Positions 1-58,093 of a stretch of 58,093 bases of DNA are shown in pieces. The first letter of the stretch is position 1, and the number at the start of each line of letters is the position of its first letter. Origin of the DNA: Spirochaetes bacterium ADurb.Bin218 (GTDB lineage Bacteria > Spirochaetota > UBA4802 > UBA5550). Made by a program: the position numbers and the translations under genes. The notes beneath the pieces were generated by a model. The model saw nothing but the letters and a program-made list of their open reading frames with translations, made no database searches and had not been told where the DNA came from. The stretch covers positions 1 to 58,093 of the forward strand of contig MWCI01000015.1 of NCBI GenBank assembly GCA_002069965.1, written 5' to 3'.

Positions 1-72
1 AAGAACCTTAATCCTGATGATCAGAAAGCTCTTGTAGAAGAGACTCTTAATAAAGTTAGAACAGTTCAGTAA
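1..72 (+). CDS. atpF: F-type ATP synthase subunit b, C-terminal end (partial)
   Basis: This is an open reading frame entering from the left edge and ending at the TAA at 70-72. Only the last 23 residues are visible (…DDQKALVEETLNKVRTVQ). Nothing in this fragment alone identifies it. The assignment comes from position: it lies directly before the delta subunit gene in the same direction, where atpF sits in the usual atpB-E-F-H-A-G-D-C order, and its charged helical end is what the b-subunit stalk would show. The final codons form the left arm of a strong hairpin that continues past the stop codon. Confidence 0.7.
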   Translation, partial: KNLNPDDQKALVEETLNKVRTVQ

Positions 73-89
73 TCTGAACTGTTCTAACT
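54..89. promoter_or_regulatory. Perfect 16-bp intercistronic hairpin at the atpF/atpH junction
   Basis: Positions 54-69 are perfectly complementary to 74-89, leaving a four-base loop TAAT that holds the atpF stop codon. The core arm is GTTAGAACAGTTCAG. On the transcript it is followed by an A-run, not a U-run, so it is not a normal rho-independent terminator in the operon direction. It lies 29 bases upstream of the atpH start. A role in mRNA stability, 3'-end processing or balancing subunit synthesis is an inference. Confidence 0.8.
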
Positions 90-117
90 AAAAAAAAGAA
101 AGAGAAAGGTAATCAAA

Positions 118-2191
<2,074 letters not shown>

Positions 2192-2208
2192 AAGTTGAGG
2201 ATTGAACT

Positions 2209-3090
2209 GTGGCTAGTGCAAGAGATATCAAACGAAGAATAAAATCGGTCGGTAATACTAAAAAGATTACTGGCACGATGGAAATGGTAGCTACATCTAA
2301 GATGAAGAAGCTCCAGGAGCGACTGAATCAGTCCAAGCCTTATGAACTTAAGGTAAATGAGATAATTAAAAATCTCATGAATGCGGGTTTTGCTACCATG
2401 AACCATCCCCTTTTCAGGGAAGTTGCTCAGCCTTCGAGATGTCTTATTCTGCAGATTGCTGGAAACAGAGGACTCTGTGGCAGCTACAATGTCAGAGTTA
2501 TTGAAAAGACACTCTCATTTAAGGAGCAGCTTGAGTCTGAAGGTAAAGATGTTCTGCTGTATGTAATTGGGAAAAAGGCTACTGCTTTTTATAATTTTAC
2601 TAAGCAGCCAATGTTCAAATCAGCTTTAAATCCTGAGGATAAGTTTAATTTTGATGAGGCTGCAAGGCTTGGCGATGAGCTGGCAAAGCTCTTTCTCAGT
2701 GGCGAATTCCATGAGATCTATGTGTCTTATACAAAGGTTTTCAGTTCAGCCACTCAAAAGCCAGAGATTATAAAGCTATTTCCAATTACACCAGAGGTAG
2801 AGATAGATCAGGATTTTCTACCTCCAGCAAATATGGATTATATCTTTGAGCCTAATCCAGCAGAGATATTTTCTTATATATTGCCTCTTTATCTTAAGGT
2901 TAAGATATTCACCTGTTTTCTCGAATCATCTTATTCAGAGCAATTCGCAAGGCGTGTTGCAATGAAGAATGCAACTGATGCAGCTAAGGAGATGATTAGG
3001 GAGCTCACAATTTCTTATAACAGAGCAAGACAGGATAAGATTACTACTGAGATTTCTGAAATTGTAGGGGGAGCAGCTGCTCTCGAATAA
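2209..3090 (+). CDS. atpG: F-type ATP synthase subunit gamma
   Basis: This is the central rotor shaft of F1, 293 aa, the normal length. The N-terminal helix MASARDIKRRIKSVGNTKKITGTMEMVATSKMKK and the C-terminal helix AMKNATDAAKEMIRELTISYNRARQDKITTEISEIVGGA are the strongly conserved family ends that form the coiled coil inside the alpha3beta3 ring. The middle carries the usual Rossmann-like part (AGNRGLCGSYN). The start codon is GTG with a TTGAGGA ribosome-binding site. It lies between atpA and atpD in the standard order. Confidence 0.96.
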   Translation: MASARDIKRRIKSVGNTKKITGTMEMVATSKMKKLQERLNQSKPYELKVNEIIKNLMNAGFATMNHPLFREVAQPSRCLILQIAGNRGLCGSYNVRVIEKTLSFKEQLESEGKDVLLYVIGKKATAFYNFTKQPMFKSALNPEDKFNFDEAARLGDELAKLFLSGEFHEIYVSYTKVFSSATQKPEIIKLFPITPEVEIDQDFLPPANMDYIFEPNPAEIFSYILPLYLKVKIFTCFLESSYSEQFARRVAMKNATDAAKEMIRELTISYNRARQDKITTEISEIVGGAAALE

Positions 3091-4545
<1,455 letters not shown>

Positions 4546-4548
4546 GCA

Positions 4549-4953
4549 ATGGAAAGATTAATAGATTGCAGCATATTAACTCCTGAAAGGCTTATATATG
4601 AGGGTCAAGTGGGATTTGCTGTTGTTCAGGCCTATGATGGTGAGATGGGTTTTCTCTATGGACACTCACCATTGATCTCAAAGCTTGGAATTGGTGAGAT
4701 CAGGTTGAATAATCCAAAGAGTGTTGATTATCTTGTTATAGAGGGCGGGATAGTTGAGATTAAGGATAATAAATTGATAGTTCTTGCTGAAAGAGCTTTC
4801 AAAAAGAGCGATCTCAATGCCCAGGATCTTGAGGCAAAGATGAAAGAACTGGATTCTCAGATGAATCAGATGCCTAAGTTTTCTGAGGAGAAATTTATCC
4901 TGAAGCTTGAGCGAGATAAATTAAAAGTGCGCCTTAAAGTTGCTAAGAGATAA
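4549..4953 (+). CDS. atpC: F-type ATP synthase subunit epsilon
   Basis: This is the epsilon subunit, 134 aa, which couples the gamma shaft to the c-ring and inhibits ATP hydrolysis. The N-terminal beta-sandwich is recognisable (CSILTPERLIYEGQVGFAVVQAYDGEMGFLYGHSPLISKLGIGEIRL), with the GxxGxLxGHxPL-like pattern seen in the family. The C-terminal two-helix arm runs from about residue 88. It is the last gene of the operon, three bases after atpD, and is followed by a clear rho-independent terminator. Confidence 0.95.
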   Translation: MERLIDCSILTPERLIYEGQVGFAVVQAYDGEMGFLYGHSPLISKLGIGEIRLNNPKSVDYLVIEGGIVEIKDNKLIVLAERAFKKSDLNAQDLEAKMKELDSQMNQMPKFSEEKFILKLERDKLKVRLKVAKR

Positions 4954-4974
4954 TTTACTCTGAATATAGAAAAT

Positions 4975-5007
4975 AAAAAAAGGGAGCTTTTTTGACTCCC
5001 TTTTTTT
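4975..5007 (+). terminator. Rho-independent terminator of the atp operon
   Basis: An A-run and GGGAG arm (4975-4986) pair with CTCCC and a T-run (4996-5007) across a short loop, ending in seven T residues. It begins about 20 bases after the atpC stop codon. Confidence 0.85.
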
Positions 5008-5038
5008 ATTTTCTTGCAATAAAATTTCCGATAATTAA

Positions 5039-5068
5039 TTGATAGAAGTAATTGTTTCATCATATATT
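5039..5068 (+). promoter_or_regulatory. Probable promoter for the acidic-protein operon
   Basis: TTGATA (5039-5044), an 18-base spacer and TATATT (5063-5068) lie downstream of the atp terminator and about 48 bases before the next start codon. The match is by eye only; AT-rich DNA gives many such matches. Confidence 0.45.
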
Positions 5069-5116
5069 TTATTTAAAATGGTGCACTTTATTAGATGATT
5101 ATTGATGGTTGATTAA

Positions 5117-6886
5117 ATGCCAGAGGAAAAGACAAAAACGAAAGGACATATTTCAGAAAAGCTTGAACAAAAATTAAAGGGTCGCTTGCCCGATGATTTT
5201 GATTTGAGTATTATAGGCAAAATTGATCTTAAAGAGGCCGAAAAAATTGCCAGTGAAAACATTGTTTTCCTTACTGAGGATGATCTCATTGAGGGACTTG
5301 AAAGTTTTGAACTGAAACCTATAGAAATCCCAGAATCTGAGGCAAAATCCATTATTCCCCAGGAACCTGAAGCAAAATCTACAGATGTGGATGAAGGAGT
5401 AAAAAAAGCTGATGATCTGAGCATACAGGATGAGGATGTCTTTGTTGCCTTTGATGATAACACTCTTTTTGATGAGGAAAATACCCGGGAAAAGCCTGAA
5501 GAGATAGAAAATCCAGTTCCGGAAAATGTAGAAGAAAGTAATCTTGAATCTGTAGAATCTTTTTCTGAGATTGAAAAAAGCTCTGTTGAAGAAAGAACTA
5601 TTGAGAGGGATGTGGAGGAATCTGCACTTGAGGAAGAAGAGACCTATGTTTTTGCCGATGAAGAGGTTCTTGAGGTAGATCTATCTGATTATTCAGAAGA
5701 AAAAGATCTCTCCGATGAAATTGAACTGAAGCAAAGGCTTGATGAAAAAAATATTAGAGATAGTTTTGATGATTTAAAAACAACATCTCATCATGTTGAA
5801 GATCCCCTGCCTCCGGCTTATAATTTCAGGAAAAAAGATAGAGCTATTTTTATTGATGACTTTGTGCAAGGTGGAAAAGATGAAGTAGTTACAACATATA
5901 GAAAAGATCCCCTCACCGCAAGCCTTGTATCAATGGTTGACATTTCTGAGGGAAATATAGTTGTTGTGGAAGATGTGGGATCTCATGAACTTTTTAGCTA
6001 TGAACTCGACAATACTCAAATCTATAATCCCGATAGCATTGAACTTCTGCTCAGAGAAGAGCAATTTTTTGAGGACTACGATTTAGATTTTATAGACAAT
6101 GCTATTGTACGGGATGACTTCACTGTTTATATTCAGGAGATAGATGATTATCTTAAGACAATGGATATTCTAAGTAGCAGTGAGATTCAGGAGATCTTGG
6201 GTCTTGCTCCTGATGAACTGGAGTTTATAAACGAAAAGCTCTTCGCAGATTATTACAAAGATGCTGATACAGAGCTTGAACTGGAATTTTTGACACCTGA
6301 CCTCAGTTTTTTTGATAAGGGCTTTTTGTCTCAAAAGAATGTGAGCTATTTTCTGCCATATGCAGATAGCCTATCCGAGGAGGAGATGAAGTCCATTGAA
6401 GAGGATATATCTTCTGAGCAGGCTATAGTTTTTGAGGAGGACATTGAAGATATAAAACAACTCCTGGAAGAAGAGATTGAAAAAGAGGGTTTTAGAGAGG
6501 ATGACTTAATTGCCCCTGAGGTAGATGTTGAAGCTGGTGAGCTGGATGAAAATCAGGAATCCCCAGAGGATATAATAACTGATATAACCAAAGAACTTTC
6601 TGAAATTAAAGAGATAGAGGAAAGGGTTGTCGAAGAGGCAGTTGAAGATAGAGCAGAATTTGTTGAAGAAATAGCAGATATAACTGACAGGATAATTATT
6701 CTTGAGGATAAAGAAGAGCTTGAGAAGGTAGTATCTGATTATCCTGCAAAGAAAAAGGAACTCCTTCGATTGCTTTCCTATCTTGATGGTCTTATGGAAA
6801 AATTACCAGAGGAGTCAATCCGCAAATTTGCAGAGTCAGAGTATTTTGATCTTTATGTAAAAATTTTAAAAGAGCTGGGTATGTAA
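5117..6886 (+). CDS. Highly acidic protein of unknown function, 589 aa
   Basis: I do not recognise this protein. It is extraordinarily rich in Glu and Asp throughout and poor in Cys and Trp, with no signal peptide and no membrane segment, so it is probably cytoplasmic. Residues about 75-230 are low-complexity acidic sequence (many EE, EES and VEE runs). Residues about 250-420 look more folded (alternating hydrophobics: DRAIFIDDFVQGGKDEVVTTYRKDPLTASLVSMVDISEGNIVVVEDVGSHELFSYEL). The C-terminal 80 residues are helical (KKKELLRLLSYLDGLMEKLPEESIRKFAESEYFDLYVKILKELGM). It is the first gene of a three-gene operon; the next start is one base after its stop, which points to a shared job with the GAF/degenerate-GGDEF protein. 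No good ribosome-binding site is visible before the ATG. Confidence 0.85.
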   Translation: MPEEKTKTKGHISEKLEQKLKGRLPDDFDLSIIGKIDLKEAEKIASENIVFLTEDDLIEGLESFELKPIEIPESEAKSIIPQEPEAKSTDVDEGVKKADDLSIQDEDVFVAFDDNTLFDEENTREKPEEIENPVPENVEESNLESVESFSEIEKSSVEERTIERDVEESALEEEETYVFADEEVLEVDLSDYSEEKDLSDEIELKQRLDEKNIRDSFDDLKTTSHHVEDPLPPAYNFRKKDRAIFIDDFVQGGKDEVVTTYRKDPLTASLVSMVDISEGNIVVVEDVGSHELFSYELDNTQIYNPDSIELLLREEQFFEDYDLDFIDNAIVRDDFTVYIQEIDDYLKTMDILSSSEIQEILGLAPDELEFINEKLFADYYKDADTELELEFLTPDLSFFDKGFLSQKNVSYFLPYADSLSEEEMKSIEEDISSEQAIVFEEDIEDIKQLLEEEIEKEGFREDDLIAPEVDVEAGELDENQESPEDIITDITKELSEIKEIEERVVEEAVEDRAEFVEEIADITDRIIILEDKEELEKVVSDYPAKKKELLRLLSYLDGLMEKLPEESIRKFAESEYFDLYVKILKELGM

Positions 6887-6887
6887 T

Positions 6888-8813
6888 ATGGGTCTTCTTG
6901 AGAGAGCGCTCAAATATAAAAAAGAGCTTAATGAATCAGGGAAGGAAACACTTATAGACAAAATAATAGGGCCTGCAGAGACAGAGTTTATGCCAGGTCA
7001 GATTGAGGCCTCACAGAAGATTGCCTTTGAAGAGATAGATTCTTTTAATGAAGATAAACAGAAGAACACAGAAACTGCTTTTGAATTGGATCAACTCGAA
7101 AAAGTTAAAGAGACAACAAAAGGTCCACGTATAAGGTTTGCAGATGATGAGACTGTAGACTCTGAGATTAAAGGCAGTATACTTATGGAATCTGAAGAGA
7201 TAGAAGAAGCAACTCCTCCAACTATAGAAAAAATTCAACAGAACTTTGAAGAGAAATCGGCTGAGCTCTTTGCTGAAGCTATTCATGATAGCAATGAGAT
7301 TATTGAATCACTTGATATTGAATCACTTGATAGTAAAGATGATTATGATAGAGATATCTCTTTGACTGAATTTAATGACTATGCTGTTTTATATGAAATA
7401 CTTAAGGAGTTTCTTCAGGCTGGAACAATTGAGGATATTTATAATTCACTTATTTTTTCGATTATGGGCCAATTGGGGGTTTCCTCTGTCTCAATTTTGA
7501 GAGCCTCTGAAAAAGATCCGTCAAAATGGAAAATAACTCAATCAAATGGTATTAAAATTCCAGAGGAAGAGATTCTCTGGGAGGTAAGCAGCGGAATACT
7601 TGAAATTTTAAATAGCTACAGAGGAGTTCTTGATGTTGAGGACCTGAAGGATGATGTGAATTTGAGAGAAGATTATTATAGATTTACCTCTGTAAATGGC
7701 CGTCTTCTTGTTCCTGTTATTCACAATGATGATCTAATTGGTGCTATTTTAATAGGAGAGAAGATTGACGATGAGACCTTTACACCTCAGGAGATTGATT
7801 TTTTGCAGTCCCTTTCAGATGCTGTGTCCATTGCTCTTTTATCAAAAGGCACAGAGGAGCAGATAAATACAGAGCTTTTGGCCTTAAGAATTGAAAAGGA
7901 AATTTTGTTTGATGTAGAATATTTTCAAAATGAGATTCTGGAAGTTAAGGGAATAGATGATCTAAAATTAAAGCTCAAAAAAAATTTTTATTCCCTTGGA
8001 TTGGAGTCTTATGGTGTCTTTTTAAAAGATAGAGTTACAGGTGATTTTTATCCATTTTTTTGCGATGAGGTGAATTCGCTGGATTTGAAAGACAGTGGCT
8101 TTATTATAAAACGAGATAATCGCTTTGCTATTTTTTTGGCTAACAAAAAAAAATCTGTTATATTGGAAGATTTTTTTGAATCATCAGTGATTGCGGAGAC
8201 CTTTGGGAAAAATCGCATGGAGAAAATGGAAATTTTTCTTGCTTATCCATTTATAATGAATGATGATTTACTGGGCTTTGTAAATATATTCAAAATAAAT
8301 CCAGCAGTGGAGATTAAAGATGTTGATATAAGGCTCCAGCGGATTGTTAAGTTTTTAATTCCCTATCTTCACAACATTGATGAAACTTTGCCAGAAAGTA
8401 GAATTTACCAGGATCTCTTCGGTGAGTTTTTCAATAGGCTTGAATTTGAACTAAAAAAAGCCAGAGAGTCAACTATTCCACTTACTATAGCTTCCATTAG
8501 TATCAAAAACTATAGAAGGTTCTATGAGCGCTTTGGAAAAGTAGAAACAAAGAAGCTTCTTGAGGAAATTCCTGCTTTTATAAAAGAACGATTATCCCCA
8601 TCTGATTTTTTTGTAAGGATCGACAGAGGTCGCTTTATAATTGTTTTGCCGGGAAAGGACAAAAAGTTTGCAATTACTCTTTGTTCTGTTATAAAAAATA
8701 GCATAACATCCAGATTTAATACTGCTGATTTTAAATTGCTACTCTCCTTTATTCCTGCTACATTCCCTGAGGATGGTAAAGACTCTTATACTCTGCTTGA
8801 TCTTATGGATTGA
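6888..8813 (+). CDS. GAF-domain protein with a degenerate GGDEF domain, 641 aa
   Basis: A soluble signalling-type protein. Residues 1-150 are acidic and probably disordered, resembling the upstream neighbour in composition. Residues about 165-310 read as a GAF domain (LQAGTIEDIYNSLIFSIMGQLGVSSVSILRASE … GRLLVPVIHNDDLIGAILIGEKIDDETFTPQEIDFLQSLSDAVSIAL). A second, weaker GAF-like unit spans about 330-490. The last 130 residues have the layout of a GGDEF domain (LTIASISIKNYRRFYERFGKVETKKLLEEI … DFFVRIDRGRFIIVLPG), but the GGDEF signature is replaced by R-I-D-R-G-R-F near residue 577. It is therefore unlikely to make cyclic-di-GMP and may instead be structural or a nucleotide sensor. It is translationally close to both neighbours. 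Confidence 0.8.
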   Translation: MGLLERALKYKKELNESGKETLIDKIIGPAETEFMPGQIEASQKIAFEEIDSFNEDKQKNTETAFELDQLEKVKETTKGPRIRFADDETVDSEIKGSILMESEEIEEATPPTIEKIQQNFEEKSAELFAEAIHDSNEIIESLDIESLDSKDDYDRDISLTEFNDYAVLYEILKEFLQAGTIEDIYNSLIFSIMGQLGVSSVSILRASEKDPSKWKITQSNGIKIPEEEILWEVSSGILEILNSYRGVLDVEDLKDDVNLREDYYRFTSVNGRLLVPVIHNDDLIGAILIGEKIDDETFTPQEIDFLQSLSDAVSIALLSKGTEEQINTELLALRIEKEILFDVEYFQNEILEVKGIDDLKLKLKKNFYSLGLESYGVFLKDRVTGDFYPFFCDEVNSLDLKDSGFIIKRDNRFAIFLANKKKSVILEDFFESSVIAETFGKNRMEKMEIFLAYPFIMNDDLLGFVNIFKINPAVEIKDVDIRLQRIVKFLIPYLHNIDETLPESRIYQDLFGEFFNRLEFELKKARESTIPLTIASISIKNYRRFYERFGKVETKKLLEEIPAFIKERLSPSDFFVRIDRGRFIIVLPGKDKKFAITLCSVIKNSITSRFNTADFKLLLSFIPATFPEDGKDSYTLLDLMD

Positions 8814-8818
8814 TTTTT

Positions 8819-9610
8819 ATGGAAGACATTGATTTTTTGCATGTTAATTCAGATGAATTTGTTGTTGGCATCCCTCTGGAAAATGTTGAGAATATTTTAG
8901 CAGCAGCTAAGTCACCCAGGATTAAAAGGGAATATCTTGAGGCTTGCACACCTCAGCATAGAGTTAAATTATTGAGTTTTTTTATATCAAAAAAGCTTGT
9001 CACTGTGAAGCAATTTGAGGTTTTTATTGAAGACACATGCTATGTAACAGAGGCTGAAAAAGAAGGCTGGGGATGGATATGGGAAGGTGGATGGAAAAAG
9101 AAAGCAGGAGTTTCATGGAAGAAGCCCTTTGGAGATTCAAGGGACTTTTTTTACTATGAATGCAAAGATAAATTTCCTGTCATACAGATAAGCTGGAATG
9201 ATGCAAGCGAATATGCTAAATGGTTAAGTGCCAAGTCCGGTATAAAAACAGAGTTGCCATCGGAATATCAGTGGGAGGCCTTTGCCTTTTCAATTGGACT
9301 AACCTCCATGATGGAAAGAACGGCTGAGCCTATCTTGGAGGTGAAAGATTCAAACGATTTCATAGAATTGCTTGAGCAGAGGCTTCAAAATAATCCCTAT
9401 CAAAGTGGAATATGTTGGGAATGGGTTTACGATTGGTATAAGGCCTATGAGCCCTCTGTAACAAACAGGGATTTTGGTGAGGTCTACAAAGTTCTCAGAG
9501 GTGGTTCTATTTTAAGTGAAGGCATTCAAAGGGGAAGAGAATTCAGATTTAGAAGGTGCCCTACTGCCAGAAGCCCTTATTATAGCTTCAGAATAGTGCA
9601 GTATTTTTAA
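8819..9610 (+). CDS. FGE/SUMF1-fold protein lacking the usual catalytic cysteines
   Basis: The 263-residue protein has the sulfatase-modifying-factor (formylglycine-generating enzyme) fold. It shows VTVKQFEVFIEDTCYVTEAEKEGWGW near residue 65, then PVIQISWNDASEYAKWLSAKSGIKTELPSEYQWEAFA, then WEWVYDWY, then KVLRGGSILSEG near residue 226. In true FGEs the stretch after RGGS carries the active cysteine pair; here it reads SILSEGIQRGREFRFRRCP, so oxidation of a sulfatase cysteine is unlikely. Such non-catalytic relatives often serve as binding or regulatory modules. The ATG at 8819 was chosen. An in-frame TTG at 8810 overlapping the previous stop codon is an alternative that would add three residues. 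It is the third gene of the acidic/GAF operon. Confidence 0.8.
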   Translation: MEDIDFLHVNSDEFVVGIPLENVENILAAAKSPRIKREYLEACTPQHRVKLLSFFISKKLVTVKQFEVFIEDTCYVTEAEKEGWGWIWEGGWKKKAGVSWKKPFGDSRDFFYYECKDKFPVIQISWNDASEYAKWLSAKSGIKTELPSEYQWEAFAFSIGLTSMMERTAEPILEVKDSNDFIELLEQRLQNNPYQSGICWEWVYDWYKAYEPSVTNRDFGEVYKVLRGGSILSEGIQRGREFRFRRCPTARSPYYSFRIVQYF

Positions 9611-9667
9611 TAAAAACTATAAATTTTTTAAAAAATATAAAAAATATACCATGCGGACGGTTTTTTC

Positions 9668-9696
9668 TTGACCTTTTTCAAAGGCTCACTTATATT
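9668..9696 (+). promoter_or_regulatory. Strong sigma-70-type promoter of the lipase gene
   Basis: TTGACC (9668-9673), an exact 17-base spacer and TATATT (9691-9696). It lies in the 156-base gap after the FGE-like gene; predicted transcription starts near 9703, leaving about 64 bases of leader before the lipase start. Confidence 0.65.
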
Positions 9697-9766
9697 GTTT
9701 TCATTATATGGATGGTATTAACATTCTGCGAACAGTGTTAGTAACAAAAAGATATAAGGGGGATCT

Positions 9767-10654
9767 ATGAAAAAAATTATAGTAGCTTTAACTTCACTTC
9801 TGTTATCAATACCTGTAATAGCCTTTGCATCAGGTAGCTCTCCAAAGTGCAATACGAAATATCCAATTGTCCTTGCCCATGGTATGGGAGCACAGGCAAA
9901 AATTGTCAATATCGTAGACTACTGGTGGGGAATTGAAGATGCTCTGGAAGATGAGGGAGCAGATGTATATATTACTTCTGTAAATGGAATGGATTCCACA
10001 GAGAATAAAGCTGCTTCTTTTAAAAAACAATTTCTGCAAATTCTTGCTGTTACCGGCAAGTCCAAGGCAAATATAATTGGTCATTCCCATGGAACATTAT
10101 ATACAAGATATGCAATAAGCAATCTTGGCCTTGCTTCCAAGGTAGCTTCTTATACAAGCCTCTCAGGTCCTCACAGAGGAAGCTCAGTTGCTGATTTTAT
10201 TTTTAAGATTGTTCCAAATCAGGGCTGGTCTCTGGTGGGAGATGCTTTAGATATAGTTTATACATTTGTTTTTGGTGACAAGAATCCTAATTCTTTGCAA
10301 AATGGTATACAGGTTACAAGGCCATATATGAATAATGTATTTAATCCTAATTGTCCAAATGTTTCTGGCCTTTACTACCAAAGTACTACATCTAAGATTA
10401 AGTTCTTTTCAAATAGCCTTGTTCTTGGAGTACCATGGCTAATAGCTCTCTACTATGAAGGAGACAATGACGGTCTTGTAGCTGTAAACTCAGCTAAATG
10501 GGGAACCTTCAGAGGAGTTATCTCTGGTGCTGTATGGTGTGGTGGAGTTGATCACTTAAATATAGTTAACCAGTTTTTTGGAATTACCCCTGGATTTGAT
10601 GCCCCTGGTTTCTATGTAAATCTTGTAAGTGATTTAAAGGCAAAAGGCTATTAA
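9767..10654 (+). CDS. Secreted triacylglycerol lipase, Pseudomonas/Burkholderia type (family I.1/I.2)
   Basis: An exported alpha/beta hydrolase of 295 aa that should cleave fatty-acid esters outside the cytoplasm. Residues 1-21 are a signal peptide (MKKIIVALTSLLLSIPVIAFA). The oxyanion region is YPIVLAHGMG, followed by the DYWWGIEDAL segment of the foldase-dependent lipases. The nucleophile elbow is G-H-S-H-G with Ser107. The acid is Asp235 in NDGLV, and the base is His263 in DHLNIVNQFFG, the same context as in Pseudomonas aeruginosa LipA. Cys196 and Cys258 are placed where the conserved disulfide lies; a third cysteine is Cys28. The start has a strong AAGGGGG site. It has its own promoter and terminator, and the next gene is its probable foldase, which supports the subfamily call. 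Confidence 0.93.
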   Translation: MKKIIVALTSLLLSIPVIAFASGSSPKCNTKYPIVLAHGMGAQAKIVNIVDYWWGIEDALEDEGADVYITSVNGMDSTENKAASFKKQFLQILAVTGKSKANIIGHSHGTLYTRYAISNLGLASKVASYTSLSGPHRGSSVADFIFKIVPNQGWSLVGDALDIVYTFVFGDKNPNSLQNGIQVTRPYMNNVFNPNCPNVSGLYYQSTTSKIKFFSNSLVLGVPWLIALYYEGDNDGLVAVNSAKWGTFRGVISGAVWCGGVDHLNIVNQFFGITPGFDAPGFYVNLVSDLKAKGY

Positions 10655-10678
10655 CAGACATTGAATCATTTTTATAAA

Positions 10679-10711
10679 GACCGTGCAGTGTATGCTGTCA
10701 CGGTCTTTTTT
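10679..10711 (+). terminator. Terminator/attenuator between lipase and foldase genes
   Basis: GACCGTG (10679-10685) pairs with CACGGTC (10699-10705), followed by six T residues. It should end most lipase transcripts and keep foldase levels lower than lipase levels, since the foldase gene begins only 30 bases later with no obvious promoter of its own. Confidence 0.8.
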
Positions 10712-10740
10712 GTGAAATTTTAAATTTAACATGGTGAGAT

Positions 10741-11766
10741 ATGAATTTTGCATCTAAAATAACACCTCGGCGATTGTTGATTATTGTAGTTATCTTTATT
10801 GCGATTTCAATTATACTCAATGTTGCCAAAGATTCCATAGTTCAGGGAGATGAATATATTGCCCCATCCCCTGATAAGATTTCCTATAGGGATGTTAAGG
10901 ACTATGTAAGCAGGGTTAATTTTGACTTATTAAAAAAGGAAGATATTTTCAAGGGAGATTTGATTAATAAGCATACATTAAAGTTTTTTAAATTTTTGCA
11001 AAGCAAATTTAAGGATATGTCCCTTGAGGAGCATTTTGAGGCTGTGCAGAGATATCTCGAATCCATGATGGACATAAATGATGTCATTAAACTCATGGAT
11101 CTATACAAAAAATTTATTGAATATGAAAATCTTGCTGCAGATGAGATAAATAGGGCAGGCGAGCTTACAAGCCCAGAGGACTATCTTGCTATGCTTAGGA
11201 AGCTTAAAAAAATGCAGATTGAAATTTTTGGGCAAAAGGATGCTGAATTGCTCTTTGGTGCAATGATGAAAATGCAAGAATACCCTGTGAGACGCAGTGC
11301 AATAATCAATGATCCAAATATATATGGTGCTGAAAAGGAAAAACTACTAAAAAAACTCAATGAAGATATGTGGGGGAATGATGCTGCTGAGGTGGAAAGA
11401 TCTCGCAAACCCTATGTTGCCTACACAGAGACTCTTTCTATTTATGAAAAGGATCTATCAGAGATGTCTGAAGAGATGAAAGCAAAAAAGGTAGATGAGA
11501 TCAGAAAGAACATTTTCCCACCGGATGTTGTAAATAGACTTGAGGAGGTTGACAGAGAACTTGAGGCTGAAAAAAAGAGAGATGATGACTATAAGGCTGA
11601 GCTGAGCAAAATTGAAAGTAATGATAAACTCTCTGCTCAAGAAAAGGAAAAGAGTATAAAGGAATTGCAAGATAGAATTTACGGAGAAGATGCAGAAGCT
11701 GTGAGGCGGAGAGAAAATATCAGTAAGGCCACAGAAGAGATGCTCAAAAATTATAATCTTAAGTAG
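10741..11766 (+). CDS. Lipase-specific foldase (Lif / lipase chaperone)
   Basis: A 341-residue membrane-anchored steric chaperone for the preceding lipase. Residues 11-27 form a single transmembrane anchor, and the rest would be periplasmic, entirely helical and highly charged. The order of features matches the lipase chaperone family. A degenerate signature segment lies near residues 80-92 (LKFFKFLQSKFKD, aligning with RxxFDYxLSAxGE). The helix YLAMLRKLKKMQIEIFGQKDAELLFGAMMKMQEYPVRR corresponds to the conserved FG…LFG region. Next come NIFPPDVVNRLEEVDRELEAEKKRDDDYKAEL and the C-terminal LSAQEKEKSIKELQDRIYGEDAEAVRRRE repeat. The F-D-Y of the signature is lost, so it is a divergent member. The gene overlaps the convergent lnt by 8 bases. 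Confidence 0.85.
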   Translation: MNFASKITPRRLLIIVVIFIAISIILNVAKDSIVQGDEYIAPSPDKISYRDVKDYVSRVNFDLLKKEDIFKGDLINKHTLKFFKFLQSKFKDMSLEEHFEAVQRYLESMMDINDVIKLMDLYKKFIEYENLAADEINRAGELTSPEDYLAMLRKLKKMQIEIFGQKDAELLFGAMMKMQEYPVRRSAIINDPNIYGAEKEKLLKKLNEDMWGNDAAEVERSRKPYVAYTETLSIYEKDLSEMSEEMKAKKVDEIRKNIFPPDVVNRLEEVDRELEAEKKRDDDYKAELSKIESNDKLSAQEKEKSIKELQDRIYGEDAEAVRRRENISKATEEMLKNYNLK

Positions 11767-13249
11767 TTTTTAAAAATTCTCTTTTTATTAAATCTGCAAT
11801 GATAATCAGAGAGAAAAGTATTATTATAATATTGCCTGTTCTTGAAAAGAGTCCTTTATTTTTTATAAGGGGAAGAGCTGCAGAGAGTGTTGCCTCTTGA
11901 TTTAGTTCACTTTGTGTTAAAATATCACCAGAGGGAGCTACACATAGAGAAATGCCTGTGTTTGCAGCTCTTATTATTGATCTACGGTTTTCCACAGCTC
12001 GTGATATTGTGGAATAGACCTGCATATAGGGTTCCTCTGTTTCTCCAAACCATGAATCGTTTGCAACTGTGATAAGTATATCCGAAAATTTCATCCTCTG
12101 CCTTATCTCAGAGGGATATAAATTTTCAAAGCAGATAGAAAAAGCATACACTATCCCATCTATGGCTGAAGAGGATGGAGTTTTGCCTTTAACAAAGCGA
12201 TCTGGTGAGTTGTAAAAAGCTCCAGCAGTAAAACCAAAGAGAGGAGTTTCTGAGTATGGGAATAGTATCTTTTTATCATATATGAATTTCAGCTCCCTTG
12301 CTTTGAGAAGAAAAATTGAATTAAAGTTTTCATCCTGAGAATTCCGCCTTACACCCCCTGTAACAAAAAGAGCGTTACTTTTTAGTAGCGATGATGCTCT
12401 TTCCATAATATCAAAGTTAACTCTGTCAGATGAGTTAAGAACAGTCTCTGGCCATAAAAGCAGATCTGTATCTGCCCCCCTTTGTGAAAGATTTATATAC
12501 TTTTGATATCGTGCAAAACTTGTAAGCTCATTCCATCTTTCAACGGAGTCTGTGTTTCCCTGAACTATAAAAGCTTTTATGTGAGGAGCCCTATTTTCTA
12601 TATTGCGATAATAATCGCCCATATAAATACCATATAGAGTTGATATAATCATTATAATCACTGCTGTAATGAGTGGTTGCCTCCTTTTAGTAATTATGAA
12701 ATTTGTCAGTAGAATATTTATATAAAGAATAATAAAAGTTACTCCATAAACCCCTGATATATCAGCCAGTTGAATGAATGGTGTCATAGCAAGGGTATCT
12801 GCCAAAAAACCATAGGGTATAAATAATGGTAGAATCTCTTTGAGATAATCAATAATTACCCACAGGGCCGCTGCTAAGATAAATTTTTTATTATGAAACC
12901 AGAATTTTGCTGCCAGTGAAAAAAGCCCATAGAAGGCACCATAGGGCAATATTACCCCTATAGCTATCAAGAGAAATGCTATGGCTCCATGATTATATAC
13001 TTTAAGAGAGTGGTAGAGAGGAATTGCACAAAAGGCTGAGAAGGTAGAGCCAAATATAGCGCCAAGGGAAAAGGCTTCCTTGAAATCCTTTGATCTCATT
13101 ATTGATAAAAATAATGGAATGAGAGATATAAAAACTATGTAAGGCCATAATCTATGAGGAAAAGATAAAATAATCAACAACGAGGATATAAGTGGTAAAA
13201 GAAATAATTTTCTACCAGAGATATTTAATAGGGTTGAGAGTTTTTCCAT
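11759..13249 (-). CDS. lnt: Apolipoprotein N-acyltransferase
   Basis: This inner-membrane enzyme adds the third acyl chain to lipoproteins, a step needed for lipoprotein maturation in diderms. It has 496 aa: six or so membrane helices in residues 1-215, then a nitrilase-type domain facing the periplasm. The catalytic triad is visible: Glu in LLWPETVL, Lys in YDKKILFPYSE, and Cys in YAFSICFENLYP. The family motif VANDSWFGETEEPYMQ follows, and a terminal membrane helix ends the protein (GNIIIILFSLIIIADLI). The start overlaps the end of the M23 peptidase gene by 38 bases. It is the last gene of the minus-strand operon that begins near 18.3 kb. Confidence 0.95.
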   Translation of the reverse strand: MEKLSTLLNISGRKLFLLPLISSLLIILSFPHRLWPYIVFISLIPLFLSIMRSKDFKEAFSLGAIFGSTFSAFCAIPLYHSLKVYNHGAIAFLLIAIGVILPYGAFYGLFSLAAKFWFHNKKFILAAALWVIIDYLKEILPLFIPYGFLADTLAMTPFIQLADISGVYGVTFIILYINILLTNFIITKRRQPLITAVIIMIISTLYGIYMGDYYRNIENRAPHIKAFIVQGNTDSVERWNELTSFARYQKYINLSQRGADTDLLLWPETVLNSSDRVNFDIMERASSLLKSNALFVTGGVRRNSQDENFNSIFLLKARELKFIYDKKILFPYSETPLFGFTAGAFYNSPDRFVKGKTPSSSAIDGIVYAFSICFENLYPSEIRQRMKFSDILITVANDSWFGETEEPYMQVYSTISRAVENRRSIIRAANTGISLCVAPSGDILTQSELNQEATLSAALPLIKNKGLFSRTGNIIIILFSLIIIADLIKREFLKTT

Positions 13250-14180
13250 GCCTGTAAATTGTGTAATGGAGATGATTTCCTGTGGAGCGTCCAGTGGAGC
13301 CCACTGCTCCTATAACCTCGCCCTGTTTTACCCATTGACCCTCTTTGACAAACATTCTTGAGCAGTGAGCATAAAAGGTGGTGTATCCGTCATCGTGCTG
13401 GACAATTATAGTGTAACCAAAGCCATCCTTCCATCCGCTGAAAAATACCATCCCATCACGCACCGCCTTTATTGGAGTGCCTGCATGAGTTGCAATATCA
13501 ACCCCATTGTGAAACTCAAGACCTTCCCCATAGATTGGATCAACTCTATCTCCAAACATTGATGTAAAAAAGCCAGTATCAACAGGATCTGCAAAAGCCA
13601 TTTTATATTTATATATTCTTTCGATATTTTTATTTACGATTACAGGTCTGCAATTTTCAAAAAAGGCAAGGCGCATATCATCTGGAGAGAATATCTTATA
13701 AATCTTTGGTTTGTAATTGCCCTTTGCCTTTTCCTTTGAACCAAGGAGTTTTTTCATGTTATTGACATCATAGTAATCATCAAAAGGGAACAATACTCCA
13801 TTTTTTGCAGGAATAACTATTCTTTGACCCGGTTTAAGTTCAAGACTTTCAAGATAGGGATTTGCAGCAAGGAGGGTGTCAATTGATATTCCGTAGCACT
13901 GCTTTATGCTCCAGAGTGTTTCGCCTCCCTTTACTTTATATATTTGTAACTCTACTCCTGGATCATAAGGGTATGATGATACAAAGTTAATATACTCCTC
14001 CTCAGAGATAAATATTGGAAATCCATCCTTGAGATAGTAGGCTTTTTTGTTGATATAAATTTTTTTGGTGAAAAAGTAGGTGTAAATATTTGCGATAACA
14101 AGCACTACAAATACTGCACACACTCCAGCAAGAGCATAATTGCGAAAGGTCTTTAGCTGGTAATTTGTTGGCAGTATCAT
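13212..14180 (-). CDS. LysM–M23 family metallopeptidase (LytM-type)
   Basis: A 322-residue envelope protein anchored by one N-terminal membrane helix (residues about 14-34). A LysM domain follows near residues 80-130 (IYKVKGGETLWSIKQCYGISIDTLLAANPYLESLELKPGQRIVIP), then a C-terminal LytM/M23 peptidase domain. The zinc ligands are present: the HNGVD motif (H and D) after the G-D-R-x-D-P-I-Y-G-E-G-L-E-F approach, and HLHY near the end (TGRSTGNHLHYTIYRHGKTLNPIKYLW). It probably cuts peptidoglycan cross-bridges or tethers cell-wall enzymes. It overlaps proC upstream by ATGA and lnt downstream by 38 bases. Confidence 0.93.
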   Translation of the reverse strand: MILPTNYQLKTFRNYALAGVCAVFVVLVIANIYTYFFTKKIYINKKAYYLKDGFPIFISEEEYINFVSSYPYDPGVELQIYKVKGGETLWSIKQCYGISIDTLLAANPYLESLELKPGQRIVIPAKNGVLFPFDDYYDVNNMKKLLGSKEKAKGNYKPKIYKIFSPDDMRLAFFENCRPVIVNKNIERIYKYKMAFADPVDTGFFTSMFGDRVDPIYGEGLEFHNGVDIATHAGTPIKAVRDGMVFFSGWKDGFGYTIIVQHDDGYTTFYAHCSRMFVKEGQWVKQGEVIGAVGSTGRSTGNHLHYTIYRHGKTLNPIKYLW

Positions 14181-14977
14181 GTAAGTTTTTCCAGTTCCTT
14201 TGCTCTTTTAAATGCCTCTTCTATTGCATCCATCACAACCCCACTAAATCCGGATCGTTCAAGAGTATGCACAGCAGCAATTGTAGTCCCACCAGGAGAG
14301 GTGACATTGTCTCGCAGTTTAATAGGGTTTTCCATTTTGTCAAGAAACATTTTAGCTGAGCCGAAGATTGTCTGACCTGCAAGGAGAAGGGAATCATTTC
14401 GTGTCAGGCCGAGTTTGACTCCTGCATCAGCAATGGCCTGTATAAATGTAAAAACATACGCAGGTCCACTGCCTGATATTGCTGTTACTGCATTCATATA
14501 TTTTTCATCAAGGATTATTACTCTTCCAAGAGATTCAAAGAGTGAGAGAGCAATTTGTGACTCGTCTTCTGTTACTGAATTGGAAAGAGATAATACTGTC
14601 ATGGCACATCCAGAAATGGCAGGGGTATTGGGCATTGCTCTAATTATTTTTTTATTCCCTACAATTTCTTCTATTTTATGGATTGTGACTCCTGCTGCTA
14701 CTGAAATAATAATTTTACTATAGTCCTTTAGGCTTTGCAAAACCTCTTCTACAATTGCAGGCTTTACAGCAATAATCACAACATCTGACTCCTCTGAAAG
14801 GCCTTTTATATCTGCCTTTTGTCTTATTTTTAATTCACTGGACAGCATCAGGGCTGTTTCATTGTTTTTTTCACAGATGATGATATTCTCACTTTTAAGG
14901 GTTTTGCTAAGTCCTCTCGCAATGGCTCCACCCATATTACCTGCGCCGATTATACCGATTTTTATATTATCATTCAT
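14177..14977 (-). CDS. proC: Pyrroline-5-carboxylate reductase
   Basis: Last step of proline synthesis: NAD(P)H-dependent reduction of pyrroline-5-carboxylate. The 266 aa match the family length. The N-terminal Rossmann motif is IGIIGAGNMGGAIARGL. The centre has MPNTPAISGCAMTVLS, and the C-terminal signature SGSGPAYVFTFIQAIADAGVKLGL…LAGQTIFGSAKM…LRDNVTSPGGTTIAAVHTLE is intact. The start has an AGGAG site. ATGA overlaps join it to yggS upstream and to the M23 gene downstream; the yggS-proC pairing is common in bacteria. Confidence 0.97.
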   Translation of the reverse strand: MNDNIKIGIIGAGNMGGAIARGLSKTLKSENIIICEKNNETALMLSSELKIRQKADIKGLSEESDVVIIAVKPAIVEEVLQSLKDYSKIIISVAAGVTIHKIEEIVGNKKIIRAMPNTPAISGCAMTVLSLSNSVTEDESQIALSLFESLGRVIILDEKYMNAVTAISGSGPAYVFTFIQAIADAGVKLGLTRNDSLLLAGQTIFGSAKMFLDKMENPIKLRDNVTSPGGTTIAAVHTLERSGFSGVVMDAIEEAFKRAKELEKLT

Positions 14978-15678
14978 TTTATATAGCTCCTGTTACCAAA
15001 AATTGCAGATCCTATTCTCACAATGGTTGCCCCCTCTTCAATGGCAATTGGATAATCCCCTGACATTCCCATGGATAACTCACTTAGAGACAGTGAAAGA
15101 CTTGAGTTTATTTTTTCAAGAGTTCTTCTTGTCATTTCAAAGGATTTTCTTGCATCAGATAAATCCTCTGACAATGGACCAATGTTCATAACTCCCTTTA
15201 GTCTGAGATTTTTAAGTGTCACGATATGCTCTGCAAGCTCAAGTGCCTCTTCTGGATTTATACCGCTTTTAGATGGCTCATCAAAGGCCTTTATTTGAAT
15301 GAGGATATCCTGAATTTTACCTATCCTGCCTGCTTCCTCATCTAATTTTTCAGCAGTGCTTTTTTTGTCTACTGAATGGATGAGTGAAAACAATTTTATA
15401 GCATCTCTTGCTTTGTTGCTCTGAAGATGGCCAATCATATGAAATTCAAAATTACCAGAAAGTAGCAAAATCTTAGATTTAGCCTCCTGGACTTTATTTT
15501 CTCCAAAGAGGGTTATCCCACTGTCAATAGCCTCCTGAACAACAGAGGCATCAAAGGTTTTTGAAACTGCAAGAATTTTAATGCTTTGAGGGTCTCTGTT
15601 GCTCTTTAAAGCTGCCTCTGCTACTTTTTCTTTTATTATTTTATAGTTTTCAGCTATGGTCATAGCATTACCAATCAT
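14974..15678 (-). CDS. yggS: YggS-family pyridoxal-phosphate homeostasis protein
   Basis: A PLP-binding single-domain TIM-barrel protein (234 aa) that buffers pyridoxal phosphate and amino/keto-acid balance; no catalytic activity is known for the family. The PLP lysine sits in ILAVSKTF. The family landmarks LFGENKVQEA, FHMIGHLQSNKA, SVDK, LIQIKAFDEPSKSGI, LKGVMNIGP and LSMGMSGDYPIAIEEGATIVRIGSAIFG are all visible. The 15678 start is used; an internal ATG five codons later is an alternative. The overlap with proC is four bases. Confidence 0.95.
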   Translation of the reverse strand: MIGNAMTIAENYKIIKEKVAEAALKSNRDPQSIKILAVSKTFDASVVQEAIDSGITLFGENKVQEAKSKILLLSGNFEFHMIGHLQSNKARDAIKLFSLIHSVDKKSTAEKLDEEAGRIGKIQDILIQIKAFDEPSKSGINPEEALELAEHIVTLKNLRLKGVMNIGPLSEDLSDARKSFEMTRRTLEKINSSLSLSLSELSMGMSGDYPIAIEEGATIVRIGSAIFGNRSYIK

Positions 15679-15703
15679 CTAAGGTATTATCATAATCGGA
15701 GAT

Positions 15704-17326
15704 CTATTTTAATTTAGAAAGTTTTTTAATCAAGGATAAAACATCATTATCATAGGGATTGAGCTTAAGAGCTTTTTGAGCGGAGCTGTAGGCATCTTTA
15801 TATCTTTTGAGATTGAGTTGAACTGTTGCAATTAAAAACCATGGCCAGTAATAAGCTGGAGCGATCTCTGCTGCCTGATGAAGATATTTTATTGATTCCA
15901 GAGGATATATGTTTGTAAGGAGATCCCCCAGTCGTAGGTATCCCCAGATATTTTGAGGATATTTTTTTATTAAATTTTTATAAGCCTTTTGACCCTCTGA
16001 TATGTGTCCCCTGGAAATATAGTAATCCCCTTCCATTATATGGGTGATCCAGAAACCTCCATTTTCTGCCTCTTTCATTTTTTTGAAATCCTTTAAGGTG
16101 TAGCTTGCCCTTTTACTTACAACTGCAAGCTCTTTCATTATCTTGTTTATCTGAGGTAAAGTGATCTTTTGATCCTTAAGATAAACCGCCTCAGGCTTTG
16201 CTTTTAACCATATCTCATCAGAGACTTTTCCTTTTTTGCGTGAAATATTGTAAAGCTCTGTTCCTGGATAATATGCAACAGGTGATATAACCGCATCATG
16301 AGGGAGTGCTTCATGTAAAAGTTTTATTGTTAGATCAATATCATCTTCGGATTCCTCATCCATACCAACCATTAAATAAAAGGATAGATAGATTCCAGCT
16401 CTCCTTGTAGCCTCTGCAGCCTTTTTTATCATATCAGCAGTTATAGATTTATCATAAAGCCTCAGAATTTTTTCTGACCCTGATTCAACTCCAAATTGGA
16501 TGTGTTCAAGCCCACAGGATTTCATTGCCATGAGCATTTCATAATCTATTGTATCAACTCTTGCCTGACAATCCCACATCATGTTGAGTTCACTTTTCCT
16601 TAAAAGATCGGTAAATTCAATAACTCGTTTTTTATTAAGAGTAAAGTTATCATCTCTGATAGAAAAGTAAATCACTCCATATTTATCTCTCAATAGCATA
16701 AGCTCATCAATGATGCTTTTGGCAGATCTAAAGGTTACCTTTTGTTTCCAGAAGTTAGGGGAGGAACAGTATGTGCAATGAGATGGGCAGCCCCTTGAAG
16801 TGATTATAAATTGAAACTGCTCATTGGGATTGACTCCAATCATCCTGCCAGAAAAAGCAGATACAAAGGGAAGCTCATCAAGTTTAGCTATTCGCTCCCT
16901 TGATATAATCTTTGCTGTTATTTTTTTATGCTGCTGTAAAATTTCTTCCACAGCAATTTCACCCTCACCTTTAACAACATAATCGATCTCTGGGTATTCC
17001 TTGAGAAGTTCCTCTGATAAGAATGTAGGGTGCTGTCCGCCGGCTATGATTTTTATATCTGCATTGTGCTTTTTTATCTCTTTGATAAATTTAAAGGATT
17101 CCTCTCTGTTGTAAGAGAAAATTGAAATTGCAATTGCATCGGGATCTTCTTTCAGTATTATATCTACACCTTTTTTTGCCCCATAGGTTGAGAGATTTGC
17201 AAGGACAACATCAAATCCCTTTGATTCAAGATATGAAGCTATGGATATTATACCCGATGGCATAAGGGATATATAGTAATCATTCTTGTCTTTATAATTA
17301 CAGAGATAAATACAGGCTACTTTCAT
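15704..17326 (-). CDS. B12-binding radical SAM protein with C-terminal TPR region
   Basis: A 540-aa protein with three parts. Residues about 1-130 form a cobalamin-binding-like Rossmann domain (IISIASYLESKGFDVVLANLSTYG … PDAIAISIFSYN). A radical-SAM core follows with the 4Fe-4S motif C-P-S-H-C-T-Y-C (near residues 180-187). A C-terminal stretch from about residue 430 has TPR-like repeats (EGQKAYKNLIKKYPQNIWGYLRLGDLL … KYLHQAAEIAPAYYWPWFLIATVQ … AYSSAQKALKLNPYD). The substrate is unknown; proteins with this layout include methyltransferases and anaerobic ring-forming enzymes. The start is set at the ATG at 17326, which makes an ATGA overlap with the upstream VanY-like gene; a GTG two codons earlier is less likely. 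Confidence 0.88.
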   Translation of the reverse strand: MKVACIYLCNYKDKNDYYISLMPSGIISIASYLESKGFDVVLANLSTYGAKKGVDIILKEDPDAIAISIFSYNREESFKFIKEIKKHNADIKIIAGGQHPTFLSEELLKEYPEIDYVVKGEGEIAVEEILQQHKKITAKIISRERIAKLDELPFVSAFSGRMIGVNPNEQFQFIITSRGCPSHCTYCSSPNFWKQKVTFRSAKSIIDELMLLRDKYGVIYFSIRDDNFTLNKKRVIEFTDLLRKSELNMMWDCQARVDTIDYEMLMAMKSCGLEHIQFGVESGSEKILRLYDKSITADMIKKAAEATRRAGIYLSFYLMVGMDEESEDDIDLTIKLLHEALPHDAVISPVAYYPGTELYNISRKKGKVSDEIWLKAKPEAVYLKDQKITLPQINKIMKELAVVSKRASYTLKDFKKMKEAENGGFWITHIMEGDYYISRGHISEGQKAYKNLIKKYPQNIWGYLRLGDLLTNIYPLESIKYLHQAAEIAPAYYWPWFLIATVQLNLKRYKDAYSSAQKALKLNPYDNDVLSLIKKLSKLK

Positions 17327-18093
17327 TGGCACTCAGGATTAATATTATTTACGTAAAGAGGAGCCAATTCCTTGATGTAAACACTGCCATCAAAGGGGAT
17401 TGCTTCAAGGAAAGAACCCTCTGTCTCTTTATAAATTTTATTCCAGTCATTAAGAAAATTTTTTGCAAGAGGTATATAACTCCAGTGCCATTTTTCCTCG
17501 CTGTAGCCACCAGTCCTCCCTGAGGTATATGGCTGGCAGTAACCATACCTCTGTGCATTTTTGGAAAGCCATGAATATATTATAAGACCATCGCCCTTTT
17601 CATAGTATTCATTGGTGAGTGAATTTATATCAATATCAGTGCCCCAGTGATGACGGGAAGTCCCAGGCATTGAAGAAAATTGTAAGATTGCCTTTGCTTT
17701 TCCCATATCTCCTTTCATTGCTTTTATATTTTCAATACCTGCGATAGTTCTTTTGCCATTCCATTTTTCTTCCCAGATATTTTTCTGGCTATAAAAGTTC
17801 CTTGTTGCGCTGACAACATAAATTTTAATTTTTGGGTATTCCTTTCTAAAGTCCTGCAACATTTTTGAAAGAGCAAGTGCAGCTTCTTTTCTGAGGTAGA
17901 GATTTTTACGTGCCACTGGTATATCTGTATTACTTAAATTAACAAATAGGGGATGTTTTTCTGGATTAAATCTGCCAGTTACATAATCAGAAACAGGAAT
18001 CTCATAGATTCCTGTTTCTGCAGAGAATGCAATAAAAGCAAAAAAGCTAATTTGCAGCACTAAGACGATTTTGAGACCTGTTATAAAATGCAA
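17323..18093 (-). CDS. Exported VanY-like D-Ala-D-Ala carboxypeptidase (peptidase M15)
   Basis: A zinc peptidase that trims peptidoglycan stem peptides. The core has the M15B ligand pattern: SRHHWGTDIDIN (H and D ligands) followed by EEKWHWSY (His ligand and catalytic Glu). I place the start at the TTG at 18093. From there the sequence begins MHFITGLKIVLVLQISFFAFIAFSAETG, a textbook signal peptide with cleavage after FSA, giving a 256-aa precursor. Reading the frame further upstream to 18222 would add 43 residues that overlap, in another frame, a small gene with a far better ribosome-binding site. The ribosome-binding site before the TTG is weak, so coupling from the upstream gene (26 bases away) is likely. 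It overlaps the radical-SAM gene by ATGA. Confidence 0.88.
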   Translation of the reverse strand: MHFITGLKIVLVLQISFFAFIAFSAETGIYEIPVSDYVTGRFNPEKHPLFVNLSNTDIPVARKNLYLRKEAALALSKMLQDFRKEYPKIKIYVVSATRNFYSQKNIWEEKWNGKRTIAGIENIKAMKGDMGKAKAILQFSSMPGTSRHHWGTDIDINSLTNEYYEKGDGLIIYSWLSKNAQRYGYCQPYTSGRTGGYSEEKWHWSYIPLAKNFLNDWNKIYKETEGSFLEAIPFDGSVYIKELAPLYVNNINPECQ

Positions 18094-18118
18094 GAGTAAC
18101 TCAAGCGGTTTTGCAAAA

Positions 18119-18298
18119 TCAATGTTCCATCTGGCTTGTTGCAGGCGGATATATGCCTTTTTTTCTTCTGTAAATTGCAATGCCAAACCTGATACAACCA
18201 GAAACACACACAAAACCGACAATTACGCTGGCAATCACAATAAAATTCCTCACCAGCAGATGGTATTCTCGCATAAAATCAATGATTGCCCTATCCAT
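18119..18298 (-). CDS. Small single-pass membrane protein, 59 aa (unrecognised)
   Basis: A short reading frame beginning MDRAIIDFMREYHLLVRN, followed by one hydrophobic helix (residues about 19-43) and a basic tail (RRKKGIYPPATSQMEH). The ATG has an excellent AAGGAG site six bases upstream, and a matching promoter lies 48 bases upstream. It is the first gene of the minus-strand operon leading to the VanY-like peptidase. Its topology suggests an inner-membrane accessory protein, but I do not recognise a family. Confidence 0.75.
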   Translation of the reverse strand: MDRAIIDFMREYHLLVRNFIVIASVIVGFVCVSGCIRFGIAIYRRKKGIYPPATSQMEH

Positions 18299-18345
18299 TA
18301 CGGACTCCTTATATATTTTTTACATAAAGTTTTATACGTTTCTTG

Positions 18346-18373
18346 ATTGTAGCATTTTAAGCAATCATGTCAA
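18346..18373 (-). promoter_or_regulatory. Promoter of the envelope/proC operon
   Basis: On the minus strand TTGACA (18368-18373), a 16-base spacer and TACAAT (18346-18351) stand just upstream of the 59-aa gene. No other strong candidate is seen. The non-autonomous repeat element at 18404-18523 ends 30 bases further upstream. With that element and the leader of the next plus-strand gene, this accounts for the 370-base gap 18299-18668. Confidence 0.65.
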
Positions 18374-18403
18374 TATTAATTCGTATAATTTTGAGGATTT
18401 TTT

Positions 18404-18523
18404 CAGTATTTATTCTTTAACTTCCTTTAAACTAAAATTACTCTATTACCCCCGAAACCTCTGGCTTCGGGGATAATATTTTCTTGATTTTACACTAAAA
18501 ATTATATTTAGGAATAATTACTG
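18404..18523. mobile_element. Non-autonomous inverted-repeat element (MITE-like), copy 1, 120 bp
   Basis: The ends are imperfect inverted repeats: CAGTATTTATTCTTTAA on the left (18404-18420) against CAGTAATTATTCCTAAA read from the right end (18507-18523), 14 of 17 matching. The element is bracketed by a perfect 9-base direct repeat GGATTTTTT at 18395-18403 and 18524-18532, the mark of transposition. The core holds a 7-bp hairpin CCCCGAA/TTCGGGG. It carries no open reading frame. A second copy with the same arms lies at 52347-52462 with a different core hairpin and its own 9-base duplication. Confidence 0.88.
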
Positions 18524-18668
18524 GGATTTTTTTGTCAAATTTTGATTTACAATAAAGTTCTTTTGTTTTAAACTAAGGGAGTCGATAAATTATATATAGC
18601 ATTTTTTTATACCTGTGTCTTTTATGGGATTTGAAAACTCCTTAAGATAACTTAAGCAGAGGAGAAAT

Positions 18669-19859
18669 ATGAGAAAGAAAATTTTTTTCATGGCAATTAT
18701 CTTTGTTTTTTCAACTATTTTTAGCTTTTCTTATGGTGCAATTGATCAGACCTATGTTGAGAGGATTTTAAAAGAAAATAGTGATTTCATTGCATTTATA
18801 GATTATGGAGTGACAAATTTTGCTCCAGACAAAAAAGAGGAGCTTTTTAATATTTATCAAAAGCATTTTAATGGGGAGATTGCCTATCTTCAGGGTGATT
18901 ATAAAAGAGCCTTTGATAGTGTTTATGATTCTCAGAAAGATATGGTTGCACTCTATGAAAAAATTTTGACTGACTATTATCTTGAGGATTCAAAAAATAT
19001 ACTGGATAACATAGCTCCTGAAATAATAAAATCAAAGGATGCTGCTGCACGGCAATACCTGACATTGGGTTACAGAGATAGAACTCTTGCAAGAACTCAT
19101 TATACAGTAGGAGAGGCCTCACACCCCAAACTATACTCATATAAACTTTATAAATATGTTGATGCTATTAATATGGCAAGGCGTGCTAAAAGGTATGGCT
19201 TTATAGCTATATACACAGGTCAGCCTCATGCTATTAAATTTAAAATTTATAACCAGCTTTTTAAGTCAGAAAATGAAAATGGCTCATTGTTTTTTAAGAG
19301 ATTTGTAGATAAAAATGAGCAGGACTTTATTAAGGAATTGGACAAAACTTATGAGGACTATGAAAAGGAATTTTCAGCTGAAGGTAATCAGGCAGCTAAT
19401 GCCTCAACAGATAAAAGCCAGCAAGAGAAGGTAATTAAGGAAATCCCCTTTGAAGGTAAGGTTGAAAGGAGTGTTAGATTTAGAAAGGAACAGAGAGTTG
19501 CAAGATATTTGCTCAATGGAGAGTTCGATAAGGCAGAGCCAATAATAAGAGGCTATGTTGATAATTATAACTTTAAGCTCATAACAGCAACTTTAAAGAC
19601 TCTGTCTTCATTAGATCATACAGGTGAGGAGGCCAGGCAGAGGCTTAACTATGAGAGTTTGCTCAAGCATCACAATGATAATTATATGTTGTTTAATGGG
19701 AAATCTATGCTGGAGAGCGTTCAGGGGGATGCGAAGGTTATAGACTCTTTAAGCTCTGCAAAGAAAAACAATGTAGTTGAAGATGATGTCAAAACCATTG
19801 AAACTCAAGGAGAAAAGAAAGAGGATAAACCTGCTGAAAATTCCTCTGTTAACAAGTGA
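18669..19859 (+). CDS. Exported protein of unknown function, 396 aa
   Basis: Residues 1-24 form a signal peptide (MRKKIFFMAIIFVFSTIFSFSYGA), so the protein is probably periplasmic or surface-located. The mature part is mixed helical, with tetratricopeptide-like spacing around residues 40-110 (NIYQKHFNGEIAYLQGDYKRAFDSVYDSQKDMVALY) and again around 270-320 (ARYLLNGEFDKAEPIIRGYVDNYNF). The C-terminal 50 residues are polar and probably disordered (DDVKTIETQGEKKEDKPAENSS). I do not recognise a family. The start has a GAGGAGA site, and just upstream two CTTAAG palindromes are separated by four bases. A 30-aa membrane protein gene follows seven bases downstream. Confidence 0.88.
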   Translation: MRKKIFFMAIIFVFSTIFSFSYGAIDQTYVERILKENSDFIAFIDYGVTNFAPDKKEELFNIYQKHFNGEIAYLQGDYKRAFDSVYDSQKDMVALYEKILTDYYLEDSKNILDNIAPEIIKSKDAAARQYLTLGYRDRTLARTHYTVGEASHPKLYSYKLYKYVDAINMARRAKRYGFIAIYTGQPHAIKFKIYNQLFKSENENGSLFFKRFVDKNEQDFIKELDKTYEDYEKEFSAEGNQAANASTDKSQQEKVIKEIPFEGKVERSVRFRKEQRVARYLLNGEFDKAEPIIRGYVDNYNFKLITATLKTLSSLDHTGEEARQRLNYESLLKHHNDNYMLFNGKSMLESVQGDAKVIDSLSSAKKNNVVEDDVKTIETQGEKKEDKPAENSSVNK

Positions 19860-19866
19860 GAGGAAA

Positions 19867-19959
19867 ATGAGAGACTTACTAACTAAAGTTTTTATAATAT
19901 GGATGATAATTTTTTTTCTGCTGATCGCTCTTGATATAATCTATTGGGTGTTTTATTAA
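19867..19959 (+). CDS. Tiny membrane protein, 30 aa
   Basis: The reading frame beginning MRDLLTKVFIIWMIIFF and ending DIIYWVFY is almost entirely one transmembrane helix. A GAGAGG site sits six bases before the ATG, spanning the stop codon of the preceding exported-protein gene, so the two are likely co-translated. It ends overlapping the convergent gene at 19956 by four bases. Function unknown; size and topology resemble single-helix regulatory or complex-stabilising peptides. Confidence 0.55.
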   Translation: MRDLLTKVFIIWMIIFFLLIALDIIYWVFY

Positions 19960-20537
19960 TTTCTTTGTTTTACACTGTATTCCCATAGCTCTACTAATTT
20001 TTCAAATTCTCGATTTCGAGGCCTATCTTTATAGGCCTCATTTCGTCTTTTAATCAGGTAGCGAACTGTGGAATCTTCAAGTAGAAAGTTTTCCCCAAGA
20101 GAGTTAAGCTTGCGTATTATATAATTAAGATTGTATGTTGTAAAGTTGCCAAGTATTTCTGTTGATGCAACTGTAGGCTCATATTTATGGAGAAGCTCTG
20201 TCAGGTAGAGTGCATTTCTCCATGCCTCATTTATTCCAGAAAGGCCACTTTTAAAATGCATGCTTAGTTTTTCGTATAGCTCCATGTTTTTATAATAGGA
20301 TTCATATATACTGCGTATATATTGAGGAAAGTTATTTTGTACCTCCATGAGATCTATTGGCTCATTTATTGATTTAAAAAAATCAAAGATCTCCTTACTC
20401 TTTTCGTTATGGGGTTCTACATCTATTAGCTCAATTTTAAGATCTTTAATTATTGTTCTGACAATCCCCGCTTTTTTCAGATAAATTTCAATTTCAACAG
20501 GTTCAACATAGTAGTTAATGTCATCTTTAGATTTCAT
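19956..20537 (-). CDS. Hypothetical protein, 193 aa
   Basis: A soluble, helical, charged protein with no signal peptide or membrane segment; I do not recognise a family. It starts with a beta-rich stretch (NYYVEPVEIEIYLKKAGIVRTIIKDLKIELIDVEP) and continues as helices (LMEVQNNFPQYIRSIYESYYKNMELYEKLSMHFKSGLSGINEAWRNALYLTELLHKYEP). It starts three bases after the 791-aa LysM/TM protein gene, so the two are one transcription unit and probably act together. Confidence 0.8.
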   Translation of the reverse strand: MKSKDDINYYVEPVEIEIYLKKAGIVRTIIKDLKIELIDVEPHNEKSKEIFDFFKSINEPIDLMEVQNNFPQYIRSIYESYYKNMELYEKLSMHFKSGLSGINEAWRNALYLTELLHKYEPTVASTEILGNFTTYNLNYIIRKLNSLGENFLLEDSTVRYLIKRRNEAYKDRPRNREFEKLVELWEYSVKQRN

Positions 20538-20540
20538 AAT

Positions 20541-22916
20541 TTATTTATTAGATCTTAATTTTTCAATGATCTTTTTTTGAAAAGATGTATATGAATATTT
20601 TTCTGCCTCTGTAATTAAGGCCTTAGCCTTTTCAGTGCCCGCAGGGGTTTTTTCAATTTCTTCGATTATCTTGAAAAAATCAGCATTCATCTTTTCAAGT
20701 TTTGCATGGGATAGATCCCATAGTGTATCCCCCTTTTGCACAATAACCTTTTCTCCATCAAGCATGATGAATACATTTGATGGGTATATCCAGTTTGGAT
20801 TTTTTGTCTTTATAGTTGACATGGAAAGACTGGAATAGCCATTTTTTATGGCAACATCATTGGCATATCTAAATATATCATAATCTGTAATTGTTGCATT
20901 ATGTTTTTTCAAAAGATCTTTTTCTTCCTCTGTGACGCGTTTCACTGTGAGCACTATGTTTTCGTTTTTTGTTTCTTTAATATCACTGCTGCTTAAAATA
21001 TTATTAAACTTTGGTTTGTAAGTTAACAATTTGAAAATGACAAAGGCAATTATAATGAGTATTAAAATAATAAATGCCAGGGTTTTAAAGCTTTTGCTCT
21101 CTCCATCCTTAGATTGGCTAAGAGAGGATTTTTCGTCTTTTTTTCTAACTCTTACTCTTTTACCTTTTATAGAATTGTCCTCATCAAAGATTTCTATATT
21201 ATAGACCTCTTTTCGATCTTTTATAGCCTTTTCCAGTAGCTTAAGCTCTTTTTTCATAGTCCCGTATGATGATAGTTCCTGTTTATCCTCATAGAATAGA
21301 GCTATGAGCTTCATCAGCCTTTCTCTATCTGCAAGAATTCTATTAGCTAATGTTTTTTGTTCTTTGTTTAAAAGGGTTTTTTGTAGGCTTTCAGTGTTAT
21401 AATAATCTATGAATATCTCTGATGCAGAAGAGTTATTTTTTCTGATGATCTCATAGGCTGAATTATTTATAAACGATAGCTCCACATAAAGGTTTTGATC
21501 TAATTTATTGAATAATCTATCAACGGAGATGTAGTTTTCCTGTATGATAGACTTTAATACTCCATAGAGTTTTCTATCTTTTGTGCTATCTGCTTTCATT
21601 TTAAGAAGGGATATATAATTTATTTTTGAGATTGGGTCTAAATTGTTGATTTCTGACTCAAAGGATTTTTTAATTTCATCACCATTATTGTTTTTTAATA
21701 ATTCCAATAATTCCTCTTTGAGATCAACGGAATTCAGTAATTCAGTTTCAGATGAATAGCTCTTAAATTCATATTGAATTCCGTCATGGAGTATAATAAA
21801 TCCTGAATTTATAATTTTTTTTATGTTTGGGTTACCATCATTTAAAATAATGATAGGTTTTTGTACTGATTTAAAAAGAAGAGCTGACTGCTCGTATGCT
21901 GTATAGGATATAATTACTCCATCTGATTGTTCTTTTAAAATATTTTTAATCCTTGAAGGAGATTTTAAAAAATGAATAATTAGTTCTCTTTCAGAGTTAT
22001 CGCTTTTGAAACTCAGGGCAATATTGGGTGTTCCGTTATATGATGATATTGTGATGCCCTCTCCTGTTTTGTAATTCATGTCAGTAAATTTTTGATATTG
22101 AACAGTTGCGTTTTTGAAAAGCCTTTTTATCAATTCAATCTTTTCTTCATCAGTGGAAAAGAGCCGAATTTTGCCGCTTCGTTCGTTTTTAAATTTTAGC
22201 AGAGGGGATAGCTGCAATATATTTTGCATTGGTAGGAGGATTTCCCTGATTTTTGCTGGATCTATTTCCAGATTTGATAGGTAGTGAAAACAATCTCTTG
22301 GAAACTGAAAGGCTGTAAAGTATCCCTTTGAGTAAAATAAAGGATTTTTATCTGTTACTACAATCCCCTTTCCATTGTATCGTTGCGAGTTTTTATTATT
22401 TTGTGATATTTTTTCCATTATGGAGGCAATATTTAGATTGTTTTCATAAATGTTTTTTAAATCAAAAATGTCTGCTCCCTGGTGCAGTATTTTTACATTC
22501 CCATCATTATAAAATACTCCTATGAACTGATGTTTGTCCGATAGATTTTTTTTATCCGAAAGCTCTGGTATATCTTTCTCTACATTCACAAGGGAAACAT
22601 TTGTCAAATCAAGACCAAAATTTCTTTGATATTCTACAAATCTTTTCAGGACCGATTCACTGCCAATATATCTGTTTGAAGAGACTTCCCGAATATTGAT
22701 GTTGAATTGCTCCACAGCAGGATTCCCAAGAATCTTCTCTGTAATGATGATATTTTCTATGAGGGGAATTATTTCCACAGGGAGATCTTCCCATGTACCG
22801 AGGCGTATGAATGGTTTGTCATCATCAAGAGAGCTTCCTGTAAAGATGATAAAGCATTCTGTGTCAACTATGAAGAGTCTATCTTTATCGTTTTTTATGA
22901 TATCGCTTAAATTCAT
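20541..22916 (-). CDS. Large membrane protein with C-terminal LysM-like motif, 791 aa
   Basis: Residues 1-620 are soluble, rich in Lys, Asn, Ile and Asp, with no recognised family; the start has no signal peptide, so this part is probably cytoplasmic. A basic stretch (KGKRVRVRKKDEKSS) precedes a single transmembrane helix near residue 635 (FIILILIIIAFVIFKLL). The C-terminal 140 residues would then be periplasmic. They contain a LysM-like opening (VIVQKGDTLWDLSHAKLEKMN), which could touch peptidoglycan. A protein bridging the cytoplasm, membrane and cell wall fits a transduction or scaffold role, but this is inference. It is transcribed from a strong promoter in the divergent gap at 22.9 kb. 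Confidence 0.82.
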   Translation of the reverse strand: MNLSDIIKNDKDRLFIVDTECFIIFTGSSLDDDKPFIRLGTWEDLPVEIIPLIENIIITEKILGNPAVEQFNINIREVSSNRYIGSESVLKRFVEYQRNFGLDLTNVSLVNVEKDIPELSDKKNLSDKHQFIGVFYNDGNVKILHQGADIFDLKNIYENNLNIASIMEKISQNNKNSQRYNGKGIVVTDKNPLFYSKGYFTAFQFPRDCFHYLSNLEIDPAKIREILLPMQNILQLSPLLKFKNERSGKIRLFSTDEEKIELIKRLFKNATVQYQKFTDMNYKTGEGITISSYNGTPNIALSFKSDNSERELIIHFLKSPSRIKNILKEQSDGVIISYTAYEQSALLFKSVQKPIIILNDGNPNIKKIINSGFIILHDGIQYEFKSYSSETELLNSVDLKEELLELLKNNNGDEIKKSFESEINNLDPISKINYISLLKMKADSTKDRKLYGVLKSIIQENYISVDRLFNKLDQNLYVELSFINNSAYEIIRKNNSSASEIFIDYYNTESLQKTLLNKEQKTLANRILADRERLMKLIALFYEDKQELSSYGTMKKELKLLEKAIKDRKEVYNIEIFDEDNSIKGKRVRVRKKDEKSSLSQSKDGESKSFKTLAFIILILIIIAFVIFKLLTYKPKFNNILSSSDIKETKNENIVLTVKRVTEEEKDLLKKHNATITDYDIFRYANDVAIKNGYSSLSMSTIKTKNPNWIYPSNVFIMLDGEKVIVQKGDTLWDLSHAKLEKMNADFFKIIEEIEKTPAGTEKAKALITEAEKYSYTSFQKKIIEKLRSNK

Positions 22917-22966
22917 CTTCAGTCCTTTTTGTCTTGAGTTTTTTGAGAGAGTGAAATTTGTGTCAT

Positions 22967-22994
22967 ATTATACAATCTTCATAAAATGGTGCAA
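22967..22994 (-). promoter_or_regulatory. Promoter of the 791-aa protein operon
   Basis: On the minus strand TTGCAC (22989-22994), a 16-base spacer and a consensus TATAAT (22967-22972), 50 bases before the start codon. It is one half of a divergent promoter region. Confidence 0.62.
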
Positions 22995-23070
22995 TTAAAA
23001 TTTTTTATATACCTATTCTCCTAAGAAATTCCTTAATAAAGAGAGGGATTATTTTTGATAAATAAAAGGT

Positions 23071-23099
23071 TTGATAAACTTTTAAATTATTTCGATAAT
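23071..23099 (+). promoter_or_regulatory. Promoter of the BNR/FnIII membrane protein gene
   Basis: TTGATA (23071-23076), a 17-base spacer and GATAAT (23094-23099), 35 bases before the start codon; divergent from the minus-strand promoter at 22967-22994. Confidence 0.5.
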
Positions 23100-23134
23100 T
23101 AAATTATGAAGCAAATTATTACCAATAGTGAGCT

Positions 23135-25498
23135 ATGAAAAACCTGAGTAGGCTAATATCGTCACTGAGCAGAAGAATCAAAAAAATCATAATAGTGATT
23201 TTAGGGTTGCTTCTATCTTTTATATTTATAATTGGAATTGTAATATTTTTTTCCAGTGATCAGGCTTTAACTGATCCAATAGGATGGGAAAATTCAAAGA
23301 TAATCTCTGATATAAAAGGCTCTTACTCTGCTCCATCTGCTGATGCAAGAGGCAATCTTGTTGCAGTGGTTTATGAAGGTGAAAAGGGAGGCAAAAAATA
23401 TATTTTTATTTCTCTATCTTTTGATGGAGGCAATTCTTTTATTCAGCAGACAATATGTGATCTCACCAGCTCAATAGAATCATCCCCTAAGGTTGCTATC
23501 TCAAGAAAAGGGGAGATTTGTGTTGTGTGGAATGTTTTGTCAGATGAAAACGCCGAAGGGGTCATATTCTCCTCAAAGTCTCTGGATCTGGGAGGGACAT
23601 GGACAAAGCCTATTGCAGTGGATACAGGACTTAAAAGTTCGCTATTGCCTTTTATAAGGTTTGATGAGCTTGATAGGCTTCATCTATTTTTTATGGCCTA
23701 TTCGGAAAATCTATTTACAATATTTCATTCAATCAGAGATGGCGATGTCTTTTTAAGGCCAGAGTCTGTGGCATCATTTAAGTCAAAGGTCAGGGGTTCC
23801 TTTTTCCCTGATGTGAAATTCTATAAGAATAATGCTATTTTGATATGCCAGGTTAAGGAAGAGGATTATTCAGATAGCCTTTATATGGTGAAATCAGAAA
23901 ATTATGGCAAAAGTTGGGAAGATCCCGAAAAGATTCCCTCTGGAAATGGGAGTAGCCAGTTTCCATCTATTGAGATATTTGATGATATTATTTTTCTTGT
24001 TTATGTAAATAACTCTGAAAAAAACTGGGCTGTAAAGCTTCTGAGAGGTTATAACCTTGGTAAGAGATGGGATGAGGTTCCATTGAAGGTGTCACAGACA
24101 AATGCAAACTGTTATTCCCCAACAATCACCTCAGGTGTGGAGAATGATCTTTTAATAGCCTGGCATGATCTCCGCGAAAAATCGCCTCAAATCTTTTACA
24201 GAAAATATGATACGAAAAACAGAGAGTTTTTTGAAGAGAGAAAGTTTTCTATAAAAAATAAATCAGGAAGAAATCCATTTTTAATTTCTTCCGGGAAAAG
24301 GCCCTTAATATTCTGGAATGAGGGGAATTATGTGGCTGCAAACTCAGCGGATATTCAAGTTGATCCCCCTGAGGTTTATTCAACAACTCATAAAGAAGAT
24401 TCATGGAGCAGAGAGACTGCAGCAAATATTTACTGGAAAAAACCTTCAGATCCCTCTGGTATTGCAGGATATGCTACCTTAATAGACAGAAATCCAGAGA
24501 CAAATCCTTCCATTCAAAACTTGCGCTATGATGTCACAAGCACCTTGGTCACAGGACTTGATGATGGAGTTACATATTTTCATATAAGGGCAATTGATGG
24601 TGCAGGTAATATGAGCAGAACTGTCCACTATAAGTTGATGGTGAGCTCAAATCCTCTTTCTATTCCTGTTGTCATTTCTTCAACTCATCCAGAAAATGTG
24701 AATTCCACTGCCAAGGATGCAGTGTTTCGTTGGGCTGTAAATGACACAAGACGACTCAAGGGCTTTGTCTATAGCTTGTCTAAGGATAGTCCTGTAAAGC
24801 CCTCTTCATTTATAAATGATTTTGAGATTGAGTTCAAAGATTTGCAGGAGGGCATTTACTTTTTTAATATTGCCTCTATAAGCAAAACCAATCAGATCAG
24901 CAGGGTTACTACCTATTCATTTATGGTCGGCAGAGATATTAAAACTGATCAGGAATACCTCAAGAATATTGCGAACATAGATCTTGATAGTGAAATAAAG
25001 ACAAAGAGACCTTCTGTGTTTTTTATTCCAACGGTGGATATACTTGTCCCCTTTGATTTTGCTTCTATAATAGCTAAATCTTCAGTGAAATGTATATTAA
25101 GGCCAAAAAATATTCCCTCGCAAAATGTTGATGGATATTCTGTCACCTTAGGAAGGGTAAAAATAGTCCCTGCGGAAAAGGTAAATCATAAAGGAGATCT
25201 AATTGAGCTATCAGGTTTAAGCAATGGGGATTTTACCATTGGCGTAAAGTGCAGATATTTTACAATTTCAGGGGGAGTAAAAAAATATCGATGGAGTGAG
25301 GCTGCCTATAAAAGTTTTTCTGTGATATTGCCTGCAGAAACCTCTCCTTATGATGGGTTGTATTTTGCTTTGAAAAAACGACTTCTGCAGTATCCTGTAG
25401 CTATTGCCTCTGTTTTTATGGTGGCATGTTTTTCTGCAATGTATAGAAAATTTTTCACCAGGCTGGATTTCTGGGTAAAGAAGCTTTTTTATAGATGA
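23135..25498 (+). CDS. Membrane-anchored protein with BNR/Asp-box repeats and fibronectin-III-like domain, 787 aa
   Basis: Residues about 17-41 are an N-terminal anchor (IKKIIIVILGLLLSFIFIIGIVIFFSS). The next 370 residues read as a sialidase-type beta-propeller with Asp-box-like repeats (SLSFDGGNSF, SKSLDLGGTWTKPI, VKSENYGKSWEDPE) and strand patterns such as ILICQVK and DLLIAWHD. From about residue 410 a fibronectin-III-like domain follows (DPSGIAGYATLIDRNPETN … LDDGVTYFHIRAIDGAGNMS), then a second similar beta domain. A final hydrophobic helix lies near residue 762 (YPVAIASVFMVACFSAMY). No sialidase catalytic Arg triad is evident, so it more likely binds surface glycans or proteins than cleaves them. 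Confidence 0.82.
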   Translation: MKNLSRLISSLSRRIKKIIIVILGLLLSFIFIIGIVIFFSSDQALTDPIGWENSKIISDIKGSYSAPSADARGNLVAVVYEGEKGGKKYIFISLSFDGGNSFIQQTICDLTSSIESSPKVAISRKGEICVVWNVLSDENAEGVIFSSKSLDLGGTWTKPIAVDTGLKSSLLPFIRFDELDRLHLFFMAYSENLFTIFHSIRDGDVFLRPESVASFKSKVRGSFFPDVKFYKNNAILICQVKEEDYSDSLYMVKSENYGKSWEDPEKIPSGNGSSQFPSIEIFDDIIFLVYVNNSEKNWAVKLLRGYNLGKRWDEVPLKVSQTNANCYSPTITSGVENDLLIAWHDLREKSPQIFYRKYDTKNREFFEERKFSIKNKSGRNPFLISSGKRPLIFWNEGNYVAANSADIQVDPPEVYSTTHKEDSWSRETAANIYWKKPSDPSGIAGYATLIDRNPETNPSIQNLRYDVTSTLVTGLDDGVTYFHIRAIDGAGNMSRTVHYKLMVSSNPLSIPVVISSTHPENVNSTAKDAVFRWAVNDTRRLKGFVYSLSKDSPVKPSSFINDFEIEFKDLQEGIYFFNIASISKTNQISRVTTYSFMVGRDIKTDQEYLKNIANIDLDSEIKTKRPSVFFIPTVDILVPFDFASIIAKSSVKCILRPKNIPSQNVDGYSVTLGRVKIVPAEKVNHKGDLIELSGLSNGDFTIGVKCRYFTISGGVKKYRWSEAAYKSFSVILPAETSPYDGLYFALKKRLLQYPVAIASVFMVACFSAMYRKFFTRLDFWVKKLFYR

Positions 25499-25506
25499 TT
25501 TTGATG

Positions 25507-25578
25507 AGCGGGTGACCGGGCTCGAACCGGCGACGTTCAGCTTGGGAAGCTGACATTCTACCACTGAATTACACCCGC
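25507..25578 (-). tRNA. tRNA-Gly (anticodon CCC)
   Basis: The minus strand folds fully. The acceptor stem is GCGGGTG/CACCCGC. The D arm is ATTC-AGTGGTA-GAAT. The anticodon stem is TCAGC/GCTGA with loop TTCCCAA, giving anticodon CCC at loop positions 3-5. The T arm has the conserved TTCGAGC loop. The discriminator is U, and CCA is not encoded. It starts only 9 bases from the end of the convergent BNR-protein gene. Confidence 0.96.
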
Positions 25579-25601
25579 GTAAGAACTAAGCTGTGATACA
25601 A

Positions 25602-25629
25602 AGTATAAATATGGTATTGCTTTGATCAA
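25602..25629 (-). promoter_or_regulatory. Promoter of the tRNA-Gly gene
   Basis: On the minus strand TTGATC (25624-25629), a 16-base spacer and TATACT (25602-25607), about 24 bases before the mature 5' end of the tRNA. Confidence 0.55.
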
Positions 25630-25720
25630 TAAATTTTATTATCTTATACAAAAAAATTTTAGTTATTTTGTTAAACTTTTTTCTTTTGGGAAGTCTTAAA
25701 TTTAAAGAGAGCAAGTAGGG

Positions 25721-27691
25721 ATGAGTCTTTTTAGAAAATTATTAATTTTTGCAACTGCATTTTCTTTTTTTATAGTGCTGGGCTCTGGATATGTGTATAC
25801 ACAGAGTGTTGCAGAAATGGATAGGGAGGCTGAGGAGTACTTTAAGAAAAAGGACTTTTCTAAGGCTGTTGCTCTCTGGCTTAATATTCTGGACATAGAT
25901 CCAGATAATATTGATGTCCAGAAAAAAGTTGAGTTTCTCTATGAGATGAAGCAAAAAAAGGATCTTGAGCTTGAGAGGGCTAAATATAATTACAAGCTTG
26001 CCAAGAAGGAACTTGTCCAGAATATTTCAAAGAATTTATCAGATGATGAGGCTTTGAAAAACTTACTAACAAGTAAAAGTTATGCAGAGGTAGCCTTTTC
26101 AAGTTTTATTACTGCCTATAGAATTGACTCCCTTGATTCTGAGTTACAATTGCTCCGTGAGGATATGCAGCGCCTTGAGCAGGTTATTACCTCAGAGGAA
26201 AAACGTCTTAAGACAAGTATAGAACTGCGTGAAAAGATTTCTGGATTTGTGGCCCTTGCGAAAAAGGCTATGGAAGAGGAAAGATATAAAGATGCTCTTG
26301 AAAACTGGGAAGCTGTTTTAAAACTCTTTCCTGAGCACAGTGAGGCCATTGAGGGCAAGAGGCAAGCTCTACTTGCAATAGAAAACGTAATAAGATATGA
26401 AAATATTAAGAAATACATGGCCTCTGGGGTTGATCTATTTTCAAAGAATGAATTGAAGCTGGCGCGGCAGGACTTTATGAATGTTTTGCAGCTTGATCCT
26501 GAGAACTCAGCAGCTAAGGATTACATTGAAAAAATAGATGATAAATTGAATGAGCGCAAGCGCTATGAACAGAGATTAAAGGAGGCTGAAAATTTTTATC
26601 TTTCAGGTATTAAGAATCTGAAGGAGTCCAGGTTTGATGATGCTGTTGATGATTTTGAAAATGTCCTTACTCTTATTCCAGATTACAAGGATACAAAACA
26701 GCGTTTATCTTCTATTCCGGAAATGAAGAAGGAGTTCGAAAAGAGAGAAAGGGATAAAAAATTGCGTTTGATTGATGAGAGCTTCCAAAGTGGCCTTATT
26801 GCTCTTGCAGAGTCCAGATATCAGGATGCGATCTCTGCCTTTGAAAAGACTCTTACACTGGATCCACTAAATAAGTTAGCTCCTTTATATATACAGAGAG
26901 CAAAGGATGCTCAAAGGCTTGTAGAAGAAGAGATTGTGGATGAAAATTCATCTTATTTCGCCTTTGTTAATTCCCTTATTGAATCTGGTCGTAAACTCTA
27001 TGACTCTGGCAAATATAAAGAATCAAAGGAAAAATGGGAACAGATTTTACAACTCTTCCCTGCAAATAAAATTGCAAATGAATATAATTTTCGCTGCGAA
27101 TTGCAGCTAAAACCAGATCAGAGAGAGGTGATGCTTAATCGTTTAGTTTCTGATGGAGAGGAATTATTAAAAAAAAGGGATTATAGAGGGGCTTATAGAA
27201 AATTTCAGCTTGCAATGTCAATAGATCCATCTTATCCTGATATAAAAAATTTAGTTGCAAAGGCAGAAAAGGGTGAAAGATTTAGTGGAACAGCATCCCT
27301 CTCACCTGTAGATATAAATGAGATTGAACGGAGATTTAATTTAGGAATTGCATATTATAAAAAGGGCGGAGAAGAAAATATGAGAAAGGCTCTGGCTGAA
27401 CTCCGCTGGGTTGTATCAAAGGATCCTGATAATGTTAAAGCTGTGGTCAGTGTAAACAAGATTGAGGCTCAACTGAGGATTGGTTCATCAACAGAAAAGG
27501 CTGGGACAGCTAAACTTACACCTGAACAGGAAAAGCTGGTGAGGCAATATTATTATAGTGGGATTAATTACTATTCAAACAACGATTTTAAAAGAGCTAT
27601 AGCTGAGTGGAGAAAGGTTCTGGCTATAGATCCAAATCATGAAAAGGCTAAAAATAACATAAGGAAGTGTCTGGTCCTTTTAGGTAAATAG
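25721..27691 (+). CDS. Periplasmic tetratricopeptide-repeat protein, 656 aa
   Basis: An N-terminal signal/anchor (residues about 7-24, FATAFSFFIVLGSGYVYTQ) exports the protein. The rest is built of TPR units with the canonical W/L-G-Y-A-P pattern, for example EEYFKKKDFSKAVALWLNILDIDPDNID, KKAMEEERYKDALENWEAVLKLFPEHSEA, LFSKNELKLARQDFMNVLQLDPENSAA, LIALAESRYQDAISAFEKTLTLDPLNKLA and INYYSNNDFKRAIAEWRKVLAIDPNHEKA. I count roughly nine repeats, with coiled-coil helix around residues 140-165. It is probably a periplasmic scaffold. It lies two bases ahead of the PP2C phosphatase gene, whose extracytoplasmic sensor domain it could serve. Confidence 0.9.
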   Translation: MSLFRKLLIFATAFSFFIVLGSGYVYTQSVAEMDREAEEYFKKKDFSKAVALWLNILDIDPDNIDVQKKVEFLYEMKQKKDLELERAKYNYKLAKKELVQNISKNLSDDEALKNLLTSKSYAEVAFSSFITAYRIDSLDSELQLLREDMQRLEQVITSEEKRLKTSIELREKISGFVALAKKAMEEERYKDALENWEAVLKLFPEHSEAIEGKRQALLAIENVIRYENIKKYMASGVDLFSKNELKLARQDFMNVLQLDPENSAAKDYIEKIDDKLNERKRYEQRLKEAENFYLSGIKNLKESRFDDAVDDFENVLTLIPDYKDTKQRLSSIPEMKKEFEKRERDKKLRLIDESFQSGLIALAESRYQDAISAFEKTLTLDPLNKLAPLYIQRAKDAQRLVEEEIVDENSSYFAFVNSLIESGRKLYDSGKYKESKEKWEQILQLFPANKIANEYNFRCELQLKPDQREVMLNRLVSDGEELLKKRDYRGAYRKFQLAMSIDPSYPDIKNLVAKAEKGERFSGTASLSPVDINEIERRFNLGIAYYKKGGEENMRKALAELRWVVSKDPDNVKAVVSVNKIEAQLRIGSSTEKAGTAKLTPEQEKLVRQYYYSGINYYSNNDFKRAIAEWRKVLAIDPNHEKAKNNIRKCLVLLGK

Positions 27692-27693
27692 AT

Positions 27694-29265
27694 ATGGCTG
27701 ATAACAGAGAAGAAAAATTTAGTGAAAACCTCCTGAAGCCAAAGAAAAAAATACGCTTTGGTATTACATTAAAGTTTTCACTGGCAATAATTGTGCTTGT
27801 ATGTGCTATTATACTTACAATTGCGCTTTTTATTGTTTATAGAGAGAGTGCAATTTTAAGAGAGCAGATCTTTAATTTTGTAAACAGAGAGGTTGTCCAT
27901 CTTAGCAATACCACCCAGCAGCTCATAGGATATGATGATTTAACTTTATCAGATGCTGTTGATGAGCTTAAGAAGATCAATTTTTTTAGGTATGTTTATG
28001 TTTTGAACAATAAAAATGAGGTTGTATTTGGCTTTAATAGAATAGGTGGTGATTACAAAGAGATTCCTCTTCGTGAATTGCTTAATGATGGTGTTGCCCG
28101 CAATCTGGATTCCAGAACTATTCCTGATTCAATCGATATTGTCTCTTTTAAGGATAAAGAAAGCAATTCTGAGATATTTGATTTTTCAAAGATTGTTTAT
28201 AGCCGCAAAGATGGCAAAACAAAGGTTGGTGTTGTCATAATAGGGATGGGTGATGATATAATTCGTCAGGAAATAGATAAGATCAAGCGCTATATAATTT
28301 ATATATTCTTTATATTTCTGGCAGTGGCTGTTCTTGGTGCTATAATTTTATCTGCAATAATAATTCGACCAATAAAAAAGCTCAGTCAGGGTGCATCTAT
28401 AATAGGTAAGGGAAATCTTGATTACAGAATTGAGATACAAACCTCAGATGAACTCGGTCAGCTTGCCGAAGAATTTAATTTGATGACAGAGATGATTAAA
28501 GAGGCCAAGGAAAAGGAAATTGAAACAAGGATTATGAATGAGCAGCTTGAAATAGCCCGGGATATTCAGGAGGGATTAAATCCCATGGGATTTTATAATA
28601 AAGGAGGAATTCAAATTAAGGGCTATACAAAGGCTGCAAAAGGAGTGGGGGGGGACTATTTTGACTATATTGATATTGATGAGAATCGTGTTGGTGTCTT
28701 GATTAGTGATGTTTCTGGTAAAGGTGTTCCAGCATCTCTTGTAATGGTGATGATTAGAACTGTTTTTACAACTTATATCAAGCGCAAGGATGTTGATTGC
28801 GCACGAGTCGTTCGCGCGATAAATGACTCCTTAAGCGCTGATTTTGCAATTGATAAATTTGCCACTTTATTTTTTATGATCTATGACAGAAGAACCGCAG
28901 AGCTTTCCTTTTCCAATGCAGGCCATGGTCCTCTTTTTTGTTATAGAGCCTCTCTTGGGGAATGCACAAGGACTTCCCTGGATGGTGTTCCAATAGGGAT
29001 TATGGAGGATGTTGAGTATAAACAGGCGAGGGTTAAGTTGAATCCTGGCGATATGGTTGTGCTTTACACTGATGGTATAACAGAAATGCGTAATCCTGAA
29101 AAAGAGGAATTTGGTCTTCAGAGAGTGAGAAAGCTCTTATTGGAAAATAATCATCTCAATGCAAATGATTTTGTTCTTTTGTTAGTTGATAGTGTAGAGA
29201 AATTTCGCGATAGCGCTCCTCCCCATGACGATATGACTCTGGTTTGTTTTAAAAGAGTAAGTTAA
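27694..29265 (+). CDS. Membrane-bound RsbU/SpoIIE-type PP2C serine phosphatase with HAMP domain
   Basis: A 523-aa sensor phosphatase. A cytoplasmic head precedes TM1 (residues about 27-50, SLAIIVLVCAIILTIALFIVY). An extracytoplasmic sensor domain spans about 50-200, and TM2 about 205-230 (IIYIFFIFLAVAVLGAIILSAIII). A HAMP linker follows (RPIKKLSQGASIIGKGNLDYRIEIQTSDELGQLAEEFNLM), then a C-terminal SpoIIE/PP2C domain with its metal-binding aspartates (GVGGDYFDYIDID, LISDVSGKGVPASL, FSNAGHGP, VLYTDGITEM, HDDMTLVCFK). Such enzymes dephosphorylate STAS anti-sigma antagonists; a STAS gene lies convergently one base downstream, making it the obvious candidate partner. Confidence 0.94.
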   Translation: MADNREEKFSENLLKPKKKIRFGITLKFSLAIIVLVCAIILTIALFIVYRESAILREQIFNFVNREVVHLSNTTQQLIGYDDLTLSDAVDELKKINFFRYVYVLNNKNEVVFGFNRIGGDYKEIPLRELLNDGVARNLDSRTIPDSIDIVSFKDKESNSEIFDFSKIVYSRKDGKTKVGVVIIGMGDDIIRQEIDKIKRYIIYIFFIFLAVAVLGAIILSAIIIRPIKKLSQGASIIGKGNLDYRIEIQTSDELGQLAEEFNLMTEMIKEAKEKEIETRIMNEQLEIARDIQEGLNPMGFYNKGGIQIKGYTKAAKGVGGDYFDYIDIDENRVGVLISDVSGKGVPASLVMVMIRTVFTTYIKRKDVDCARVVRAINDSLSADFAIDKFATLFFMIYDRRTAELSFSNAGHGPLFCYRASLGECTRTSLDGVPIGIMEDVEYKQARVKLNPGDMVVLYTDGITEMRNPEKEEFGLQRVRKLLLENNHLNANDFVLLLVDSVEKFRDSAPPHDDMTLVCFKRVS

Positions 29266-29266
29266 G

Positions 29267-29590
29267 CTATATCAATTCATTTTCTGATTCATAAATAGTA
29301 AAGAATTTATCAAGTGTTGCAAGCTTAAGGATATTTAACACATCATCGTGGATGTTCATAAGAGCAAATTTCCCATTGTGAGCTTTCATCTTTTTCATAC
29401 CAGCAACAAGAGCACCTATTCCGGAACTATCCATATAATTTACGTTTTTCATGTCTACTACAACGCTTTTATACTGACCATCTGTTACACTAAAGAGGGC
29501 CTTTTTTAGCTCACTAACATTATACAGATCAACCTCACCTGTAACGCTTATTATTTTGTGCTCTCCTAAGTCTTTGAATTCTATATTCAC
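29267..29590 (-). CDS. STAS-domain anti-sigma factor antagonist
   Basis: A 107-aa single STAS domain, full length for the SpoIIAA/RsbV family. The beta-alpha core is IEFKDLGEHKIISVTGEVDLYNVSELKKAL, and the phosphorylation motif is YMDSSGIGALVAGMKKM, in which the serine of D-S-S-G is the residue phosphorylated by an anti-sigma kinase. The start is GTG with a GGAGG site, and a TATAAT-type promoter lies just upstream. It faces the phosphatase gene tail-to-tail. The kinase and sigma factor completing the switch are not in this window. Confidence 0.94.
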   Translation of the reverse strand: MNIEFKDLGEHKIISVTGEVDLYNVSELKKALFSVTDGQYKSVVVDMKNVNYMDSSGIGALVAGMKKMKAHNGKFALMNIHDDVLNILKLATLDKFFTIYESENELI

Positions 29591-29615
29591 AGAATTCCTC
29601 CAGTTCTTACTATCA

Positions 29616-29645
29616 ATTATACCATCTTAGTACTATTCAAAACAA
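29616..29645 (-). promoter_or_regulatory. Promoter of the STAS gene
   Basis: On the minus strand TTGTTT (29640-29645), an 18-base spacer and consensus TATAAT (29616-29621), 26 bases before the GTG start. Confidence 0.5.
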
Positions 29646-29717
29646 GATAATATTATTAAAATGATAAAAAATTTCAATTTAAATTAAGTGTCAAAGAATA
29701 GTTTTGCAAAAAGTTTT

Positions 29718-31061
29718 TTATATGTCAACAAACAATTTGTCAATAAACTCTGAAAGATCAAGAAAATTATTAACCTCTTTCATTTCAGTGCAATATGCTC
29801 CATATAAAGAGGCTATGCTATCGCTCCAGTCCCATAGATGTTTTTTATCTGGATTAAGCCAGAATAGGTTTCTGCACCTTTCTTTTATTTTTTTGAAGGA
29901 TTCAATGCCGGGGTCGTTATCATTGTTTCTGGCGTCTCCAAGTACAAGCACAGAGGTCTTGCGTGTAAGAGCATCGCTGTATTCGGCAACAAACTGATTA
30001 AAACATCTGCCATAATTACTGCCCCAGCCATAGGTGAAATTTTCATCAGAAAACATGGAGTTTATTGCTCTTTCTGGATCCATCTCCCTGAAGAGATCAG
30101 TTATTTCTACCATATTGCTTATAAAAGCAAAGGTTCTTACCTTTGAAAAAAGACTCTGAAGGCTATAGGTCAAAAGTAGCATAAATCTTGAGTATTGATT
30201 TACAGAGCGGGAAACATCACACATAATTACCAATTGAGGCCTGTCAATTTTCTTGTTTTTATAAAAGAGTTTAAAGGGAACTCCGCCATATTGAAGGTTT
30301 GTCCTGAATGTTCGTTTTATATCTATACCGCCGTGTTTTACTCGTTTTTTTCTAAGAGATATTCTATTTTTTAGCTTCTGACCAAATCTTTTTACAAGCT
30401 CTCTCATTTCTTTTATTTCATCCGGTGTAAGCTGGTAGATGTATCTGTTGAGGAGGTAGTCTTCTCTGTTTTTTAATTCTTTTCCTATGCTTCTTTTTGT
30501 CTTTTTAAGAGATAACATTCCTCTTAAAAGCTCATCAATTCCCTGGCGTAAATTCTCCTGTCCGTCTTCTTCTGCCATACTTTGAAATGAAGAGGCAATG
30601 GAATTGTTGCTTTTAAATATGCTCATTCCACCTGCTCCTCCAGAAGAGGAAGGGAGCAATTCCTCTAAGAACATATTGAGAAGTTCCTCAGAGCTTCTTT
30701 CCATAACCAGATCCCCAAGGCTGTCAAGGAATTGATCAAGGAGATCGTTTAGTTCCTCAATAAGGTGAGGATTACTATTGGCAATAAGAGATGCAACTGC
30801 GCTTACATCAATATTATCAAATAATTTTTCCCTACCAGAAAAAAACTCATTAAAACATTTATCAAACACAGGAATATCTGTATAGTCTTTAACAAGAGTT
30901 GTTTTTAGTGCCTGACGAAATGAGACTTTGTCTGCTATGTCTATTTCTGGCAGTGCGGTAAAAAGGGATAAGACCTCATCAGCTGAGATGACAATATCAG
31001 CATCTCGTAAAACTTCGATAAAATCAAAAAGCTTGCGGTTTATGTAAGGTTGCTTTTCCAT
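29718..31061 (-). CDS. VWA-domain protein of the CoxE type, 447 aa
   Basis: A cytoplasmic protein with a C-terminal von Willebrand A domain (residues about 270-440) carrying the metal-binding motif D-V-S-R-S (DxSxS) and GWGSNYGRCFNQFV and VLVLGDARNND as later parts of the MIDAS. The N-terminal part is helical and charged, resembling CoxE-family proteins (ELVKRFGQKLKNRISLRKKRVKHGGIDIKRTFRTNLQYGGVPFKL). It is encoded four bases after a MoxR ATPase; MoxR-VWA pairs act as chaperone-like machines that insert cofactors or assemble complexes. No obvious client oxidase is nearby. Confidence 0.92.
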   Translation of the reverse strand: MEKQPYINRKLFDFIEVLRDADIVISADEVLSLFTALPEIDIADKVSFRQALKTTLVKDYTDIPVFDKCFNEFFSGREKLFDNIDVSAVASLIANSNPHLIEELNDLLDQFLDSLGDLVMERSSEELLNMFLEELLPSSSGGAGGMSIFKSNNSIASSFQSMAEEDGQENLRQGIDELLRGMLSLKKTKRSIGKELKNREDYLLNRYIYQLTPDEIKEMRELVKRFGQKLKNRISLRKKRVKHGGIDIKRTFRTNLQYGGVPFKLFYKNKKIDRPQLVIMCDVSRSVNQYSRFMLLLTYSLQSLFSKVRTFAFISNMVEITDLFREMDPERAINSMFSDENFTYGWGSNYGRCFNQFVAEYSDALTRKTSVLVLGDARNNDNDPGIESFKKIKERCRNLFWLNPDKKHLWDWSDSIASLYGAYCTEMKEVNNFLDLSEFIDKLFVDI

Positions 31062-31065
31062 AAAT

Positions 31066-31974
31066 TTAATTCAAAAAAATATCCTTTGAGTGTTTCATTG
31101 CAAGCTCAATATCCTTTTCGTATTTGAGTATAAAATTTAAGGTCTCTGTTGCTATTTTTGGATCGAGATCTTCATATCCAAGGATCACAAGAGCCTTTGC
31201 CCAATCCAGAGTTTCACTTATGCTTGGTTCTTTTTTAAGCTGAAGTTTTCTGATTCTGTGTACTGTTTCAACCACCTGGCGTGTTAACCTCTCACCACTT
31301 TCCGGAACCTTTAGACCTACTATTTTTTCTTCCAGTTCTATTGTTGGATAATCAATATAGAGATGTAGACATCGCCTCTTTAGGGCATCTGACATTTCCC
31401 TGGCGCTGTTTGATGTAAGTATTACAAAGGGTTTTACATCGGTTTTAAAGGTCCCTATCTCTGGTATGGTTACCTGGAAATCAGATAAAACCTCAAGCAA
31501 AAAGGCCTCAAACTCTGAGTCGGACTTATCAATCTCGTCTATAAGCAAAACAGATCTTTCATTTTTTGTGATAGACTTAAGAATTGGCCGTGGTATCAAA
31601 AATTTTTCTGAGAAGAAAACATCCTCTGCTGCAGTTAATTTGCTCACCGCGCCAGAAAGAGAGCTTTCGCTACCCATTATTTCTGATAATTTATCCTTTA
31701 GAATTTGAGTATAAAGCAACTGCTTTGCATATTCCCATTCATATAAGGCTTTGGATTCATCCAGGCCTTCATAGCATTGCATTCTTATTAGCTCAATATT
31801 TAGTGCTGAGGCAATACATTTTGCAAGCTCAGTTTTACCTACACCAGCAGGGCCTTCTACTAAAACTGGCTTTTCAAGCTTTAGCGCAAGGTAAACAGTT
31901 GTGGCTATTTCCTTTGATGCTATATATTTCTGCTCCTCAAGCTTTTTGATTGTTTCTTCAACACTGGCAAACAT
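31066..31974 (-). CDS. MoxR-family AAA+ ATPase
   Basis: 302 aa, the normal length. Walker A is GPAGVGKTELAKCIA near residue 40, Walker B is SVLLIDEIDKSDSEFEAFLLEVL, and sensor 1 is FVILTSNSAREMSDALKRRCLHLYIDYP with the arginine finger. The C-terminal lid domain follows. MoxR ATPases work with VWA proteins, here the next gene. A possible client is the acyl-CoA-dehydrogenase-like protein encoded immediately upstream in the same direction (27-base gap), but that is inference. Confidence 0.94.
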   Translation of the reverse strand: MFASVEETIKKLEEQKYIASKEIATTVYLALKLEKPVLVEGPAGVGKTELAKCIASALNIELIRMQCYEGLDESKALYEWEYAKQLLYTQILKDKLSEIMGSESSLSGAVSKLTAAEDVFFSEKFLIPRPILKSITKNERSVLLIDEIDKSDSEFEAFLLEVLSDFQVTIPEIGTFKTDVKPFVILTSNSAREMSDALKRRCLHLYIDYPTIELEEKIVGLKVPESGERLTRQVVETVHRIRKLQLKKEPSISETLDWAKALVILGYEDLDPKIATETLNFILKYEKDIELAMKHSKDIFLN

Positions 31975-32001
31975 AGTTTCTCCTTTTTAAGTTTAGACAG
32001 A

Positions 32002-32946
32002 TTACCTGAGGCTATCAAATAGAGAGAGGTCCGCCAGCCGCAGATGTTCACTCTCAATGAATCTGTCGTAGTTTTCCATATATTTTGATTTGAATTTTTC
32101 TGCAGAATTTAAAATTCTCTCTAAGTTTAGATTTACCGTTTCTACTCTTTCTCCATATACTGCTTCATTTATTTGCTTGGATGCAGAGGCAGATTGAATT
32201 TCCAGCATGGAGCTCAGTTCGTTATCTGTAACAACAGAAATTTCTTTTGAGGCAAAGAGTCTGTTAACATAGATAAGAAAAGATATAAAGGATTCGCAGA
32301 TTAAAGCTCTTTCTATTATTCCCCATCTTTTTAAACTTCTCCTGAGCAGCTCAGGTTTTATGTCTGGAATAAACTCTCTTGAGGTATTGAAATTATCAAG
32401 TCTTAGCTTTGAATGATTAACGCTTTTAAATATTTTAAGGTTGAGATCCTCAAGATTAGTTTCAATATCTGATCTGGATATGAATATAATTGAGCTAACT
32501 TTTTCTTCTTTCTCTTTTCTTGAAGTGGCCATTATTATGTCAGCATTCTTGCCAGCTGTGATGAATTTTTTTTCTCCTTTCAAAGAGAGGATGCAATCGC
32601 TTTCAGTAAATGTTACAGGGTTTTTTGGGTCTTCTGAATGAGCAAGGGCAATTATTGAATTGTTATTGATTCCTGTAATCATCTCTGAAAGTTTAGATGA
32701 TAGCTGACTGTTAAGAGATATGTCTTTGATTATTGGACGAACAAGTGCTGTCTGGACTATCCATAGTACTGCAAGGCCAAGGTCTCCTGTTTCTCTAACT
32801 ATAAGCACAGATGGCCGAGTCGTCCTATATTGAGATATTTCCGGACGGAACTGATTGGAAAGTTTTATCCATAGATCTCTTTGCATGGAGAGATCCTGAG
32901 TTCTTTTGCAGTAAGTGGAGTTGATCTGTCCAATAAGCTCTTTCAT
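32002..32946 (-). CDS. Divergent acyl-CoA-dehydrogenase-like protein, 314 aa
   Basis: The middle of the protein follows the beta domain of acyl-CoA dehydrogenases: IALAHSEDPKNPVTFTESDCILSLKGEKKFITAGKNADIIMATSRKE, then SSIIFISRSDIE, then KIFKSVNHSKLRLDNFNTSREFIPD. These correspond to the LNGEKxFITNGxxAD and LxFDxVxVP landmarks. An all-helical domain follows. It is shorter than true ACADs (about 380 aa) with a reduced N-terminal domain and no recognisable catalytic glutamate, so it may not be an active dehydrogenase. It has its own promoter and precedes the moxR and VWA genes. Confidence 0.6.
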   Translation of the reverse strand: MKELIGQINSTYCKRTQDLSMQRDLWIKLSNQFRPEISQYRTTRPSVLIVRETGDLGLAVLWIVQTALVRPIIKDISLNSQLSSKLSEMITGINNNSIIALAHSEDPKNPVTFTESDCILSLKGEKKFITAGKNADIIMATSRKEKEEKVSSIIFISRSDIETNLEDLNLKIFKSVNHSKLRLDNFNTSREFIPDIKPELLRRSLKRWGIIERALICESFISFLIYVNRLFASKEISVVTDNELSSMLEIQSASASKQINEAVYGERVETVNLNLERILNSAEKFKSKYMENYDRFIESEHLRLADLSLFDSLR

Positions 32947-33002
32947 GGGGCATCCCTTTTGCTATATATATTTTAAGGAGTTTTAACAAACCAGCTATAG
33001 CT

Positions 33003-33031
33003 ATTAAATAAAATTTCAATTATTACGTCAA
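33003..33031 (-). promoter_or_regulatory. Promoter of the ACAD-like/MoxR/VWA operon
   Basis: On the minus strand TTGACG (33026-33031), a 17-base spacer and TTTAAT (33003-33008), in the gap before the ACAD-like gene. Confidence 0.55.
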
Positions 33032-33044
33032 GAAATGTTTGATT

Positions 33045-34379
33045 TTATCGAACTCGTCTTCTCTGGGTATAGCACTTTTCATACCAACCTGCGTTGGCTC
33101 CAAATTTAAAGGAGTACCTGTCATTTTCAAAGCCGCTCAGTCCCATCTCTATTCTTATTCTCTCAAGAAAGGGGACAAGTATATGAATGCCTCCATAAAA
33201 AGAGTTGTAGTATGTTCCTTCCCTGAAGCTATCATTTTTCATCCAGTGAAGGCAATTGTCCATCCCAGTTACAATTTGTAATCCATAGTATCCATTGAAG
33301 CCCCATAAGGAAATTTGTCTGTTTGTAAACAGTTCATATCTATATTCAAAGGTCCACAGAGCTTCATGCTGGGCTGCCATAGATGGGTCAGGCTCATAAA
33401 CTCTCAGGGAGTTTACTCCTCCTGCATGATATAGTTCATATCCAGGGACATCCCCTGGTCTGTAGCGTGCAAGGATATTCCCGTGAAAGATATGGCTTTT
33501 CCCGGCAGGGATATATCCTCTGAAATCGAAAACATACTCCTTAAAATCACTATCCCCTCCCAGAGGCTTACCATAAAGAGAGGCCTTGTATTCATTATAA
33601 AAACCTCTGTGGGGATTCATTTCTCTTTCCCTTGTATCTATTGCAAAGCCTGCACCTAAGGATGGTAAATAATCCCATTTGCCTTTTCCATAAAACATTG
33701 GGACATCAACCTGAGGTGGTGTAAAAAAAGGGTGCTCATTGTCGTGCTTTACAAAAAAGGCTGAGGATGAAACAATCAACTTGAATGTTTTGTTTATTTT
33801 AACAAAAGAGTTTAACTCATTATAAAGAGACTGCTCGTTATAGATTTTAAGAGAGTTGTAAGATTCAAAGTAGTTTATTGTAAGCTCCAGCGATAAGGGC
33901 AATTTTTTTAATTCAGGGATCTTTGTGTAGCTTGTAAATTCCTTTGCCTTCATAAAATCAGGAATTACTGTATATCTGCTCAATAGCTCTTCCCTTATGC
34001 CAAGACCCGCTATATTTGTAAAAGTTACACCTGGCCCAATAAGAAGACCATCCTGGTCGGTCCTTTTCATGGCAGGAAATATTATAAAATAGGGTAGTTC
34101 TTTATAGCAATATTTGAGGTTTGTGCCATCGGGGCATTTTTCTATTGTAAGATCAACTCCTGCAAATATATCAAGATCCATCAGCGCGTCTTTTTCTTCA
34201 AGCCACTTCTGTTCACTAAATTCGCAGCCTTCTTTATTTTGAAGTTTGCAGCGAACTGTTTCCTCTTGAGTATTAATAAGGCCAGAATGTTCTATCTTGA
34301 GAATTTTATCTGCAGGCAATAACTCCACAGTGAATATGAAAAGCAAGGTTACAGAGATGAAGCTAAATCTTTTCATCAA
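33045..34379 (-). CDS. Outer-membrane beta-barrel protein, Omp85/surface-antigen type
   Basis: A 444-aa precursor with signal peptide MMKRFSFISVTLLFIFTVELLPA. Residues about 25-105 form one POTRA-like domain (KILKIEHSGLINTQEETV … EKDALMDLDIFAGVDLTIEKCPDGTNLKYCYKELPYF). The rest is a 16-strand-like barrel of alternating aromatic strands. The segment GGVNSLRVYEPDPSMAAQHEALWTFEYRYELF matches the conserved VRG-type loop region of Omp85 proteins with the G-G-x-x-S-L-R pattern. With a single POTRA it is closer to the short patatin-like or surface-antigen relatives than to BamA. Its start abuts the stop of the DUF3124 lipoprotein gene. Confidence 0.85.
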   Translation of the reverse strand: MMKRFSFISVTLLFIFTVELLPADKILKIEHSGLINTQEETVRCKLQNKEGCEFSEQKWLEEKDALMDLDIFAGVDLTIEKCPDGTNLKYCYKELPYFIIFPAMKRTDQDGLLIGPGVTFTNIAGLGIREELLSRYTVIPDFMKAKEFTSYTKIPELKKLPLSLELTINYFESYNSLKIYNEQSLYNELNSFVKINKTFKLIVSSSAFFVKHDNEHPFFTPPQVDVPMFYGKGKWDYLPSLGAGFAIDTREREMNPHRGFYNEYKASLYGKPLGGDSDFKEYVFDFRGYIPAGKSHIFHGNILARYRPGDVPGYELYHAGGVNSLRVYEPDPSMAAQHEALWTFEYRYELFTNRQISLWGFNGYYGLQIVTGMDNCLHWMKNDSFREGTYYNSFYGGIHILVPFLERIRIEMGLSGFENDRYSFKFGANAGWYEKCYTQRRRVR

Positions 34380-34922
34380 TTACTTTATTTTTTTTATCAC
34401 TCTGCCATTTTCAGTAAATGATAGTCCAACACCCTGCCTGATGCTTATCATCACAGCCTCTACAATTGGTGAGATAGCATTTGTTTTTGAGATCCATTGA
34501 ACTATAAAGTTTGCCCCAATCCCGCCAGTGGTATCATCCTCTGCAATTACAAGATCCAGTGTTTCCAGTGGCTTGACTCTAACAGGCATTTTTAAGAATT
34601 TTTTCACATTTTCACCTTTTGAGTTATTGTAATTGATTTCCCTGATAAATATTTCGTTAATAGGATCTATGTTTCTTATGCTCAGAGTTACTGTGAGGTT
34701 ATATACCTTGGTATCATCTCTAAAATATATACTGGAATATACTGGGACGTAAATAATTTCACCACTTGCTATTTCGCTTTCTAAGATATCGCTTTTAAGC
34801 TCATGGGATGTAATTTTCTGACTGTTGAGTTTTGCAAAGAATTCTTTTCCTTCAGTGTCACCCCCTGTGTTGCAGGAATATAGGAATAGTATAAGTGGAA
34901 TTATAGCTATAAACTTTTTCAT
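34380..34922 (-). CDS. DUF3124-family lipoprotein
   Basis: The start is set at the ATG at 34922, with a GGAG site, rather than at the longer upstream frame, because this gives a clean lipoprotein signal MKKFIAIIPLILFLYSC with lipid-modified Cys17. The L-Y-S-C lipobox, with Tyr before the small residue, is a relaxed form. The mature domain matches DUF3124: IIYVPVYSSIYFRDDTKVYNLTVTLSIRNIDPINEIFIREINYNNSKGENVKKF, then VIAEDDTTGGIGANFIVQW, then PIVEAVMISIRQGVGLSFTENGRVI. Function unknown. It directly precedes the Omp85-like gene, so the two are likely one envelope unit. Confidence 0.88.
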   Translation of the reverse strand: MKKFIAIIPLILFLYSCNTGGDTEGKEFFAKLNSQKITSHELKSDILESEIASGEIIYVPVYSSIYFRDDTKVYNLTVTLSIRNIDPINEIFIREINYNNSKGENVKKFLKMPVRVKPLETLDLVIAEDDTTGGIGANFIVQWISKTNAISPIVEAVMISIRQGVGLSFTENGRVIKKIK

Positions 34923-35001
34923 AAAGATTTCTCCGTAATTTAAGCATTGTTTAAGGTGATCCTGAAATGGAAATAATTGCAAGTCAAATTTAATAGCAGT
35001 G

Positions 35002-35029
35002 ACTCAGCCAGAAAGAAATCTGGCTGAGT
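35002..35029 (-). terminator. Strong hairpin after argG, probable terminator
   Basis: ACTCAGCCAGA (35002-35012) pairs perfectly with TCTGGCTGAGT (35019-35029) across a six-base loop, 10 bases beyond the argG stop codon. The downstream side in the minus direction lacks a strict U-run (it reads CACTGCTATTAAATTT), so termination may be incomplete and the lipoprotein genes could be partly read through. Confidence 0.6.
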
Positions 35030-35038
35030 GGGTTATTT

Positions 35039-36244
35039 TTATTTTTTATCTTTTCTAAGCGTTGCTTCGACTTTGATTGGCAATCCATAGAGGTTAAGGA
35101 ATCCAGTGGCATCTTTTTGATCGTAAAGAGCACTCGCATCAAATGTTGCAATATCTGGCTCATAGAGAGTATAGTCAGATTTACGGCCAACAACTATGCA
35201 GTTACCCTTATAAAGCTTGAGTTTTACCACTCCACTTACATATTCTTGAGTTTTGTTAATTAGAGCATCCAGAGCCTCACGCTTTCTGGTAAACCATAGC
35301 CCATTATAAATAAGCCTTGCATATTCATTGGCAAGGTTGTCTTTAAAATGCTGAGTATCTCTATCAAGTGTTATAGACTCAAGATCTCTGTGAGCTGTCA
35401 TTAAAACAGTGCCAGCAGGTGTTTCGTATACCCCACGGGATTTAATTCCAACAAGTCTGTTTTCTACTATATCAATTCTTCCAATGCCATTTTCACCTGC
35501 AATTTTATTTAAAGTTTTCATAAGGGCAACTGGTTTCATCTTCTTGCCATTGATTGCCACAGGCTCACCTTTTTTAAACTCTATCTCAATGTATGTAGGC
35601 TTATCAGGTGCTGCCTCAGGGGATTTGGTGAGAATAAACATATCCTCATCTGGCTCTCTGTATGGGTCTTCCAGAATTCCTCCTTCATAAGATATGTGGA
35701 GTATGTTACGATCCATGCTATAGGGTTTATCCTTTGTAACAGGTAGCGCAATGCCATGTTTTTCTGCGTAGTCAAAGAGCTTTGAACGTGAATCAAGTTC
35801 CCACTCCCTCCATGGGGCAATTATCTTTAGATCTGGAGCGAGAGCCTTAAAGGCCATCTCAAATCTCACCTGATCATTTCCTTTGCCTGTTGCTCCATGG
35901 CAAAGAGCATCAGCGCCTTCAAGTCTTGCAATCTCCACCTGTTTTTTTGCTATTACTGGCCGAGCCAGAGATGTGCCAAGAAGATATCTATCCTCATAGA
36001 TAGCATTGGCTTTAATAGCTTGAAATATATAATTTTTTACAAAATCTTCAGTGAGATCCTCAATATAGCATTTTGATGCTCCTGTTTTGATGGCCTTTGC
36101 CTCAAGACCATCAAGTTCCTCTTCCTGGCCAATATTTGCAGAGTATGCAATTACCTCACACCTGTAAGTTTCTTTGAGCCACTTTAGAATCACAGAAGTA
36201 TCAAGTCCACCTGAATAAGCAAGAACCACTTTCTTGATTTTCAT
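35039..36244 (-). CDS. argG: Argininosuccinate synthase
   Basis: Condenses citrulline with aspartate using ATP in arginine synthesis. 401 aa, standard length. The ATP-binding motif is [21 protein letters not shown], followed by [25 protein letters not shown] (here [15 protein letters not shown]), [30 protein letters not shown] and the C-terminal YDLKDATGF-like region. The start has a good AAGGAG site. It is third in an argD-argF-argG run on the minus strand; argH is not in this window. Confidence 0.97.
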
Positions 36245-36261
36245 AATTTCTCCTTAAAAAA

Positions 36262-37206
36262 TTATTTTCTGGCCATTAAGGCGCACATAATTGCCTTCTG
36301 GCAGTGAAGTCTGTTTTCTGCCTCGTCAAATACAATTGAGTTAGGTCCGTCCATAACCTCATCAGTTATTTCTTCGCCTCTGTGTGCAGGGAGACAATGA
36401 AGAACCTTGGCATCTTTGCCAGTCTTTTTTATGAGGTTGTTATCAATTCTGTATTTTGCAAAGGCTTTTCGTTTTTTGAGTGAGTCCTTTTCCTGACCCA
36501 TGCTGACCCATACATCTGTGTAAAGATAGTCAGCTCCATCAACAGCCATATCAATATTATTGGTTATGGTTATCTTCGCATTGGATTGAGTAGCAATCTT
36601 ATAGGCCTTTTCTACTATAGAGTACTCTGGCTCAAATCCCTTTGGAGAGGCTATGGCAATTTCGCATCCAATTATGGCTGCGCCAATTAAAAGGGAGTTT
36701 GCAACATTGTTCCCGTCGCCAATATATGTGAGTTTAATGGAGGTAATATCTTTTTCCCTTTCATAGATTGTAAAGTAGTCTGCAAGAGCCTGACAGGGAT
36801 GAAATGAATCCGAAAGTCCATTGATAACAGGGATATCTGCCCATTTTGCAAGCTCTTCTACCTTGTCATGTCCAAAGGTTCGTATCATTATACCGTCGTT
36901 GTATCTTGAAAGAACTCTTGCGGTATCAGCAATGGTTTCGCCTCTGCCAAGTTGGATTTCACTGCTGCTTAAAAATAAAGCATGTCCTCCAAGCTGAAGC
37001 ATCCCGGTTTCAAAGGAAACCCTTGTGCGCGTTGAGTTTTTTTCAAAAATCATTGCAAGGGTTTTATTTTCAAGAATTTTGCTAAACTTTCCTTTTTTGA
37101 CATCCCTTTTCAGTTTTGCAGAGAATTCAAAGAGATCAAATATTTCCTTTTTAGAGAAATCAGCAAGTGTTAAAAAGTCATTACTATTTAGCTGAGGTAT
37201 TTTCAT
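36262..37206 (-). CDS. argF: Ornithine carbamoyltransferase
   Basis: Makes citrulline from ornithine and carbamoyl phosphate. 314 aa, standard length. The carbamoyl-phosphate motif is FEKNSTRTRVSFETGMLQLGGHALFLS (S-T-R-T-R), followed by DGIMIRTFGHDKVEELAKWADIPVINGLSDSFHPCQALADYFTI and the ornithine-side HCLPAHRGEEITDEVMDG motif. Its 5' end overlaps argD by 23 bases, so translation of the two is likely coupled; argG follows after 17 bases. Confidence 0.97.
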   Translation of the reverse strand: MKIPQLNSNDFLTLADFSKKEIFDLFEFSAKLKRDVKKGKFSKILENKTLAMIFEKNSTRTRVSFETGMLQLGGHALFLSSSEIQLGRGETIADTARVLSRYNDGIMIRTFGHDKVEELAKWADIPVINGLSDSFHPCQALADYFTIYEREKDITSIKLTYIGDGNNVANSLLIGAAIIGCEIAIASPKGFEPEYSIVEKAYKIATQSNAKITITNNIDMAVDGADYLYTDVWVSMGQEKDSLKKRKAFAKYRIDNNLIKKTGKDAKVLHCLPAHRGEEITDEVMDGPNSIVFDEAENRLHCQKAIMCALMARK

Positions 37207-38428
37207 AAACCTCTCCTCTTTTTAAAATTATTTTTTCAAGAATATTCATTCCCTCTTCCAGCGCCTTCATGTCAATGGTTAGAGAAGGCATAATTCGTAT
37301 AACATTGCCTGCTGTGCAGTTAATTACAAGATAGTTTTCAAGGGCCTCTCTGACAATGGAGTAGCCTTCCTCCGGTAGCTCAATTCCTATAAGAAGTCCC
37401 ATGCCTCTGATGTTTTTTACATAATTAGTTTTTTGTTTTATTTTTTTGAGTCTGTCAAAAATATATTCAGAGGCCTCACATACATGAGCAGAGAACTGTT
37501 TCTTTTTAATTTCTTTTAAAACAGCTATTGCAGCAGCACAGGCAAGATGATTGCCACCAAATGTAGTTCCGTGAGTTCCCTTTGGTAAATAGTCCGATAA
37601 GAATTTTTTTGCATGCATTGCACCAATTGGGACACCGCCAGCAAGGCCTTTTGCAAGTGTCAAGATATCCGGGGTTATGGAATAATGCTGGTGGACAAAG
37701 GCTTTACCAGTTCTTCCAATACCGGTTTGAACTTCATCTATTATTGTGAGCACTCCATTGTGATTGCATATATCGAAGACCTCACGGACAAAGTCCTGAT
37801 CTGCAACGTTAATTCCACCTTCTCCTTGAATGAGTTCAAGCATTACAGCAGCTATATATTTTGAGTTTTTCATTATTTTCCGGAAAGCCTTTTTATCATT
37901 ATAAGGCGCATAAATAAATCCAGGGACAAGGGGTCCAAAGCCATCGTGTATTTTTGACTGAGCAGTTGCGGACATGGAACCAAATGTTCTTCCATGAAAA
38001 GAGCCTGTAAAGGTCACTATATTAAATTTTTTTTTGTGAAAGCTCAGACCATGTCTCCTTGCAAGCTTTATGGCAGCCTCATTGGCCTCTGTCCCGCTAT
38101 TTACAAAAAGGGTTTTGCCAGGGAATGCAGTTTCTGATATAAGCTTAGCTGCTTCTATTTGTTCTGGATTTAAAAACCAGTTTGATGAGTGAATTATTCT
38201 GTCAATCTGCATATGTAATGCCTTCTGGTAAGAAGGAAACATATGACCAAGAGAAGAGACAGCTATGCCAGAAAGTAAATCTACATATTTTTTGTTATCC
38301 TGATCATAAAGATAGGAACCATCACCTTTGATAAAGGCAACGGGCAATCGGTCTCCATAATTTTGAAACAGATATTCTTTGTCTTCTTCTATGAGTTTGG
38401 CAAGTTTTTGTGACATTTTAGCACTCAC
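37184..38428 (-). CDS. argD: Acetylornithine aminotransferase
   Basis: PLP-dependent transaminase of arginine synthesis, 414 aa. Landmarks are VNSGTEANEAAIKLARRHG, TFTGSFHGRTFGSMSATAQ, GEGGINVADQDFV, the PLP-lysine region TIIDEVQTGIGRTGKAFVHQHYSITPDILTLAKGLAGGVPIGAM, and GTHGTTFGGNHLACAAAIAVL. The start is either GTG at 38428 or the ATG at 38416; the nearest AAGGAG is unusually far upstream (about 16 bases before the GTG). The leader upstream holds a TTGACA box at 38535-38540 and a 7-bp hairpin, so the gene is probably transcribed separately from rsmI. Confidence 0.95.
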   Translation of the reverse strand: MSAKMSQKLAKLIEEDKEYLFQNYGDRLPVAFIKGDGSYLYDQDNKKYVDLLSGIAVSSLGHMFPSYQKALHMQIDRIIHSSNWFLNPEQIEAAKLISETAFPGKTLFVNSGTEANEAAIKLARRHGLSFHKKKFNIVTFTGSFHGRTFGSMSATAQSKIHDGFGPLVPGFIYAPYNDKKAFRKIMKNSKYIAAVMLELIQGEGGINVADQDFVREVFDICNHNGVLTIIDEVQTGIGRTGKAFVHQHYSITPDILTLAKGLAGGVPIGAMHAKKFLSDYLPKGTHGTTFGGNHLACAAAIAVLKEIKKKQFSAHVCEASEYIFDRLKKIKQKTNYVKNIRGMGLLIGIELPEEGYSIVREALENYLVINCTAGNVIRIMPSLTIDMKALEEGMNILEKIILKRGEVYENTSAK

Positions 38429-38474
38429 TTTTGTTTAAAATTATCTCCTTTTTTGTGGAGTGGTGATTTCTGAT

Positions 38475-38502
38475 TGCAGGTAATGAAATTGCAACACCTG
38501 CA
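38475..38502 (-). promoter_or_regulatory. Leader hairpin upstream of argD
   Basis: TGCAGGT (38475-38481) pairs with ACCTGCA (38496-38502) with a 14-base loop. It lies between the TTGACA-like box and the argD ribosome-binding region. It is not a recognised ARG-box operator, and any role in arginine control is inference. Confidence 0.35.
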
Positions 38503-38555
38503 GAGAAAATAAAAAATTATCATTATAATTTAGTTGTCAATTAATAAAACAAAAA

Positions 38556-38580
38556 AGAATAAAAGTTTTACTTTCATTCT
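38556..38580 (-). terminator. Weak AT-rich terminator overlapping the rsmI stop codon
   Basis: AGAATAAAAGT (38556-38566) pairs with ACTTTCATTCT (38570-38580), allowing one G-U pair, and the minus strand continues into a run of T residues. The stem is AT-rich, so the call is tentative. Confidence 0.4.
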
Positions 38581-39278
38581 TCATCATCCCAGCCTTTGAT
38601 TTCTTTATTTAAAATTGCTATGGAGAATTCACCTTTTTCTGTTAAATTAGTAAGAATGCTTTCCATGTCCTTGCTATTGAAGCAAAGGAATTCTTCAAAT
38701 TTTTTTGTCATTTCTCTACCAATACAAATTTCTCTACCAGGGAATGCTGTTTTTATGTCAGAAAGGGTTTTTTTAATTCTATGGGGAGATTCGTATATAA
38801 TGATAATTGCCTCTGTTTCAGATAGAGATTTTAGCTCCTTTAGCCGTTTGCCTGGCTTTTTACTTAAAAAACCTGCAAAGAGTATGCGTTTTTCTGGAAA
38901 GCCAGATACAGAGACAAGTGTTGCAAGTGCTGAAACACCAGGAATAGGTATAATATTTATGCCACTGGATCTTGCAATTGCAACTACCTTGCTCCCAGGA
39001 TCCGAAAGTGAAGGAGTTCCTGAGTCTGTCATGTAACCAACGTTTTTGCCAGATTTTATCTCATTTATGAGTTCGATAATTTTTTTTTCATCGGAGTGCA
39101 TGTGTAAAGATCGGAGAGGTTTTTTTATATTATGAAAGGATAATATTTTCCCTGTTTCTCTTGTGTCTTCACAGTAAACAATATCTATTACATTTTGAAG
39201 AATGTGTAGAGAACGGATTGTCATATCCTCTGGATTTCCTATGGGGGATGCTATTATGTAAAGAGAGCCTTCTTGCAT
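38574..39278 (-). CDS. rsmI: 16S rRNA 2'-O-ribose C1402 methyltransferase
   Basis: A SAM-dependent tetrapyrrole-methylase-fold enzyme that modifies C1402 of 16S rRNA in the decoding centre. 234 aa; some relatives are about 280, so the C-terminal part is short. Landmarks are LYIIASPIGNPEDMTIRSLHIL, VYCEDTRETGKIL, GKNVGYMTDSGTPSLSDPGSKVV, IIPIPGVSALATLVSVSGFPEKRILFAGFL, IIYESPHRIKKTLSDI and ICIGREMTKKFEEF. The start has an AAAGG site. Confidence 0.95.
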   Translation of the reverse strand: MQEGSLYIIASPIGNPEDMTIRSLHILQNVIDIVYCEDTRETGKILSFHNIKKPLRSLHMHSDEKKIIELINEIKSGKNVGYMTDSGTPSLSDPGSKVVAIARSSGINIIPIPGVSALATLVSVSGFPEKRILFAGFLSKKPGKRLKELKSLSETEAIIIIYESPHRIKKTLSDIKTAFPGREICIGREMTKKFEEFLCFNSKDMESILTNLTEKGEFSIAILNKEIKGWDDEE

Positions 39279-39452
39279 ATATACCTTTATTTAATCTTGA
39301 AGTAATTTTTCTATCTATAATCAAATTAAACTATTTATGGGTAAAGTTTTAGCATTTGCAGAACTTTTGTCTATATTTTTTGAATATAAGAGGCATTATT
39401 TTGAGAATAAATCCAAAAACTTTTATGTGCCTCTAAAAATTAAATTTTATAT

Positions 39453-39520
39453 CAGTATTTATTCCTTAACTTCTTTTAAAATAAAAAGCTCTGCGCTCTT
39501 CAGGATTACATAGGAGTAAA
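39453..39520. repeat. Truncated copy of the inverted-repeat element, within a gene-free 316-bp gap
   Basis: Positions 39453-39486 match the left arm of the elements at 18404 and 52347 almost base for base (CAGTATTTATTCCTTAAC and onward), but no right end or 9-base duplication is found. Beyond the arm the sequence (39488-39535) contains GCTCTGCGCTC and CAGGATTACA, resembling the CGCTGCGCTCAGGATGACA repeat of the 57.5-kb cluster, so it may be a chimera of two repeat types. The rest of the gap 39279-39594 holds a loose hairpin at 39389-39434 and a 12-base palindrome TATAGCGCTATA at 39558-39569; I see no gene there. Confidence 0.6.
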
Positions 39521-39594
39521 ATATTCTCACAATGACAAAGGCTCTGGTCACTATTGATATAGCGCTATAATTTCAAGCAGACAATGGGATTATG

Positions 39595-41349
39595 CTATAG
39601 TGAAAAATCTGTAAATCTCCACTTGTAATCTTTATCAAAGGAATGAAGTCGAAAAGATATGAGGGATCCTGCTTTAATTCTTATGGAAGGATTATTTTCA
39701 TCATCTACCATTTCATAAGATTTAAAAATGAATTTTTGGCAAAAAAACCTTTCTATATCCTCCATGTATATTTTGATCTCAATGGCTGGATCATCAAGCA
39801 AAACATAGAGTTTAGAGTCCTTCATTCCAAGGATTGTCCCTTTGTGAACTCTCCGAGCAGAGGCTGATGTCATCAAATCCTCTTTAAATAAAGACTCTAT
39901 CACAAGGGAGTTTACAAAATTATCTATTTCTTTTTGAATATCCTTGCTTCTATTGGAGGCAAGGATTACCTTCTTCCTTAATTCTATATCCTCTTCATCT
40001 GGTAAAGGTTTTTGCATCCCAAGCTTTTCAGTTAGTTCCTTGTGAGTAAATATTCCAACTATCTCTCTCATTGGAGAAGAAAATCTACCATAAAATTTTG
40101 CTCCAAGAGCAAAGTGGCTTCCAGGCATGTCTGTAAAGTAAGATTTATTATTGCTTATAAGGATTTGTCTTTCAATGGCATCTATTATGCGCTTTGATTC
40201 TCCTGAGGCATGGAGCCTTTTTAAATAAGAAGAGAGGCTTTCTTCTCTTTTCCAGGAAAATACAGTCTCGTCAAGGTTGTGTATCTTTATAAAATCAGCT
40301 ATCACAAGCTCAAGGTGTTTGAGGCTTTCCTCAGTTGGAGCATCATGAACTCTAAAGATTGGCTGTATGTGCATGGAATTAAAAACATCGGACAAAATTT
40401 TTGCTCCCTCCAGATTGCACAAAATAGAGATCTGCTCATTCCATCTGCTTGCATTGTTCCGTGAGTTGCCTTTTACAACAAGGGATGTGCCATCCTCTGA
40501 AATATGGATTTCATTTTCATGTCTTTGGTATGAGATTATTCCTCTGTCATCTCCTCTCTCTGCAAGTAGGGCGCCAACTTTCTCTAAGGCAAAAAGGGAC
40601 TGAGAAAAAGGTGCATCTAAAAAAGATGTTTCCTCTCCATCATAAAATCTTTGCACCTCTGGATAAGAAAGCTTTGCTCTACTTATTATTTTTGCTCTAA
40701 AAATATCTGTTTTTACAACAATACCTTTTTGGTCTACCTCCATTAAAAACATAAGACAGCGCCTTGGCTCCATAGGGTTCAAAGATATTATCCCTTCTGA
40801 AAGCTCCCTTGGAAGCATTGGAACAGAGTAATCTGGGAAATAATAGCTTGCACCTCTCCGCAAAGCCTCTGTAAAAAGAGCAGAGCCTGGTTTGATATAG
40901 TAAGAGGCATCTGCAATTGCATAATAAATTTTAAATCCAGATTCATAATCCTCTACATATATTGCCTGGTCAAGATCCCTTGAGCCTTCATTATCAATAG
41001 TAACAAAGGGCAGATCTGTATAATCAAGAAGTTGTGAGTCATCAATCCCTGGATTTTCAAGTATTACCTTTACCTCCTCAAGGACCTCCTGAGGAAAAAA
41101 TGGGTTTATTCTCAAGGAGTTTAATTCCATAAAATATCTATACAAAAGCGTTTCTTTTTTATGAAACAATGAGGCAAAGGTATCTCCATTCTCAGACCAC
41201 ACTCTGACAATGTCAGCCTCCTCTGCCTCTGGTATGGGATTTATTTCAATAGGGCCTGAGTCGTATCTAAAAAGAGGATAAAGAATAAACTTATCGCCTT
41301 TATGGTGATAAACTCCTATAAAACCTTCCCCCTGTCTTATTCGTTTCAT
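39595..41349 (-). CDS. RNase II/R-family 3'-5' exoribonuclease
   Basis: A processive RNA-degrading enzyme. From the ATG at 41349 the protein is 584 aa; a GTG at 41373 would add eight residues, but GGGAAAGG before the ATG favours the shorter form. An N-terminal OB-like region (GEGFIGVYHHKGDKFILYPLF) precedes the RNB domain with its metal-binding aspartates (FVTIDNEGSRDLDQAIYVEDYESGFKIYYAIADASYYIKPGSALFTEALRRGASYYFPDYSVPMLPRELSEGIISLNPME). The C-terminal 80 residues resemble an S1/OB domain (TILGMKDSKLYVLLDD). It is shorter than typical RNase R (about 700-800 aa), closer to RNase II. Confidence 0.9.
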   Translation of the reverse strand: MKRIRQGEGFIGVYHHKGDKFILYPLFRYDSGPIEINPIPEAEEADIVRVWSENGDTFASLFHKKETLLYRYFMELNSLRINPFFPQEVLEEVKVILENPGIDDSQLLDYTDLPFVTIDNEGSRDLDQAIYVEDYESGFKIYYAIADASYYIKPGSALFTEALRRGASYYFPDYSVPMLPRELSEGIISLNPMEPRRCLMFLMEVDQKGIVVKTDIFRAKIISRAKLSYPEVQRFYDGEETSFLDAPFSQSLFALEKVGALLAERGDDRGIISYQRHENEIHISEDGTSLVVKGNSRNNASRWNEQISILCNLEGAKILSDVFNSMHIQPIFRVHDAPTEESLKHLELVIADFIKIHNLDETVFSWKREESLSSYLKRLHASGESKRIIDAIERQILISNNKSYFTDMPGSHFALGAKFYGRFSSPMREIVGIFTHKELTEKLGMQKPLPDEEDIELRKKVILASNRSKDIQKEIDNFVNSLVIESLFKEDLMTSASARRVHKGTILGMKDSKLYVLLDDPAIEIKIYMEDIERFFCQKFIFKSYEMVDDENNPSIRIKAGSLISFRLHSFDKDYKWRFTDFSL

Positions 41350-41511
41350 AACCTTTCCCGCTTTATTTATCACAATAAAAGATATAGAATTATTACTGAA
41401 ATATAGCTATTTTTTTGAATAATTCCATAGATGATCTAATTTTTTGCTACTAAAAATATAACTGCATTTTTATCAATCACTTTATGTATATAAATTATAT
41501 ATGCTTTTTAA

Positions 41512-41540
41512 TTGACTTTATAGACTCTGGTCAATATCTT
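41512..41540 (+). promoter_or_regulatory. Promoter of the purine-salvage operon
   Basis: TTGACT (41512-41517), a 17-base spacer and TATCTT (41535-41540), about 60 bases before the xpt start. The short leader leaves no room for a purine riboswitch, and none is seen. Confidence 0.55.
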
Positions 41541-41600
41541 ATCCTTTAAATTGCAAAGGCTTTCAATAATTTTTATAATAATTAAATTCTTCGGGTTTTT

Positions 41601-42170
41601 ATGGAAATTCTAAAAAAACGTATCATAGACGAAGGTATTATCATTTCTGATAGCATAATAAAGGTGGATTCTTTTTTAAACCATAAAATAGATCCTATAC
41701 TTATGGAAGAGATCGCCTCTGAATTCTGCAATCGCTTTAGCGATAAGAGTTTTAACAAAATAGTCACTGTTGAATCTTCAGGGATAGCTCCTGCTGTTCT
41801 TACAGGGCTTAAGCTGAAAATTCCTGTAATTTTTGCCAAAAAGGCAAAGCCTTCTACAATGGGCTCTTTTTTATCTGCAAGGGTCCACTCCTTTACCAAA
41901 GATAAAGACTACAATATTTTTATATCCGATGGCCTTATATCAAAGGGTGATAGGGTTCTCATTATTGATGACTTCCTTGCCCATGGAAGTGCAACAAGGG
42001 GACTGATCTCAATTGTTGAGCAATGTGGTGCAAAAGTTGATGGCATTGGAATAATAATCGAAAAGGGCTTCCAAAATGGTGGCTCTATTTTAAGAGGATT
42101 GGGTTATAGAATTGAATCCCTTGCAATTATAGAAAAAATATCACAGAATGAAATACGCTTTAAAGATTAA
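41601..42170 (+). CDS. xpt: Xanthine phosphoribosyltransferase
   Basis: Salvages xanthine (and more weakly guanine) to the nucleotide with PRPP. 189 aa, the usual length of the Gram-positive-type Xpt. Sequence landmarks are MEILKKRIIDEGIIISDSIIKVDSFLNHKIDPILMEEIASEF, IVTVESSGIAPAVLTGLKLKIPVIFAKK and the PRPP-binding motif RVLIIDDFLAHGSATRGL, followed by GIGIIIEKGFQNGG. It heads an operon with a BMP-family purine-nucleoside uptake system, which supports the substrate assignment. Confidence 0.95.
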   Translation: MEILKKRIIDEGIIISDSIIKVDSFLNHKIDPILMEEIASEFCNRFSDKSFNKIVTVESSGIAPAVLTGLKLKIPVIFAKKAKPSTMGSFLSARVHSFTKDKDYNIFISDGLISKGDRVLIIDDFLAHGSATRGLISIVEQCGAKVDGIGIIIEKGFQNGGSILRGLGYRIESLAIIEKISQNEIRFKD

Positions 42171-42199
42171 AGCGTAAAAAAAATAAAGAGGATGAGACA

Positions 42200-43291
42200 A
42201 TGAAAAAGCTTACAATTATTTTTACTTTGGTTCTCTCTCTTGCCATAGCTTTCTCAAGCTGCGGGAAAAAATCTCCAAAGTCAGCTGATGGCAAAGAGGT
42301 TGTAATGGGCTTTATTTATGTAGGGCCAATTGGTGATGGTGGCTGGACTTATGCTCACGAACAGGGCAGAAAGTATGTTGAGCAAGAAACCGGCATCAGA
42401 ACAATCTTTAAAGAATCTGTGCCAGAGGGTGCAGAGGTTAAAGAAGTAGTTCGTAACATGATTGATCAGGGAGCTACTATTATTGCAGCAACAAGCTTTG
42501 GCTATATGGACTACATTGAAGAGATTGCTAAAGAATATCCCAATGTTAAATTTATCCATTGCTCTGGATACAAGATGGGCCCAAATATGGGCAACTACTT
42601 TGGACGGATTGAGCAGCCAAGATATCTCTCCGGTATAGTTGCAGGTATGAAGACAAAAACTAACAAGATTGGCTATGTCGCTGCCTTTGAAATTCCTGAG
42701 GTTATAAGGGGAATAAATGCCTTTACTCTGGGCGTGCGTTCTGTTAATCCAAAGGCAGAGGTTCATGTGAGATGGACTCATACATGGTATGACCCTGCAA
42801 GGGAAAAAGAAGCTGCAAAGGCTTTGCTTGATGAAAAGTGCGATGTTATTGCTCAGCATCAAGATACAGCTGGTCCTCAGCAGGCTGCAGAGGAAAGAGG
42901 TGTTTTCTCCATAGGTTACAACTCTGATATGTCAAAGATGGCTCCAAAGGCATACATGACAGCTCCTATATGGAATTGGGGACCATACTATGTTGATCAG
43001 GTAAAAAAAGTTATGGCAGGAACATGGAAACCAGAAAGCTACTGGGAAGGCATGAATGCTGACATAGTTAGACTTGCTCCTTTGACAAAAAATGCTCCAG
43101 ATGGTGCAGAGGCAAAGGTTGAGGAGATAAAGAAAAAGATCCTTGCTGGGACATTTAATGTTTTCTCTGGTCCAATTAAAGATCAAAAGGGCAAAGTCCG
43201 CGTCCCTGCTGGTGCTGTAATGTCCGATGAAGAACAGCTTTCATGCAACTGGTTTGTTGAAGGCGTTGTTGGAACAATTAAGGGTAAATAA
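42200..43291 (+). CDS. BMP/PnrA-type ABC transporter substrate-binding lipoprotein
   Basis: A periplasmic solute-binding lipoprotein, 363 aa. The signal MKKLTIIFTLVLSLAIAFSSC ends at lipid-modified Cys21; F-S-S-C is a relaxed lipobox. The mature protein shows the BMP family pattern: MGFIYVGPIGDGGWTYAHEQGRKYVEQETGI, FIHCSGYKMGPNMGNYFGRIEQPRYLSGIVAGMKTKTNKIGYVAAFEIPEV, and CDVIAQHQDTAGPQQAAEERGVFSIGYNSDM. Known members bind purine nucleosides, and linkage to xpt fits that. A strong hairpin terminator follows, keeping the binding protein in excess over the transporter. Confidence 0.93.
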   Translation: MKKLTIIFTLVLSLAIAFSSCGKKSPKSADGKEVVMGFIYVGPIGDGGWTYAHEQGRKYVEQETGIRTIFKESVPEGAEVKEVVRNMIDQGATIIAATSFGYMDYIEEIAKEYPNVKFIHCSGYKMGPNMGNYFGRIEQPRYLSGIVAGMKTKTNKIGYVAAFEIPEVIRGINAFTLGVRSVNPKAEVHVRWTHTWYDPAREKEAAKALLDEKCDVIAQHQDTAGPQQAAEERGVFSIGYNSDMSKMAPKAYMTAPIWNWGPYYVDQVKKVMAGTWKPESYWEGMNADIVRLAPLTKNAPDGAEAKVEEIKKKILAGTFNVFSGPIKDQKGKVRVPAGAVMSDEEQLSCNWFVEGVVGTIKGK

Positions 43292-43313
43292 GTTTAGATA
43301 AATTTATAAAGGC

Positions 43314-43360
43314 ATCGCTGCATCTTTGCATCTTTTAAGGTGCAGCGATAATTTTATTTT
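43314..43360 (+). terminator. Hairpin attenuator between the binding-protein and ABC ATPase genes
   Basis: ATCGCTGCA (43314-43322) pairs perfectly with TGCAGCGAT (43341-43349), followed by an AT-rich tract with T-runs. Partial termination here would lower expression of the downstream membrane components, as in many ABC operons. Confidence 0.7.
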
Positions 43361-43375
43361 TATAGGGGGATTGCT

Positions 43376-44896
43376 ATTAAGGATTCAATAGCTGTAAAAA
43401 TGGTCAATATCTCTAAATCCTTTGGAGATGTTAAGGCCAATGATAAAATTTCATTTTCTGTGAAATATGGTGAGATCTTTGCACTCCTTGGTGAAAATGG
43501 TGCAGGGAAAAGCACTCTGGTTAATATGCTTTCTGGAGTCTATAGTCCAGACATAGGTGAGATCTATGTCCATGGGCAGAAGTTAAGGCTTTCTTCTCCT
43601 GCAGATTCAATAGCTGCGGGTATTGGGATGATACACCAGCACTTCAAACTCATAGAGGTTATGACAGCTCTGGAAAATATAGCAATAGGTCAGGAACATT
43701 CCTTTATTTTAAATAAAAAGAATATTAGAAAAAAAATCGATGATATTTGCTCAAAATATGGATTTAAAATAGATCCAGAAAAATTAGTCCGTGACATGTC
43801 TGTTGGAGAAAAGCAGACAGTGGAAATTTTAAAGGTCCTTTATAGAGGAGCTGATATTTTAATACTTGATGAGCCTACTGCTGTTTTAACACCTCAGGAA
43901 TCTGAAAGGCTCTTTGACATTCTTATAAGAATGAAAGAACAGGGATGTTCAATTATACTCATAACTCATAAACTCCAGGAGGTAATGGAGATAAGTGACA
44001 GAGTCTGCGTTTTGCGCCACGGCAGGGTTATAGACACGGTTAACACAAAAGAAACAACTCCTATGGAACTTACAAGCATGATGGTGGGCAAAAAAGTTAC
44101 TCTCTCTATAGAAAGGCCTCCTGTTAAATCGCAGGAAGTTGTTCTTGAGGTGAGGAATCTATCACTCATAGATAGAGAGGGCATTAAAAAATTAGATGAT
44201 GTGTCTTTTAAGGTTTATTCTGGAGAAATCCTTGGAATAGCAGGCATAGCGGGAAGTGGCCAGAAGGAATTATGTGAATCCATTCAAGGCATTGAACGAA
44301 GAAAGCGTGGGGAGATTATTTTTAAGGGAGAAAATATTGCAAGACTCACCCCCCGGGCAATTTTTGAAAAGGGTCTTCGCATTAGCTTTATTCCAGAGGA
44401 TAGGCTCGGCATGGGGCTTGTGCCAACTATGAGCATTGTTGACAACGTAATTTTAAAAGACTACTATATGCAAAATGGCATATTCCTTGACAGAACTGTA
44501 GGTGAAAAACGAGCTGAACACATTATAAAGATGCTCAATGTCCAGACACCTGATATCTATCATCCAGTAAATAAGCTATCTGGGGGCAATATCCAGAAGA
44601 TTTTACTTGGAAGAGAAATTGATTCAAATCCCGATTTCCTTGTGACTGCATATCCCACAAGAGGTCTTGACATTGGCTCTGCCCATTTAATTTACGATGA
44701 GCTCAATAGACAAAAGGAAAAGGGAATAGGAATTTTATATGTTGGTGAAGATTTAAATATACTGCTTTCTCTTTGCGATAGAATAATGGTTATGTTTGAA
44801 GGGAAAATAATAGGCACTGTAAATGCAGAAGATGCCACAAAAGAGGAGATCGGGCTTATGATGCTTGGAGAAAAAGCCACAGAGGTGTTGCAATGA
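43376..44896 (+). CDS. BMP-type ABC transporter ATPase (double domain), probable ATT start
   Basis: A 506-aa ATPase with two nucleotide-binding halves that powers purine-nucleoside import. Half 1: GENGAGKSTLVNMLSG, signature MSVGEKQTVEILK, Walker B ILILDEPTAVLTPQE. Half 2 has the degenerate Walker A GIAGSGQKELCESI and signature LSGGNIQKILLGREI, typical of the family. The in-frame ATG at 43400 has no ribosome-binding site, while the ATT at 43376 stands six bases after AGGGGG and gives a natural N-terminus (MKDSIAVKMVNISKSFGDV). I therefore infer a rare ATT start. The first permease overlaps it by ATGA. Confidence 0.88.
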   Translation: MKDSIAVKMVNISKSFGDVKANDKISFSVKYGEIFALLGENGAGKSTLVNMLSGVYSPDIGEIYVHGQKLRLSSPADSIAAGIGMIHQHFKLIEVMTALENIAIGQEHSFILNKKNIRKKIDDICSKYGFKIDPEKLVRDMSVGEKQTVEILKVLYRGADILILDEPTAVLTPQESERLFDILIRMKEQGCSIILITHKLQEVMEISDRVCVLRHGRVIDTVNTKETTPMELTSMMVGKKVTLSIERPPVKSQEVVLEVRNLSLIDREGIKKLDDVSFKVYSGEILGIAGIAGSGQKELCESIQGIERRKRGEIIFKGENIARLTPRAIFEKGLRISFIPEDRLGMGLVPTMSIVDNVILKDYYMQNGIFLDRTVGEKRAEHIIKMLNVQTPDIYHPVNKLSGGNIQKILLGREIDSNPDFLVTAYPTRGLDIGSAHLIYDELNRQKEKGIGILYVGEDLNILLSLCDRIMVMFEGKIIGTVNAEDATKEEIGLMMLGEKATEVLQ

Positions 44897-45957
44897 TAAA
44901 GATGTCTGCAAGGAGTGACTGCTCAAAAAGAGAAGCAACTTTAATCAGAACTCTGGCTGTAGTTTTTGCTCTTGTTACTGTTTCTTTTTTTATTATGATT
45001 CTTGGCCATAATCCAATATCTGTGTATATCTCAATGATGGATGGAGCCTTTGGCACAGGATATAGATTACTTGAGACATTACGAAAATCTGTTCCTTTGA
45101 TTATAACATCCATTGGAATATCCCTTGCTTTTAGACTTAAATTCTGGAATATTGGCGCAGAGGGTCAGATTATGATGGGAGCAATGGGTGCTGCCTTTAT
45201 TGCTCTTAATTTTCCACAATTGCCTGCTATAATATTACTTCCCCTGATGGCTTTTACTGCAATGATCAGTGGTGGGATATGGGGCTTAATACCTGCATAT
45301 TTTAAGGCCAGATGGAAAACCAACGAGACCATATTTACATTAATGATGAACTACATTGCTCTTAAATTTATAACTTACTTACAATATGGCCCATGGAAGG
45401 ATCCTGCTGCTCTTGGGTTTCCAAAGATTCCGAATTTTTCTCAAAATGCAGTTTTACCTGATATTTTTGGGCTACACGCTGGATGGGTGATTGCTATAAT
45501 TTTAGTTATTCTTTCTCATATTTTCATAAACTATACTCAGCCAGGATATGAAATAGAGGTAGTTGGAGGAAGTGAAAATACTGGAAGATATGCAGGAATG
45601 AATGTAAATAAAATTATAATACTGACTATATTTGCAAGTGGTAGCATATGTGGACTCTCTGGAATGATTGAGGCATCAGGTGTAAATAGAACTCTCTCTG
45701 TAGAAATTACGCGCGGTGTGGGTTACACTGCAATAATAACAAGCTGGCTTTCTTATTTAAAAGCTCCTGTTATACCTATTGTTTGCATACTCTTTGCATC
45801 GATGATTCAGGGGGGGACTTTTATTCAAATGGCTTTTCAGATTCCCCAATCGGCAGCACAAATTTTGCAGGGGGCAATTTTATTCTTTGTCCTTGGAAGC
45901 GAGTTTTTTATTCGTTACAAAATTTCTTTTGTAAAGCAAAATATCCCGGAGGCTTAA
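44893..45957 (+). CDS. BMP-type ABC transporter permease, first subunit
   Basis: An inner-membrane permease, 354 aa, with about nine to ten hydrophobic segments. It belongs to the branched-chain/BMP permease superfamily. Recognisable stretches are PLIITSIGISLAFRLKFWNIGAEGQIMMGAMGAAFIALNFP, the coupling-type ARWKTNETIFTLMMNYIALKF, and EVVGGSENTGRYAGMNVNKIIILTIFASGSICGLSGMIEASG. This corresponds to the YufP/PnrC-type subunit. It is joined to the ATPase gene by ATGA, and the second permease follows after three bases. Confidence 0.92.
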   Translation: MIKMSARSDCSKREATLIRTLAVVFALVTVSFFIMILGHNPISVYISMMDGAFGTGYRLLETLRKSVPLIITSIGISLAFRLKFWNIGAEGQIMMGAMGAAFIALNFPQLPAIILLPLMAFTAMISGGIWGLIPAYFKARWKTNETIFTLMMNYIALKFITYLQYGPWKDPAALGFPKIPNFSQNAVLPDIFGLHAGWVIAIILVILSHIFINYTQPGYEIEVVGGSENTGRYAGMNVNKIIILTIFASGSICGLSGMIEASGVNRTLSVEITRGVGYTAIITSWLSYLKAPVIPIVCILFASMIQGGTFIQMAFQIPQSAAQILQGAILFFVLGSEFFIRYKISFVKQNIPEA

Positions 45958-45960
45958 TTT

Positions 45961-46890
45961 ATGGATGCATCTTTTTTTACAGCTGCAGTTGTTGCCGGCA
46001 CTCCTCTTTTATATGCAATACTGGGTGAGGTGATAACAGAAAAAGCAGGCAATCTCAATCTTGGGGTTGAAGGAATGATGCTGATTGGCGCTGTTGTGGG
46101 ATTTAAAGTTGCACTTATAACACAAAATCCATGGTTATCCTTAGGAGGTGCAATGATTGCAGGAGGTATAGCTGCCCTGATTTATGCTCTCCTTACTGTT
46201 TCTCTCAGAGCAAATCAGGTTGTAACAGGACTTACACTCACAATTTTCGGAACAGGCTTTTCAAGCTTTATGGGTAAAAATCTTATGGGGGAGGTTGTTC
46301 CTGATAATATTAAGCTTGCCTTTGCAGATTTCCCTCTGCCATTGTTATCTCATATACCAGTTCTTGGGCAGGTTTTTTTTAATCAAGGAATTTTAGTATA
46401 TGGAGGATATATTGCAACAATTTTAGCAGGGCTGTATCTATATAATACCCAGATTGGCCTTAACCTGCGGGCAGTTGGAGAAAATACAGCAGCAGCAGAT
46501 GCTGCAGGAATCAAAGTCTCTCTATACAAATATATTCACATCATAATAGGAGGAGTCCTCTGCGGCCTTGCTGGCGCTTATCTTTCCCTTGTTTATATCC
46601 CTTCATGGCAAGAAAACGTCACTGCAGGAAGGGGATGGATTGCTGTTGCACTTGTAATTTTTTGCAAGTGGAATCCCTACAGAGTCCTTGTGGGGGCATT
46701 TCTCTTTGGAGGGCTTGACATAATTGGATTTAGACTTCAAAAATATAGCTTTTATATATCACAATATCTCATAGATATGCTTCCATATCTTGTAACTATT
46801 ATAATACTAATAGTGGTATCAGCAAGAAAATCAATATCTGGACTTCCTCCAGCAAATCTTGGAGATTCCTATTTTAGAGAGGAAAGGTAA
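45961..46890 (+). CDS. BMP-type ABC transporter permease, second subunit
   Basis: A 309-aa inner-membrane partner of the preceding permease (YufQ/PnrD-type). Landmarks are AGTPLLYAILGEVITEKAGNLNLGVEGMMLIGAVVGF, LRANQVVTGLTLTIFGTGFSSFMGKNL and IGLNLRAVGENTAAADAAGIKVSLYKYIHIIIGGVLCGLAGAYLSLVYIP. About nine membrane helices are visible. It overlaps the next gene by one base (…TAATG). Confidence 0.92.
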   Translation: MDASFFTAAVVAGTPLLYAILGEVITEKAGNLNLGVEGMMLIGAVVGFKVALITQNPWLSLGGAMIAGGIAALIYALLTVSLRANQVVTGLTLTIFGTGFSSFMGKNLMGEVVPDNIKLAFADFPLPLLSHIPVLGQVFFNQGILVYGGYIATILAGLYLYNTQIGLNLRAVGENTAAADAAGIKVSLYKYIHIIIGGVLCGLAGAYLSLVYIPSWQENVTAGRGWIAVALVIFCKWNPYRVLVGAFLFGGLDIIGFRLQKYSFYISQYLIDMLPYLVTIIILIVVSARKSISGLPPANLGDSYFREER

Positions 46891-47339
46891 TGAAATACAC
46901 AATGTTGTATTTACTTATAGGAATAATTGCAGGAGCATCTGTGCCCACTCAGGCTGGGATAAATGCCAAGCTTAATATATACACCGGGTCTCCTGTTATC
47001 GCCTCTATAATTTCCTTTTTAGCAGGAAGTGCTACATTGATAATTTATGGCCTTGTTACAAGAACCCCTTTGCCACCAATGACAGCCTTTAGTGGAGCTC
47101 CATGGTGGATATGGATTGGAGGATGTCTTGGTGCATTCTATGTTGCATCGTGTATAGTAATTGCAAACAAGGTTGGAGCTTTGTCCCTGGTAGCCTTAAT
47201 ACTTGCAGGCCAGATGATTGCCTCTTTAATTCTTGATCACTTTGGACTTATAGGATACAAGGTGCAGCCCATTTCTTTCTTAAAAATCGCAGGCATCTTG
47301 CTAATAGTTGCAGGGATATACTGTATAAGGATTGGTTAA
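46890..47339 (+). CDS. DUF606/YdcZ-family small membrane transporter
   Basis: 149 aa with five hydrophobic helices; the sequence YLLIGIIAGASVPTQAGINAKLNIYTGSPVIASIISFLAGSATLIIYGL and the later GGCLGAFYVASCIVIANKVGALSLVALILAGQMIASLILDHFGLIGY are characteristic of DUF606 proteins in the drug/metabolite transporter superfamily. It is the last gene of the purine operon, overlapping the permease stop codon by one base, so it may export or import a related compound; substrate unknown. Confidence 0.9.
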   Translation: MKYTMLYLLIGIIAGASVPTQAGINAKLNIYTGSPVIASIISFLAGSATLIIYGLVTRTPLPPMTAFSGAPWWIWIGGCLGAFYVASCIVIANKVGALSLVALILAGQMIASLILDHFGLIGYKVQPISFLKIAGILLIVAGIYCIRIG

Positions 47340-47345
47340 CAGCAA

Positions 47346-47693
47346 TCACTTATCCAGCAACCCTGTGTAATAGGGAACTTTTTTAATTTTAATATTTCGT
47401 CCATCTACAGCAATATAATCATCATCAACAAAGTCAAATTTTTCATTTAGAGGGAAGAACCTGCAATAAGTAAAGGTATCTTGCTTTTCAAACTTTTCCT
47501 TAAAGGCCTTTTCAAAGTATTTAAGCTCATTCATTTTAATAGAAAACTCCCTTGGTGAAGAGGCAAGTATTGCAAGCTCAACAGCCGGGGATTTTTTACC
47601 ATTTCTGGTCTGCAATATTATTGCCACTTTGCCATTGTTCTTTGAGGCAATTTCTTTATACTCTTTCATCCCCTGTGCAACAAAAAAACCCAT
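47346..47693 (-). CDS. Hypothetical protein, 115 aa
   Basis: A soluble alpha/beta protein I do not recognise. The ATG at 47693 has an AGAGG site six bases upstream; the TTG two codons earlier is less likely. N-terminal residues MGFFVAQGMKEYKEIASKNNGKVAIILQTRNGKKSPAVELAILA are followed by an acidic strand (FDFVDDDYIAVDGRNIKIKKVPYY). It converges on the DUF606 gene with a six-base gap, and its start faces the helicase gene divergently. Confidence 0.72.
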   Translation of the reverse strand: MGFFVAQGMKEYKEIASKNNGKVAIILQTRNGKKSPAVELAILASSPREFSIKMNELKYFEKAFKEKFEKQDTFTYCRFFPLNEKFDFVDDDYIAVDGRNIKIKKVPYYTGLLDK

Positions 47694-47815
47694 AAACAAC
47701 CTCTATGATAGTTATAATCTTTATCTCAAAAAGACAGAGGCTGCGCTTTTTACAAGAAAAATTTATCAAAGCATAAATAAAATTCGTTTAAGCAATAAAG
47801 AGAAAAAGGTGAGTT

Positions 47816-49141
47816 ATGGAAATTAGCAGTGAACAAAAAAAAGCAGCTCAGGCAGAGAGAGGGATTTCCCTTGTAATTGCAGGAGCAGGAACTGGCAAGA
47901 CAACAACAATGATAGAAAAAATAGTTAATTGCATAAATGCAGGTCTTACATCACCGGAAAAGATTTTGCTGCTTACCTTTAGCAGAAAAGCAGCTCAGGA
48001 AATTAGAGAAAGAGTAGAAAAGAGAATGGGGTGCAAATGTAACATCGGATTTTCTGGGACATTTCATGCCTTTTGTCTTTCTGCGCTCAGGCAATATAGT
48101 GATGAATATCTGAGATTCAAGGGGTTTGAAAGCTTCCCAAAACTTTTACAGGAAGATGAAAAGAATAAGCTTGCTACAGATCTTGCAATGGAAAGAAAGG
48201 CAAAGTTTAAAGGGATTCCTATTGATGCACTTTTGCAGATTGCCGATTCCCTGGACAATCTAAATGATTACATGACAGAGAGATTAAAAAAAACATCCCT
48301 CTTTGATGAGATCTCCCTATTGAGATTTGAAATTCTTGAATACAAAAAAAGAAATAATCTCATTGAATTTGAAGACATGGTAAATGACACAATAGCCCTT
48401 CTTAAGGAAAATCAAGCCATAAGGCAGGAGTTAATTGATAGATTCAACTATATATTTGTAGATGAGTTTCAGGATACCTCTCACAATAACTTTGAGCTCA
48501 TAAATATAATGTTACCTGAAAAAGGAAAAAATCTTTTTATGGTAGGGGATGATTTTCAATCCATATATAAGTTCAGGGGAGCTCATGTGTCTTATTTTAT
48601 TAACATAAAAAAATTCCTGCCAGAGGCAAAAATTTTTATGCTTGTGACAAACTACAGATCAAAAAAAGAAATAGTTTCCATCTCAAACAAGTTTATCAGA
48701 CACAACAAAAATCAGACAAAGAAAAAAATAAAATCTCACAGAGGGAAGGGAGGTGTTGTGTCATTTCATAAATGCGAGAATGCCCTTGAGGAGATTGACA
48801 TTATAAAAAAGATAATTTCAGATTATGGAAGCTCTGCTGAGATTGCTGTATTGTATAGAAACAACTTCCAGGGAGAATTTATAGAGAAAAATGTAAAATG
48901 TAATGATAACGTTAAATTTATGACAATGCACTCATCTAAGGGACTTGAATTTGACATAGTTATAATTGCAGGAGTGAATGACAAAATAATACCAGACAAA
49001 GGAAGCGATATTGAAGAGGAAAGACGTCTTTTTTACGTGGCACTGACCAGGGCGAAAAATAATCTCCACATAATATACCAAAGCTCATCCACCGGTAGGT
49101 TGCCTCGTTTTATTGCAGAAAGTGGTTATAAAGGCATCTGA
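47816..49141 (+). CDS. Compact UvrD/Rep-family superfamily-1 helicase, 441 aa
   Basis: A 3'-5' DNA helicase-like ATPase. All core motifs are visible: Q motif SSEQKKAAQA, Walker A GAGTGKTTTM, motif Ia LTFSRKAAQEI, DEFQDT (motif II), VGDDFQSIYKFRGA (III), TNYRSKKEIV (IV), TMHSSKGLEFDIVIIAG (V) and YVALTRAKNNLHII (VI). At 441 aa it is well short of UvrD or Rep (about 670-720), with reduced 1B and 2B subdomains and no nuclease domain. Its job is not evident from its neighbours. Confidence 0.92.
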   Translation: MEISSEQKKAAQAERGISLVIAGAGTGKTTTMIEKIVNCINAGLTSPEKILLLTFSRKAAQEIRERVEKRMGCKCNIGFSGTFHAFCLSALRQYSDEYLRFKGFESFPKLLQEDEKNKLATDLAMERKAKFKGIPIDALLQIADSLDNLNDYMTERLKKTSLFDEISLLRFEILEYKKRNNLIEFEDMVNDTIALLKENQAIRQELIDRFNYIFVDEFQDTSHNNFELINIMLPEKGKNLFMVGDDFQSIYKFRGAHVSYFINIKKFLPEAKIFMLVTNYRSKKEIVSISNKFIRHNKNQTKKKIKSHRGKGGVVSFHKCENALEEIDIIKKIISDYGSSAEIAVLYRNNFQGEFIEKNVKCNDNVKFMTMHSSKGLEFDIVIIAGVNDKIIPDKGSDIEEERRLFYVALTRAKNNLHIIYQSSSTGRLPRFIAESGYKGI

Positions 49142-49297
49142 TTATGCAAGGGTATCTATCTTTGTGCCTTTATTTTCCTCCGGAGGTCTTCGTTTTTCCT
49201 CTGCAGGTTGAGACTCCTGTCTTTCCACTGGCTGAGGTCTGTCAGCTGAAAAATGGCTCACCACAAGATCTGTTCCGGAAATATTTTGCACTTCCAT
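49142..49297 (-). CDS. Small polar protein, 51 aa (unrecognised)
   Basis: A reading frame beginning MEVQNISGTDLVVSHFSADRP and rich in Glu, Gln, Arg and Pro (PVERQESQPAEEKRRPPEEN), ending KIDTLA. It has a near-perfect ribosome-binding site (GTGAGGAGGTG) six bases before the ATG, which is strong evidence for translation. The stop codon is immediately adjacent to that of the convergent helicase. It is third in a row of three tiny genes on this strand. The sequence is low in hydrophobics and probably disordered. Confidence 0.7.
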   Translation of the reverse strand: MEVQNISGTDLVVSHFSADRPQPVERQESQPAEEKRRPPEENKGTKIDTLA

Positions 49298-49357
49298 AAA
49301 ACACCTCCTCACTTATTAATATAATAAAAAAAGAAGAGTTTAACAAGTGAACTTTGA

Positions 49358-49561
49358 CTATTTTAAAAAAATCTTTAAAATCATGGACGCAATTCCTGTG
49401 AATAAAGCTGCTATAATTACAGAGATTGCTACAATCTCAGGATCAAAGATAGATTCACACTTTATAAAATTTTTAAGGCGGGTATAGATAATCTTGGAGG
49501 CAAGGTAATAAACCAAAAAAAACACAGCAATTTTTATTATGCGAAGTATCAGGACATTCAT
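49358..49561 (-). CDS. Small two-helix membrane protein, 67 aa
   Basis: Starts MNVLILRIIKIAVFFLVYYLASKI (helix 1, residues about 3-24), a short polar loop (YTRLKNFIKCESIFDPE), then IVAISVIIAALFTGIASMILKIFLK (helix 2, about 44-66). Its ATG overlaps the stop of the upstream 58-aa gene as ATGA, so the two are translationally coupled. I do not recognise a family. Confidence 0.75.
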   Translation of the reverse strand: MNVLILRIIKIAVFFLVYYLASKIIYTRLKNFIKCESIFDPEIVAISVIIAALFTGIASMILKIFLK

Positions 49562-49734
49562 AGATGCTTAATCAAAAATTCAATCTCAGGGGTAATCTCC
49601 CTGTTGCGTAAAAGGGAGCGTTCAATATTTTGCTTCAAGGCCTTCATCTGTATAGAAAAAACAGTAACATCGCTACGGACAATGGTATCGATATAGTTAC
49701 AGATATTTTTTAATCTTTCCTGTTGGCTTTCCAT
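49558..49734 (-). CDS. Small helical protein, 58 aa, coupled to the two-helix membrane protein
   Basis: A short frame beginning MESQQERLKNICNYIDTIVR and ending EITPEIEFLIKHL; it is predicted mostly helical and soluble. The stop codon overlaps the start of the 67-aa membrane protein by ATGA. A well-formed promoter (TTGACT-18-TATGAT) stands 29 bases upstream. Too short for routine gene calling, but its coupling and promoter argue that it is real. Confidence 0.68.
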   Translation of the reverse strand: MESQQERLKNICNYIDTIVRSDVTVFSIQMKALKQNIERSLLRNREITPEIEFLIKHL

Positions 49735-49763
49735 AAAAGTTTAGCTCTGAAGAGAATGAAAAA

Positions 49764-49793
49764 ATCATAAAACATACTTTATAATTAAGTCAA
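49764..49793 (-). promoter_or_regulatory. Promoter of the three-gene small-protein cluster
   Basis: On the minus strand TTGACT (49788-49793), an 18-base spacer and TATGAT (49764-49769), 29 bases before the 58-aa gene. Confidence 0.6.
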
Positions 49794-49861
49794 GAATTAA
49801 ACTTGATTTTTAATCGCCTCTTTGTTTTTTTGTTTATCATCAAAAAATTAAAGAGGCTTAT

Positions 49862-50755
49862 ATGTCAAACATATCTGAAATGCTTGGAAGCAAATATCCA
49901 ATAATACAGGGCCCAATAGGAGCAATTAACACTCCGGATCTCATTGCTGCCATTAGTGAGGCTGGCGGATATGGGATGCTTGCCCTCGGATTTATGAATG
50001 ATATAGAAGAAGTAAAAAGGCTTATACTTGAAGTCAAAAAAAGAACGAGTAAGCCCTTTGGCGCAAATATAATGATAATAAATCCATTAAATGAAAAAAT
50101 TATTCCAATACTTGCAGAATCTGGAATAAAAACAGTTACCACATCTGTAGGTTTTCCAGGTCAGATTTATCCTCAACTCCATGCAAATGGTATAAAAGGC
50201 CTTCATGTTGTGCTTTCACTTAAACATGCTATTTCAGCAGAGCAGGCTGGTGCTGATGGAATTGTTGCTGCAGGATCTGAGGCTGGGGGATTGAGATCAA
50301 CAGGTTCCGAATCATCTACCATGGTGCTTGTTCCACTTATTGCAGACAATGTTAAAGTGCCTGTTGTTGCTGCAGGAGGAATTGCTGACTCGCGAGGATA
50401 CAAGGCAGCCTTTGCTCTGGGAGCCAGCGGAGTTCAAATTGGCACAAGGTTCATGGCAACTCATGAAAGTGGCATACATCCTGAATGGAAGAAGCAAATT
50501 GTTAATTGCTCTGATGGAGAAACAGCCCTCCTTCCTGTTGACAATATGATGATGAGAGCTATTATAACACCTCAACTAAAAGAAAGACTTAATGATCCAG
50601 CCTTTGACATTAAAAAAGAATTTAAACTTGCAAATGCAAATAGAGCATGGAACAGCGCAGATTTTAGCCTTGTCCCTGCAGGTGCAGGCCAGGTGAGTGC
50701 TCTTATCAAAGAAGTAAAAAGCGTAAAAGAAATTATAGAAGAGATGGTAAAATGA
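49862..50755 (+). CDS. Nitronate monooxygenase / FabK-like FMN oxidoreductase
   Basis: A TIM-barrel flavoprotein of the 2-nitropropane dioxygenase/enoyl-ACP reductase II superfamily, 297 aa. FMN-binding and family motifs are YPIIQGPIGAINTPDLIAAISEAGGYGMLALG, GVNIM-like PFGANIMI, ADGIVAAGSEAGGLRSTG, PVVAAGGIADSRGYKAAFALGASGVQIGTRFMAT. The histidine that follows G-x-E-A-G-G in class I nitronate monooxygenases is replaced (GSEAGGLRS), so nitronate oxidation is less likely than another flavin reaction. The following CAP gene overlaps it by ATGA. Confidence 0.88.
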   Translation: MSNISEMLGSKYPIIQGPIGAINTPDLIAAISEAGGYGMLALGFMNDIEEVKRLILEVKKRTSKPFGANIMIINPLNEKIIPILAESGIKTVTTSVGFPGQIYPQLHANGIKGLHVVLSLKHAISAEQAGADGIVAAGSEAGGLRSTGSESSTMVLVPLIADNVKVPVVAAGGIADSRGYKAAFALGASGVQIGTRFMATHESGIHPEWKKQIVNCSDGETALLPVDNMMMRAIITPQLKERLNDPAFDIKKEFKLANANRAWNSADFSLVPAGAGQVSALIKEVKSVKEIIEEMVK

Positions 50756-51486
50756 GACTAAAAATATTTCTCTTTTTAATTTTATCCTATAGTCTATGTT
50801 TTGCTGAATGGAAATATTCAGACTATGAAAAAACAGATCATACAAACTTTAGGCAAAATCCGCTATTTCAACAAATTATAGACCCAGATAATATTGACTA
50901 TCCACTGGCACATGCTGCAATATTTTTTGTAACCAATGAAACAAGAGTTAAAAATGGCCTTCCAGCTCTGGAGTTTTCTAAGGAGCTTGAGATGACAGCA
51001 TGGGATCATTCAAGGTCAATGGTGGAAAATAATTTCTTTTCACATAAAAATCCATACAATCGAGAAAAATATGAACCAGCAGACAGAGCAAAGCTTGCAG
51101 GAGTGACAAATCCATATATTGCGGAAAATATTGCTGAAACCTTTGGTATAAGATATAATGCCGGAGTACCTCTTTATCCACGAAATACTTCTGAAGGAGC
51201 CTTTAGCTATACTCCAAATGGAGAGATTATAAAAAATCATACTTATCTTGCTCTGGCAGAAAGCCTTGTCAATCAGTGGATGAATTCACCAGGACACAGA
51301 GCAAATATATTGTCAAAATCTGCATTGCAAATGGGGTGTGGTATATATTTTTACCGGGATAAAAATTTTTATAATATGCTAAAATGTAGAGCAACGCAAA
51401 ACTTTCAATGGTTTCGTAAAATAATCCCTGCCACAACAGATGCCCTTTCACCATCCAATGACTCTAAAACTTTAAAAGCTCCTTGA
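50752..51486 (+). CDS. Exported CAP-domain (SCP/PR-1) protein, 244 aa
   Basis: A signal peptide (MRLKIFLFLILSYSLCFA) precedes one CAP domain: NETRVKNGLPALEFSKELEMTAWDHSRSMVENNFFSHKNPYN, then ENIAETF, then LAESLVNQWMNSPGHRANILSKSALQMGCGIYF. The H…E…H pattern that forms the CAP cavity (HSRSM, AENIAE, PGHRANI) is intact. Bacterial CAP proteins are secreted and of mostly unknown role. The gene overlaps the oxidoreductase by ATGA and its 3' end overlaps the convergent DUF155 gene by 23 bases. Confidence 0.92.
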   Translation: MRLKIFLFLILSYSLCFAEWKYSDYEKTDHTNFRQNPLFQQIIDPDNIDYPLAHAAIFFVTNETRVKNGLPALEFSKELEMTAWDHSRSMVENNFFSHKNPYNREKYEPADRAKLAGVTNPYIAENIAETFGIRYNAGVPLYPRNTSEGAFSYTPNGEIIKNHTYLALAESLVNQWMNSPGHRANILSKSALQMGCGIYFYRDKNFYNMLKCRATQNFQWFRKIIPATTDALSPSNDSKTLKAP

Positions 51487-52258
51487 TTATAAATATAATG
51501 ATCTCAATTGCGATGAGCCAGATTATAATCCATTCAAGAACCGCTGAGTGATTATGATTTTGCTCATCGGCAAGCATATTAAAAAGCTCTCTTATTAGCC
51601 CAAGCTTTTTATCAAGAATTTCTATTCTTGGCTTTACATCAAGATACTTTACTGTTTTTTGATATATATTCTCCACCTCTGGATATTCCCAAAAGAACTC
51701 AGGGGTGTCCAGTAAATCATAATTCAAATTTATGTCCATATCAACAAGAAAGAGCTTGCCGCGAATCTTTGCCAGTTCCTTTCTGCTGAGTTTAGTTTTC
51801 CCACTGTCGGCGATATTTCGCGGGATATGAGATACAGCCTCTATTGTCTCCCATGCGTAGCCCTCAAGCTCAGAAAGTTTAAGCGATTGAGCAATGCCGT
51901 GAGAGACTGCAATTTTTTCAAGAACATCAGAACTTTCAAGGAAAATGTGATCCTCATGAATTTTCATAGCAGAAGAATTTTCAGAAAAAGTAAACTCATC
52001 AACAAGAGGAATCTCATGGCTGCCATCTTCAAAGCGTTTTAGATCATCCATCGTGCGAAGACTCTGATCGCGGGATATATTCCAGAAGATTACCACTCCG
52101 TAGCTAAAAATAAAAATATCACCTTTCTCTTTTTGAAGATGCAAAACATCTTTATAAAAAAGAGCCTTCTGGTTATGGATAAAGTAATCGCTTAGATCTT
52201 TATATCTATAACTTTTACAACAACAATAAGCAACACAGTAAAAACTTTCCTGCGGCAT
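51464..52258 (-). CDS. RMD1/YagE family (DUF155) protein, 264 aa
   Basis: The sequence follows the family's order: a beta-rich N-terminal part (DIFIFSYGVVIFWNISRDQSLRTMDDLKRFEDG), an alpha stretch with FLESSDVLEKIAVSHGIAQSLKLSELEGYAWETIEAVSHIPRNIADSGKTKLSRKELAKIRGKLFLVDMDINLNYDLLDTPEFFWEYPEVENIYQKTVKYLDVKPRIEILDKKLGLIRELFNMLADEQNHNHSAVLEWIIIWLIAIEIIIFI, and a C-terminal membrane helix. It is an inner-membrane protein of unknown molecular role. It starts downstream of a good promoter and the second inverted-repeat element. Confidence 0.93.
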   Translation of the reverse strand: MPQESFYCVAYCCCKSYRYKDLSDYFIHNQKALFYKDVLHLQKEKGDIFIFSYGVVIFWNISRDQSLRTMDDLKRFEDGSHEIPLVDEFTFSENSSAMKIHEDHIFLESSDVLEKIAVSHGIAQSLKLSELEGYAWETIEAVSHIPRNIADSGKTKLSRKELAKIRGKLFLVDMDINLNYDLLDTPEFFWEYPEVENIYQKTVKYLDVKPRIEILDKKLGLIRELFNMLADEQNHNHSAVLEWIIIWLIAIEIIIFIIKELLKF

Positions 52259-52283
52259 AATTTTAACCTTTAATTTTATCTGG

Positions 52284-52311
52284 TTTATAATTTGTAATGA
52301 TAAAAAGTCAA
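52284..52311 (-). promoter_or_regulatory. Promoter of the DUF155 gene
   Basis: On the minus strand TTGACT (52306-52311), a 16-base spacer and TATAAA (52284-52289), 26 bases before the start codon. The inverted-repeat element at 52347-52462 begins 36 bases upstream of it. Confidence 0.6.
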
Positions 52312-52346
52312 ATCACTTCAAATGTTAAATTGTTAAATTAAAAAAA

Positions 52347-52462
52347 TAGTATTTATTCCTTAACTTTTTTAAAATAAAAAATACTCTATTACCCCATTTT
52401 GTCTGAAGCGAGACATATTTTCTTGATTTTACACTAAAAATTATACTTAAGAATAATTACTG
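52347..52462. mobile_element. Non-autonomous inverted-repeat element (MITE-like), copy 2, 116 bp
   Basis: Left end TAGTATTTATTCCTTAA (52347-52363) and right end reading CAGTAATTATTC from the other side (52451-52462). It is flanked by a perfect 9-base duplication TTAAAAAAA (52338-52346 and 52463-52471). The outer arms match copy 1 (18404-18523) along most of their length, including the block TTTTCTTGATTTTACACTAA, while the core hairpin differs (TGTCT/AGACA here, CCCCGAA/TTCGGGG there). No coding capacity. It occupies the middle of the 420-base gap 52259-52678, of which 52472-52584 shows nothing further. Confidence 0.88.
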
Positions 52463-52584
52463 TTAAAAAAATAAGATGAATATTGTTTTTTAATTGATCA
52501 AGCACAAAAATTTTAATAATTGCAGAAGGGATCGAGGCATTTAAAAATTTTTAAGTATAAGATCTTTGCCACTGCTTTAACTAT

Positions 52585-52650
52585 AAAAAAGACTGCTACC
52601 GCCTTTGCAGTGAAAAATTTATTCATTGCAAAATAAAGGCGAAGCAGTCT
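52585..52650 (-). terminator. Terminator of the TolC-RND operon
   Basis: AGACTGCT plus the CGCC/GGCG segments at both ends (52590-52607 against 52633-52650) form a long stem-loop; on the minus strand it is followed by a run of T residues (52585-52590). It starts about 30 bases after the RND gene stop codon. Confidence 0.75.
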
Positions 52651-52678
52651 AATCTGAATTTTTAAATAAACTCAAAAA

Positions 52679-55600
52679 TTACGAGGCTGTAGCTGTAGCT
52701 TGAACCTCAGATAAAATCTGTTTTACTCTCTTTCTTCCTGCAATCCAATAATATAAAGCAGGAACTGCAAAACGGGAAAGCAGCGTTGCAGCAATCTCCC
52801 CAAACATCAGGCTCACAGCAAGTCCCTGAAATATTGGATCAAAAAGCATAACAAAGCTTCCAACAACCACTGCAGCAGCAGTTAAGAGCATTGGTCTAAA
52901 TCTTATTACACCAGCATTGATAACAGCATCCCTCAGAGCAACACCTCGTTTAATCTCCTGTTCAATGAAATCCACAAGTATTATGGAATTTCTTACAATA
53001 ATACCTGCACCTGCAATAAATCCAATCATTGATGTTGCAGTAAAATAGGATCCCACAATGGCATGACCTGGAAGTATGCCAATGAGGCTTATTGGGATTG
53101 GAGCCATAATTACCACCGGAACGATATAGCTCCTGAACCATCCAACAACGAGAATGTATATAAGCACAAGGACAACAGCAAATGAGATTCCAAGATCTCT
53201 AAAGACCTCATAGGTTATAAACCACTCGCCATCCCACTTAACCACAGGCTTTGTTGTATTCCACGGAACCTCAGCTGTTTGTATTGGATAGTTAATCTTT
53301 GGAGCAAGCTTAAGAATCCCATAAACAGGAGCCTCATCCTTGCCAGATAGTTCGCTCATAACATATTCAACAGGCTTTAAATTTTTTCTGTATAAAGCAA
53401 CCGTTTCTTTTTGAACAGGCTTATTTATAACCTGATTTATATATGCAAAGCCACTTTCAAAAGTTGGCACCATCTCTCCTGCAAAGGGATTATTAGAAGA
53501 TCTTACACTTTGCATCACAGAGAGGTTGACGTTGATCTCCTCTGGCCAGCCTACATCAGCAAGGGACACCACAGGAGTTTCTGAGAATACAAGTCCACCA
53601 GTTAGCACAGCCTGAGTTGAACTCACCCCATAAAGCCCCGCAAGGTACTGATTGAATTCATAGACCTGGCGTGGTCTCATTGGTCGCCATGAATAATCAA
53701 GATCTACTACAGAGGACTCTTTTGAAAATACATCATAGATTTCCCTGGCAACAGCCTGTCTGACATTTTTGTCAGGGCCATAAACCTCTGCAACAAGAGT
53801 AGCCATAACTGGAGGTCCAGGAGGAATTTCTAAAATCTTTGATACAGCATTTTTCTTCTTTGCAAAATCAACAATCACAGGTCTTAGCTCTTCTATAATC
53901 TCATGACTTGATTTTTTTCTTTCATCCTTATTGGTGAGCAATACTTGAAGATCATTCATATAATCGCTTCTACGCATAAAGGTATGCTTTACCATCCCGG
54001 AGAAAGAAAAAGGCGCCGGTTCTCCTGCAAAGATCTGGACTTTAAGAACATTCTCATTTTTTAGCAAAATAGAGGCAAGCTCCTTTGACCATTCACTGCT
54101 CTGTTCAAGAGTGGTAGTTGGAGGATAATCAAGAGTTATCTGAAACTCATTCTTATTGTCAAAGGGAAGCATCTTTACTTTAACAGCCTTGAACAAAAAC
54201 AGAGTCATGGCTAATATAAGCAAGAACACAGTAAGTCCGGCAAATTTAAAGGCAGAGTGTTTCCGTGACACAAGAGAACTTACAACCTTAATATAGATCT
54301 GATCAAGCTTACTCTTTTTATGGCCATGGTCATCGCCATGCCTTTCCTTTTTTAAAAGCTTGGCACTTGCCCATGGCGTTACAATAAAAGCCACAAGCAG
54401 GGAAAGGAGCATTGCAAGAGAAGCACCAACAGGTATTGGCTTCATGTATGGCCCCATAAGTCCACGGACAAAGGCCATAGGCAATATAGCAGCTATTACA
54501 GTAAAGGTTGCAAGTATTGTCGGATTACCAACCTCAGATACTGCATTTATTGTCGCCTTAACAAGACTCAATTTTTTGTCTGAGTGCAAATGGCGCTCAA
54601 TATTTTCAACAACCACAATGGCATCGTCCACAAGAATACCAATTGAAAAAATCAAAGCAAAAAGGGTTACTCTGTTGAGAGTGTATCCCATAAAGTAATA
54701 AATAGCCAGAGTAAGAGCAAGGGTCACAGGAATTGCAATTGAAACAACAAGGGAAGCGCGGAGTCCCATAAAGATAGCTATAAGAGCTGCAACAGATAAA
54801 GTTGCAATTAAAAGATGCTCAATTAGCTCATTGGATTTTTCTCCAGCAGTATATCCGTAGTCCCTCATAACAGAAAGTTTAATATCCTGAGGGAGATTAG
54901 CAGAAAAAATGCGCGCTCTTTCGACTAACTCTCGACTTAATACAACAACATTGGTTCCTTTTCTTTTAGCAAAGACAATTGATACAGCATTGGCACTTCC
55001 CTTATCCTTTTCAAGAAGATAAGAGACCTTTGTTCTTTCCTCAGGACCTTCCTGGACAGATGCTACATCTTTTATCTTTACAACTCTTCCTGCCCTAAGG
55101 CCAATCGAAATATTTTCAACATCTTCAACCCCCTTCAGCCTTCCTCCAACCTCAACATCCATCACAGTCTTATTGTCCCAGTTTTTGCCAGCAGGGGAGC
55201 TTGCGTCATTTACTTTTAAAGCTCTGGCGATCTCAATCAAAGAAACACCATTTGCAGAAAGCTTATCTGGATTTACAATAACACGAAGTGAACGCTTTCT
55301 TCCTCCAAGCATCTCTATATTAGAAAGATCAGGGGTGCTGGAAAGCTCTCGTGCAAGGGGAGCAACAAGACTTCTCAGCGAGTAATCATCTCTACTTTGC
55401 GAACTGAAAGTTAAAATCAAAAAGGGAACATCATCTATAGTATAGGACTTAACCCTTGGCTGAGAAACTCCCTCTGGCAACATACCTTTAATTTCCATGA
55501 GTTTGTTGTGGACCTTGACAAGAGATGGCTCCAGTGGCTCTCCAACCTTAAAGCGAACAGTCACAAGGCTCCCATGGGGACGACTTACAGAGTAAACGTA

Positions 55601-55861
55601 TTCCACGCCATCCAGACCCCATACAGCTCGCTCAACAGGTTCAGTGACTTTACGCTCCACCTCCTGAGATTCATATCCCGGAGCAAATATCTCCACGTCA
55701 ATCATTGGGACAGAGATCTGCGGTTCCTCTTCTTTGGGAGTGAGAATAACCGCAAAGATCCCAAGCAAAATACTTGCTGCTGCAATAATTACAGTGAGTC
55801 GTGACTTAATAAATCGTTCTGCAAGATTGCCAGCAAATCCTTTTTTTATTTCATTATTCAT
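52679..55861 (-). CDS. RND-family efflux transporter inner-membrane pump (AcrB/CusA-type)
   Basis: 1060 aa, the full length of the HAE/HME families, with twelve membrane helices in two blocks separated by two large periplasmic loops. The proton-relay motif SIGILVDDAIVVVENIERHL (helix 4 D-D pair) is intact. N-terminal signature SRLTVIIAAASILLGIFAVILTPKEEEPQISVPMIDVEIFAPGYESQEVERKVTEPVERAVWGLDGVEYVYS is typical, with related repeats in the second half (AGIIVRNSIILVDFIE). The gene follows the TolC-type gene with an eight-base overlap, but no membrane-fusion (adaptor) gene is present. The substrate is unknown. Confidence 0.95.
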   Translation of the reverse strand: MNNEIKKGFAGNLAERFIKSRLTVIIAAASILLGIFAVILTPKEEEPQISVPMIDVEIFAPGYESQEVERKVTEPVERAVWGLDGVEYVYSVSRPHGSLVTVRFKVGEPLEPSLVKVHNKLMEIKGMLPEGVSQPRVKSYTIDDVPFLILTFSSQSRDDYSLRSLVAPLARELSSTPDLSNIEMLGGRKRSLRVIVNPDKLSANGVSLIEIARALKVNDASSPAGKNWDNKTVMDVEVGGRLKGVEDVENISIGLRAGRVVKIKDVASVQEGPEERTKVSYLLEKDKGSANAVSIVFAKRKGTNVVVLSRELVERARIFSANLPQDIKLSVMRDYGYTAGEKSNELIEHLLIATLSVAALIAIFMGLRASLVVSIAIPVTLALTLAIYYFMGYTLNRVTLFALIFSIGILVDDAIVVVENIERHLHSDKKLSLVKATINAVSEVGNPTILATFTVIAAILPMAFVRGLMGPYMKPIPVGASLAMLLSLLVAFIVTPWASAKLLKKERHGDDHGHKKSKLDQIYIKVVSSLVSRKHSAFKFAGLTVFLLILAMTLFLFKAVKVKMLPFDNKNEFQITLDYPPTTTLEQSSEWSKELASILLKNENVLKVQIFAGEPAPFSFSGMVKHTFMRRSDYMNDLQVLLTNKDERKKSSHEIIEELRPVIVDFAKKKNAVSKILEIPPGPPVMATLVAEVYGPDKNVRQAVAREIYDVFSKESSVVDLDYSWRPMRPRQVYEFNQYLAGLYGVSSTQAVLTGGLVFSETPVVSLADVGWPEEINVNLSVMQSVRSSNNPFAGEMVPTFESGFAYINQVINKPVQKETVALYRKNLKPVEYVMSELSGKDEAPVYGILKLAPKINYPIQTAEVPWNTTKPVVKWDGEWFITYEVFRDLGISFAVVLVLIYILVVGWFRSYIVPVVIMAPIPISLIGILPGHAIVGSYFTATSMIGFIAGAGIIVRNSIILVDFIEQEIKRGVALRDAVINAGVIRFRPMLLTAAAVVVGSFVMLFDPIFQGLAVSLMFGEIAATLLSRFAVPALYYWIAGRKRVKQILSEVQATATAS

Positions 55862-57209
55862 TGGAGGCCTCCTCTATATTTGCTGTATAAAAATAAATTC
55901 CAGATATTACCTCTGCATATTCCTCTTCAGCCTTTGCCAAATTCTGAAGGAGATCACCCTTGGCAGCTATGACATCAGAAAGCTGAAATGCCTTTACAGA
56001 GCCATTTGCAAAGAGCCTTTTTATATTCCTCAGCTGTTCATCCATAATTTTGAGGCTCTCATTTAAAATTTTTATATTTTCTCTGAGAGTTGCTTCAAAA
56101 TTTCTTAATCTTTCGATATCAGTTTTTTCTTTGATAGCTTCATTTTTTAGTTTAAAAAAAGCAGCATCACTTTCAAATTCAGCCTGCCGCACAGAGCCAT
56201 ATTCAACAGGAGATAGGATATTCATCTGAATATAAAATCCAGCACTATAGGAATCAGCAGTAGCCCTGTTCCCGCTGTATACATTAGCCTCAGAAAATAA
56301 ACCAATCTTTGGGAGATAAACGCTCTTTTGTGCCTCTGCCTTATGTTTTAAACTTTCTGCATAGGCCTTTAAAGCCTTAAGCTGATAGGATTCTTTTATG
56401 GCTGTGTTTTTGTCAGATACATAGCGACCTCCAAAAGTGATGACATCGCTATCTGAGGCTGTCCATAGATCTGGCAAATTCCCTGCAGAGGTATTTTGAA
56501 GATAATCTCTTAGATATTTTATCTTCGCATCGTTTTCTGTGATCATGGCGTCAATACGATTGGAAAGCGCCTTAAGGCCCAATATTCCAGAATACTCAAC
56601 AGGATTATTTTTTAAAGCAGATTCATAACCTGACAAAATCCCAGTAACGCTCTTTTTTAAATCAGCCAGTTCATTGGCAGCTTTTGTAAGAGCTATAAGT
56701 CTGCCATAGGCTGCCATTGTTTTGCTTTTTTCACTTAAAACAATAACAGCCCTGCCATAGCTTTTACTCTTTGCAATAGAATCAAAGCTCTTTGCAGTGT
56801 AATAACCAGCACCACCCTCGTATAGAGGAAGGTTCACTCCCACAGAAGCCTGCTTATAGCTGTTTTTACCTGGATGATTGAGCCTATCAGGTGAAAAATC
56901 CTCATTGCCAATTTTCCTTTGAGAAAGAACTGACATAAAATTCAAAGCAGGATCATCTGTTATGAAAAATTTTGCATCGCCATAAATCATTGGTAACCAG
57001 TGTCTGCTATATCTATCTTTCATAACAGTTGCAGCCTCTGATTCAAGAGATGCACTTTTAATTGCAGGAGAATTGGATTTGACATGAGCCCATATTGAGT
57101 CAAAATCACGCCTCTCGATTTCTTGCGAATGGACTTGATATGGAATAAAAAGCAATGCCCCATAAAAAAATAATGGCAGCAAAGCAAAAATTTTTCCCGC
57201 CTTTGACAT
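55854..57209 (-). CDS. TolC-family outer-membrane efflux protein
   Basis: A 451-aa precursor with signal peptide MSKAGKIFALLPLFFYGALLFIPYQVHS. The mature protein has the long alpha-helical periplasmic repeats of TolC-type channels (ERRDFDSIWAHVKSNSPAIKSASLESEAATVMKDRYSRHWLPMIYGDAKFF … FNPEYSAGFYIQMNILSPVEYGSVRQAEFESDAAFFKLKNEAIKEKTDIERLRNFEATLRENIKILNESLKIMDEQLRNIKRLFANGSVKAFQLSDVIAAKGDLLQNLAKAEEEYAEVI-like blocks). It is the first gene of the pump operon; the RND gene starts before its stop codon. The start has a GTGAGGTG site and a good promoter upstream. Confidence 0.9.
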   Translation of the reverse strand: MSKAGKIFALLPLFFYGALLFIPYQVHSQEIERRDFDSIWAHVKSNSPAIKSASLESEAATVMKDRYSRHWLPMIYGDAKFFITDDPALNFMSVLSQRKIGNEDFSPDRLNHPGKNSYKQASVGVNLPLYEGGAGYYTAKSFDSIAKSKSYGRAVIVLSEKSKTMAAYGRLIALTKAANELADLKKSVTGILSGYESALKNNPVEYSGILGLKALSNRIDAMITENDAKIKYLRDYLQNTSAGNLPDLWTASDSDVITFGGRYVSDKNTAIKESYQLKALKAYAESLKHKAEAQKSVYLPKIGLFSEANVYSGNRATADSYSAGFYIQMNILSPVEYGSVRQAEFESDAAFFKLKNEAIKEKTDIERLRNFEATLRENIKILNESLKIMDEQLRNIKRLFANGSVKAFQLSDVIAAKGDLLQNLAKAEEEYAEVISGIYFYTANIEEASNE

Positions 57210-57248
57210 TATAACACCTCACAAATTTTAAGTTTTTAATTATTTAAT

Positions 57249-57277
57249 ATAATACTTAAATACTTGCAAATCGTCAA
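57249..57277 (-). promoter_or_regulatory. Promoter of the TolC-RND operon
   Basis: On the minus strand TTGACG (57272-57277), a 17-base spacer and TATTAT (57249-57254), 40 bases before the TolC-type gene. It is the only strong signal in the left part of the 621-base gap 57210-57830. Confidence 0.62.
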
Positions 57278-57331
57278 CTGTTTTTTAAAAAAATTTTCAC
57301 TAAATATTATTTTTACTATCCCAGTAGAGCC

Positions 57332-57385
57332 ATGGAGGAGGACATAATGGTCAAATCTTTCATCAGAGAGCATTCAGAGAATTAA
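57332..57385 (+). other. 17-codon open frame with an internal strong ribosome-binding site
   Basis: ATG at 57332 reads MEEDIMVKSFIREHSEN and stops at 57385. Its own codons include GGAGGAGG, which is also a near-ideal ribosome-binding site for the inner ATG at 57347 (12 codons). It may be a remnant of a lost gene's start, since nothing homologous follows before the repeat cluster. I cannot tell whether it is translated. Confidence 0.3.
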
Positions 57386-57463
57386 GAGTTTATTTGCAAT
57401 ACTTTTACCTCTGTGTGCACTGTGATTAACCTTGCTCTTCATCTTGAGGAGTGTTTTCTTTTA

Positions 57464-57735
57464 TGTCATTGTGAGGGAGGAGGTTCCGAAGAATCTAAGA
57501 ATCAGGCTGTTTATTATAGGGGATCCGCCCTCCCGTGCGCTCCTCAGGATGACAGAGAGATTCTTCGCTGCGCTCAGGATGACAGACCCACCGCTATGTC
57601 ATCCTGAGGAGTCCCGACTCTTTCGGGACGACGAAGGATCTCGCCGTACCCTATTTGAGATTTTTCCCCTTCGGCAGGCTCAGGGCAAGGCTTTCGCAAA
57701 GGATGACAGCTTGTAATGACAGAGGGATTCTTCCC
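57464..57735. repeat. Cluster of GC-richer palindromic intergenic repeats
   Basis: Several units of a repeat of the GTCATCCTGAG…GAAGAATCT kind in alternating orientation. CTCCTCAGGATGACA (57540-57554) is the exact reverse complement of TGTCATCCTGAGGAG (57597-57611). CTCAGGATGACAGA occurs twice directly (57543-57556 and 57573-57586). GTCCCGA/TCGGGAC (57611-57617, 57623-57629) forms a hairpin, and a CCTTCGGCAGGCTCAGGG block follows at 57667-57684. Composition is clearly richer in G and C than the flanks. Similar short repeats are scattered through many environmental bacterial genomes; mechanism unknown. The open frames across it are not genes. Confidence 0.8.
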
Positions 57736-57830
57736 ATAAAAAGAGCATAAAAAATTCTGGACAAAAGCTCTAAGCTGAGAGATATTACTAACAGAATTAT
57801 TAAAAATAAAATCAAAGCAGGAAAAGATAA

Positions 57831-58093
57831 ATGAAAAAGCTGCCCATAGGCATACAGAGCTTTGTAGAGATACGAACCGAGAATTATTACTATGCAGATA
57901 AGACTCCATTTGTGAAAAAGCTATCCGATTCAGGGAAATACTTTTTTTTAAGCCGACCACGGAGGTTTGGAAAGTCATTATTTCTGGATACCCTGCACCA
58001 GGCATTTTCAGGTAAAAGAGAACTCTTTGAAGGACTATATCTTCAGGATAACTGGGATTGGGACAAAAAATATCCAGTGATACACATAAGCTT
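57831..58093 (+). CDS. AAA-ATPase-like / DUF1703-type protein, N-terminal part (cut by window end)
   Basis: An uninterrupted frame from the ATG at 57831 to the end of the window (87 codons visible). Residues about 1-60 match the start of AAA-ATPase-like proteins: LPIGIQSFVEIRTENYYYADKTPFVKKLSDSGKYFFLSRPRRFGKSLFLDTLHQAFSG, with the characteristic Walker-A-like S-R-P-R-R-F-G-K-S-L. In complete members a C-terminal PD-(D/E)XK nuclease-like domain (DUF1703) follows. They occur in many copies per genome next to repeats, as here. A possible promoter TGGACA-17-GATATT lies at 57758-57786. Confidence 0.88.
   Translation, partial: MKKLPIGIQSFVEIRTENYYYADKTPFVKKLSDSGKYFFLSRPRRFGKSLFLDTLHQAFSGKRELFEGLYLQDNWDWDKKYPVIHIS

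Follow-up and report, generated by a model that had tools for sequence, protein, structure and literature searches.

A 120-bp block in a contig of the uncultured spirochaete Spirochaetes bacterium ADurb.Bin218 is very probably a non-autonomous MITE that has the same ends as an insertion sequence (IS) of the IS4 family and was moved in trans by an IS4-type transposase encoded elsewhere. The window analyzed here is a whole contig of 58,093 nucleotides (MWCI01000015.1; C15 in our numbering) from a 3.03 Mb draft genome (G000) in 160 contigs. Transposition in trans is the favored reading; what the sequences show directly is the structure of the ends, the copy number, the 9-bp target duplications, the empty orthologous sites (at the one locus compared) and a matching IS in related genomes. 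This connects a MITE of high copy number with an IS4-type transposase in a poorly studied group of uncultured spirochaetes, with the steps from intact IS through internally deleted IS and 120-bp element to decayed arms seen across one bacterial order.

The repeated element and its target duplications

The 120-bp element has imperfect inverted ends of 17–20 bp (CAGTATTTATTCCTTAA / CAGTAATTATTCCTAAA). Its length leaves too little room for a transposase gene, and the ORF list of the window contains no frame of 100 or more amino acids overlapping it. A complete small element with a perfect 9-bp duplication had been proposed at this place in an earlier note on the same DNA, as had a recurrence of the same arms near 52.35 kb beside a different 9-mer; both descriptions hold (Table 1).

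Table 1. Positions in the window of the element, its flanking duplications and its further copies.
Feature	Coordinates	Strand	Remarks
Complete MITE, 120 bp	18404..18523	+	GC-rich center, without genes
Left 9-bp target duplication, GGATTTTTT	18395..18403	.	Exact match to right copy
Right 9-bp target duplication, GGATTTTTT	18524..18532	.	Exact match to left copy
Left terminal inverted repeat	18404..18423	+	Matches IS 3' end in relatives; CACTATTAATTCCTTAACTT against MITE consensus left end, 18/20
Right terminal inverted repeat, CAGTAATTATTCCTAAA	18507..18523	-	17/17 against IS 5' end in genome G014
Central GC-rich hairpin	18444..18478	.	Hypervariable among host-genome copies
Broken copy, left arm alone, joined to unrelated sequence	39453..39487	+	In the window
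Second complete copy, 116 bp	52347..52462	+	In the window; first base T, not C
Left 9-bp duplication of second copy, TTAAAAAAA	52338..52346	.	
Right 9-bp duplication of second copy, TTAAAAAAA	52463..52471	.	

The genome-wide copy search and flank tabulation suggested in the earlier note gave a clear picture. BLAST recovered 40 near full-length copies in the host genome, and a profile built from 32 copies marked 72 distinct places occupied by copies or fragments (E ≤ 0.01, de-duplicated). Identical 9-mers lie on both sides of 21 of 43 copies, and 8 or 9 of the 9 positions agree in 30 of the 43; random pairing of left and right flanks in 2000 shuffles gave 1.75 on average and at most 7. In none of the 43 copies does an exact duplication reach 10 bp; thus, the length of the duplication is 9. 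In an extended set of 63 copies, an exact duplication accompanies 19 of the 37 with well-preserved ends (≤3 mismatches over the two 20-bp ends) and none of the nine with more than eight end mismatches, a pattern that fits a gradual decay of the duplications over time. The target sites of the MITE copies are AT-rich. Given the two copy counts and the duplications relative to shuffles, it is confirmed that this is a repeated 120-bp block with flanking duplications far above chance.

The insertions are concentrated between genes and may affect promoter function. When the flanks of 30 copies were joined, with as much as 1.5 kb of context per side, no ORF of at least 100 amino acids spanned the insertion site (0/30). 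In the window, a pattern scan placed the insertion between two divergent promoter-like sites (18346–18574), one on the minus strand (TTGACA-16-TACAAT at 18373–18346) and one on the plus strand (TTTACA-17-TAAACT at 18546–18574). By a crude ORF-based count, divergently oriented frames flank 15 of 25 copies.

Of the 20 family genomes searched, all but one have matches to the gene downstream of the window insertion (18669–19859), making 19 in total. At this one locus, G001 and G002 (of the same genus as the host) and G015 have the conserved upstream motif around TTGATTTACAATAAA and no element. Near the same place G007 has a weak end-like sequence (14/17 bases), which may be either chance or a remnant. 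Neither of the observations that the earlier note had taken to speak against transposition was made: most copies do have flanking duplications, and, rather than being conserved at orthologous sites, the element is missing from this promoter region in G001, G002 and G015.

Related elements and their source insertion sequence

Beyond the host, at least three genomes of its family (G007, G011 and G002) contain related elements flanked by 9-bp duplications, and most of the copies there have a GC-rich palindrome in the middle. First, G007 (Spirochaetae bacterium HGW-Spirochaetae-5, of another genus than the host) has at least 22 matches to the element; its copies share the 120-bp layout of the host element, and 9 of the 20 examined are bracketed by exact 9-bp duplications. 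Second, a variant in G011 is also 120 bp long, and several of its copies have exact 9-bp duplications. Third, the variants in G002 are longer (~236–271 bp), several copies again lying between exact 9-bp duplications. At their center, several of these G002 variants (L191–L196) contain a further palindrome, TGTCATTCCGG...CCGGTATGACA, which is apparently a repeat of a different kind nested in the element. In G025, from another family of the order, a lone exact right arm (L052) stands beside a long near-perfect palindrome, AGTGTACACCCCGCCGCC..., which suggests a further element family in that genus.

A search of the family genomes with the 17-bp ends led to G014, where a decayed transposase gene is preceded by the exact right end of the MITE (CAGTAATTATTCCTAAA, 17/17), at a distance of 114 bp from its start codon. 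In this genome the exact end is carried by decayed and truncated IS copies, and the decayed protein used as a query retrieved an intact relative of 371 amino acids from the same genome. The complete IS spans 1232 bp between the ends CACTGTTAATTCCTAAA and CACTATTAATTCCTTAACTT, with a 9-bp duplication, AAATTAATT, on both sides. Its 3' end is identical to the left end of the MITE at 18 of 20 positions, and its 5' end differs from the right end of the MITE at 4 of 17.

The transposase is encoded by a single open frame free of frameshifts (L113:1015–2127). It matches Pfam PF01609 and scores 163.2 bits against the IS4-family profile NCBIfam NF033592 (cut-off 115), and the YREK signature of this DDE transposase, Y-(2)-R-(3)-E-(6)-K, is found as YRERWNIEVVFYWIK at residue 281. 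With YREK, a single frame, a 9-bp duplication and a match to a curated profile, it displays the features expected of the IS4 family, and the source element in G014 is, by its sequence, an IS4-family insertion sequence. A PDB search by sequence gave no match for the transposase at E ≤ 1. The earlier note had not recognized the element from known families; its ends do belong to one.

As a control, the ends of other DDE_Tnp_1-type transposases of the phylum were compared with those of the MITE and proved no closer than shuffles, with the exception of G034: distant IS4-type transposases have 7–10 mismatches at the 3' end, much as shuffles do, and G034, of the same order, has four. In G034 and G041 there are internally deleted IS copies (L109, L110) that retain both ends as well as pieces of the transposase gene; these look like IS-to-MITE intermediates and illustrate a route from an IS to a short element.

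No relative of the 371-amino-acid transposase was detected in the host genome, a 160-contig draft, or in viral contigs. The MITE and the transposase are thus matched up across different genomes. The earlier note had called for a transposase gene with matching ends, and such a gene exists in relatives, as in G014, but not in the host genome. Solo arms were also inspected for a possible long element, two arms enclosing a gene, but yielded decayed or truncated copies alone.

The lack of a match in the host draft leaves a little room for an origin from a different IS that likewise makes 9-bp duplications and moved the MITE within the host lineage, its ends having converged on or been shared with those in G014. 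The host does have other transposases, two IS5-type genes on contig C31. However, both ends of the MITE match an IS4-type IS and its remnants in the same order, the duplication length is equal, and the host IS5-type genes lack the MITE ends; we therefore regard such an origin as unlikely. Those IS5-type genes, found by a PF01609 search, were rejected as a source, as were the IS1380- and IS1182-type genes of G007, which also lack the MITE ends. The two genes on C31 (L075 and L077) are near-identical and 3.7 kb apart, with one adjoining a DNA methyltransferase-like gene; the region is possibly a mobile island or a foreign contig.

Transposition in trans and comparison with known elements

The 120-bp element has the attributes by which MITEs are recognized: it is short and without a transposase gene, has inverted ends and fixed-length duplications, is present in many copies at non-orthologous sites, and has ends in common with an autonomous element, in this case in relatives. 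The proposal of the earlier note, transposition in trans by a transposase making 9-bp duplications, is still the best explanation, in keeping with the duplications at most copies. We infer from the shared ends that the movement in trans was due to a transposase of the G014 type or to a close relative of it now lost or unassembled, and the chemistry is inferred likewise. The MITE would have retained both ends of an IS4-family IS, with a short GC-rich palindrome in place of the transposase gene. A transposase encoded elsewhere would bind the 17–20 bp ends and cut the element out or copy it; the element would then be inserted into AT-rich DNA between genes at strand positions staggered by 9 bp, and repair of the stagger would leave a 9-bp direct repeat.

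Target duplications in the IS4 family are about 10 bp long, ranging from 7 to 13 bp by subgroup (PMC2266710). Its IS4Sa subgroup has a complete YREK motif, 5'-CA ends (CA------T), sizes of 1150–1750 bp and duplications of 8–10 bp (PMC2266710). The source IS resembles it in its 5'-CA ends, 1232-bp length, 9-bp duplication and YREK motif in an uninterrupted frame, but the conserved T at position 9 is absent from the ends here. By size, duplication length and 5'-CA ends, IS4Sa would be the nearest subgroup, as a tentative placement. The element in the window differs from the IS4 family in being without a transposase.

MIC231 cassettes, which can carry passenger genes, are, like the window element, non-autonomous with the ends of an IS4-family IS; the window element differs in being only 120 bp long, gene-free, present at about 72 places and flanked by 9-bp duplications. 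In the Bacillus cereus group these non-autonomous cassettes have IS4-family (IS231) ends and are presumed to be moved in trans, and IS231 itself makes duplications of 10–12 bp (PMC2266710). The element shares with bacterial MITEs in general (e.g., PMC3852290) its short non-coding sequence, inverted ends, duplications, high copy number and intergenic location. It departs from them in its ends and host group, which are new, and in a core that is hypervariable in the host but uniform in G007. In the papers searched on spirochaete MITEs and IS4-family MITEs, no description of the 120-bp element was found. That it represents a new MITE family of the IS4 type in uncultured spirochaetes is well supported; the kind of element itself is well known.

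The central hairpin

The core of the element folds into a GC-rich hairpin, terminator-like by pattern scan, and all copies examined are intergenic. Further, the paired positions of the stem covary more than in shuffles, with 26 versus 14.5 cells changed on both sides and a score of 0.181 versus 0.132, although these shuffles ignore relatedness. Such observations would suit a conserved regulatory or structured RNA, for instance a terminator or promoter-associated RNA, kept at orthologous sites and flanked by repeats through coincidence. This reading is largely refuted by the duplications, which are far above chance, and by the orthologous promoter region being empty of the element in relatives; we consider it very improbable. 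In addition, Rfam gave no match above the gathering score at the element, its sole match in the window being a tRNA elsewhere, and a chance-level match to snR83 near the element. Despite the covariation, the pairing of the stem is broken in many host copies, and we thus do not claim that the hairpin is conserved as a functional structure or as an RNA. A REP/BIME-type palindromic repeat spread by a RAYT (TnpA-REP) would also be short, intergenic and multicopy with a palindromic core, but movement by a RAYT-type Y1 transposase is not expected to leave target duplications, and with 9-bp duplications and DDE-type inverted repeats both seen here, this origin has next to no probability.

An oddity of the element is that its core behaves differently in related genera. 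Mean pairwise identity in the host is 0.58 for the 23-bp GC-rich core and 0.90 for the arms; in G007 it is 0.93 for the core and 0.87 for the arms. Mutational bias could explain part of the variability in the host, since the G/C columns of the host arms are also less conserved (0.75). Against bias alone, the host core falls below even these columns, and G007 displays the opposite pattern at a similar value for its arm G/C columns (0.74). It is possible, though we hold this only as a tentative suggestion, that the host core, which has mixed stem types and loops in both orientations (GAA or TTC), is rewritten much faster than the arms and is diversified by the processing of hairpins or by template switches as copies are made or repaired, and that the core in HGW-Spirochaetae-5 is held uniform. 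A hypervariable and a fixed core in related genera offer a testable case for hairpin-driven sequence change. Two host copies with common arm variants (L023 and L024) have the same hairpin stem, with a GAA loop in one and a TTC loop in the other, as in small hairpin-loop inversions.
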